Part shown: positions 1 through 40,341 of the stretch, piece by piece | How positions within the stretch are numbered: the stretch's first letter is position 1 | Layout of the letters: every line of letters starts with the position of its first letter | NCBI RefSeq assembly: GCF_001270965.1 | Contig: NZ_LGIA01000160.1 | Location: 1 to 40,341, forward strand | Source: Sunxiuqinia dokdonensis | GTDB lineage: Bacteria > Bacteroidota > Bacteroidia > Bacteroidales > Prolixibacteraceae | Length of the DNA stretch: 40,341 nucleotides | Reading direction: 5' to 3' | Translations under genes and position numbers: made by a program | The notes under the pieces: model-generated | The model's database searches: none | What the model was told of the DNA's origin: nothing | Seen by the model: only the letters and a program-made list of their open reading frames with translations

Positions 1-19
1 TGCTGTGTTTCTATAAACA

Positions 20-40
20 TTCGATGCCCGCGGCATCGAA
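20..40. repeat. 9-bp inverted repeat
   Basis: Arms TTCGATGCC and GGCATCGAA flank a CGC centre and match perfectly. It lies downstream of the minus-strand carbonic anhydrase gene. No T-run follows closely on the minus strand, so it may be a palindromic repeat rather than a simple terminator. Confidence 0.5.
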
Positions 41-74
41 AACGTGCCCGGTTCAAAAAGCTATCATTTCTATT

Positions 75-107
75 ATTGATCGGATGACTCGAAGTCATCC
101 GATCAAT
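75..107. repeat. 15-bp perfect palindrome (REP-like)
   Basis: Arms ATTGATCGGATGACT and AGTCATCCGATCAAT surround a 3-base centre. It sits about 70 bases downstream of the stop of the minus-strand carbonic anhydrase gene, where a terminator would be expected. The bases after it on the minus strand are A-rich rather than T-rich, so a dispersed palindromic element or Rho-assisted 3' end is as likely as an intrinsic terminator. Its ATT...GACT / AGTC...AAT design resembles the palindrome at 36900-36933. Confidence 0.6.
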
Positions 108-174
108 TAGCCGAATAGCCTGCCAGTGAGGGCTTCATCCGAAATAAAACCCTCGCGAAACAGCGGCTTTCCAC

Positions 175-870
175 TTACAGCGCTTCGAAATACTTCACTT
201 GCAAATAATCGGGCATATCGAGGGGGGTGTTCAAAATCATGGCGCCCAACAAAATGATTTGTTCGGCCTGAAATCTTTCTTTGATTCGTGTGGATTGGCT
301 GACGACAAACGCGTGGCTCTCTTCAAACAAGATATTGAGCAGGGCCAGCTCGGGCTGGTGGCGGGGAATCGTGTCCAGCTTGGGAGCGAGCATTTGCCGT
401 ACCCGCGTTTGCTGGTAGTCGTCGGCTTGCTGCTCTGTCCCAAGCTGCTGACCGTTGAGCAGCATTTGGTAGGCGCCAAAAGCCGCCCCGCACGAAAGGG
501 TGTCGCGGGCCTGGCCCGGCCGGTGTACATAGCCTAAGCTATTTTCGGTAATCCCCAGGTGTGGCCCAAAAAAGATGAAGGCGGTTCCGGCATCGGGAAT
601 GTGATCGCCAAATGCGTTGAATCCGGTTTCGCCGGTAAACGGATAGCCCGTGAGGCCACCCAAATGAAAGACGTGTCCGAAAAGCTCGCGGATTTTTTCA
701 ATCACGGGGTTGTTCAACTCGTCGGGGCAAAGCGAAACTGCCGCAATCGTCTGATCCACATCCAGGCCATGCGCTTGGGTCATGAGCTGGAAATAACCCT
801 CCAGCACTTGTTCAAAAGGCGCTGCGTCGGGAAAAAGCGTTCGGATACGCTTATCAATTGTACTACTCAT
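175..870 (-). CDS. LCIB/C-type (limiting-CO2-inducible) carbonic anhydrase homologue
   Basis: A predicted cytosolic 231-residue protein that resembles the LCIB/C family of beta-like carbonic anhydrases, which interconvert CO2 and bicarbonate with a zinc ion. Seen: SLCPDE near residues 46-51 (family Cys-x-Asp-Glu), DHIPDAG at 89-95, FGPHLGI at 101-107, an Arg followed by GQ at 117-119, and SCGAA at 126-130. From the family, C48, H104 and C127 are the probable zinc ligands. No signal peptide is seen. An upstream TTG start would add only two residues; ATG at 870 is preferred. The gene begins 12 bases after the ppc stop, so the two are almost certainly co-transcribed, which fits supply of bicarbonate to PEP carboxylase (inference). 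Family membership is by motif only and activity is not proven. Confidence 0.78.
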   Translation of the reverse strand: MSSTIDKRIRTLFPDAAPFEQVLEGYFQLMTQAHGLDVDQTIAAVSLCPDELNNPVIEKIRELFGHVFHLGGLTGYPFTGETGFNAFGDHIPDAGTAFIFFGPHLGITENSLGYVHRPGQARDTLSCGAAFGAYQMLLNGQQLGTEQQADDYQQTRVRQMLAPKLDTIPRHQPELALLNILFEESHAFVVSQSTRIKERFQAEQIILLGAMILNTPLDMPDYLQVKYFEAL

Positions 871-882
871 TTTCAATCGTTA

Positions 883-3654
883 TTATCCGGTTGATCCAAG
901 GGCGTTGGCAATGGCGTTAACGCATTGGAGCAAAGCAAACAGGTGATCATCTTCTCCGGGCAATTGCTTGCTGCGGCTGTTTCGCCATTTCCGGAGGAGC
1001 TCAATTTGGGCTTCGTGCAAATGATTCAGCGCTTCGGCCCGTAAGAGCGTTGAAAAGTAATGATTTTTTCTCCGTTCCTGAAACGGTTTCTGAAGTAGTT
1101 CGGACAACATGTCGCGGGTCAGCTTCAATTCCTGACTGATTTTCCTCATCATCCGGTCGCGGATCGCCACGTCTTCAACCAAACCAGCATATTTTGCCAT
1201 GATGCCCTCGTCGGTGGCCGCCAGGCTCGAATCGAGGTTGGTAACGACGTAGCGGACAAATGGGTGGTACTTGACCAGCTTACGCAACTGCTCAAACTCA
1301 GGCGAATTTTGCGTTTGCATTTCCTTGAGGGTCGATCCCACGCCGTACCAGCTGGTAATGTTGAAGCGCGACTGCGCCCAGCTAAACACCCAGGGAATGG
1401 CGCGTAAATCGTCCATGCTCCGCTTGCCCGTCCGCCGGGCCGGACGCGAACCAATCTTGCTCGACTCAATGACATCAATGGGCGTGGCTTCGGCAAAAAA
1501 TCGAATGAAATCGGGATCGCCAATCAGGTCGCGATAAAAGTCGCGTCCGCGTTCGCCCAACTTATGAAACAAGTCGGCCACCGCGTCATTTTCTTCCGGC
1601 AAGTGTTTGTGCAACAGGGTTTGCGCCGTGACGCTGGCCAGCATCAATTCGAGGTTGTAGGCGGCGTTCACCTTGTGTGCATATTTGCGCTCGATGGTTT
1701 CGCCCTGCTCGGTTACCCGCAGTTTTCCGTTGATTGAACCCTGTGGCAAGGTTTTCACAAACCAGTGCGAAGGCCCCGAACCGCGACTGATACTTCCGCC
1801 GGTGCCATGAAAAAACCGGATAATCACGCCATGCTTCTGCCCCACTTTGGTGAGAGCTTGCTGGGCTTCGTGTAAAAACCAGGAGCTGGCTAATATTCCG
1901 CCATCCTTATTGCTGTCGCTGTAGCCGATCATCACATCCTGGTAAAGTATGTCTGATTTTGCCCGCTCACTTTGGTATTTCAGGCTGTTCATCACCACCG
2001 GATGGCTCAGATAATCATCCATAATTTTGGTGCTGGCCTGCAAGTCTTCAATGGTTTCAAACAGCGGGACCACCGGCAATTTGGCCGCGAGCAAATCGCC
2101 ATGTTTTAAAGTCATGCCCGCTTCGCGCATAAACAAATAAACAGTCAGCAAATCTTCGGTGTTGCGGGTCATGCTAATAATGAACTTGCCAATGGACCGG
2201 CGACTGTATTTGTTGATGTGATTGCTGACCACCTGGAAGCTTTCAATCACATTACGGGCTTCTTCGCCCGTACCGGAATGATCGACCAAAAAGGGGCGGT
2301 TGATGGTTAATTCCTTGTCCAGAAAAGCCCTCTTCCCCCCGGTAACTGCCTCAATCCTGTTTTCCTTGCTTTCGCCAAGCGACGCGGTGACCAGCTGCGA
2401 AAGCGCTTTTTCGTGGTACTGGCTGTTTTGCCGGATGTCGAGTTGGGCCAGGTGGAAACCAAAAACCTGGAGCAGTCGCTTGCAACGGCCCACATCAACC
2501 TGCGCCACTTCGGGGATTCCATATTTCTCCAGTTCATCGGCCAAAAAATCCAGGTCTTCAACCAACTGATCCGAATTTTGATAACTGTTCGCACGATCTT
2601 CCAGGGTCATATTGTATTCCTGGCTCAAGTCAATCGGAAGTTTATGAAGCAAAAGTTGCACATACGCCTTAAAAACCTCTTTCTTATGTTCCTGAAGAAT
2701 TCGTTGCCCATCCCCCGACAGCTCCTTAGACAAGTGAGCTACCCGATCGCGAAATGCTTTGCCAACCTGTTGAATATCGAGGTAAATGCTTAGTTTTTGC
2801 GCCAGGGCAAGGAGTTCTTTTTTGACAATGATAAAGGCATGAATCCGCAACTTATTCAGGGTCATCCGGGTAATTTCGGCACTCACCAGCGGATGCCCGT
2901 CGCGGTCGCCCCCTACCCAATTGCCAAACGACAAGCCGGGAAACAGGTCGGTGTCATTCAGCAGCGCAGCGTCGAAACCCGACTCTTTCCAGGCCTGTTT
3001 CAGACGTTTATCCAGAAAGACAACCACGTCAGGAAACACATCGGTCAGGTAATGCAATATATTATCGAGTTCCGATTCAAGCCGGGGCTTTTCGATGTAA
3101 ATTTCGCCAATGTTCCATAAGCGATGAAGGATTTGCTTGATCTCGTCGCGAATGTCTTCCCGCTCAATTCGCGTGTACATTTGGTTTTCGCGTTTCACCA
3201 AGAGCAAATACAACTTTCGGTATTCCTGCAAAACCACCGAACGTTTGGCCTCCGTCGGATGCGCGGTAAGCACCGGTTCAACCAACACTTCGGGTAAAAC
3301 TTCCAGGATTTGCTTTTCAGAAATTCCTTTTTCTTTTAACATTTTGAAGTTGATGGCCCACAAACCATTGACCCGGCTCATGTTGTCCTGCTCTTTTGCG
3401 CGGCGACTTTGCACGGCTCCGTTCACCTCAACCAGGTTGAGCAGCTGGAAACACATCGAGAGCAGGTGAATGTAATCATTGCTAAGCAGCAGCTTTTCGT
3501 CCGGCTGCCGTGGCGAATTAATCCAGGGAATCAGGTTCACCAACTCTTGCTTGCCGCTCTCAGCCAATACTTCGGAAAAGCACTGTAGTAAAAACTCCAA
3601 ATCATCGTAAGGTCTCCCCAGTGCATTTTGTACTTGTGTGAATACTGATTTCAT
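883..3654 (-). CDS. ppc: phosphoenolpyruvate carboxylase
   Basis: Cytosolic enzyme adding bicarbonate to phosphoenolpyruvate to give oxaloacetate, an anaplerotic entry to the TCA cycle. Full length at 923 residues (family about 880-970). Seen: the catalytic His in VLTAHPTEA (H132), VGGDRDGHP at 247-255, GYSDSNKDGG at 577-586, and the Gly-rich FHGTGGSISRGSGP at 615-628. The C-terminus ends in Ser-Thr-Gly; family members usually end in Asn-Thr-Gly, and the allosteric site is not resolved here. The gene is first in a two-gene unit with the LCIB-type carbonic anhydrase. ATG start with a candidate promoter just upstream. Confidence 0.97.
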   Translation of the reverse strand: MKSVFTQVQNALGRPYDDLEFLLQCFSEVLAESGKQELVNLIPWINSPRQPDEKLLLSNDYIHLLSMCFQLLNLVEVNGAVQSRRAKEQDNMSRVNGLWAINFKMLKEKGISEKQILEVLPEVLVEPVLTAHPTEAKRSVVLQEYRKLYLLLVKRENQMYTRIEREDIRDEIKQILHRLWNIGEIYIEKPRLESELDNILHYLTDVFPDVVVFLDKRLKQAWKESGFDAALLNDTDLFPGLSFGNWVGGDRDGHPLVSAEITRMTLNKLRIHAFIIVKKELLALAQKLSIYLDIQQVGKAFRDRVAHLSKELSGDGQRILQEHKKEVFKAYVQLLLHKLPIDLSQEYNMTLEDRANSYQNSDQLVEDLDFLADELEKYGIPEVAQVDVGRCKRLLQVFGFHLAQLDIRQNSQYHEKALSQLVTASLGESKENRIEAVTGGKRAFLDKELTINRPFLVDHSGTGEEARNVIESFQVVSNHINKYSRRSIGKFIISMTRNTEDLLTVYLFMREAGMTLKHGDLLAAKLPVVPLFETIEDLQASTKIMDDYLSHPVVMNSLKYQSERAKSDILYQDVMIGYSDSNKDGGILASSWFLHEAQQALTKVGQKHGVIIRFFHGTGGSISRGSGPSHWFVKTLPQGSINGKLRVTEQGETIERKYAHKVNAAYNLELMLASVTAQTLLHKHLPEENDAVADLFHKLGERGRDFYRDLIGDPDFIRFFAEATPIDVIESSKIGSRPARRTGKRSMDDLRAIPWVFSWAQSRFNITSWYGVGSTLKEMQTQNSPEFEQLRKLVKYHPFVRYVVTNLDSSLAATDEGIMAKYAGLVEDVAIRDRMMRKISQELKLTRDMLSELLQKPFQERRKNHYFSTLLRAEALNHLHEAQIELLRKWRNSRSKQLPGEDDHLFALLQCVNAIANALGSTG

Positions 3655-3667
3655 ATATTTATCGTTT

Positions 3668-3697
3668 CAAATCAACGGTGTATAATTCTCGTACCAA
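3668..3697 (-). promoter_or_regulatory. candidate ppc promoter
   Basis: On the minus strand TTG (3697-3695), a 19-base spacer and TTGATTTG (3675-3668) match the Bacteroidota -33/-7 pattern with one mismatch in TAnnTTTG. The implied leader to the ppc ATG at 3654 would be very short, so this is tentative. Confidence 0.3.
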
Positions 3698-3910
3698 CCT
3701 TCATCGCTTTTTTGTGAACATCAAACCGGCTATTGCCGGAAAACTCGCCCCTTACAAACAGTCCCTTGGGCATATACCGTGTTTTCCATGGCTCGATTTC
3801 TGGTCTTCTTTTTAATCTTTCAGCAGATAAACAGCTACAAGGAAGCATCAGTTCAAAAAAAGACAAAGTAATCCGCCCGCCGCAGGGCCGGGAATTTGCC
3901 AAACGGCCAT

Positions 3911-3950
3911 TCACGAAAAAAACAAAGCCCCCCAAATGTTTGAGAGGCTT
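3911..3950 (-). terminator. intrinsic terminator after the CHRD gene
   Basis: Read on the minus strand, AAGCCTCTC and GGGGGGCTT pair over 9 positions (with G-U pairs) around an 8-base loop and are followed by TGTTTTTTT. It lies 22 bases past the CHRD stop codon, separating that gene from ppc. Confidence 0.7.
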
Positions 3951-3972
3951 ACCAATCGTAGCTTGTTCCCGA

Positions 3973-4515
3973 TTATTTTCCACCGCTGATTTGCCCGCGA
4001 ATTTCACCACCTGTATACATGGAGGTATGCACATTGACGTAAGTGTTGCCCCATGCCATCTGATCAAGCAAATCTTTAAGCTCGCCTCCAGCTAAAGCAC
4101 CAACAAGGTCACCCGCCGTAATCTCACCTTCGGCCAAAATTCCGTTCGTCGTTCCGGGAATCAGTATTGGTGGAGTTCCTGCGGGATACAACCAGGCCAC
4201 CACTCCCCCATTTTGACCAGCCGGTCCCATGTGGATGTGTGCCATCAAAACATCCTCAATATTGGCAACAATCAGCTTATAGCTCAAGGTTTCGCCATCT
4301 TTGCTTAGTTGAAACGTGGCTTGTCCGGTAGCCATGGATTCCACAGGAGGAACCTCCTGATCGGAAGAGAGATGCGCCCGGAAATTCCGCGTTATTTTCA
4401 TTTGGGCACTTTTGAGTTCGACATCCGTCTGGAAATCGTCCTGCAACTCGGTTTTTTCGCACGAAGAAGTAAACACCAGACTCAAGGCAAGGAAAAACAA
4501 ATAGACTTTATTCAT
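3973..4515 (-). CDS. CHRD-domain lipoprotein
   Basis: A 180-residue protein with a lipoprotein signal (hydrophobic residues 4-16, lipobox ending at C19), so it is predicted to be lipid-anchored in the periplasm or at the cell surface. Residues about 46-177 match the CHRD domain pattern: HLSSDQEVPPV at the start, a central HIHMGPAG segment, and TYVNVHT followed by GGEIRGQI at the end. CHRD domains occur in chordin and in many bacterial secreted proteins; their bacterial function is unknown. It follows cobA by 154 bases and has its own terminator. It may be a separate transcript; no link to sulfur metabolism is claimed. Confidence 0.85.
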   Translation of the reverse strand: MNKVYLFFLALSLVFTSSCEKTELQDDFQTDVELKSAQMKITRNFRAHLSSDQEVPPVESMATGQATFQLSKDGETLSYKLIVANIEDVLMAHIHMGPAGQNGGVVAWLYPAGTPPILIPGTTNGILAEGEITAGDLVGALAGGELKDLLDQMAWGNTYVNVHTSMYTGGEIRGQISGGK

Positions 4516-4669
4516 AACACGAAGATTTAGATGTGTTTATATGCTTGATACTTTCTAAATCCTCAAATGTTTCGAAATTAAGACCAAAACATCTTTTTCT
4601 AGCGAAGATTTTACAATGAACCATAAGAATTCATGAAAAACAAATGGCTACCAGGGTGTTATTAAATTA

Positions 4670-5458
4670 TTACAGAATGGAGGTACTGTTCACCTGATGA
4701 GCATGGGTTCCAATAAGAATAACAGAAGGCATGGGCGGTTCGATTTGGTTTAAGTCTGACTCAATGTTGCCCAGGCTCGATGTGAAGAGCTGCTGATCGG
4801 GATGCCCGACCCTGCTGACAATTTGCATGGGAACATCGGACGACACGCCGCGGGCCATTAATTCGTTGGACAGAAGTACGAGGTTTTTCAGGCCCATATA
4901 AACCATCACCGGAGCGTTGGCTTTCACGATCGAAGCGACTTCATCCATATTTTCAAAACCACCATTGCGCTTGTGCCCCGTGTAAAACAAGGCCATACTA
5001 TTAACATTGCGCAGGGTAACCGGAATGTGGAAGCAAGTGGCGGCTGCCAATCCCGCCGTGATGCCCGGCACCACCTCCACCCGAAGATTTTGCTGTAAAC
5101 AAAAAGCCAACTCCTCGGCCCCGCGCCCAAAAATAAAAGGATCGCCCGCTTTCAGGCGTACCACGCGCTTGCCTTCGCAGGCAAATTGCTTCAACTGCTC
5201 ATGAATTTTATCCTGACGCTCCGTTTGGTGTTGTCCGTCCTGGTAATGCTTTCCGGCATAAATCTTACGGGCCTTGGGGCTGGCCAAATCCAAAATAGCA
5301 GTTCCGTGCAAGGCATCATACAAAATAACATCAGCCTGCTCCAGTCGGCGCAGGGCTCGTACAGTAAGCAAGTCCGGATCTCCAGGGCCAGCGCCCACAA
5401 TTGAGATCAGATGACCTTCGGATTGCGATTCCGGAATTTGAAATTTCGAATTTGACAT
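4670..5458 (-). CDS. cobA: uroporphyrinogen-III C-methyltransferase
   Basis: Transfers two methyl groups from S-adenosylmethionine to uroporphyrinogen III to make precorrin-2, the first committed step to siroheme. With the ATG at 5458 the product is 262 residues, normal for a stand-alone SUMT. Seen: the SAM-binding VGAGPGDPDLLT near the N-terminus, YDALHG, RLKAGDPFIFGRGAEE, and EVVPGITAGLAAA. An upstream TTG at 5488 would add ten residues and is less likely. The first dozen codons come from low-complexity DNA rich in AAATTTC/GAATTTC runs, unlike the conserved body of the gene. Last gene of the sulfite-reduction/siroheme cluster; it supplies the CysI cofactor pathway. Confidence 0.93.
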   Translation of the reverse strand: MSNSKFQIPESQSEGHLISIVGAGPGDPDLLTVRALRRLEQADVILYDALHGTAILDLASPKARKIYAGKHYQDGQHQTERQDKIHEQLKQFACEGKRVVRLKAGDPFIFGRGAEELAFCLQQNLRVEVVPGITAGLAAATCFHIPVTLRNVNSMALFYTGHKRNGGFENMDEVASIVKANAPVMVYMGLKNLVLLSNELMARGVSSDVPMQIVSRVGHPDQQLFTSSLGNIESDLNQIEPPMPSVILIGTHAHQVNSTSIL

Positions 5459-5507
5459 GGAAATTTTGTTAGACGCAAACGTCAGCAAAAACGTGAAAAT
5501 TTGGGTA

Positions 5508-5515
5508 CAAAAATA
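5508..5515 (-). promoter_or_regulatory. candidate internal -7 box upstream of cobA
   Basis: TATTTTTG on the minus strand matches TAnnTTTG exactly and lies 50 bases upstream of the cobA ATG, just beyond the preceding stop codon. No well-spaced TTG -33 box was found, so it could be chance in AT-rich DNA. Confidence 0.3.
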
Positions 5516-5518
5516 ATT

Positions 5519-6346
5519 CTAACCAATATGAACCACATTCAAATAATCCAGGGGGCTTGGGTATTTAAATTCGTAATTCAACTGATGAATAAGTTTGCTG
5601 CTATCAACCAACTTAAACGGCACTTGCTCATGGTTAAACTCTGGAGCTGCGATACCGGAAACCTCCGATGCCCGCTCGTAAAAATTCTGCCGGGTAGGAT
5701 GCACCGGACAACAAGCATTAAATGTTTCGCCCCAGGCCTCTTGATCAATGATTTTCAGAATGATGCCGATACAATCGTCCTGATGAATCAGGTTGACCGG
5801 TTTGAGTCCGCTTACCGGATCGACTTTTCGCTTCAGGAAACGTGCCGGATTACGGTCTGCACCAATCAGCCCGCCAAAACGTATGACCGTCGTTTTGAAA
5901 TTCCGGTTTTCCGACAACAGTAATTCGGCCATCACCAAGGCTTTTCCCGATGGTTTTTCTGGAAGTAAGACATCCTCCTCGGTGGCCTTTCCGCCCAATT
6001 CGTTGTAAACCGAAGTCGATGAAATAAACAAAACACGCGGCACCCGGTGCTCTTCCAGCAAGTGAACCAATTGTTTGATTTGAGCCGGGAAAATGGTTTC
6101 GATAAAATCGACCCGCCGTGGAGGAATCGCGACAATTACGAGATCGGTGTCGAAAAAACGAGGATCTTTGAGTTGTACTTTTTCTTCATCCAACACCAGG
6201 CTGTAGGGTTCGATCCCCGCGGCACTTAATGTTTTGAGCTTCGAGCGTGTTGTCACCGAGCCTTTCACCTGAAATCCTTCAGCGATCAACTTTTTTGCCA
6301 GGGGAAATCCCAGCCAGCCACAACCTAAGATCGATATTTTATTCAT
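5519..6346 (-). CDS. YeeZ-like NAD(P)-binding SDR/epimerase-family protein
   Basis: A 275-residue Rossmann-fold protein. The N-terminal ISILGCGWLGFPLA holds a GxGxxG nucleotide-binding loop, followed by VTTRS, VIVAIPPR and FISSTSVYNELGG; the order resembles YeeZ-type atypical extended SDR proteins. The substrate is unknown. It begins at ATG 6346 (a TTG two codons earlier is unlikely) and lies 11 bases after hemD and before cobA, so it is part of the siroheme/sulfite cluster. A role in the pathway is only inferred from position. Confidence 0.75.
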   Translation of the reverse strand: MNKISILGCGWLGFPLAKKLIAEGFQVKGSVTTRSKLKTLSAAGIEPYSLVLDEEKVQLKDPRFFDTDLVIVAIPPRRVDFIETIFPAQIKQLVHLLEEHRVPRVLFISSTSVYNELGGKATEEDVLLPEKPSGKALVMAELLLSENRNFKTTVIRFGGLIGADRNPARFLKRKVDPVSGLKPVNLIHQDDCIGIILKIIDQEAWGETFNACCPVHPTRQNFYERASEVSGIAAPEFNHEQVPFKLVDSSKLIHQLNYEFKYPSPLDYLNVVHIG

Positions 6347-6357
6347 CTTCAAACGAT

Positions 6358-7098
6358 TTATTCAATGATAATCCGGTGTTTGGGCTCCGGCTCATTGAGT
6401 TTTTCAGTAATTCGCTGAATGGCATACTTTACAAACGACAGTTCTTCTTCCTCATGCGATTCGAGCACTAAGTTAGGAAATTCTGCCCATGCTGCCTGAG
6501 CTGTGCGGTTGCCATTGGCCAACACCGGGGCTTTGGGCGGCGGAAAATTGCCCGATGCCTTGTAACTCTTGATAGCGCTTTCACTGAAAAACAAGTAGCC
6601 ATCAAACATCTCGTTCATCATGATTTCGATGGAAGTATTTTTATACACCTCAACCGAATGCCAGTCCAACTGATTCTGATCCAGCAGTTCAGGAAGCGGA
6701 TTCAGCGATTTGTCACCACGCAGGTAAATTACCTTGGCACCGTCATTCTGCTCAACCAGCAATTCGGCCAGCGAATAGGCGTTCAGCGATTTTGGCCGAA
6801 CAACGCGCACACCACATTTGGTTAAAATCCGCTCCTGCTTCTCAGAAAGACAATACACCAGATCATCTTTTTTCATGCCTATTTTCAAGGCAAAACGTAA
6901 GAGCCAATGTGCCGCATAAGAGCTGGTAACCACCCATTTTTTTTCCGAATTCTGGATCGAATTAAAAAAATGAATGTCAGGTTTCCGGTATGTAAGCCTG
7001 ACCAGGGGCTGTTCAATAAACTTAATCTGTTCGCTAACCAACCATTTGCGGGTTAGCGCCGAAAGTCTTCTTCCAATAAAAATTGCCGGTAATTCCAT
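6358..7098 (-). CDS. hemD: uroporphyrinogen-III synthase
   Basis: Closes and inverts ring D of hydroxymethylbilane to give uroporphyrinogen III, the branch point to siroheme and heme. The 246-residue product has the usual HemD length and fold pattern: IGRRLSALT at the N-terminus, WVVTSSYAAHWL in the first lobe, YLRGDKSLNPLPELL, VEVYKNTS, and FFSESAIKSY near the hinge. HemD sequences are very divergent, so the call leans on these motifs and the neighbouring siroheme genes. The ATG at 7098 starts just after the cysI stop codon, suggesting coupled translation. Confidence 0.82.
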   Translation of the reverse strand: MELPAIFIGRRLSALTRKWLVSEQIKFIEQPLVRLTYRKPDIHFFNSIQNSEKKWVVTSSYAAHWLLRFALKIGMKKDDLVYCLSEKQERILTKCGVRVVRPKSLNAYSLAELLVEQNDGAKVIYLRGDKSLNPLPELLDQNQLDWHSVEVYKNTSIEIMMNEMFDGYLFFSESAIKSYKASGNFPPPKAPVLANGNRTAQAAWAEFPNLVLESHEEEELSFVKYAIQRITEKLNEPEPKHRIIIE

Positions 7099-7103
7099 GG
7101 TTT

Positions 7104-8801
7104 TCAATGTTTAAAATCTTTTCCTTGCTTTGTTTCTTTCACATATTCTCTCCGAATAACGAAATCACCGAATCCTTCGCCTTCACTCCTGTTCTTCGCA
7201 TAGTCTGCAATGATCGGCCGCAATTCAGCAAGTATTTCCTCTTCCGAGAGTGTTTCTTTGTAGAGGGTATTCAATCGGGTGCCGTTGAAATTTCCTCCCA
7301 AATAGAGGTTGTAATGGCCCAGCGATTTTCCGATGAAACCAATTTCAGCCAAATACGGACGCCCACAGCCATTGGGGCAACCGGTCATCCGAATGACAAT
7401 TTCCTGCTTGGTCAAATCGTGCTCGGCCAGGATGGCTTCTATTTTATCCATCAGCGTGGGCAGGTAACGTTCAGCCTCGGCAAAAGCCAGCCCGCAAGTA
7501 TTCAGAGCAACACAGGCAATTGAATTTTGCCGCAGCCCCGACAATTGCACCGGCCAAACACCATATTTTTTCAAAATCCGGTTGACTTCATCCTTCTCGC
7601 TGGTGTTGGCAATTATCAGGTTTTGGTTTCCAGTCAGGATAAACTGCGCATCGCCAACCTTTTTGGCTACTTCGCGCAAGGCTGTTTTTAACTGAAGGGC
7701 TTCTGTGTCTTTTACCCGGCCACCTTCAACAAACAAGTTCAGGCTCCATTTCCCGTCTGTTCCTTTTTTCCAGCCATAGCGATCACCGTTCCGCGAAAAC
7801 TCATACGGTTTGGCAGGCTGAAGTTCGTAACCCAGGTACTTGTTCACCTCCGTTTTAAACCAGTCGAGCCCGTTGCGATCGATGGTATATTTCAGCCGGG
7901 CTTGCTTGCGGTTGGTCCGATCACCATGGTCTTTTTGAACCAACACCACTTTTTCTGCCACTTCAATGGCCTGCTCCGGCGTGCAAAAACCAATCACATC
8001 GGCCAGGCGGGGGTAAGCTTCCGGAATCCCAAAAGTTGACCCCAGGCCACCGCCGGCTGTTACATTGTAGCCAATCAGCTTCCCTTTTTCTTCGATGGCA
8101 ATAAAGCCCAGATCCTGCGAAAAAATATCCACATCGTTGTAAGGAGGAATGGCCACACCTATTTTAAATTTCCTGGGCAGGTAACGAATGCCGTAAATTG
8201 GCTCCACTTCTGTTTTGCTGTCAGCCACCTTTTCCTTGTCAAGCCAAATTTCGTGGTAAGCCTTTGTTTGCGGCATCAGGTGAGCCGAAAGTGCACCGGC
8301 CAATTCGTAAACGGCAGCATGCAAATCTGACTCGGCTGGATTGGCATGCGACATCACGTTGCGGTTCACATCGCCACAAGCGGCAATGGTATCCAACAAA
8401 ACTTCGTTAATTCCTTGAATGGCAGGCTTCAGTTTTTTCTTAATCACCCCGTGCAACTGAAACGCCTGACGCGTGGTCAGTTTCAAGGTGCCATTGGCAT
8501 GTGTATCGGCCAGCCGGTCCATCTGAAGCCATTGCTTCGGGCTGGTAACTCCTCCGGGCAGGCGAACCCGTATTAAAAAAGAATAGGCCGGCTCCAGCTT
8601 TTGGCGCTTGCGTTCTTTCTCCAGATCGCGGTCGTGTTGCTGATATATGCCATGAAATTTTGACAGCTGCGTGTCGTCGGCAGCAATTGCTCCGGTTACC
8701 GGATCAGCCAGACTTTCAGCCAGGGTTCCCCGAAGATAATTGCTGTCGTATTTTATTTTCTCAACTTCAGCCAGCTTGCTCCAATCAATTGTTTCGCTCA
8801 T
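7104..8801 (-). CDS. cysI: assimilatory sulfite reductase, hemoprotein subunit
   Basis: Six-electron reduction of sulfite to sulfide with siroheme and a 4Fe-4S cluster. With the ATG at 8801 the product is 565 residues, close to the 570 of the Escherichia coli enzyme. The four cluster cysteines are present: C430 and C436 in [20 protein letters not shown] and C475 and C479 in TGCPNGCGR. The ferredoxin-like segments RLPGGVT and [11 protein letters not shown] are also clear. An upstream TTG at 8882 would add 27 residues without family support. cysJ lies upstream with a 117-base gap, unusually large for this tight operon. Confidence 0.95.
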
Positions 8802-8918
8802 CTTATCAGTGTTTTTTGTACGGTAAGGCATCCTGGTGTTAATGCTTACTACCAATACGCTTTTATACTTATCAATGTTCAATCAAAAAATTAAAATAAT
8901 TTACTTCCCGCAACGCTT

Positions 8919-10712
8919 TTAGTACACGTCAGCCATAAAGCGCTTTTCCTTTTTCAGCTTTTTGAAATAAGCCCTGGCCTTTTTGTCGGTCATACCACCC
9001 TGTACTTTAATGATATCCAGCAGTGTGACCTGAACGTCTTTCGCCATGTACTTCATATCGCCACAGAGGTAAAAACTGGCACCGTTTTCGAGCCATCGGA
9101 ATAATTCTTCCTGCTGCTCTTTCAGCCTGTGCTGAACGTACACCTTTTCCTCCTGATCGCGCGAAAAAGCCAAATCGATCTTTTCGAGATATCCTTGTTT
9201 CAGGTATTTCTGCCATTCGAGTTGGTAAAGAAAGTCAGAAGAAAAGCGGCGCTCGCCAAAGAACAGCCAACTTTTGCCTTTCTGCCCGGCGGTTTCGCGT
9301 TGTTGCAAGAAGGCCCGGTAAGGCGCAATGCCGGTTCCAGCCCCAACCATAATGATGGGACTGCCATTGGCAGGTAGTCGAAAACTCGGGTTTTTATCGA
9401 TGTAGATCAGCACATCATCATCTACTTCCAGCCGGTCGGCCAAAAAAGTGGAGCAAGCGCCGTATCGTTGCCGCCCTTTGTTTTCGTAGCGCACCCGCGA
9501 AACGGTGATGTGAACTTCATCCTCATAGGCCTTTTGGCTCGATGAAATACTGTACAAACGCGGTGGCAGCGGACGAAGCAAATCCAAAAATTCGGTGGCT
9601 GTCAGTTTGGCCGGAAATTCATGTAACAGGTCCAGCACATCATGACCGAACAGATATTGATCCAGTTTGGCTTCATCATCAACGATGGACTGAACCCCGG
9701 AAGATCCAGTCTTTTCGGCATATTTCTGAATCACATCGCGCGTGAGCAGTGTAATTTCGTAGTGATGTTTCAGGGCTTCGTTAAATGGCAGTTTTCCGAT
9801 CCGGGTTTCCACGACTTCATTATCGATCACACCCAAGGTCGAAATAATTTCCTTGACCAATTTGGGCGGGTTCTGAGCGATGACACCCAAGGCATCGCCC
9901 GGTTCGTATTGAATTCCTGATCCTTCCAATGACAGCTCAAGGTGATAAACTTCCTTATCAGATTCGCGCCCGGTAATGCGAACTTTATCGAGCACTTTTG
10001 ATCGAAACGGATTCTTCCTTGAGTAGGTATTCGTTTCACCTGAAGTAACCACTTCAGCAGCAGCCTGCCCAGGCGTTTCCGGTTGAAGTTTTGCCAGCTC
10101 ATCCAGTACGTCGGTCGTCCATTTTGCGGCATCTTCCTCGTAGTCCACATCGCACATCACGATCGGAACCAACTCATTGGCTCCAGCATTTTTAAAGGCG
10201 TGGTCGATATCAATCCCGGTTTGGCAAAATAGTTTATAGCTCTTGTCGCCCAAAGCCAACACCGAGTAGTTCAAACCTTCGAGTTTTGGCGCCCGTTTTC
10301 CGGTGACAAAGGCATGAAAATCTTCCGCCATTTCGGGTGGCTCGCCTTCGCCATGAGTGCTGACAATCACCAACAAGTTTTTTTCGTCTTTTAACTGCTT
10401 GGGTTTGTAATCGTCCATCGGCTTCAACTGGCAAGCAATATTCCGGGTACTTCCTTGCTCGCACAAGGCTTTGGCTATCGCTTCGCTACGACCGGTATGG
10501 GTACCGTACAAGATGGTTAACGGCAATTTTTCAACGGCGACGGCCGAATCAGACTGGCTGACACCAGTAACGACCGAACCTACAGCAACACTTCCGGCCA
10601 AGCCCTGAAAATAACCGCTCAACCAAATTACCTGCTCCGGCTTAGCTCCCTGTGTCAATTGCTGCAAAGCTTTCAACTGAGCTTCGTTTAAGGGGGAAAG
10701 TTGAATACTCAT
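8919..10712 (-). CDS. cysJ: assimilatory sulfite reductase, NADPH flavoprotein subunit
   Basis: Passes electrons from NADPH through FAD and FMN to CysI. At 597 residues it matches CysJ. Domain order: N-terminal helix with WLSGYFQGLAG (30-40), flavodoxin domain from about 64 (YGTHTGRSEAIA binds FMN), FAD domain with RLYSISSS, then the NADP domain with GAGTGIAPYRAFLQQR and the typical C-terminal Tyr in ADVY. ATG start at 10712 lies 5 bases after the precorrin-2 dehydrogenase stop codon. Same operon as cysI. Confidence 0.95.
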   Translation of the reverse strand: MSIQLSPLNEAQLKALQQLTQGAKPEQVIWLSGYFQGLAGSVAVGSVVTGVSQSDSAVAVEKLPLTILYGTHTGRSEAIAKALCEQGSTRNIACQLKPMDDYKPKQLKDEKNLLVIVSTHGEGEPPEMAEDFHAFVTGKRAPKLEGLNYSVLALGDKSYKLFCQTGIDIDHAFKNAGANELVPIVMCDVDYEEDAAKWTTDVLDELAKLQPETPGQAAAEVVTSGETNTYSRKNPFRSKVLDKVRITGRESDKEVYHLELSLEGSGIQYEPGDALGVIAQNPPKLVKEIISTLGVIDNEVVETRIGKLPFNEALKHHYEITLLTRDVIQKYAEKTGSSGVQSIVDDEAKLDQYLFGHDVLDLLHEFPAKLTATEFLDLLRPLPPRLYSISSSQKAYEDEVHITVSRVRYENKGRQRYGACSTFLADRLEVDDDVLIYIDKNPSFRLPANGSPIIMVGAGTGIAPYRAFLQQRETAGQKGKSWLFFGERRFSSDFLYQLEWQKYLKQGYLEKIDLAFSRDQEEKVYVQHRLKEQQEELFRWLENGASFYLCGDMKYMAKDVQVTLLDIIKVQGGMTDKKARAYFKKLKKEKRFMADVY

Positions 10713-10717
10713 CTCTT

Positions 10718-11176
10718 TTATTCTTTAAGTGTTTTGGTTTCTAAAAAATTTTTGATTTCGTTCCGAATTCGAATCGAGGCATAAACATCTTTGGCATTGG
10801 AACTGACAGCTACACGAATGTCACCATCCTGATAAATGGCCGGTGAAACGAATTGACACAAGGCCGGCTGGTCGTGAATGTTTACCAATACGCCGGCATT
10901 CCTGCCGTCGCGGGCAATTTGAGCATCCAGTTCCGGATTGTTGGTGCACGAATAAAACATCAGAAAGCCTTTCAAGTCCACCTTTTCATAAGCCTTCACC
11001 GTATAAGGAACATCGCTGTTCTTAATCTCATCGCACACCTCAAGGGCAATAACTTCAACATAAGCATCAAAACGCTTCAAAATCTGAATTTTGCTCCAGG
11101 CCGATTGTCCGCCACCAATGATCAGGATCTTTTCACCGGCTATGTTGATTGCGATAGGCAAATAATTTTTTTCCAT
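10718..11176 (-). CDS. precorrin-2 dehydrogenase (siroheme synthase N-terminal domain)
   Basis: Oxidises precorrin-2 to sirohydrochlorin with NAD, and in related Met8/CysG proteins also inserts iron. The 152-residue product is a stand-alone CysG-N/Met8-type domain: YLPIAINIAGEKILIIGGG (Rossmann loop, residues 4-22), CTNNPELDAQIA, then VNIHDQPALCQFVSPA and DIRVAVSSNAKD. A TTG further upstream is less likely than ATG 11176. It is 4 bases after the DUF2061 gene and 5 bases before cysJ. Whether it also has ferrochelatase activity cannot be told from sequence. Confidence 0.9.
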   Translation of the reverse strand: MEKNYLPIAINIAGEKILIIGGGQSAWSKIQILKRFDAYVEVIALEVCDEIKNSDVPYTVKAYEKVDLKGFLMFYSCTNNPELDAQIARDGRNAGVLVNIHDQPALCQFVSPAIYQDGDIRVAVSSNAKDVYASIRIRNEIKNFLETKTLKE

Positions 11177-11180
11177 ATTG

Positions 11181-11411
11181 CTAAATTTGATATTCAATAT
11201 CAGACTCATCTATCCGTCCGAACTTGATCTTGTTCCAGGTGCGCTCGTGGAAATAGTACAGCACCATCTTGGTAAACAGTTCAATTCCACCAATCGTTAC
11301 CGCAAACTCCAGCTGTCCAATCACCAACCAGGCAATCATAATGGTATCCAGGGTTCCAACTGTTCTCCACGAAATTGTTTTAATAACACTGCGATAAGCT
11401 TTTTCTCTCAT
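11181..11411 (-). CDS. DUF2061 small membrane protein
   Basis: A 76-residue protein with the DUF2061 pattern: REKAYRSVIKTISWRTVGTLDT at the N-terminus (written here in parts: REKAYRSVIKTISWR, then TVGTLDT), a hydrophobic stretch at about 24-45 and YFHERTWNKI near the end. Predicted inner-membrane protein. Its function is unknown; the family is often encoded with sulfate-assimilation genes. It is the first structural gene behind the attenuator and therefore the direct target of leader control. Confidence 0.85.
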   Translation of the reverse strand: MREKAYRSVIKTISWRTVGTLDTIMIAWLVIGQLEFAVTIGGIELFTKMVLYYFHERTWNKIKFGRIDESDIEYQI

Positions 11412-11440
11412 TCTATTCTGATGTTTATTGTTAATAGCAT

Positions 11441-11474
11441 AAAAAAAGCCCTTCTGGGTTACAGAAGGGCTTTT
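11441..11474 (-). terminator. attenuator terminator (segments 3:4)
   Basis: On the minus strand AAAAGCCCTTCT and AGAAGGGCTTTT form a perfect 12-bp stem around a 7-base loop, followed by a run of seven T. It stands between the leader ORF and the DUF2061 start codon, so it would stop transcription before the operon. Segment 3 (11469-11462) can instead pair with segment 2 inside the leader ORF. Confidence 0.88.
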
Positions 11475-11527
11475 CCTATGATGTTATTTCAACTTATAGT
11501 AAGTTCATATCTTTTTCCCCTTCTGCA
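11461..11527 (-). promoter_or_regulatory. antiterminator (segments 2:3)
   Basis: Segment 2, CAGAAGGG at 11525-11518, is the exact reverse complement of segment 3, CCCTTCTG at 11469-11462; a G-U and a U-A pair can extend it to 10 pairs. Forming this stem removes the first arm of the terminator. Segment 2 lies in codons 17-20 of the leader ORF, so a ribosome that finishes translation covers it and a ribosome stalled at the Cys/Met codons leaves it free. A small 6-bp hairpin (AACTTA/TAAGTT) sits in the loop between them. Confidence 0.75.
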
Positions 11528-11576
11528 TAAAAAGACCACAACACATACACATCATAGTACATGTCATTTTCATCAT
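11505..11576 (-). CDS. Met/Cys-rich leader peptide of the sulfite-reduction operon
   Basis: A 23-codon ORF, ATG to TGA, 94 bases upstream of the DUF2061 gene. Met occurs at positions 1, 2, 4, 8, 9, 11 and 17 and Cys (all TGT) at 6, 10, 12 and 13, so 11 of the first 17 codons specify sulfur amino acids. The last codons overlap the antiterminator strand and the stop codon comes just after it, the arrangement of classic trp/his-type attenuators. Segment 1 (CTTCTGCA, 11590-11583) just upstream of the ATG is complementary to TGCAGAAG at 11527-11520, giving a third, protecting hairpin when no ribosome is present. Too short for routine gene callers. Confidence 0.82.
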   Translation of the reverse strand: MMKMTCTMMCMCCGLFMQKGKKI

Positions 11577-11724
11577 TTTATTTGCAGAAGTATGGGCGTT
11601 CATTTGTCTTTTTTTATCTTTTTGACTGTTTTCGACTCAATTATTAAGAAACGAAGAATCTTGGTGTTTGATGCCGTCAGTATAGCCTTGTCTTTTATCC
11701 TAGCTTTACACTTGCATTTCGGGT

Positions 11725-11754
11725 CAAAAATAGCGACATCTTTTTCAAAACAAA
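11725..11754 (-). promoter_or_regulatory. candidate promoter of the sulfite-reduction/siroheme operon
   Basis: On the minus strand TTTG (11754-11751), an 18-base spacer and TATTTTTG (11732-11725) fit the Bacteroidota -33/-7 consensus, with the -7 box matching TAnnTTTG exactly. Transcription would begin near 11719, giving a leader of about 300 bases that contains the leader ORF and attenuator. Confidence 0.5.
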
Positions 11755-11755
11755 A

Positions 11756-12408
11756 GATTTCGAAGTGTTTTTTTTATTAAATCTGCATTAAAAATCATAA
11801 ACAACTATCAACCAATGCTTTTATTTTTAAAATTATCACCGAAAACTTCCTTTGACTTTCAATTTGTCAGTCATGAGCAAGACGGATGTTATATATTGAA
11901 TGTTCGTTTGAGTTTCGCAAACGTTGTGCGAATCGTGCTCAGCGAGTGTCATTTCCCCCGGGCTGATGTTTGACGCGCAAAAATAAAACAAGAATTAATG
12001 ATCCCTGCAACTCCTCTATTTTGAACCGGCACCCCGGACAAAATGTAAATGATCCCTATTTGCTTCTTAATAAAAGGATCTCAAAAAGGGCTAATAACGA
12101 AAGATTTTCGCTTTTGTCCCGCTTCTGATTTTGATATTACATCAGCATCAGAACAATATCATTTGTGCCACTCACAACATCCAGTTTCTCGGAAGAATCT
12201 CTGCAAACAATTGGGACAATACCAAGAATCGGCGTGATTTGCGAAGAAGAAACACCTTGATCATCATGAACATAAACAATCGATGAAAAAGATGTGCGAG
12301 TGAACCATAAGTTCCGGGATTTTGTTCCGTAAACCGCGGGCGGCTTCTTACCGCTCACCATTTAAAATTTTCTTCGTCCTCAAATCCTCGATCTTAAACC
12401 TATATGCG
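11756..12408. other. intergenic region without a supported gene
   Basis: About 650 bases between the sulfite operon promoter and the 3' end of the GH43 gene. Short ORFs exist on both strands but none has convincing family features. A plus-strand stretch at about 12100-12230 faintly recalls the zinc-ribbon start of Nudix proteins but is interrupted. Confidence 0.4.
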
Positions 12409-12443
12409 AAATAATCCCACCAGGATTTCTGATGGGATTATTT
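12409..12443 (-). terminator. probable terminator after the GH43 gene
   Basis: AAATAATCCCA and TGGGATTATTT form a perfect 11-bp stem with a 13-base loop, 43 bases past the stop of the minus-strand GH43 gene. The T content after the stem is modest, so efficiency is uncertain. Confidence 0.55.
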
Positions 12444-12486
12444 GCTTGTCAACCAAATTTAGACAAGATCAAAAGGCTAAAAACTC

Positions 12487-14070
12487 CTATTTAACTTTCG
12501 TCAGCTGGTCACTTATTTTAAAATAGTCGAAATCCACATACCCACCGGTAGTTTCAGTAGCATAATTGAACAAACCAAAGCGGTAGCCCATGAAATGCGG
12601 AAGCGTGTAAGCCATTTGCAAGGGTTCGCCAATTGCAGTCCACTGCTTGCCATCAAGACTGTAGTAGAAGTAAGCTTTGTCGGTGCGCTCTTTAAAATCG
12701 CAATCAATTTTTAAGTGGACTTTCTTCTTGTCCAAAGGAATTCGGTCAAGCTCAACTGGCTCATTCGTTTCGGCACTGATCATCACCAGGTATTTCGTCC
12801 CTTTTTCCATTTTCACACCCACCAAGCCATATCGACGTTGCAAGGCAATAAAACCGGCGCAATCGCCATCTTTCATGTTCGACACATCCATTGAAACAGC
12901 CGCGGAGCTCTCGGGGCCAAAAGTCCGCTGGGTCAACATATTTCGGGCCTGAAGCACATCACTGTCAACGCGCCCGGTGGTCAGCCTCAGGTGACCTTTC
13001 CGTTCCGTGAGCGACCAATAACGGTTGTCCGGGTTATGATTCCATTGCCAGGCCAAAGGCAGCGTGTTGTCGCCCTTTTTCCGCTTAAAAAAGTCGGAAG
13101 CCACAATCTCTTCCACCCCGATATTTTCAACTGGAATGTCGAGCGTATCGGGTACTTTGCCATCGATTCCCAACACCGGCCAGCCATCTTCCCACTTCAT
13201 CGGTGTTAGATAGGGAATCCGGCCAACGGCGCCGTAGTCGCGAAACAGATAGGCATACCAGTCGCCTTCGGGTGTATCAATAATACATCCTTGTGCAATT
13301 CCCCGGTCACGCAAAGCTACGCGCCCTTCGTAGGGGCCCGTAATTTTATCGGCGCGGTGAATCACCACGGTTCGCATTCCGTTGCGCGGCCAGGTGATGT
13401 TGAACAGGTAATATTTCCCTTCGTGCTTAATCAGCTGTGAACCTTCGGCATGGAGCATCAGGTTTTCTGCAGCAACTTTTCCGGCATCGGGCACAATAAT
13501 CTCGTTGATTGCTCCCTCCTTGATCCCCGACACGTCAGCTTCCAACTCAACAATCCGAATGTCGCCACCCGCATACAGCATGTACACACGCCCATCGTCG
13601 TCGAAAAAAAGCGAATGATCATGCAAAGAGGGCGAAAAGCTTGTGGCCTTCCAAGGCTCATTTTCAGGATCGCGGGTAGTGAAAACATGGGTTTTACCCG
13701 AAGTAGCCGAAAAAGTGGACACATAAAAAACCCCCTTGTGGTAACGAAGACTTGGCGCCCAAGAACCTGCTCCGTAGGCGTTGTTCCCGTTTTCGAGTCG
13801 CATTTTTTCGTTATCAACCAAAGTATCATAGGCATAGCTTACCAACTTCCAGTTTACCAGATCGTGCGATTTCATAATGGGCACGCCAGGTGCCATGTGC
13901 ATGGTGGTGCTGGCCATGTAATAAGTATCACCAACTCGAACCATCGCCATATCAGGCACATCGGCATGAATGATTGGATTTTGCGCACGCTGCTCCTGAG
14001 CAAAAACTTCAGCTTTAAGCATCAGGAATAGCATCGCCAATACCAACAAGTATGTTCGTTTCATTTCCAT
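12487..14070 (-). CDS. secreted GH43 beta-xylosidase/alpha-L-arabinofuranosidase-type enzyme
   Basis: Predicted to remove xylose or arabinose from xylan-type glycans in the periplasm or outside the cell. Residues 1-24 form a signal peptide ending before QEQRAQ. The five-bladed propeller follows: HADVPDMAMV carries the likely general base (D40), LHDHSLFFDDDG the pKa-setting Asp (D151) and LMLHAEGSQLI the likely general acid (E209). From about 325 a beta-sandwich domain of the type found in many GH43 beta-xylosidases ends the protein, with FYYSLDGKQW and GYRFGLFNYA. 527 residues, normal for this architecture; a second ATG two codons in is equally possible. Last of three minus-strand glycan genes, 13 bases after the other GH43. 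Exact substrate is not determinable. Confidence 0.88.
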   Translation of the reverse strand: MEMKRTYLLVLAMLFLMLKAEVFAQEQRAQNPIIHADVPDMAMVRVGDTYYMASTTMHMAPGVPIMKSHDLVNWKLVSYAYDTLVDNEKMRLENGNNAYGAGSWAPSLRYHKGVFYVSTFSATSGKTHVFTTRDPENEPWKATSFSPSLHDHSLFFDDDGRVYMLYAGGDIRIVELEADVSGIKEGAINEIIVPDAGKVAAENLMLHAEGSQLIKHEGKYYLFNITWPRNGMRTVVIHRADKITGPYEGRVALRDRGIAQGCIIDTPEGDWYAYLFRDYGAVGRIPYLTPMKWEDGWPVLGIDGKVPDTLDIPVENIGVEEIVASDFFKRKKGDNTLPLAWQWNHNPDNRYWSLTERKGHLRLTTGRVDSDVLQARNMLTQRTFGPESSAAVSMDVSNMKDGDCAGFIALQRRYGLVGVKMEKGTKYLVMISAETNEPVELDRIPLDKKKVHLKIDCDFKERTDKAYFYYSLDGKQWTAIGEPLQMAYTLPHFMGYRFGLFNYATETTGGYVDFDYFKISDQLTKVK

Positions 14071-14083
14071 CGTTTTTAATTGG

Positions 14084-16165
14084 TTATTCAGCAGAGAACG
14101 TCACTTCGTAGGTCTTTACGATTCCTTTATAGTCGCATGTTACAACAGCTGCATCTGACCTCGACTTCGCCTGTTCAACGCTTACTTTCACATCATTTGT
14201 ACTGCCCGAGGCTGTTACGGTTGGAATTTGGCTTGAACCCGAAGGAAGAGTGACCTTGGCTTCATACAAATCGTACCCCACAATGCCATTTTCATTGGTT
14301 GAACGAACCGGAGTAGCCGGCACTTCAATGGCTTTTCCATTGACCGCAATATTTACGGCAGGCGCAACCGGACGCTCAATTTGCTTTTTGTTCGAACTGA
14401 AACCCAAGCCGATAAAATCGAAGAGTGCGCCTGCCTCGGTACTTTCAGCCACCAGGAAGATGGCGTGTTTTTTGTCTAACTGATCCACAAAATTTGAAAC
14501 ATCAATTGTAAATTTTGTGGTTTCTGGTGTTGCATTGGCCGGAACAACGATTTCGCCAATCTTCTTCCCTTTCCACGCCGCATTATCCCAGGGACCATCC
14601 AACCAAACGTTCACCTTGAAGCTTTTGTCAGTCTTGGGTGAAAGGAAAAGGTTGAACGCCGTTTTGTTTCCTTTTTTAGTTCCTTCGAAAGCTTTCAATC
14701 CTTTGGTGTCTTTGTCAAGTCCTCCAAAACCAAAATATTTGAACCCAACGATGTTGCCATTTTTCATATTCGTGATGGGCATATGATTATCCCAAATATC
14801 CCACGAATCTTGCTGGAGCCCGACATCTGAAAGATAACACGCGTATCCTGCCGAATAATATTGATACGGATCGAGACCATAGATATGGAAACCTTCGGAA
14901 GTTACTTCAGCGCCTTTGTATTCATTTCCCTGGCTGTCTTTCAAAGTCCAAATCTGATCTTTCGCGTAAGGATCATAGCCTCTGATCACAGCACTTCCAC
15001 CTTCAGCAACAGGCTTTTCGTCCCATTGAATCGTTACTGGTGCCACTACGGCCTGGCGTGCAAAACCAAAATTTCTGGGTGGCCTGTGGTAAAACACATA
15101 CCATTGTCCGTTGATCAACTCAATGCTGCCATGCGTATTGTGCCCGCCGTTGGCCGTTTCAATTTTAGAACCATCGCGATTCAAAACCGGACCACGGGAA
15201 TCGACCAAAACGCCTCCACTTTTCCATGGGCCCAGTGGCGAATCGGCAACCGCATAACGCAAGGTCGAGTTTGAACTGCCTACGCCGTATTCCGGCCCTG
15301 AGTAACCACTAAAAACGGTAATGTACTTATTGCCAACCTTGCGAATTGACGAAGCTTCGAAAAAATTGAACGTACCCAAATCCTGGTCCGGATAAACGTT
15401 TGGATAGACCGTGCCCTCCGGATCTCTGATTACACCATACCTGGAACTGGCGGGAAGAAGGTAGTCGATTATTTCGGTTCCCGGACGCAAAGAGTACATC
15501 GTATTCTGATCCAGCTGGGCGGCCAATGATCGTTGAAAGCCCCAGTATCCATAGGCCCTGAAGCCGATTTCAAAGTCGGGGTCGTTGGGGTCGGTCACGT
15601 ATTCAATATACACCGCAGGGTCGAAACCCATAATACTTCCGGGCACCGTGCGGGTGCCATCTTCTGTCAGGTTGATGGGAGTAAACGGCCCATCGGGGCG
15701 ACTTCCTTTGGCCACCATGGCTTCCCGGTTCCATCCCCTGCTGTGTGGGTACAAATAATATTCTTTCGTCCCGTCTTTTCTTTTCACCTCAACAAGATCA
15801 GGCGCATACATCACATCCCACTGACCATCAACATAGTGGGTAAAGATTGGACCTTCGTCACGCCATTCCGACAAGTTTTCAACCGGAGCCGACCACATCC
15901 TGATGTCGGGACCGCAATAGCTGGTAAACCTCAAGTCGTGCGACCCAATAATGTAAGCTCTGTATTTTCCGGGATTGTCGGGATCTTCAAACACGCGGGG
16001 CTCGCCATCGGGCAAATGCTCCCACAACGGAAGGTACGGATTGCCCGCACCTTGATGGACATATTTTCCGTCTGCTTTTGCCTCGGACATAAAAATCAAT
16101 ATGGACGAGACTGCCAGTATAAAAACCATGCCCCAACGCTTCAATGCAAATTTTGAATTCTTCAT
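14084..16165 (-). CDS. secreted GH43-family glycosidase with C-terminal carbohydrate-binding-like and Ig-like domains
   Basis: A 693-residue secreted protein; residues 1-31 form a signal peptide (start at ATG 16165, as an upstream TTG gives a poor N-terminus). Residues about 40-430 look like a GH43 propeller: FEDPDNPGKYRAYIIGSHD with a candidate general base D61, GFDPAVYIE with D182, and FFEASSIRK with candidate acid E270. Residues about 455-610 resemble a CBM6/36-type beta-sandwich (VGFKYFGFGG, VNVWLDGPWD). The last 80 residues look like an Ig-like or cadherin-like beta domain. Activity is probably on arabinoxylan or related hemicellulose, judged from family and neighbours. It lies between the esterase and the other GH43. 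Confidence 0.82.
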   Translation of the reverse strand: MKNSKFALKRWGMVFILAVSSILIFMSEAKADGKYVHQGAGNPYLPLWEHLPDGEPRVFEDPDNPGKYRAYIIGSHDLRFTSYCGPDIRMWSAPVENLSEWRDEGPIFTHYVDGQWDVMYAPDLVEVKRKDGTKEYYLYPHSRGWNREAMVAKGSRPDGPFTPINLTEDGTRTVPGSIMGFDPAVYIEYVTDPNDPDFEIGFRAYGYWGFQRSLAAQLDQNTMYSLRPGTEIIDYLLPASSRYGVIRDPEGTVYPNVYPDQDLGTFNFFEASSIRKVGNKYITVFSGYSGPEYGVGSSNSTLRYAVADSPLGPWKSGGVLVDSRGPVLNRDGSKIETANGGHNTHGSIELINGQWYVFYHRPPRNFGFARQAVVAPVTIQWDEKPVAEGGSAVIRGYDPYAKDQIWTLKDSQGNEYKGAEVTSEGFHIYGLDPYQYYSAGYACYLSDVGLQQDSWDIWDNHMPITNMKNGNIVGFKYFGFGGLDKDTKGLKAFEGTKKGNKTAFNLFLSPKTDKSFKVNVWLDGPWDNAAWKGKKIGEIVVPANATPETTKFTIDVSNFVDQLDKKHAIFLVAESTEAGALFDFIGLGFSSNKKQIERPVAPAVNIAVNGKAIEVPATPVRSTNENGIVGYDLYEAKVTLPSGSSQIPTVTASGSTNDVKVSVEQAKSRSDAAVVTCDYKGIVKTYEVTFSAE

Positions 16166-16188
16166 ATACAATATCCTTTTAGTCGTTT

Positions 16189-16281
16189 TTATTTTTGATT
16201 GAACCCATTCTTTAGTTTCCAATTCATATCCAGAAACAGCGAATCCACTTTCACGTCTCCGTCCTGCTCTTTCGCAGACAT
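16189..16281 (-). CDS. small ORF of unknown status (30 codons)
   Basis: An ATG-initiated ORF fills most of the gap between the esterase stop and the GH43 start. It has charged, natural-looking composition (SAKEQDGDVKVDS, NWKLKNGF) but no recognisable family. It could be a remnant of a longer gene, a small protein or chance. Confidence 0.2.
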   Translation of the reverse strand: MSAKEQDGDVKVDSLFLDMNWKLKNGFNQK

Positions 16282-16291
16282 CGCTGCTGCC

Positions 16292-17393
<1,102 letters not shown>

Positions 17394-17401
17394 TATTTTT
17401 G
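17394..17401 (+). promoter_or_regulatory. candidate -7 box of the metal-efflux cluster
   Basis: TATTTTTG matches TAnnTTTG exactly and lies 18 bases before the ATG of the His-rich gene. A good TTG -33 box at about 19 bases upstream is not seen. Confidence 0.38.
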
Positions 17402-17419
17402 CAAGGCAGCGCAAATGAA

Positions 17420-17827
17420 ATGACTTATATCGGCAAACATATCGGAACTTTTTTTGTGTGGATGTCTATGCTCATTATTATCGGGCACAGTGTTGTTCCG
17501 CATCATCATCATTCTGATACGGCAACCTGCCATCATACTTGTGCGCATGACGCGGATGGCGACCAGACTTCGGACGTGGCTTCGCTGACCGGACATCAAT
17601 GCCAAACATCACACGATCACGATGATTGCGAATCCTGTCAATTTGAAACTACGGCCACCACTCCCCTCACCAAAATTGCGTTAGGTTCTCCGTTGTTAAC
17701 AAGCGCTTTGCTTCAGCTTGTGATATTTCCCGAGCCTGTTATTGTTTATTTTGATTCGTGGTCGAACCATTATTCCTTCGATTTTACCGACCATTCCCTG
17801 TCGCGCGGCCCTCCTGCGCTTGGCTAA
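17420..17827 (+). CDS. His/Cys-rich small membrane or secreted protein of a metal-efflux cluster
   Basis: A 135-residue protein with an N-terminal hydrophobic segment (about 8-24), then clusters of His, Cys and Asp (HSVVPHHHHSD, TCHHTCAHD, HDHDDCESC), a second hydrophobic stretch at about 93-108, and a C-terminal SLSRGPPAL. Similar short His-rich proteins precede RND heavy-metal pumps in Bacteroidota. Metal binding in the periplasm is likely from composition, but no function is established. A TTG seven codons earlier is a less likely start. It precedes czcB by 118 bases on the same strand. Confidence 0.6.
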   Translation: MTYIGKHIGTFFVWMSMLIIIGHSVVPHHHHSDTATCHHTCAHDADGDQTSDVASLTGHQCQTSHDHDDCESCQFETTATTPLTKIALGSPLLTSALLQLVIFPEPVIVYFDSWSNHYSFDFTDHSLSRGPPALG

Positions 17828-17945
17828 TTCCGCCCCTTTCATTCTTTTTTCAATTTCAACGCTGGCAACATAACACCCAATCAGGTGTAGGGCATTTTAC
17901 AAGTTGGTGTCCACTGATTTGTCAGAATCATTAAAAAACACAATT

Positions 17946-18690
17946 ATGCTTAATTCAGGAATTAGAAGAAGACTCGTGACTCCATTGCTTGTGGCCGCTT
18001 ATCTATTTTTGGGAACTGCTTGTTCGCACAGCCACGATTCCGAAGAACACAATCACGATCATGACGATGAGTTGGCCCAGGAGCACATCCATTCAGAAGG
18101 TGACGATCATGAACACGACCACGACCACGAAAACGAACCGCATGCGCATGAGCACGACGAAACCTATGGCGTCATCGAAATCCGTCCAAAAGATTTTCAG
18201 GAAGTGATTCATACCAGCGGAAAGATCATGCCGGCTCAAGGCGATGAAATTACGCTGACAGCCACGCATGACGGAGCTGTTGTTTTTGGAAGCAAGGCCC
18301 TGTTCCCGGGCGAAACGGTGCGTGCAGGCGAAAAGCTGGTCACCATTTCGGGCAAAGGACTGATTCACGACAACATTGAAACCACCTTTATGGATGCCAA
18401 ATCAGCCTACGAAACTGCCAAAGCCAACTACGAGCGGGCAGAACTGCTAAACGAAGACAAGATTACTTCGGACAAGGAACTGGCCGAAATCAAGATGCTG
18501 TTCGAGAAAGCCAAAAATAATTATGACGCGATCAGGCAAAACTATTCTGCGGGTGGTCAAAATGTAACTGCGTCAACCAATGGATACATCAAGGAGATTT
18601 TGGTTTCCGAAGGGCAGTTTGTGAACACCGGCCAGCCGCTTTTAAAACTCACCAAAAACAAGCGGCTCGTCGTTCAGGCCGACGTTCCGC
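17946..18690 (+). pseudogene. truncated CzcB/CusB-type membrane-fusion protein
   Basis: Periplasmic adaptor of an RND cation pump. The first 248 codons are intact: lipoprotein signal with LFLGTAC, a long His/Asp/Glu-rich metal-binding region (about 28-75), the first half-lipoyl segment (DGAVVFGSKALFPGETV), an alpha-helical hairpin and the second half-lipoyl (NGYIKEILVSEGQFV). After RLVVQADVP the sequence leaves the family; the beta-barrel and membrane-proximal parts (roughly 130 residues) are gone. The frame runs on to 18995 but translates czcA in a wrong frame. Start ATG 17946 is preferred to TTG 17904. Confidence 0.85.
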
Positions 18691-20403
18691 TCGGGTATGG
18701 AAGGCCGCATGTTGAAACCACTGGGAATTGCCTACATCGTTTCATTGTTTGCCTCGTTGTTTGTGGCCTTGACAGTGATTCCGGTGTTGAGCAGTTTTTT
18801 GCTGACCAACGAAAAACGCCTGCAAAAGCAAGCCCGTGGAAGCCAGGTCGAACGTTTTTTGCGCCATCACTACACCCAAACCCTGGGGACTGCCTTGCGC
18901 CACCGAAAAGTAGTGGTTGGCGTTTCGGTTGGCTTATTTTTGATATCGCTGGTGCTCATCTCCGGGTTTGGACGCAGTTTTTTACCGCCTTTTAACGAAG
19001 GTTCGCTGACCATTAACACCACGACCATGCCCGGCATCAACCTCGAAGAGAGCAACAAGCTGGGTACAAAGGCCGAACAGGCTTTGCTTGATATTCCTGA
19101 AATCACCTCCGTTGCCCGACGCACCGGGCGAGCCGAGATGGCCGAGCATGCGTTTGGCGTCAATGTTTCAGAAATTGACGCGCCATACCAATTGCAAGAC
19201 CGGTCGCGCGAAGTATTTCTGCGCGAGGTACGCGAAAAATTAAATGCCATTGAAGGAATTACGGTTGAAGTTGGACAACCCATCAGTCACCGGATTGATG
19301 CGATGCTCTCGGGTTCGAAAACCAACATTGCCATCAAACTCTTTGGCACCGATCTGAATGACATGTTTCGGCTGGCCAACCAGGTGCGCGACGAAATTCA
19401 GGATATTGAAGGCATTGCCGACTTGACCGTAGAGCAACAGATTGAAATTCCACAACTTCAGACTAAACCCAACCGCGAAATGCTGGCACGCTACGGCATT
19501 AGCGTCAATGAATTTCTGGAATTTGTGGACTATGCTTTTGCAGGCGAGAAAATATCCGATGTTTTTGAAAACGAACGGGCTTTTGACCTCGTGCTGCGTT
19601 TTGATGACGCCTACCGCGATCAGATCGACGCCATCCGGAATGCCTTGATTGACACACCCAACGGACAAAAAATACCGCTTGACTACGTGGCCGATATCCA
19701 ATCAGCTTTTGGGCCCAACACCATTGGCCGCGAAAATGTGATGCGCAAGATTGTGGTGGCCGTGAATGTGGCCGACCGCGATGTACGCAGCGTGGTGAAC
19801 GATATTCAGGACCGGATTGATGAGCACATTGAGCTACCCGAAAACTACCACCTGGAATACGGCGGCCAGTTTGAAAGTGAGGCCGAAGCCAGCCGCATTC
19901 TGCTAGTCGCTTCGCTGGGCGCGTTGCTCATCATCTTCCTGTTGCTCTATGTCGAATTTAAAAATTCAAAACTGGCGCTCATCATCCTGGTCAACCTGCC
20001 ACTGGCCCTCATTGGCGGTGTGGTCGCCATCTGGTTCACCTCGGGAGTCATCAGCATTCCGTCCATCATTGGCTTCATCACCTTATTTGGCATCGCCACC
20101 AGAAATGGCATCCTGCTGATCTCGCGGTACCAGAGTTTAACCGACCAGCTTGACAGCTTAAAAGCGCGCATTATCGCAGGGTCGGCTGACCGGTTGAATC
20201 CGATTTTAATGACCGCACTGACGGCCGCTTTGGCTTTGATTCCACTGGCCCTGGCCGGCGAGAAACCCGGAAACGAAATCCAAAGCCCCATGGCCATCGT
20301 CATTTTGGGCGGACTGCTGAGTTCAACCTTGCTAAACAGCTATGTGGTGCCCATCATTTATTATTTATTTCAGAAGAAACACGAAGAAAAAACAGCTTTA
20401 TGA
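18691..20403 (+). pseudogene. CzcA/CusA-type RND transporter, C-terminal part only
   Basis: Inner-membrane cation/proton antiporter of a heavy-metal efflux pump, lacking about 460 N-terminal residues. The sequence enters the family at SGMEGRMLKPLGIAY, the TM6 region of full-length members of about 1,030 residues, and continues intact: second periplasmic half (FLPPFNEGSLTINT, MLSGSKTNIAIKLFG), the TM region YGGQFESEAEASRILL and the end at YYLFQKKHEE. The TM4 proton-relay acidic residues lie in the missing part, so a pump made from this piece should not work. An internal ATG at 18697 could start a 568-residue fragment. Confidence 0.88.
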
Positions 20404-21572
20404 AGATACTGATCCTGATGCTATCCAGCTTGATTTCATTGACTGCCCTGCCGCAACAAGGGGTGGACGAGTTTCTGAAGCTGGTAGAACAAAACAACAA
20501 AGAATTGCTGGCCGCACGGAAACTGGCCGAAGCAGAAAAATCGGGCTTTCAAACCGGACTCACACCCGACAATCCGACCATTGAGTATGGCCATTTCCCC
20601 GGAAATCATGATGCCATGGGAACCAAAACGACTTATGGAATCAGCCAGTCGTTTGACTTTCCAACGGTGTATTCCGCCAAGAAAAAACTCGCCGATAGTC
20701 AAAGCCAACTCAGCGAGCTGGAGTATCAACTTTTCAGGCGGGATAAGTTACTGGAAGCGAAACTCAAGTTTTACGATTACGCTTTTCTACTCCAAAAAAA
20801 GGAGGAATATCAGGATCGGCTGGAGCACTCCAACCGGCTTTACCAGTCGTATCAAACCAATTTCGACCGGGGAAACACCTCTATTCTCGATCTGAACAAA
20901 GCCAAGATTCAGAATTTGAAGATAAAGAGCAGCTACCAGCTTGTTTTGCAAGAAATTGAAAGTGCAAGTCAAGAACTGGAATTACTGGCAGGCGTTCCGC
21001 TGCAACAGGCCAATGCGGTTCAACTATCCGCACCAAATCTGCCGCCTTTGCCAGAGGTTCTGGAAGAAGTCCGGGCGAAGCAACCTGAGCTTCACTACTT
21101 CACGCAAACACAGAAAGTTGCAGACTTAAACATCAAGCTCGCCAGGCAAAACTGGCTGCCCAACTTGCAACTGACCTATGAGGGCGAAAAAGTTCCGGAA
21201 GGCACTTATCGTGGCCTGCGTGCCGGCATTGCCATCCCCTTGTGGAAAGACAAAAACACGGTGCAGCATGCCCAGGCCCTGGCTTTGTTTGAAGAAAGCC
21301 GCTACCAGTCGCGAATCACGTCCATCATGAATGAAACAACCAAGCGCTACCAGCAAGCTGCAACCTACGCCAACATTCGCCGGGAATATCAGAAAACGCT
21401 GGAAGCATCGGCCAACGTTAACTTTCTGGATAAGGCACTCAAGCTGGGACATATTTCCGTGATTGAATATTTTAATGAACTGGCATTTTACTATGAAACA
21501 CGTGATGCTTTTCTTGAAATTGAAAAAAATTATTACCAGTTTATGGCTCGGCTGTGGGCCTTTCAACTTTAA
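20400..21572 (+). CDS. CzcC/TolC-type outer-membrane efflux protein
   Basis: Outer-membrane channel partner of the RND pump. The 390-residue product has a short signal peptide (about 1-18, ending LTALPQQ) and two OEP repeats rich in long amphipathic helices, with the typical LEAKLKFYDYAF, FDRGNTSILDLNKAKI, LELLAGVP and LKLGHISVIEYFNELAFYY. Its ATG overlaps the czcA stop as ATGA, showing translational coupling. The gene itself looks intact although its two partners are not. Confidence 0.9.
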   Translation: MKILILMLSSLISLTALPQQGVDEFLKLVEQNNKELLAARKLAEAEKSGFQTGLTPDNPTIEYGHFPGNHDAMGTKTTYGISQSFDFPTVYSAKKKLADSQSQLSELEYQLFRRDKLLEAKLKFYDYAFLLQKKEEYQDRLEHSNRLYQSYQTNFDRGNTSILDLNKAKIQNLKIKSSYQLVLQEIESASQELELLAGVPLQQANAVQLSAPNLPPLPEVLEEVRAKQPELHYFTQTQKVADLNIKLARQNWLPNLQLTYEGEKVPEGTYRGLRAGIAIPLWKDKNTVQHAQALALFEESRYQSRITSIMNETTKRYQQAATYANIRREYQKTLEASANVNFLDKALKLGHISVIEYFNELAFYYETRDAFLEIEKNYYQFMARLWAFQL

Positions 21573-21898
21573 TAACTTGTGCTCGAATAAAATATCGCAT
21601 CCGGCCCTCATCGCCAGGTCATTCCAACTGCTAAAGCCGAAAACAGGCAGATCAAAACACTTGTTTCCGGCTGTTTTCGAACTTTGAAGTTGTAGCTCAG
21701 GGTTTTTCAGAAATAAAACGCTGAGCTGGAGTGAGAATTAATCTGGTATTCATTTCGAACTCAGGTTAAATTCGATCTGACGCCGGGCCAAAAAAACAGG
21801 ATAAAGCATGCACATAAAAGTGCCAAATTAAAATAATATTTCTATTTTCGTCCTGATTTGAGATTGAATTGGGATTAAGAAAGAAAGAGGAGAAGGCT
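21573..21898. other. intergenic region between czcC and the sensor kinase
   Basis: Contains a possible terminator hairpin at 21639-21678 and a 7-bp inverted repeat (AGCTCAG/CTGAGCT) near 21695-21730. Just before the kinase ATG at 21899 there is an AGAGGAGAAG stretch that looks like a ribosome-binding site. No gene seen. Confidence 0.4.
21639..21678 (+). terminator. possible terminator after czcC
   Basis: GAAAACAG and CTGTTTTC pair over 8 bases with a 24-base loop, 67 bases after the czcC stop. There is no strong T-run afterwards, so this is weak. Confidence 0.28.
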
Positions 21899-24800
21899 AT
21901 GTGGGAGAATGCCCAACACACAAACGGACAGGCAAACTTGGACGAAAATATTGAACATTTACGGGAACAACTGGAGCTGGAGAAACAAAAGAATGCGGAC
22001 TTGCAAAGAGAGCTCATTCTTTTAAAACAGCACAATAGAGTCGACGATCCGGGGAATTTGGCCAAACCCGCTCATTGGGACACAATCGAGCGATCAAAAA
22101 GAAACAATCAGCCAATTTTACTTTGGGAAGAGGATTTTTCAGAAGTGTCTGCTTTCATTGAAAACCTCAATCGAAAAGGGATGACCGACCTCCGGCGCTA
22201 TTTTCGATCGAATCCGAATGAGCTGGCCAGACTACTGAAAAAAATTAAGCGTACTTCGCTAACCCAAGTTAAGCAGGACATCAGTTTGGACAAAAATGCA
22301 GCTCATTTGGCCGAGGCCTATCCGACCGGTTTTTCTGATGTGCTGATTGACTTTTTCTATGCCATGCAGCAAGGCAAAGATTCGTTCAACTCGGAAGTCG
22401 CCTACACGATGCCAGATGGGAGTGCAGCGGTTCAGATCATTCAGTTTTCAGCGCTTACGGGTTTTCAGCATAATTACAGCCGCGTGCTGGTAGCCGTGGT
22501 CGACTGTACCGCCAACCGAATGACCGAACGCCAGTTGCACGAAACCAACGGCCAAATGAAGAACCTAATCGGAAACCTGAAAGGGACCGTCTATCGCTGT
22601 CAGTACAACCAAAACTGGACCTTGCTTTTTGTGAGTGAGTCCATTGCTGAGATGACAGGCTATAGCGCTGACGAGATACTCCATAACAATCAAATTTCAT
22701 ACACGGAGCTGATACACCCCAATGATTTTGAACGCGTGACGCAAAGCATCAAAACAGCAGTAGCAGCTGATGAACGGTTTGCTGTTGAATACCGGATCAG
22801 AACAAAATCCGGGCAGGAAAAATGGTTATGGGAACAAGGAATTGGTGTCAAAAATGCCGGGGGCACTGTTGAAACGCTCGAAGGTTACCTGCTTGATATT
22901 ACCGACCGGAAAAAAGCCGAAGCGGCACAACTGGAAAGCGAAATGAAATACAAAAAGATGTTTCAGTCCAGTTCGTCACTCATCATGATCTCCACGGCTG
23001 AAGAACATTGCAAAATTCTGGAGGCCAACGAACGGTTTGAAGAAGTGACCGGCTGGCAGAAAGAAGAGTACCTGAAGCAATCCACGCTGCAGCTGAAACT
23101 TTGGGCAAATTTGAAAGACCGGGAAGAATATTTTCACTTGTTGAGAACCGAAGGATTTGTCAAGAATAAAGAATACGACTTCCGGCTGAAATCCGGCGAA
23201 GTACGCAACGGCTTGGTTTCTGGCCAGCTGATCAAGCTACAGGAGGGGCCGGTTGTACTGGGAATCATTACCGACATTACGGAGCAAAAAAATGCACAGA
23301 TCAGGTTAGATAACGAGCGACTGCACTTGCGAACGGTGATTGAAACCATACCTGACCTGATTTGGCTAAAAGACCTGGATGGCATTTACTTGAACTGCAA
23401 TCCCCGCTTTGAACAGTTTTTTGGAGCCAAAGAAGCCAAAATTGTCGGGAAAACCGATTATGATTTTGTGGATCGGGAACTGGCGGATTCCTTTCGAAAA
23501 AATGATTTGGCCGCCATGCACGCCAACCAGCCAACATCGAACCTGGAATGGGTAACCTTTGCCAGCGATGGCCACCGGGCCTTTTTGGAAACCATTAAAA
23601 CACCCATGCGAAACGCTCATGGCGAGCTGGTGGGTGTCCTCGGCATTGCCCGGGACATCACCGAAATCAAGCAGCAGGAGGAGGAACTCAGACAGAGTAA
23701 AAATTGGTACGAAGCCATTTTCAACAACACGGGGACAGCCACCTGCATTGTCAATGAAAACAACGAGATTGTGATCATGAACGACATGTTTGAGCAGCTA
23801 ACCGGCTTTGATCAAACCGATTTGGTCAACAAGACAAAATGGACTGATTATGTAATGTCCGAGGATCGCAACCGCATGCTTCAATTTCATAAAGAGCGTC
23901 GTGAAGCAGGAAAAAATCCGCCCAAACAATACGAATTCACGCTAATCAGCAAATCCGGAAGCCAGCACAACATTTTAATCAATATCGACCTGATTCCCGG
24001 AACAAGCATGTCAGTAGCTTCTCTGCTCGACATTACGCCTCGCGTGCAAGCTCAAAAAGAACTGAAACAAAGCCAGGAAAAATACCAGAGCCTGGTTGAG
24101 AATATCAACGATGTGATTTATGAGCTGGATGACCAATGGACAATCAGCTATATCAGTCCGTCAGTTGAATCAGTTACCGGATATCCGCCGGAATTCTACA
24201 TCGGCAAGCATTTCATAGACGTTGTGGTGCCGGAAGATCAGGCAGTCGTGCTACAGGAGCATGAAAAACTCTTGCAAACAAACACAGTTTCGCCCTTTAT
24301 CTTCCGGATAAAAACCAAAAACAAAAGTTTGGTTTGGATCCGGATTTCAGCACGACCAGTCGTTCACAATGGGCAACTGATTGGGTCGCGGGGCGTAGCC
24401 GTCAATGTAACACGGCAAAAAGCCATCGAGGCCGAGCTGATTCAAGCCAAGGAAGAAGCTGAGCAGGCCAACTATCTAAAATCGGCTTTCTTGGCAACCA
24501 TGTCGCACGAGCTGCGCACGCCGCTAAACGCCATCATCGGTTTTAGCCAGCTAATGGATCACACCGTGCCCAAGAAAGAGATGATCGAAATGGGACAGAT
24601 TATCTTCAACAGCGGTAATCATCTGTTGTCGATTATTGAATCGATCCTCAGCCTGACCCTGCTTCAGTCTCGCCAGGCCAAATTGCGAACCGAACAGTTT
24701 TTCCTGACCGATTTGCAAAAAACCTTGCAGTTTTATCTTGAAGCAGAACTGAACAAACAAAACAAGCCCGGGCTCAGCTGCGAATTTCAACAAATTAGCG

Positions 24801-25183
24801 ACAGCCAACAAATTGAACTTGCTACCGATAAAACCAAATTGACCCAATTGCTAACCAACTTGCTTGGCAATGCCATCAAGTATTCCGACAAGGGCGTCAT
24901 CCGGTTTAGTTACAAGATTGAAGATCGGCATATTCTTTTCTGTATAAAAGATGAAGGAATCGGCATTCCTCCGGACAAACTCGACATCGTGTTCGAACGC
25001 TTTCGCCAGATTGACGATACCAGCACGCGACGCCGTGGAGGTGTTGGCCTTGGACTGGCGATCTGCAAGGAAATTGCTGAATGGCGATATCTGGGTGGAA
25101 TCCGAACTCAATCGAGGATCATCGTTCTACTTTCGTCTCCCTGGTGTTGTAAACAGGATTGGGGATTAGGGATTGGTTATTAG
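21899..25183 (+). CDS. multi-PAS sensor histidine kinase with a 3' frameshift
   Basis: A cytosolic hybrid-free sensor kinase with no membrane segment. After an N-terminal coiled coil (about 15-45) come about five to six PAS domains (the clearest starting near 225, 355, 475, 600 and 725, each with the ...ANERFEEVTG-like helix), then HisKA with H870 in MSHELRTPLNAIIGF, and HATPase with LLGNAIKYSDKG (N box), DEGIGIPPDKL (G1), ERFRQIDD (F box) and GVGLGLAICKEI (G2). Directly after CKEIAE the frame shifts near 25081-25084: the expected continuation GDIWVESELNRG...YFRLP is present in the +1 frame to a stop at 25169. The read frame instead gives a 33-residue unrelated tail ending at 25183. Start ATG 21899 follows a good ribosome-binding site. 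Confidence 0.88.
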   Translation: MWENAQHTNGQANLDENIEHLREQLELEKQKNADLQRELILLKQHNRVDDPGNLAKPAHWDTIERSKRNNQPILLWEEDFSEVSAFIENLNRKGMTDLRRYFRSNPNELARLLKKIKRTSLTQVKQDISLDKNAAHLAEAYPTGFSDVLIDFFYAMQQGKDSFNSEVAYTMPDGSAAVQIIQFSALTGFQHNYSRVLVAVVDCTANRMTERQLHETNGQMKNLIGNLKGTVYRCQYNQNWTLLFVSESIAEMTGYSADEILHNNQISYTELIHPNDFERVTQSIKTAVAADERFAVEYRIRTKSGQEKWLWEQGIGVKNAGGTVETLEGYLLDITDRKKAEAAQLESEMKYKKMFQSSSSLIMISTAEEHCKILEANERFEEVTGWQKEEYLKQSTLQLKLWANLKDREEYFHLLRTEGFVKNKEYDFRLKSGEVRNGLVSGQLIKLQEGPVVLGIITDITEQKNAQIRLDNERLHLRTVIETIPDLIWLKDLDGIYLNCNPRFEQFFGAKEAKIVGKTDYDFVDRELADSFRKNDLAAMHANQPTSNLEWVTFASDGHRAFLETIKTPMRNAHGELVGVLGIARDITEIKQQEEELRQSKNWYEAIFNNTGTATCIVNENNEIVIMNDMFEQLTGFDQTDLVNKTKWTDYVMSEDRNRMLQFHKERREAGKNPPKQYEFTLISKSGSQHNILINIDLIPGTSMSVASLLDITPRVQAQKELKQSQEKYQSLVENINDVIYELDDQWTISYISPSVESVTGYPPEFYIGKHFIDVVVPEDQAVVLQEHEKLLQTNTVSPFIFRIKTKNKSLVWIRISARPVVHNGQLIGSRGVAVNVTRQKAIEAELIQAKEEAEQANYLKSAFLATMSHELRTPLNAIIGFSQLMDHTVPKKEMIEMGQIIFNSGNHLLSIIESILSLTLLQSRQAKLRTEQFFLTDLQKTLQFYLEAELNKQNKPGLSCEFQQISDSQQIELATDKTKLTQLLTNLLGNAIKYSDKGVIRFSYKIEDRHILFCIKDEGIGIPPDKLDIVFERFRQIDDTSTRRRGGVGLGLAICKEIAEWRYLGGIRTQSRIIVLLSSPWCCKQDWGLGIGY

Positions 25184-25388
25184 TCATTGGTTATTGGATA
25201 TTGGATATTGGTCATTGATCGTAGATGCTGGCGACCGTAGGGAGTCCCGATTTCTCGGGAATGCTTGATCACTGCCCCCAACAATCGGAACGTCATTCCG
25301 ATCCGTCAACCGCCGGACCGGAATCTGTTGGCTGATTGCCTGAATGCTAGCGACCGAAACCCGAAACTTGAAACTTGAAACTTGACAC
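25153..25388. repeat. mosaic of simple repeats and small palindromes
   Basis: From 25153 to 25216 the sequence is built from degenerate copies of GATTGG, TTATTGG and ATATTGG. Then come palindromes TCCCGA/TCGGGA (25245-25260) and ATCGGAA/TTCCGAT (25284-25302), an imperfect direct repeat ATGCTGGCGACCG / ATGCTAGCGACCG (about 25226 and 25344), and GAAACTT tandem copies at about 25360-25383. No gene fits here. Confidence 0.6.
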
Positions 25389-26462
25389 TCAAAACTCCAG
25401 CGTGAGCTGCACCGCTTCCTGCTGCGGTTCGTCAAAGTTCGACAAGGTCAGCCCAAGCAATCGCACGCCTTTGACAAAAGGCTCTTCATTTTGAAGCAAC
25501 TGATTGGCTGTCTGGTGTAAAACAGCCTCCGAATCAATCTTGCCAAGCAAGGTTTTGCTGCGGGTAATCTGCTCAAAATCCGCAAACTTAATTTTGAGCG
25601 TCAAGGTGCGGCCATACTTTTGGGCCCGTTCCAACCTTCGCCAAAGCTCCTCCTCGATCTTTTGCATTTGCTCCATCAAATCGCGCAGCAAATAGTAGTC
25701 GGTTCCAAAGGTACGCTCGGCGCCCAGCGACTTGCGCTCGCGCGAAGAAATCACCGGCCGGTCATCCAAACCCCGCACAATGTTGTAATAATACACGCCC
25801 GACTTACCAAACTGCCGAACCAATTCTTGCTGGTCGAGCTGCTTTAAATCGGCCCCAAAGTAGATACCCTGCCGGTTTAGTTTTTCTGCCGTCACCTTAC
25901 CGATGCCAAAAAATTTGCGCACTTCCAGTTTTTCGATAAAAGCTTCGGCCTCAGCTGGTGTAATCACGAATAAGCCATCCGGCTTTTTCTCATCCGACGC
26001 GATTTTTGCCAGGAACTTACAATACGAAACGCCCGCCGACGCCGTCAATCCGGTTTCGTCTTTAATTCGGCGTTTAATTTCGCGGGCAATCAGCGTGGCC
26101 GATGGTTTGCCCTTTTTGGCGAAAGTCACATCCAGAAAAGCTTCATCGAGCGAAAGCGGCTCCACCAGGTCGGTGTACTCGAAAAAGATCTGGCGGATTT
26201 GTTGGCTCACCGCCTTGTACTTGTCGAAGTTGCCCCGCACAAAGATCAAATCGGGGCACCGGCGCCTGGCCACCACCGACGGCATGGCCGATTTCACCCC
26301 AAACCTCCGGGCCTCATAGCTGGCAGCAGCCACCACGCCCCGGTTCGAATCGCCCCCCACAACCACGGGCTTACCACGCAGGTCGGGATTATCGCGCTGC
26401 TCCACCGATGCGAAGAACGCGTCCATATCAACATGAATGATTTTGCGTGCAGCTGCTTCCAT
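25389..26462 (-). CDS. dinB: DNA polymerase IV (Y-family translesion polymerase)
   Basis: Error-prone polymerase that copies past damaged bases. With ATG 26462 it is 357 residues, as usual. Catalytic metal residues D12 (HVDMDAFFASVE) and D106/E107 (SLDEAFLD) are present, with the steric YEARRFGVKSAMP segment, the helix-hairpin-helix FFGIGKVTAEKL, and the little-finger domain to the end. The C-terminal QLTLEF is a good sliding-clamp-binding motif. An upstream start would add 26 residues of non-family sequence. Stands alone on the minus strand. Confidence 0.96.
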   Translation of the reverse strand: MEAAARKIIHVDMDAFFASVEQRDNPDLRGKPVVVGGDSNRGVVAAASYEARRFGVKSAMPSVVARRRCPDLIFVRGNFDKYKAVSQQIRQIFFEYTDLVEPLSLDEAFLDVTFAKKGKPSATLIAREIKRRIKDETGLTASAGVSYCKFLAKIASDEKKPDGLFVITPAEAEAFIEKLEVRKFFGIGKVTAEKLNRQGIYFGADLKQLDQQELVRQFGKSGVYYYNIVRGLDDRPVISSRERKSLGAERTFGTDYYLLRDLMEQMQKIEEELWRRLERAQKYGRTLTLKIKFADFEQITRSKTLLGKIDSEAVLHQTANQLLQNEEPFVKGVRLLGLTLSNFDEPQQEAVQLTLEF

Positions 26463-26488
26463 TTTTTTGCTTGATGACCAAGACCAGT

Positions 26489-26496
26489 CAAAAGTA
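26489..26496 (-). promoter_or_regulatory. candidate -7 box of dinB
   Basis: TACTTTTG on the minus strand matches TAnnTTTG exactly, 26 bases before the dinB ATG. No clear -33 TTG is seen at the right distance. Confidence 0.38.
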
Positions 26497-26863
26497 GAAA
26501 AAATTGTCGAGCCACTTATTTTCGACGTCCAACACGCCATTTTTCAAAAAAAAACGGTGCGAATTACATGATAATCCACAAGCTCTACTAATCAATATAA
26601 ACTCGTTCGTCGGAGTTTCAGCCCCTTTTGGGCCCCAAAAAGTGCAGTTCATGAAAAAAAACAAAAATTGTTGGGATTTAAAATTACGATAACCTAAATT
26701 CATAGGCTCAACCTTTGAATCCTTGCTCAGAATGAAAAATACGCATGCGACCGATCGGCCAACACCTCCAAATCGATTTTCCCCAAATGGTACAATCATT
26801 CATGTTAACCGACTGGATTTAACCAACATCAAAACTCAGCTGAAACAATCAAAGGAAAGGCTT
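26497..26863. other. intergenic region upstream of dinB
   Basis: AT-rich DNA between dinB and the terminator of the lipid-type operon. Short ORFs on both strands have no family features. Confidence 0.4.
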
Positions 26864-26893
26864 GAAAATAAAAACTCCCACCGAAGCGGGAGT
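26864..26893 (-). terminator. intrinsic terminator of the VOC-SDR-lipid operon
   Basis: On the minus strand ACTCCCGC and GTGGGAGT form an 8-bp stem (one G-U pair) closed by a TTCG tetraloop and followed by TTTTTATTTT. It lies about 100 bases past the stop of the VOC gene. Confidence 0.82.
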
Positions 26894-26960
26894 ATAGGTT
26901 GTAACACCTTCGGCATATAGCCTTATTGTGATAAGATGTAAAACAAGCAAGACTTTCAAC

Positions 26961-26992
26961 CGCCGGATATCGAATTCCGGCGTTTTTTTTTT
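26961..26992 (+). terminator. plus-strand hairpin with T-run facing the VOC gene
   Basis: CGCCGGA and TCCGGCG form a 7-bp stem with an 8-base loop followed by ten T on the plus strand, touching the VOC stop codon. It would stop antisense transcription entering the operon. No plus-strand gene is seen upstream, so an unrecognised small RNA is possible but unsupported. Confidence 0.55.
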
Positions 26993-28046
26993 AGTCCTTC
27001 ACCCGGTTAAAAGCCAGGGTGTTCACCATCCAGTCGGGCAATGATTTTTTGGGGTCTCTTCCTTTTAGATTCATAAACCAGCCAAGCTTTTCGATAATGG
27101 GCAGTTTGTGCGTTTCCACAAATTCGATGGGTGTGCCATCCGGGTCGGAGATGTAGGAGAAATGTCCGGCAGCGGTGCCCATATCAAAACTGTTGGCGCT
27201 GTTTACGGTAAATGGAAAGCCTTTCTGCTCACATTCAACTTTCAACAAATCCATGCCCACAATGTCGAAGCACAGGTGAATATAGCCGAGTTCTCCCCAG
27301 ATCCGATCCTGGTAGATTTTCTTCGGCTGCCGGTCGATTGACTGAACCAATTCGATTTGTGTTGGACCCAGCAACTTACTAAAGGGGCCGGTTCGGGGCT
27401 TGTGCTTCAATAAAACACGCCGGTATTTTTGTTCTCCACCGGGTAGTGCTGCCAAATCAGCAAACTGTCCGGTTTCATCATAAACCACTTCGTCATAACG
27501 CAGGATATCGGCATATACCTGGAGGGATTTGTCCAGATTCGACACGCCGATCATCACGCCGGCCACACCACCGGTGACTGACTTTTGCTTCCGGTAATGA
27601 TTATCCTCTGCCACCACTTCAAAAATATTGTTGTACGGGTCGCGCAGATAATAGTGCCAATGATTTTGCGGATCGCGGGTCAATCCACCCAAAATTTCCA
27701 AGCCATCAGCCTCGTGTTTTTCATAGGCTTTTAGAACATCCCGACACTTCATTTTGCAAACAAATATGCCCGTGTCGCCCAACTGAACATCAAAAACGGG
27801 AGGTTTTGGAGTCATGCCAGTATGTTGCCAGATTTCAAATCCACCGCCACCTTCCATGTTCATGGCCAAGGCAGCGTAACGCTCGCACTGCTGTCCGTTG
27901 GTATAAGGCAGCATGAGTTTCGCGGTTGCCGTATCTTCGAACACATTGATATCCATGCCAAACACCTTTCGATACCATTTCCATGCCTCTTGAGCACTTC
28001 TCACGCCAATTCCAACCTGTTGAATGCCACAAATATTTTTTTCCAT
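26991..28046 (-). CDS. tandem VOC-domain protein (4-hydroxyphenylpyruvate-dioxygenase-like fold)
   Basis: A 351-residue protein with two vicinal-oxygen-chelate modules: residues about 1-155 (GVRSAQEAWKWYRKVFGMD, HYYLRDPYNNIFEVVAEDN) and about 160-325 (GVMIGVSNLDKSLQVYADIL, GYIHLCFDIVGMD, YISDPDGTPIEFVETH). The size and two-module layout recall HPPD, but the usual first His of each module is replaced (IQQVGI in the first, GVMIGV in the second). Only the His of GYIHLCFD and the Glu residues of NIFEV and TPIEF remain as candidate metal ligands. Substrate unknown. Last gene of the lipid-type operon, 32 bases after the SDR gene. Confidence 0.75.
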   Translation of the reverse strand: MEKNICGIQQVGIGVRSAQEAWKWYRKVFGMDINVFEDTATAKLMLPYTNGQQCERYAALAMNMEGGGGFEIWQHTGMTPKPPVFDVQLGDTGIFVCKMKCRDVLKAYEKHEADGLEILGGLTRDPQNHWHYYLRDPYNNIFEVVAEDNHYRKQKSVTGGVAGVMIGVSNLDKSLQVYADILRYDEVVYDETGQFADLAALPGGEQKYRRVLLKHKPRTGPFSKLLGPTQIELVQSIDRQPKKIYQDRIWGELGYIHLCFDIVGMDLLKVECEQKGFPFTVNSANSFDMGTAAGHFSYISDPDGTPIEFVETHKLPIIEKLGWFMNLKGRDPKKSLPDWMVNTLAFNRVKD

Positions 28047-28078
28047 ATTACCTCTTATTTTAATGAAGCCGTATGGCT

Positions 28079-28873
28079 CTAGTTCTTGATTTTTGTAATG
28101 AGTCGATGGTACAAAGCCGGCAAAAATCGCCGAATATAAACCATCAGAATTTCCTTTTTCCCTACCAACAGTTCTTTTCTGTTTTGCTTAATGGCACGCA
28201 CAATTTGATCTGCACACCGGTCGGCGCCCAAACCATGGGCCTGTCCTTCATCCATCTTGTTGTGTGACTGTCCATCTTTTGTGAGCGCATTTCGGGAGAT
28301 GTTGGTTTTAATTCGCCCGGGCGAAACGATCGTAACCTGGATGTTATCGTTGACGAGCTCGGCCCGTAGTGCTTCGAAATAGCCCTGAACAGCGTGCTTG
28401 GAAGCGGAATAGGCTGTTCGCATGGGCACACCAAACTTGCCGGTAATACTACTCACCACCACCAGATGTCCCGACTGCCTTTTCAGCATGTGCGGCAAGA
28501 TCAATTTGGTGAGCGCCACCACGCTAAAGAAGTTGATTTCCATGATACTTCGGTCATTGGTCAGCGGAGTTTCCCGGGCCAGTGACCGCTGGCTACGGCC
28601 CGCATTGTTGATCAACACATCGATTGAGCCGGCTTCTGCCAACACGGACTTGGTCACTTCTTCCAGCCGCTCAATCGCCGTCAGGTCCATTGGCTTAACC
28701 CAACATTTGGGGGTGAACTGCAAACATTGGGCTCTCACTTCCTCCAGCTTGGCCGCATTTCGCGCCGACAGCACGAGATAAGCTCCTTCTTTGGCCATTG
28801 CGTACGCCAGCGCCTCTCCTATTCCGGATGATGCACCAGTAATCCAGACCACTTTTTCTTTTAAACTTTTCAT
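28079..28873 (-). CDS. classical short-chain dehydrogenase/reductase (DHRS7-like)
   Basis: A 264-residue NAD(P)-dependent oxidoreductase. GASSGIGE (14-21) binds the cofactor, NNAGRSQ follows, and VVVSSITG with YSASKHA provides the catalytic Ser and Tyr-x3-Lys. The C-terminal tail (RRFLPALYHRLITKI) is hydrophobic and basic and could touch the membrane. Such SDRs often act on lipids or steroids; the substrate here is unknown. The neighbouring CDP-alcohol transferase and acyl-reductase-like SDR suggest a lipid substrate (inference). Confidence 0.85.
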   Translation of the reverse strand: MKSLKEKVVWITGASSGIGEALAYAMAKEGAYLVLSARNAAKLEEVRAQCLQFTPKCWVKPMDLTAIERLEEVTKSVLAEAGSIDVLINNAGRSQRSLARETPLTNDRSIMEINFFSVVALTKLILPHMLKRQSGHLVVVSSITGKFGVPMRTAYSASKHAVQGYFEALRAELVNDNIQVTIVSPGRIKTNISRNALTKDGQSHNKMDEGQAHGLGADRCADQIVRAIKQNRKELLVGKKEILMVYIRRFLPALYHRLITKIKN

Positions 28874-28996
28874 CGGCTAAGCACTGCGTTAAATCCTTGT
28901 TCTGCTTCTATTTTTCAACATAAAAACTGTCTTGAACGCTACATAACGGCCCGGCGTTCGTGGGAAAGTCCAGCGAAACCCGGTTCGAAATTCCAG

Positions 28997-29584
28997 TTAT
29001 CGCTCTTCTTTCATCAGCCAATATAAGCCCTTCACGCCAATCCGGATATCGTCCAACTTCAACAAGACAAAAATCTTTTCAACGTAGGCCACTACGCCCC
29101 AACCAATGGCCAGGTAATACATCCAGGGATAAAATCCGAAAACAAACAAAACGAAGAAAAAAATACTCTGAATATAGCCGGCTGAAACGGCTGAATACAG
29201 GTGCAATCCGGGGATTTTTCCAAAACGAAAAAAGGACACCACATAACTTAAAACGAACACGGCCAGAAATAAATACAAGATCCAGGCGTGGGGAGCAATC
29301 TCTGTCCACTTAAAAATAAACAGGCCCAGCAAGGCCATCGCGTAGGTAAAAATATCGGCCAGGTTATCGAGCGCTGCTCCAAAATTGGTTTGAAGTTTAA
29401 AAAACCGGGCGATATTTCCATCGAGCACATCGCTGACCAAACTGATACACAAAAGAACAACAAACCAGCTTTCACGGCCGGTAAGCGCCATAAACAAGAT
29501 CACCGGAAAAACAAGAAGCCGGTAAAGACTAATCAAATTGGGAACATTCAAAATATTTTCCCCTTTTACTAATAGTTGTTTCAT
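28997..29584 (-). CDS. CDP-alcohol phosphatidyltransferase family membrane enzyme
   Basis: Transfers a phospho-group from a CDP-alcohol to another alcohol to make a phosphodiester lipid. The complete family signature is seen: D52, D55-G56, A59-R60, G69, D73, D77, spaced exactly as D-x2-DG-x2-AR-x8-G-x3-D-x3-D. The rest is hydrophobic with about five to six membrane segments in 195 residues. Which CDP donor and acceptor it uses cannot be read from sequence; it resembles PgsA-like enzymes in size. The flanking kinase and CdsA-like genes suggest a dedicated pathway. Confidence 0.88.
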   Translation of the reverse strand: MKQLLVKGENILNVPNLISLYRLLVFPVILFMALTGRESWFVVLLCISLVSDVLDGNIARFFKLQTNFGAALDNLADIFTYAMALLGLFIFKWTEIAPHAWILYLFLAVFVLSYVVSFFRFGKIPGLHLYSAVSAGYIQSIFFFVLFVFGFYPWMYYLAIGWGVVAYVEKIFVLLKLDDIRIGVKGLYWLMKEER

Positions 29585-29675
29585 GTTGAATTTTTATGGT
29601 TTTTCGTGAACTGCATTCGCGTGATTGGGCTCCAATGGAAAAACAAGCCACCGGCTGATGCCTGCCAATCGATGC

Positions 29676-30785
29676 CTAAACGGCATACCCCAGCTTTTGC
29701 TTTCCTTTTGTGCCGGACAAGCCAGCGATGAAATAACGAAGCATGCGTTCAACGGCTTGATCATCAATTTCATTTTCGATCCCACCCATCACCGAATCCA
29801 GGTTTTTCGTGTCAAAGGCCAGCTTGGTTTCGGCATAACCAATGGTGAATGACATGCCTTTGGAAATGATCCGCTCAAAGGCATCCATCTCGGATTCAGC
29901 CAAGCCCTTGACCGGGATAATCTCAATGGGCAGCAGCTGGCTGAGCGTACTTGAAATCAAGCTGTTCTTGATTGAATTCTTCGACACAAAATTCATAATC
30001 ACCGGCACTTGTTCGGTTTCCACCGTTCGCATGAAAAACTTAACCACGGTATCAATCGGTATGAGGTTTTGGGTTGAATCCGGATCGACACCTACCCGGA
30101 TTGTCTTATCGGGGTAGCGCTTGGCCAGGCCATAAATGCGTTTCGCAAAGTCAAAAATACCGTAGTCGGTTTTGGTCACCCCGGTCTCACCATGTCCCAC
30201 AACCTGCGACAGGCGCAAGATATATCCATTTAAGCCAGCTTCATCCCGATATTTTTGTATGATATTTTCGGCCAGTCGTTTCGACTGCTCGTAGTAATTT
30301 CTAAAACTTGAAATTTCCTCGTCCGGATAAAACTTCTCTTCAAACAGACCGGTAAACTTTCCGCACGAATAGGCGGTACTGATAAAGAAAAAACGCGAGT
30401 CTGCTCCCGCATGCTTCCGGAAAACCCGAATGGAATTTTCCAGGCCATCGAGATTGGTTTTGAAAATCTCCTTCTTGGAGCGCGAATCGTATTTCAAGCT
30501 GGCTGCAAAGTGCAAGTAATCAACCTGGCCACCAAATATCGGTGCTAATTCGGCCCTCGGTATCGCCAAATCTTGGTCATCCAAAGAATAATCAAATACT
30601 TTCAGATTTTTCAGATCGACCGGCTCGCCACCATTCATCTCCGAGAGGGTGACCTGCAAACGTTCCTCCGGCGGGTATTTGTTTGCTCTGACAAAGGCAA
30701 TCACCTCATAGTCCTCTAAAAGCAGTTGATTAATGAAATTAGCCGCAACATAACCATTGGCTCCATTGATAATTATTTTTCTCAT
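29676..30785 (-). CDS. extended SDR, NAD-epimerase / acyl-reductase-like
   Basis: A 369-residue Rossmann protein. The N-terminal INGANGYVAANF is a GxxGxxG loop with Ala in the last position; HFAASLKYDSRSKKEIFKTN, FFISTAYSCGKF and YYEQSKRLAEN give the Ser-Tyr-x3-Lys active site. The HxAA and long inter-motif segments recall NAD_binding_4 (fatty acyl reductase-type) domains as well as sugar epimerases; the two cannot be separated by eye. It stands between the kinase and the CDP-alcohol transferase, 66 and 91 bases away. Confidence 0.75.
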   Translation of the reverse strand: MRKIIINGANGYVAANFINQLLLEDYEVIAFVRANKYPPEERLQVTLSEMNGGEPVDLKNLKVFDYSLDDQDLAIPRAELAPIFGGQVDYLHFAASLKYDSRSKKEIFKTNLDGLENSIRVFRKHAGADSRFFFISTAYSCGKFTGLFEEKFYPDEEISSFRNYYEQSKRLAENIIQKYRDEAGLNGYILRLSQVVGHGETGVTKTDYGIFDFAKRIYGLAKRYPDKTIRVGVDPDSTQNLIPIDTVVKFFMRTVETEQVPVIMNFVSKNSIKNSLISSTLSQLLPIEIIPVKGLAESEMDAFERIISKGMSFTIGYAETKLAFDTKNLDSVMGGIENEIDDQAVERMLRYFIAGLSGTKGKQKLGYAV

Positions 30786-30851
30786 GCTTCTTATTTTTCA
30801 TTTTAGTGTGTTGGCTTCTCCAGGCTTAAAAATAGGGCATTAAATTGAATA

Positions 30852-31526
30852 TTATAGAAACAAAATCAACATCAACACCACACTTAAAGGAATCGTAAGG
30901 TTATCTGAGCCCCTCCAGCTAATTAGTTCAGCCAATGTACTGGCTACGGCGATAGCCAGGGCCAGCCAAAAGGTTTTCAAATCGAACAGTTCCGTGTGAA
31001 AATAGATGGCGATGATGCTGGTGATAAAACTGGTTACCAAAAAAGCACCTGATCCCAGCCATGTTTTATTTAGTTTTTTCCCAAATAGCTTAATTCTACC
31101 GTTGTATTCCGTTATGTTGATGCCGAGGATTGCCGCCATGGGATCGCAAATCGCGAGAATCAACATGGGCAAAATGAACAGGAATTTGTTTCCCTGCAAA
31201 TCGGCAATTAAAAAGGTGAGATAAATCGAAAGCGGCAACAGGTAGCTACCTATTGATTTTCGTTCGATATCATGAATGGACTTGAGCTGTTTACTGTACT
31301 GCGTGATGAACAACGCCGCAAAAAACAGCAGCGCCAGCACCAAAACATAACCATGCGAAGGGAAGATGTAAGGAAAAGGCACCACCGCCAGCGTAGCGGT
31401 AAAATGGGCGAACTTACGCGTGAATTCACCCTTAAGCCTGAGCCGCCTGTAGTTAATCTCGTTAAAGGCGAGCAACAAAACAATTCCAATTAAATAAACA
31501 AATGACAGTACAATAACATTCCCCAT
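30852..31526 (-). CDS. dolichol/phytol-kinase-like CTP-dependent lipid-alcohol kinase
   Basis: A 224-residue protein with about seven membrane segments. RKFAHF (near 38-43), ICDPMAAILGIN, FGKKLNKTWLGSGA and ELISWRGSDNLTIP are the pattern of the SEC59/VTE5 polyprenol-kinase family, which uses CTP to phosphorylate dolichol, phytol or diacylglycerol. It sits 12 bases after the cdsA-like gene. Substrate is unknown; a lipid alcohol is inferred. In the operon its product phosphate could be the substrate of the CdsA-like enzyme. Confidence 0.82.
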   Translation of the reverse strand: MGNVIVLSFVYLIGIVLLLAFNEINYRRLRLKGEFTRKFAHFTATLAVVPFPYIFPSHGYVLVLALLFFAALFITQYSKQLKSIHDIERKSIGSYLLPLSIYLTFLIADLQGNKFLFILPMLILAICDPMAAILGINITEYNGRIKLFGKKLNKTWLGSGAFLVTSFITSIIAIYFHTELFDLKTFWLALAIAVASTLAELISWRGSDNLTIPLSVVLMLILFL

Positions 31527-31538
31527 GCAAACTCCTTG

Positions 31539-32267
31539 TTAAAAATTCAACACATAAACCCAAAATGCGACCCAGGCTGCTCCGGCAATCAGGCTGTCGA
31601 ATCGGTCAAGAAAACCGCCATGCCCCGGAATTAGATTTCCAAAATCTTTTGTATCAAACTTTCGTTTGTAAAACGAAGCCGACAAATCGCCGGCAAATGC
31701 AAAAACGACAATTCCGGCTGCCAATAACACCGACATGAAAAGCGTGCCTCCGTATAACGGGCTCAACAACAAACTACTCACCATTGCAACAAGAGCTCCG
31801 CCAACCAAGCCGCCCACCGTTTTTGCCGGGCTGATGGCCGGAAAAAGTTTTCGTTTTCCCCAAAGTTGCCCGGTTATTTGACTGAAACTATCAAAAATCG
31901 ATAGAACCAGAAACGAAAACAAGATCAATTCCTTTTGAAGGCCACTAAAGAAATAGAATCCGGCAGCCAGAAACGTAAAAACAATTAATGCAACTGAAAA
32001 GAAACCTTTTTGTTTAAATCCTTCCTTGCCAAACAATTTCAGCAGCTCAAAAAAACCAACAAAAATAATCAGTACAGCCAGGTAGCGAAATACAAGCGGC
32101 TTCAACACAATACTAAAAAACAAGAGGTTAATAATTAAAAAGTAAGTCCCGAATTTCGTGTAACTTTTTCGCGCGGTGGCTGCATCTTTTTTCCGGTTAA
32201 TCAGATAAAAAGCAATTCCGCCAAGGATAAAATAAGTGAGAATGATCAAGTATATCGTTTGAATCAT
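31539..32267 (-). CDS. CdsA-family phosphatidate cytidylyltransferase
   Basis: Activates a lipid phosphate with CTP to give a CDP-lipid in the inner membrane. The family signature is complete at 196-224 (SASFYKRKFD, then TKDFGNLIPGHGGFLDRFD), with D126 and the SPAKTVGGLVGG element at 146-157. About seven hydrophobic segments in 242 residues. Being shorter than typical housekeeping CdsA (about 270) and encoded beside a lipid-alcohol kinase, it may be a dedicated paralogue rather than the general enzyme (inference). Confidence 0.9.
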   Translation of the reverse strand: MIQTIYLIILTYFILGGIAFYLINRKKDAATARKSYTKFGTYFLIINLLFFSIVLKPLVFRYLAVLIIFVGFFELLKLFGKEGFKQKGFFSVALIVFTFLAAGFYFFSGLQKELILFSFLVLSIFDSFSQITGQLWGKRKLFPAISPAKTVGGLVGGALVAMVSSLLLSPLYGGTLFMSVLLAAGIVVFAFAGDLSASFYKRKFDTKDFGNLIPGHGGFLDRFDSLIAGAAWVAFWVYVLNF

Positions 32268-32288
32268 TTTTCTTGTTTCTTAGTTTGA

Positions 32289-33086
32289 TTAGCCAACAAT
32301 CATCAAGACACCGATCGCGACCATCACGCCTGCATACAGATACCTGACTTTATTTTCGGAACGATCTGTTTTTACTTTCGTTAAAATTCTGGGCCCCAAA
32401 ACCGCCCCCACGATTGAGCCGGCAGTTAAAAAATAGACCAGCATCAGGTCGATTTGTCCAACCAGCAAGTGGGCGCCAACCGCGAACAAGGTATTCACCA
32501 AAACGACCATCAGCGAAGTACCGATCACCAGTTTGAATGGGATGTTCATCGAAAACAAACCGGCCAAAACCGGCGCCGTTCCACTTGTTCCAAAGGTGCC
32601 GGTAATAAAACCGGCCAACAAGCCAAAGGCTGATCCTTTTGCCCTTCGTCGCCACCCGGGAGCTTCGGACGGAAATGATTTTCCGGCTTCGGCCCGCTTT
32701 TTCTTCCAGATACCCCGAACCATGCTCAGCGCAATGAAAATGGAATAAATGCCGAAACCGGCCTTGAGCTGCTCCGGGCTGACCATCCCGGTAACGCGTG
32801 CGCCCGCAAATGCACCCACAAGACCAGTGATCGAAAACAACAATCCAATGCGAAGATTGACATTCGTTTTGCGATGGTGCCCCAGTGCGCCAACCAAACA
32901 AATGGGCAGGGCAGCAACCAAGGAGGTGATAACCGCCGTTTGAGCCGGCACACCAATCAAAAGCGTGAGAATAGGAAGAAAGAAAAAACCGCCCCCGCCA
33001 CCAAGCATGGTGCCGAACAGGCCAATCAGAAAACCAACCAGTGGCAGAATAAAATAAACAGGCTCAATGGAGGAATGAAAAATCAT
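32289..33086 (-). CDS. TSUP-family (TauE/SafE) membrane transporter
   Basis: A 265-residue membrane protein of the sulfite/organosulfonate exporter family, with about eight hydrophobic segments, LPLVGFLIGLFGTMLGGGGG near 15-34 (given in part), and a second related loop GFITGTFGTSGTAP. TSUP substrates include sulfite and sulfonates, but most members are uncharacterised. It is oddly placed: 21 bases before cdsA in a lipid-type operon and far from the sulfite genes. Confidence 0.85.
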   Translation of the reverse strand: MIFHSSIEPVYFILPLVGFLIGLFGTMLGGGGGFFFLPILTLLIGVPAQTAVITSLVAALPICLVGALGHHRKTNVNLRIGLLFSITGLVGAFAGARVTGMVSPEQLKAGFGIYSIFIALSMVRGIWKKKRAEAGKSFPSEAPGWRRRAKGSAFGLLAGFITGTFGTSGTAPVLAGLFSMNIPFKLVIGTSLMVVLVNTLFAVGAHLLVGQIDLMLVYFLTAGSIVGAVLGPRILTKVKTDRSENKVRYLYAGVMVAIGVLMIVG

Positions 33087-33091
33087 AAACT

Positions 33092-33706
33092 TCAGTTTTG
33101 GTGAGAACGTTCCATATAAATCGTCGCGATCGGGTGCTCAAGGATTGCTGTCTCCAAAATTCCATCTTTATAGTGATATTCGTTTGTTCGACGACCTTTG
33201 CGATCAGTAATCACATAGGTGTTGTCAGCAGTCGCCCGAATTGATTTCATTTCACCGTTCCGTTCGTTATACATTAGCGAATCCTGTTTTGGCTCGTTAA
33301 AATACAACAAACTTCCACTATAGGTAATATTTTCGTGCACCAATGTCGAATCCCCGTCCTTAATCAGCAGGTAGGCTTCGTCCATTCTCTTCAGTTGCGT
33401 ATCAGAGTTAATACTGCCATTTTTCAGGGTTTGCACACGATACTTCGATAAATTTCCATTCTGGTAGTGGCTTTGTTGCGTGTACCTCACCTTGTATGTG
33501 AAAATTATTTTAACCTCAATGTCAGTCACTGCTTCCACACTTAGGTCTCCATCAACCAACTCTTGCGTAACCGCGAATTCCCCCACATTCATTCCTAAAA
33601 CCCGAATTTGGTATTTGGCGGCGTCCCTTACTGGCTTTGCAAAAACACCTTCACCATATAGAATCAGGCTTAGTAAGATCAAAATATATTTCATTTGCAT
33701 CATCAT
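33092..33706 (-). CDS. periplasmic protein of unknown function (DUF6134/DUF3108-like)
   Basis: About 205 residues, with a signal peptide (KYILILLSLILYGEGVFA). Several ATG codons (33706, 33703, 33700, 33694) could start it; the one giving the best signal peptide is 33694. The mature part is beta-rich and polar, beginning YQIRVLGMNVGEFAV and with FTYKVRYTQQSHYQNG in the middle, the style of DUF6134 or DUF3108 proteins; no catalytic residues are recognisable. First gene of the operon, 5 bases before the TSUP gene. Confidence 0.6.
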   Translation of the reverse strand: MMMQMKYILILLSLILYGEGVFAKPVRDAAKYQIRVLGMNVGEFAVTQELVDGDLSVEAVTDIEVKIIFTYKVRYTQQSHYQNGNLSKYRVQTLKNGSINSDTQLKRMDEAYLLIKDGDSTLVHENITYSGSLLYFNEPKQDSLMYNERNGEMKSIRATADNTYVITDRKGRRTNEYHYKDGILETAILEHPIATIYMERSHQN

Positions 33707-33751
33707 AAACTCGAAAAAAAAACTTACACAACTTTTTAAAATTAAACTCAA

Positions 33752-34133
33752 CAGAATAAATAAACACTGTCTTTAAATTCCATGAATAAAAAACCAAACC
33801 ACCTATCTATATTCAACCTTCTTCCCCACTATTCACCCTTCCTGCAGTCAATCCAGATTTCAATCAGTACCGAAATACGAAAAAATATTTTCCATCTCCA
33901 ACAATTTCTATCCCAAAAATAAATCAGCTTCTCAAACTCATCCACTCTCATTCCTCTATCAGACTCGACTATAATGTTTTTTGTCAGACACGATAGAACT
34001 TCCCATACTAAAACGACGAATGAACCTTCTTTGGTAAAGGCATCAGCCTAAGTTGCCCCATCATAAAGATGCACCAGTAATCCAAACAACTATTCCTTTC
34101 AAATATTTCATCGCAATCCTTTCGCATAAAAAT
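33752..34133. other. intergenic region, no gene seen
   Basis: Plus-strand pyrimidine-rich, AT-rich DNA. Its minus strand should contain the promoter of the lipid-type operon and the 3' end of the DUF5686 transcript; a TAAGTTTT near 33720 resembles a -7 box with one mismatch. No hairpin terminator was found. Confidence 0.4.
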
Positions 34134-36581
34134 TCAGAAACTCATTTCAGCTCTAAAAAATATACCTCCTCGGTCAGCAAAGCTACTATGAGCATAGGTA
34201 CTCCCGAGCTGATGCACATATTCCACCCGTAATACTTTGAATATATTGGTTAGCCCGAAACCGATTTCGGCATAGGGCGAGTTTTGTTTGTTGTTATAAA
34301 ATTGGGGTAAGTCGAAAACGCCCGTATAAGAATCGCCCAAATCGCCATAATGGCATTTCAACGACACAATTTCACGTAGTTTGAGTGTCCTAATCAACGG
34401 TATTTTATTCAATATGATACCGCCACCATTTAAATGCATATGCAAATTGGTATAAATATTATGCGCGAATGATGCATGATGCAACAAGTTGAAACTGTAT
34501 TTGGCATATCCGAAAGACATGGAACCAACCGGTTGATCCAGCAAATTGAAGGGAGCATCGCCAAACAAATAGCCGGCATCCAGCATGTAGCTTACAAAAA
34601 CCTGTCGCATTAAAATTCGCCCTTGGATTGAGCCATGAAAATGATAATATAGATCAAAATGCTCCGTCGCGTTATCGGGAATAGTGGTTTGGCCGATATC
34701 GAAACTTAAATTGATTACCGGAGTGGGTGTACTATAATAAACTCGATCGAAAAAGAATTTATCGTAATGTTGTCCAAATGCGATTCTCGTATTGAAAAGC
34801 ACACCATAATTTTTATAATTATCGTAAACCAATTCATCTCGTGAAAATTGAACGTAGGGTGTACTGCTAGTGGAAGTGAAATAGGGCGACGCTTCAAAAT
34901 GAATATCGCTGGGCGTGTTGTACTCAAACCTGAACGCTATGGTCTGTTCTTCCAGTAAATATGGAATTTTCTCACTCGCTGTGAAAGCTGCAATAAAATT
35001 GGAGTTTCCTTTGTTATTCGGATTGTTTTTAATAAAACGCAAATATTTATTCTGTGAAACCAGATTGTAATCGTTTGCATACTGAACGCGCATAAGAAAC
35101 TTATCAGTGATCCCTGGTTGATAGACTAGGTTCACTCCGTATTTGAATTCCTTATTGCGGGTTCCGTACCCCAGAAAGCCACCAACTGAAAATTTCTTAA
35201 ACATCTGTTCGCTAGTTCTAATTGGAACCGTAAAGCGGCTGCCTTCAATCCGGTTGGTACTGTAGATATCGAACGCCGGCCCCAGATCAATTTTTCCTAC
35301 ATTAAAGTAGCTGGTCAAAGCCAGTCCCCCGATCTTGTCAATTCCTTTTATTACTTCTTGACCCTTTAGTTTATCGATCTGGGAATACGAATCAGCCCCA
35401 AATTGGCTCGATACAAATTCAGGCTGCTTGCCCCAATCACTTGCCTCAATTTTGTTCAGTCGTCCGGAAGTTGAGTAATGAATTGATTTATTAATTAGCC
35501 AATTGCCATTTGATATATTATCGGCGCGTTTTGAGCTATAATTTGATAGCGAATCTTTGTTTAAAGTGAGGGACATGTTTAGCTGGACTCTTTGTTCGTC
35601 GTAAAACCAGCTACCATCAGGTAGCTTTAGGTAGTCAACACGACCTTTAAAGCCATTAACAAAATTCAGGTTTGCCTGCCTGGCAATGTAAACATCAATT
35701 TCAGTTAAAGCAAAGCTTCCGTCTTCGACTACAAAATGGCCCGAAAAAAGTGGATTGTATTTGTTCTTCGGTGCAAAAGAAAAGTTAAAGAATTTTCTGT
35801 CATCAACAACAGTGCTGTCATTGAGGTACAAATTGTAGTACAACAAAGCAGAACTGCTTAAGGGTGAAATAAATCCCCTTTCCATGATGTTCACCTGATC
35901 TTTGTAAAAATCAAGGTCGACAGAAACATTAAGTAAGATCAGACTTTCGATCGCTTGGTTGATCCGGGGGAAAATCCCATCTTCCTTATTAAAAAGTGTA
36001 TTTACACCATCATGTGTCATGTCTTGTGCCTGTTCGGCCATGTAAACTGGCGAAAAACGAATCCTCCCATTATCCGATTCCACCGTCACCTCGTTAAAGT
36101 TATCAATCAGGCGAGTAATACTGGAGGTGGTGTCTACTGCAACATAGACCGTGGTATTTGTGAGTGTTTTATAATTCTCCTCATTCAGTATTCGACGCCT
36201 GTTTGCTTTCTTGTGTATCTGAATGAGGTTGAACAAAACCTTAGCCCGCTCCATTTCCGGTTTCACGGTTACTTCTCCAACTTTTTGCACGTGTTCTTCC
36301 AGATAAACAACCAAAGGCTTATCTCCAATTTTTATCACTGGGATTTCCTTCGGAAAATACCCTATCGTAGAGACGTATAGCGTATCGTCGTCTCCAACTG
36401 CCAGTTTGAAAAAACCGTCTGTATCTGCCATGATTCCATTGGTGGTACCTTTAATCAACACATTGGAAAAGGGAATGGGGTCATCGCTTTTGGCATCTTT
36501 CACGTAGCCGGATATTTCCCTGGCACTGAGGGGAAGATAAGTGATCGTTAAAAAGAAGATCATGGTGAACTTGTAAAACAT
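34134..36581 (-). CDS. DUF5686 outer-membrane protein with carboxypeptidase-regulatory-like domain
   Basis: An 815-residue outer-membrane protein typical of Bacteroidota. Signal peptide at about 1-20. Residues about 22-100 are a CarboxypepD_reg-like beta-sandwich (ISGYVKDAKSDDPIPFSNVL, then ADTDGFFKLAV). The remainder fits DUF5686: a periplasmic region and a long beta-barrel with many alternating aromatic strands, ending FFRAEMSF with a terminal Phe as needed for barrel insertion. Function unknown. The ATG at 36581 starts 21 bases after a small gene (36603-36806), so the two are co-transcribed. Confidence 0.85.
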   Translation of the reverse strand: MFYKFTMIFFLTITYLPLSAREISGYVKDAKSDDPIPFSNVLIKGTTNGIMADTDGFFKLAVGDDDTLYVSTIGYFPKEIPVIKIGDKPLVVYLEEHVQKVGEVTVKPEMERAKVLFNLIQIHKKANRRRILNEENYKTLTNTTVYVAVDTTSSITRLIDNFNEVTVESDNGRIRFSPVYMAEQAQDMTHDGVNTLFNKEDGIFPRINQAIESLILLNVSVDLDFYKDQVNIMERGFISPLSSSALLYYNLYLNDSTVVDDRKFFNFSFAPKNKYNPLFSGHFVVEDGSFALTEIDVYIARQANLNFVNGFKGRVDYLKLPDGSWFYDEQRVQLNMSLTLNKDSLSNYSSKRADNISNGNWLINKSIHYSTSGRLNKIEASDWGKQPEFVSSQFGADSYSQIDKLKGQEVIKGIDKIGGLALTSYFNVGKIDLGPAFDIYSTNRIEGSRFTVPIRTSEQMFKKFSVGGFLGYGTRNKEFKYGVNLVYQPGITDKFLMRVQYANDYNLVSQNKYLRFIKNNPNNKGNSNFIAAFTASEKIPYLLEEQTIAFRFEYNTPSDIHFEASPYFTSTSSTPYVQFSRDELVYDNYKNYGVLFNTRIAFGQHYDKFFFDRVYYSTPTPVINLSFDIGQTTIPDNATEHFDLYYHFHGSIQGRILMRQVFVSYMLDAGYLFGDAPFNLLDQPVGSMSFGYAKYSFNLLHHASFAHNIYTNLHMHLNGGGIILNKIPLIRTLKLREIVSLKCHYGDLGDSYTGVFDLPQFYNNKQNSPYAEIGFGLTNIFKVLRVEYVHQLGSTYAHSSFADRGGIFFRAEMSF

Positions 36582-36602
36582 GGGCTTCAAACTATTTGCT
36601 TA

Positions 36603-36806
36603 TTACCAGTCATTTTCGTTTAGGCTACTATCAATAAATGCAACAAAACGCTTAATCTCCTCCGATGTATTTAGAAGATAACCATCACCAAATTTCGATG
36701 AATAGATCAGATGGTACAGCAGTCTGATTTTCTTTAGAGATGGATACTTCAACATGCCAAGCGCCTCTGCGTATAGTTCGTTTCGATGCTTTGCTGTGTC
36801 ATTCAT
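36603..36806 (-). CDS. small conserved protein, copy 1
   Basis: A 67-residue protein with no signal peptide. Not a recognised family. It clearly aligns with the product of 39915-40151: both share R-x2-(L/I)Y-x-EAL, a later (Y/F)H-x-IYS-x-K-x-GD-x-YL-x-N, and EE-x-IK-x2-V-x-F(I/L). The helical, charged sequence suggests a small soluble protein. It stands 21 bases upstream of the DUF5686 barrel gene and 148 bases after the DUF4469 gene. Confidence 0.75.
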   Translation of the reverse strand: MNDTAKHRNELYAEALGMLKYPSLKKIRLLYHLIYSSKFGDGYLLNTSEEIKRFVAFIDSSLNENDW

Positions 36807-36852
36807 AAGCGTGGAATTTTCCTGTTATAAAAAGCTCAATGCAAGCTAAGTC

Positions 36853-36876
36853 GGGCTATTTTACAGACTGTAGCCC
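36853..36876. repeat. inverted repeat in the DUF4469-small gene spacer
   Basis: GGGCTA and TAGCCC form a 6-bp stem with a 12-base loop, next to the stronger palindrome at 36900-36933. Confidence 0.4.
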
Positions 36877-36899
36877 ATTGTGATTGTAGATGATAGTCT

Positions 36900-36933
36900 A
36901 TTCTTCCAGTGGACTCTAGTCCACTGGAAGAAT
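36900..36933. repeat. 16-bp perfect palindrome
   Basis: Arms ATTCTTCCAGTGGACT and AGTCCACTGGAAGAAT have a 2-base centre. It lies 22 bases after the DUF4469 stop, so it could act as a 3'-end hairpin of that gene, but no T-run follows and transcription probably continues into the next gene. It shares the ATT...GACT/AGTC...AAT frame with the palindrome at 75-107. Confidence 0.6.
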
Positions 36934-36954
36934 TTAAAGATTAAGATAAGCATA

Positions 36955-37650
36955 CTAAACTGTCAACAGATCTTTCAACACGCCTTTCTTTATCATCTTA
37001 TTTCCCTTAGGCAAAATACGCACCTCTAAGGTATATTCTCCGGCAGCAAGTTCCTGTGGAATTAAGAATACCACCTGAGAACTCGTCATCGTGATGATTT
37101 TGCTCACCCGGTTGACAGCACCATTGGCAGCTATAAAAAAAATACCTTGCTCGTCATCTTCCATGTTAAATTTGAGGCGTACACCCTGCAATATCGCTGT
37201 ACCGGTCGGGGTAATTATATTATTTACCGTATCGGATGCAATATCCTCAAAGTCATTAGGAATCGGATCGCTGCTCAATGGTTCTACTTTCTCAAATTTA
37301 AGGTCATTGGCAGTTTGGTTGTAGAATTTACCAAGCTTGACGTTAAATTTAACCTGGTGTCGCGATGGGTCAAATGAATCAGCTTTATCCCGGAATACAC
37401 CCTGTATAACAGGCCGGGCATTAATAAAACCCGTATTGATCCCAAAGCCTTGTTTCAGAAAATACTCATGGGCTTCAATAAGCTCCTGATAGTTCGCCTT
37501 TGCTTCGGCCGTTGTGATCCCGGATCCTTTGCGGGTCATATACTCAAAAATTTCGCTCTCCGTTACCGCTTCGTACCCGGTTACCTGGGCACGGCAGTCG
37601 TTTGGATCTTCCGTCATCGGATTGTCGATTAAATAATACTTGATTTTCAT
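36955..37650 (-). CDS. HU-like DNA-binding domain plus DUF4469 (Ig-fold) protein
   Basis: A 231-residue protein without signal peptide. Residues 1-125 resemble the HU-like DNA-binding domain of Bacteroidota (MKIKYYLIDNPMTED at the start, GYEAVTESEIFEYM, a helix region with NYQELIEAHEYFLKQGFG). Residues about 135-231 match DUF4469, an Ig-like fold (ILQGVRLKFNMEDDEQGIFF, ITMTSSQVVFLIPQEL). Function unknown; many genomes of the phylum carry such genes in several copies. It follows the patatin gene by 58 bases and precedes small gene copy 1. Confidence 0.8.
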   Translation of the reverse strand: MKIKYYLIDNPMTEDPNDCRAQVTGYEAVTESEIFEYMTRKGSGITTAEAKANYQELIEAHEYFLKQGFGINTGFINARPVIQGVFRDKADSFDPSRHQVKFNVKLGKFYNQTANDLKFEKVEPLSSDPIPNDFEDIASDTVNNIITPTGTAILQGVRLKFNMEDDEQGIFFIAANGAVNRVSKIITMTSSQVVFLIPQELAAGEYTLEVRILPKGNKMIKKGVLKDLLTV

Positions 37651-37708
37651 ACGGCATTAATTTTATGGTTTATAATTAAAAAATGATATGCTTGACAGGG
37701 TAAAACAT

Positions 37709-39958
37709 TTAAAACCAATATCCCAGGTTAGCTGAAAAAGTCAGATCATTGTTTAAATTGGAATAGCCAAATCCAATATCTACCGGCCCTACCATTGTTT
37801 TCATTGAATATTTGATGCCACCACCATGTACCATGCTCGCCTCAATCCAATCGGTCGGTAAACTTCCCTGCTGCAGCACGTTGTACATGAATGAAATGTA
37901 TTGCGATCCGGAAAGTTTCAAACGAAGCCCCAGTAATCCTATGGCAGCATAACGCTCTCCCACGGCAACCGGAGGTATTCCGTAAAAAGGAAGATGATAA
38001 CTAAAATATTGCGAGTAGGAATCTCCACCAATAAACGTCGATTTTGTCATCAGATAATCGGGACTAAACAAAGCACGACCATATAGATTGAATAAAAGGG
38101 CAGTGTTATGCCTAAAAGGAATTACATTCTTCATTTTTAGAAGAAGGGCAGAATTGACTTTTTCGTCCTTAAAATCTGCATCCAAAGAGAATTCAGCATA
38201 CAGGTTTGTTCCCTTTGACGGGAAGTAAAAATCGTCCATGTTGTCCAGTGAAAAATACGAGTAAACATTGGTGTTAAACCGGTCCACTTTTGCTGCTGAA
38301 ACATCAGGAAAGCTGTTGCTCTTAATAAAAGCATCGCCACTAAAATATTCCTCCTGAAGGCCAAGCCCGAAATTGTACCGCCTTAGAAAAGACTGGTATA
38401 GGTAAATTGCCCCTGATGCATAAAACAGATCTGCATTAACAAGTTTGGTTCCTTTTTCATAGATGTTGTAATTCTGATACTTGCCCCTGATTTCTGCTCC
38501 TGCGGTGGGGAAGTCATTTTTATTTGTTTCAGCCATCATGCTAAATCCCGGATTGGCCGACAATTCAGCGGTGGCAGATAAAAGTCCGAATGTATTCGAG
38601 TAGTTTTTTCGGGTTACGTTTAAAAGCAAGGCCGCCGCATCGGTTGTATTGACCTTGAAGCCAATATTCATGGAAAATTCTTTCTCAGTAGTAATAATCA
38701 ACTCCAGTGTTTTTCCACCATTGGTGTGATCATTGAGCGTGAAATAAATCTTTTCAAAACCTCCGTAACCGTAAATACGGTCAATGGCATTTTTGATTTC
38801 CTCATAGGAATAATTGCCTGGAACCGGCAAATTGAGCCTTTTCAGAAGAAATGCTTCGTTTATCTGTTTGGCCCCTGTCAGATTCACGTCATCGATCTCC
38901 CATTTTTCAGGAGCGATGAATTCGCGTGATTTTTCCCTGGGCCTTAGCTGGTATTTTTCTTTCAGTTCCCTCAGTTGGTCCCGTACCAGCCCGGCAGCTT
39001 CTTCCCCGCGCAGGACCAGGGTGTCTGCAGCTTCACCCGTAAAGCTCGAAACGGAGTAGCCAGTAATATCGGGCCGGATGGTCAAATCGCAAAGGCCGCT
39101 ATTGGCAGCGCCTTTTTCCATTCCCAGGAAATTGACCATCTGACCAACGATCTCGCCCATCGACTTGATTTCTTTCCGGGTATAAAAACCACCCCTGATA
39201 TCGACACCGATAATAATATCGGCCCCCATTTCTTTCGCCACGTCGGTAGGGAAATTATTTACAATTCCTCCGTCAACAAGGATCATCCCATCTCTTTGGG
39301 ACGGCCCAAAAACCCCGGGGATGGCCATGCTTGAGAACATGGCCGAAGGTAAAAAGCCATTCTTCATCACCACTTCCTCCCCGGTTTCAAGGTTTGCCGC
39401 CACGCAGGCAAACGAAATGGGCAATTTTGTAAAATCGGCATCTACGGGAACATTTCCTGCCAACCCGCAAAACAGGTTCATCACATTTTGTCCTTTGATG
39501 ACCCCCAGGGGAAGGCTTAATTTTTTGTTATCGCCATACGGGAGTGAAAACAGGTACCGCTGACGGAGCTCCTTATCATTTTCTGACAAGTATAGGCGGG
39601 GAACACCGTCCGACAAAATGGCTTCCCAATCTTGCTTTTCAATAATTTCGTGGATCTCATCGGCCCGATATCCGATTGAATAGAAGCCTCCAATCAAGCT
39701 GCCGATACTGGTGCCTACGATGATGTCGATGGGAATTCCTTCTTCCTCCAAAACTTTCAGCACACCGATATGGGCAAAGCCTTTGGCCCCACCGCCGCTC
39801 AAAACGACTGCAACTTTAGGATAAGGAACTTGGCAAGGGGCGGATTGGCTCCGGTTCACAATTCTTCCCGAAATGTTTGTTTTGTGCGCAAATACGGTGG
39901 CCTGACTGATAAAACTAAGGCAAATAGTCAGGGTTATTATTATTGTTAAGTGTTTCAT
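37709..39958 (-). CDS. patatin-like phospholipase fused to an Omp85-type outer-membrane barrel
   Basis: A 749-residue outer-membrane lipase. Signal peptide at about 1-24 (ATG 39958). The patatin domain at about 45-240 has the Gly-rich oxyanion loop SGGGAKGF, nucleophile S84 in VGTSIGSLIG, and D229 in VDGGIVNNFP, the Ser-Asp dyad. A POTRA-like segment follows (about 350-420), and the C-terminal 320 residues form a 16-strand-type barrel ending ANLGYWF. This PlpD-like architecture is typical of Bacteroidota; it may place a lipase at the cell surface. Its start overlaps the end of small gene copy 2 by 44 bases. Confidence 0.9.
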   Translation of the reverse strand: MKHLTIIITLTICLSFISQATVFAHKTNISGRIVNRSQSAPCQVPYPKVAVVLSGGGAKGFAHIGVLKVLEEEGIPIDIIVGTSIGSLIGGFYSIGYRADEIHEIIEKQDWEAILSDGVPRLYLSENDKELRQRYLFSLPYGDNKKLSLPLGVIKGQNVMNLFCGLAGNVPVDADFTKLPISFACVAANLETGEEVVMKNGFLPSAMFSSMAIPGVFGPSQRDGMILVDGGIVNNFPTDVAKEMGADIIIGVDIRGGFYTRKEIKSMGEIVGQMVNFLGMEKGAANSGLCDLTIRPDITGYSVSSFTGEAADTLVLRGEEAAGLVRDQLRELKEKYQLRPREKSREFIAPEKWEIDDVNLTGAKQINEAFLLKRLNLPVPGNYSYEEIKNAIDRIYGYGGFEKIYFTLNDHTNGGKTLELIITTEKEFSMNIGFKVNTTDAAALLLNVTRKNYSNTFGLLSATAELSANPGFSMMAETNKNDFPTAGAEIRGKYQNYNIYEKGTKLVNADLFYASGAIYLYQSFLRRYNFGLGLQEEYFSGDAFIKSNSFPDVSAAKVDRFNTNVYSYFSLDNMDDFYFPSKGTNLYAEFSLDADFKDEKVNSALLLKMKNVIPFRHNTALLFNLYGRALFSPDYLMTKSTFIGGDSYSQYFSYHLPFYGIPPVAVGERYAAIGLLGLRLKLSGSQYISFMYNVLQQGSLPTDWIEASMVHGGGIKYSMKTMVGPVDIGFGYSNLNNDLTFSANLGYWF

Positions 39959-40151
39959 GCCAGCAGTTGTCAACGTTTAAAAAATCTACTAAACCTTTAA
40001 TATCTTCCTCAGAGTTAATTAAATACTCATCTCCAAGCTTCAGTGAATAGATGTGGTGAAAAAGCAGGGAAACCTTTTGTGCATTCGGACTGGTAAGCTC
40101 ATATAGGGCCTCAGTATAAATATTGTCCCGTTGTTTGCAGATGCTTTTCAT
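39915..40151 (-). CDS. small conserved protein, copy 2
   Basis: A 78-residue paralogue of the protein at 36603-36806; R-x2-IY-x-EAL, HHIYSLKLGDEYLIN and EEDIKGLVDFL correspond position by position. Beyond the position where copy 1 ends (at about CW, residue 64) the frame runs on for 14 residues into the patatin gene, so its stop is 44 bases inside that gene. Its ATG overlaps the stop of the truncated DUF4469 fragment as ATGA, suggesting coupled translation. Confidence 0.75.
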   Translation of the reverse strand: MKSICKQRDNIYTEALYELTSPNAQKVSLLFHHIYSLKLGDEYLINSEEDIKGLVDFLNVDNCWHETLNNNNNPDYLP

Positions 40152-40267
40152 ATGATGTCAGTATAATAGAATAATTCCACCTGTGAATTACTCATGGTAA
40201 TGATTTTGCTTACCCGGGTGGCCGTGCTATTGGCCGCAATGAAAAAAATACCCTGATCCATCTTCAT
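40148..40267 (-). pseudogene. truncated DUF4469 remnant
   Basis: Thirty-nine codons from ATG 40267. QGIFFIAANSTATRVSKIIT matches QGIFFIAANGAVNRVSKIIT of the intact protein encoded at 36955-37650, and the DNA there is also closely similar. After SNSQV the similarity stops and eight unrelated residues lead to a stop that overlaps the next gene's start. The last third of the domain and the spacer palindromes present in the other copy are missing. The frame is also open from an ATG at 40315, adding 16 basic residues. Confidence 0.7.
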
Positions 40268-40341
40268 TCCTCTCCTTCTTCGGGCATATATAAATTGCCG
40301 GTAACGTTTTCCCATCGTGTTTTTAATACCTCAAAGTTGGC
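40264..40341 (-). CDS. C-terminal end of an unidentified gene (cut by window edge)
   Basis: The last 25 codons of an ORF that enters from beyond the window (ending TRWENVTGNLYMPEEGEE, then TGA). Its stop overlaps the ATG of the DUF4469 remnant. Too short to identify. Confidence 0.35.
   Translation of the reverse strand, partial: ANFEVLKTRWENVTGNLYMPEEGEE

Follow-up and report, generated by a model that had tools for sequence, protein, structure and literature searches.

What controls the sulfite-reduction and siroheme operon that follows a short, Met- and Cys-rich reading frame and a terminator on the minus strand of the window, the whole 40,341-nucleotide stretch of Sunxiuqinia dokdonensis DNA analyzed here? 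Our prediction, which we consider very probable, is a ribosome-mediated transcription attenuator of the trp/his type that senses cysteinyl-tRNA. The features concerned are as follows, in the order of transcription.

11725 to 11755, minus strand: promoter-like motif, TTTTG at 11755-11751 (read by eye) and TATTTTTG at 11732-11725 (TAnnTTTG)
11505 to 11603, minus strand: putative leader peptide ORF of 32 codons, MNAHTSANKMMKMTCTMMCMCCGLFMQKGKKI, of which the ORF at 11576-11505 is the 3' part
11583 to 11590, minus strand: segment 1, CTTCTGCA, within the leader ORF when its start is 11603
11538 to 11561, minus strand: candidate regulatory codons Cys15, Met17, Met18, Cys19, Met20, Cys21 and Cys22, with all Cys encoded by TGT
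11518 to 11527, minus strand: segment 2, TGCAGAAGGG, within codons 26-29 (MQKG), pairing with segment 1 or with segment 3
11460 to 11470, minus strand: segment 3, GCCCTTCTGTA, the 5' arm of the terminator
11441 to 11474, minus strand: intrinsic terminator (segments 3:4 plus seven T), 29 nt ahead of the first gene
11181 to 11411, minus strand: DUF2061 membrane protein, the first gene (PF09834)
10718 to 11209, minus strand: siroheme synthase N-terminal domain (TIGR01470, above cut-off)
8919 to 10712, minus strand: cysJ, sulfite reductase flavoprotein (TIGR01931, above cut-off)
7104 to 8882, minus strand: cysI, sulfite reductase hemoprotein (TIGR02041, above cut-off)
6358 to 7107, minus strand: uroporphyrinogen-III synthase (HEM4), HemD-like (PF02602)
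5519 to 6352, minus strand: NAD(P)-binding protein, a syntenic member of the operon (PF13460; synteny)
4670 to 5488, minus strand: uroporphyrinogen-III C-methyltransferase (TIGR01469, above cut-off)

The Pfam and NCBIfam matches agree with the sulfite-reduction/siroheme identity that the initial annotation had given to this operon. DUF2061 occurs together with cysJ and cysI in 12 of 14 larger regions, G010 and G038 being without both in the stretch examined.

The leader had been described as a 23-codon ORF at 11576-11505 on the minus strand, and the Met and Cys positions claimed for it match its translation, MMKMTCTMMCMCCGLFMQKGKKI. The ORF itself is real, but relatives indicate a start 27 nt further upstream than 11576, at 11603. 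We prefer 11603 because this ATG is in frame and invariant in all 14 homologous leaders, and segment 1 therefore lies inside the leader ORF. The longer ORF (11603-11505) contains four Cys and eight Met among its 32 codons. Its Cys/Met core is kept in 14/14 homologues, with 2 to 6 Cys in each, and MMCMCC or a variant of it recurs across the catalogued leaders of the family. The leader ORF is presumably translated.

Conservation was examined with the DUF2061 protein, which gave matches in 22 of 61 genomes: 17 close orthologues (57-100% identity) and five weak, distant matches. The initial annotation had proposed searching upstream of DUF2061/cysJI operons for a Met/Cys-rich ORF followed by a terminator, and such a leader stands directly upstream of DUF2061 in 14 of the 17 close orthologues, which were chosen by protein homology alone. 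The leader lies ahead of a hemA gene that precedes DUF2061 in G002, and ahead of cysD in G012, where it is about 2.4 kb upstream of DUF2061; no leader was found at the DUF2061 orthologue of G038, which belongs to another family. Under a strict rule (an upstream ORF 12-55 codons long, containing three or more Cys and 9% Cys or more), 12 of the 17 loci scored, with a terminator after each of the 12. The corresponding controls, scored for the ORF alone and not for the terminator, gave 0/17 on the antisense strand and a mean of 1.44 (maximum 4) in dinucleotide shuffles. Close relatives retaining neither the codons nor the pairings had been named as a refutation; in fact the Cys/Met codons persist in them, together with the whole arrangement of promoter motif, leader, terminator and operon.

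The same idea would have been undermined by transcripts starting downstream of 11505; instead, a conserved promoter motif sits upstream of the leader. TAnnTTTG, which we take to be the Bacteroidota -7 element, occurs no more than 140 nt from the leader ATG in 14/14 homologues, compared with 4 on the antisense strand and a mean of 1.88 (maximum 5) in shuffles. The transcript is expected to start near 11719.

The arms of the terminator stem are AAAGCCCTTCTG and CAGAAGGGCTTT, followed by T. Both the 12-bp stem and the seven T noted earlier are present, but the 12-bp stem uses up three of the seven T; behind a 9-bp core, GCCCTTCTG/CAGAAGGGC, all seven remain. Segments 1, 2 and 3 were located correctly, but the segment 4 partner of CCCTTCTG is 11456-11449 rather than 11455-11448, a difference of one base. 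Segment 2, in codons 26-29 of 32, is indeed close to where the leader ORF ends, as had been stated. The leader of the window has a folding energy of -51.7 kcal/mol, compared with -29.0 kcal/mol (standard deviation = 4.0) for shuffles, giving z = -5.7. When duplex energies were compared with those of 1000 dinucleotide shuffles of the ORF part, with a cut-off of p<=0.05, the window gave p = 0.006 for 2:3 and p = 0.003 for 1:2. Among the 14 homologous leaders, 1:2 passed this cut-off in 13 (all except L050) and 2:3 in 10 (all except L042, L044, L050 and L055), p-values that are not independent as the leaders are related. The alternative pairings are thus mostly kept in close relatives.

The base pairs of the leader are kept mainly through invariance, with few base-pair changes. 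No significant covariation was found among the eight closest leaders; in 16 leaders it reached significance, four pairs having changed on both sides and a value as high being reached in 1 of 500 shuffles, but in an alignment fitted to the structure. Alignment A1, in which segment 2 was misplaced in rows L010-L015, was rejected; the covariation of alignment A4 was discarded for three misplaced rows (L050, L055 and L057), and alignment A3 was dropped for including reverse-strand terminator matches.

Folding with parts of the transcript masked by a ribosome gave three states. With none bound, 1:2 formed together with 3:4, the terminator; with the ribosome at Cys15, Cys19 or Cys22 and the transcript ending at segment 3, 2:3 formed (-19.4 kcal/mol); and with the ribosome at the stop codon, 3:4 formed. 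The simulation reproduces the claim that translation to the stop favors the terminator and, for the transcript ending at segment 3, that stalling at Cys favors the antiterminator. However, the full transcript at equilibrium, with the ribosome at Cys22, prefers the terminator (-24.3 versus -19.4 kcal/mol), which counts against the switch unless timing is considered; the choice must therefore be settled before segment 4 is synthesized, a dependence on timing as in trp. Across 106 leaders, the first base of the last Cys codon lies a median of 14 nt from the start of segment 2, and the end of segment 2 a median of 8 nt from the stop codon. Given the size of a ribosome footprint, a ribosome halted on the last Cys codon would leave segment 2 free, and one at the stop codon would cover it, the spacing that a switch of the trp type requires.

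In the mechanism that we propose, scarce charged tRNA-Cys would cause the ribosome to halt on UGU codons when RNA polymerase has not yet reached segment 4. A ribosome stalled at Cys15, Cys19 or Cys22 would cut off segment 1, leaving segment 2 to pair with nascent segment 3 as an antiterminator, and read-through into DUF2061-cysG-cysJ-cysI-hemD-SUMT would provide more sulfide and siroheme for cysteine. A ribosome that reaches the stop codon would cover segment 2 so that 3:4 terminates, and in a transcript with no ribosome segment 1 would pair with 2 and segment 3 with 4, again yielding the terminator. Through the Met codons, a shortage of methionine or of sulfur in general may feed in too, which is the weaker part of the proposal.

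To describe leaders elsewhere in the family, we used model R2, built from 16 Cys leaders and containing 1:2 and 3:4 but not 2:3, which matched 84 of 140 family genomes at E<=1e-4. The resulting catalogue comprises 123 places, with at least G137:C42, G120:C1:199965 and G023:C18 left out, and its counts are not unbiased because R2 was built from Cys leaders. No ORF was found by the catalogue's own rule at L193, L207 and L208; based on BLAST against reference proteins, the remaining 120 were divided into 109 before sulfur genes, 2 before ilvD and 9 unlabelled. The 109 sulfur leaders precede DUF2061 (53), CysK (20), OsmC (19), CysG (7), HemA (5), metY (3) and CysD (2). Representatives of HemA, CysD, metY, CysK and IlvD scored above the NCBIfam cut-offs, as did one OsmC representative above the Pfam cut-off (PF02566). 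The unlabelled L195, L199 and L209 showed no Cys leader. Cys leaders were found ahead of DUF4395 genes (PF14340) at L067 and L170 and ahead of a carbonic anhydrase gene (PF00484) at L150, L158 being alike by eye, which suggests that DUF4395 and carbonic anhydrase are linked to cysteine supply; L075 and L164 had no clear downstream gene.

The 109 sulfur leaders, whose p-values are likewise not independent, come from 75 genomes; 2:3 passed p<=0.05 in 79 of them and missed it in 30, and 1:2 passed in 77. Stem letters other than those of the cys operon occur in the OsmC and cysK groups, where 2:3 passed in 18/19 and 15/20 leaders, respectively; in the cysK group, 1:2 passed in just 4/20. Counting against the general picture, L162, L055 and L044 have one or two Cys only.

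The genome of the window carries a second Cys leader, L073 (G000:C152:12652-12823, minus strand), which stands before OsmC, encodes the peptide MNLSLSNSMMCMCCCMLFKHVEGGVMLL and differs in its hairpin letters; further down, the same contig has a NIR_SIR-like gene (C152:7995-9392). The same genome also contains L320 before ilvD, where two Ile/Leu/Val leader ORFs, encoding MKLQAIISNVLILLVVVISQAK and MRQFTTIHLVLLVVILVFH, stand in tandem with a terminator after each.

At the level of the class, P0002, a protein of the nitrite/sulfite-reductase family taken from L105, was compared with 149 Bacteroidia genomes, 38 of which matched, and 30 loci were analyzed. The strict rule identified a Cys ORF at 15 of these sulfite-reductase-like loci, with a terminator after each, or at 14 of 29 without L210, the query's own locus, which had been found by the RNA model. 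Controls for the ORF alone gave 2 on the antisense strand and a mean of 2.34 (maximum 6) in shuffles. That half of the loci fail the strict rule counts against a general occurrence; by eye, some of those that fail it have leaders, for example L215 and L216. Five of the 30 loci (L210, L218, L224, L226 and L238) have two Cys leaders and a terminator after each, as do the Marinifilaceae DUF2061 loci L255, L266 and L268. Inspection of 29 class-level loci (L101-L129) yielded 14 Cys/Met leaders, 1 His leader and 14 ordinary terminators, and the tally of 104 of 395 genomes given by the class-level search, which includes weak model matches, was rejected as a count of attenuators on account of these ordinary terminators. 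At L123, a His-rich leader, MKFIQLHHHHFHTCSQARS, and a terminator lie ahead of a gene that we take to be hisG-like.

A phylum-wide search with P0002 matched 22 of 148 genomes, the new loci L322-L335 being recorded as matches only. For DUF2061 across phyla, the best 80 of 555 loci were evaluated with a laxer rule (at least two Cys and 6% Cys, plus a terminator). Of 30 loci outside Bacteroidota that had 150 nt or more of upstream sequence (a further one had less), a single locus carried such an ORF and terminator; the leader therefore does not merely accompany the DUF2061 gene. Within Bacteroidota, the lax rule identified 24 of 49 loci, with L304 and a wrong ORF in L261 left out of the count, and it misses at least L246, L261, L274 and L290, all with known leaders. 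The 25 Bacteroidota loci without a lax-rule match include 12 from flavobacteria and 3 from Paludibacter.

Which amino acid the leader reports on can be judged from its codons. The initial annotation had named low charged Cys- or Met-tRNA as the signal, of which the Cys part is better supported and Met as an equal signal is weaker. A possible, though rather unlikely, alternative is that the leader senses a general shortage of sulfur amino acids, with Met codons halting the ribosome as much as Cys codons do. Within the family, leader codon content broadly follows the downstream pathway: Cys-operon leaders contain 10-15% Cys and 15-29% Met, and three metY leaders contain 36% Met and 5% Cys, as against 50% Ile/Leu/Val, 1% Cys and 6% Met in seven ilvD leaders picked by eye. 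The Met share of this operon type (19%) and of the metY leaders, compared with that of the ilvD leaders, favors sensing through Met, and so does the equal number of Met and Cys in L213, L217, L230 and L231. The Met-dominated leaders L054, L056, L075 and L189 have 10 to 12 Met, and three of them are followed by an O-acetylhomoserine sulfhydrylase (by NCBIfam for L056, by BLAST to that of L056 for the others); L075, the fourth, lies near a contig end. Outside the family, however, leaders of metY-like genes (labels by eye) have four to six Cys (L111, L116 and L118), so the specificity of Met for metY is not clean. Against Met as an equal signal, Cys21 and Cys22 are the last sulfur codons in the window that end before segment 2, and Met26 overlaps it. 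In addition, class-wide leaders before the sulfite-reductase-like gene include Cys runs with few Met, for example MKTNWTFNGIKATCCTMCCTCCAL and MINQNKMMCCCCKSTERWKW, and L219, L226, L227, L228 and L237 are Cys runs with just two to four Met. Such leaders make cysteine the better supported signal, although other class-wide leaders have five to seven Met.

That the Cys/Met-rich peptide itself acts as the sensor, binding metal, heme or persulfide in the exit tunnel or becoming oxidized and thereby halting or freeing the ribosome, appears improbable. CxC/CC and Met motifs can bind metal, and OsmC-like genes stand behind 19 catalogued leaders (PF02566 was tested for one), but between operons the peptides share little beyond Cys and Met, the order of which varies (CCCC, MCMCC, CCMCC), and other pathways show the same layout with Ile/Leu/Val or His codons instead. 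Even less credit can be given to a plain terminator combined with a functional Cys-rich small protein, in which the pairings of the ORF would be incidental: the ORF is conserved and promoter-proximal, as such a gene might be, but 1:2 and 2:3 beat shuffles in most leaders and in several versions of the stem, and the terminator lies 29 nt ahead of the first gene. A known riboswitch or another described RNA family is extremely unlikely, since, even though sulfur genes are often under SAM riboswitches, the window has no Rfam match at the gathering score, SAM riboswitch and Bacteroid-trp (RF01692) included. Among 19 further leader loci, one unrelated Rfam match was obtained, a DUF805 RNA (RF03081) at L049:927-993, minus strand, near the cysD leader of G012.

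Considered jointly with the Ile/Leu/Val and His leaders, the cysteinyl-tRNA attenuator points to a broader possibility, towards which we lean: Bacteroidia may run sulfur assimilation largely independently of any dedicated regulator protein, through a scattered regulon of Cys-codon attenuators. If so, the regulon would include siroheme/sulfite reductase, cysD, cysK, cysE-like, OsmC, carbonic anhydrase and DUF4395 genes, and in this family it would be joined by Met-codon attenuators before metY. Together with the leaders of ilvD, leuA-like (Ile/Leu/Val) and hisG-like (His) genes, leader-peptide attenuation would then be a main form of amino acid control in the phylum, and attenuators in tandem may act as a steeper or two-step gate. 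The layout, which recurs across operons with different hairpin letters, would offer a simple rule, open to testing, by which cysteine may be gauged in a phylum that is large and of ecological importance. It brings to notice small ORFs that are easily overlooked in annotation, and would newly tie DUF2061, DUF4395, a HemA copy and carbonic anhydrase to cysteine supply.

The predicted attenuator shares with the trp and his attenuators of Enterobacteria a promoter, a short ORF rich in codons for the end product, the alternative 1:2/2:3/3:4 pairing and an intrinsic terminator before the first gene. It differs from them in having segment 2 within the leader ORF and segment 1 close to the ORF start, in its Cys (and Met) codons, in its occurrence in Bacteroidota and in the presence of two attenuators in series at some loci. 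Bacteroid-trp, which presumably has a role in tryptophan, differs in that its name points to trp genes, and the window has no Rfam match. It is listed as a candidate cis-regulatory RNA of Bacteroidetes (PMC2864571, Table 1). Of the cysteine leaders, uORFC-8-2 upstream of cysS in Rhodobacterales is described as having tandem Cys codons followed by a terminator, with read-through at low Cys-tRNA proposed (PMC8632094). By that description it is set apart by its phylum and by its gene, cysS (cysteinyl-tRNA synthetase) rather than DUF2061-cysG-cysJ-cysI. Short ORFs with Cys runs before cys/cbs operons are described for Mycobacterium, P. acnes and B. longum; in the account given there, these actinobacterial leaders have no conserved hairpin terminator, and the mode of regulation is left open (PMC1262725). 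According to a survey of premature terminators, leader peptides were known only from Proteobacteria and Actinobacteria, to which Firmicutes were added (PMC2965389).

Within Bacteroidota, small ORFs reminiscent of leader peptides are mentioned for B. thetaiotaomicron (PMC7366714), and Flavobacterium psychrophilum, of the same phylum as the window, is stated to show strong clues that leader peptide attenuation acts ahead of its operons for amino-acid biosynthesis, in passages that name no amino acid (PMC9723704). No report of Cys attenuation in Bacteroidota was found in the mostly openly accessible literature searched. The earlier statement that no example was known in this phylum thus holds for cysteine within that literature, but not for leader-peptide attenuation as such, given the F. 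psychrophilum account (PMC9723704). Leader-peptide attenuation had therefore already been hinted at in Bacteroidota, and what is new in this phylum, as far as our search extends, is its cysteine version, the wide spread of that version and its tandem copies.
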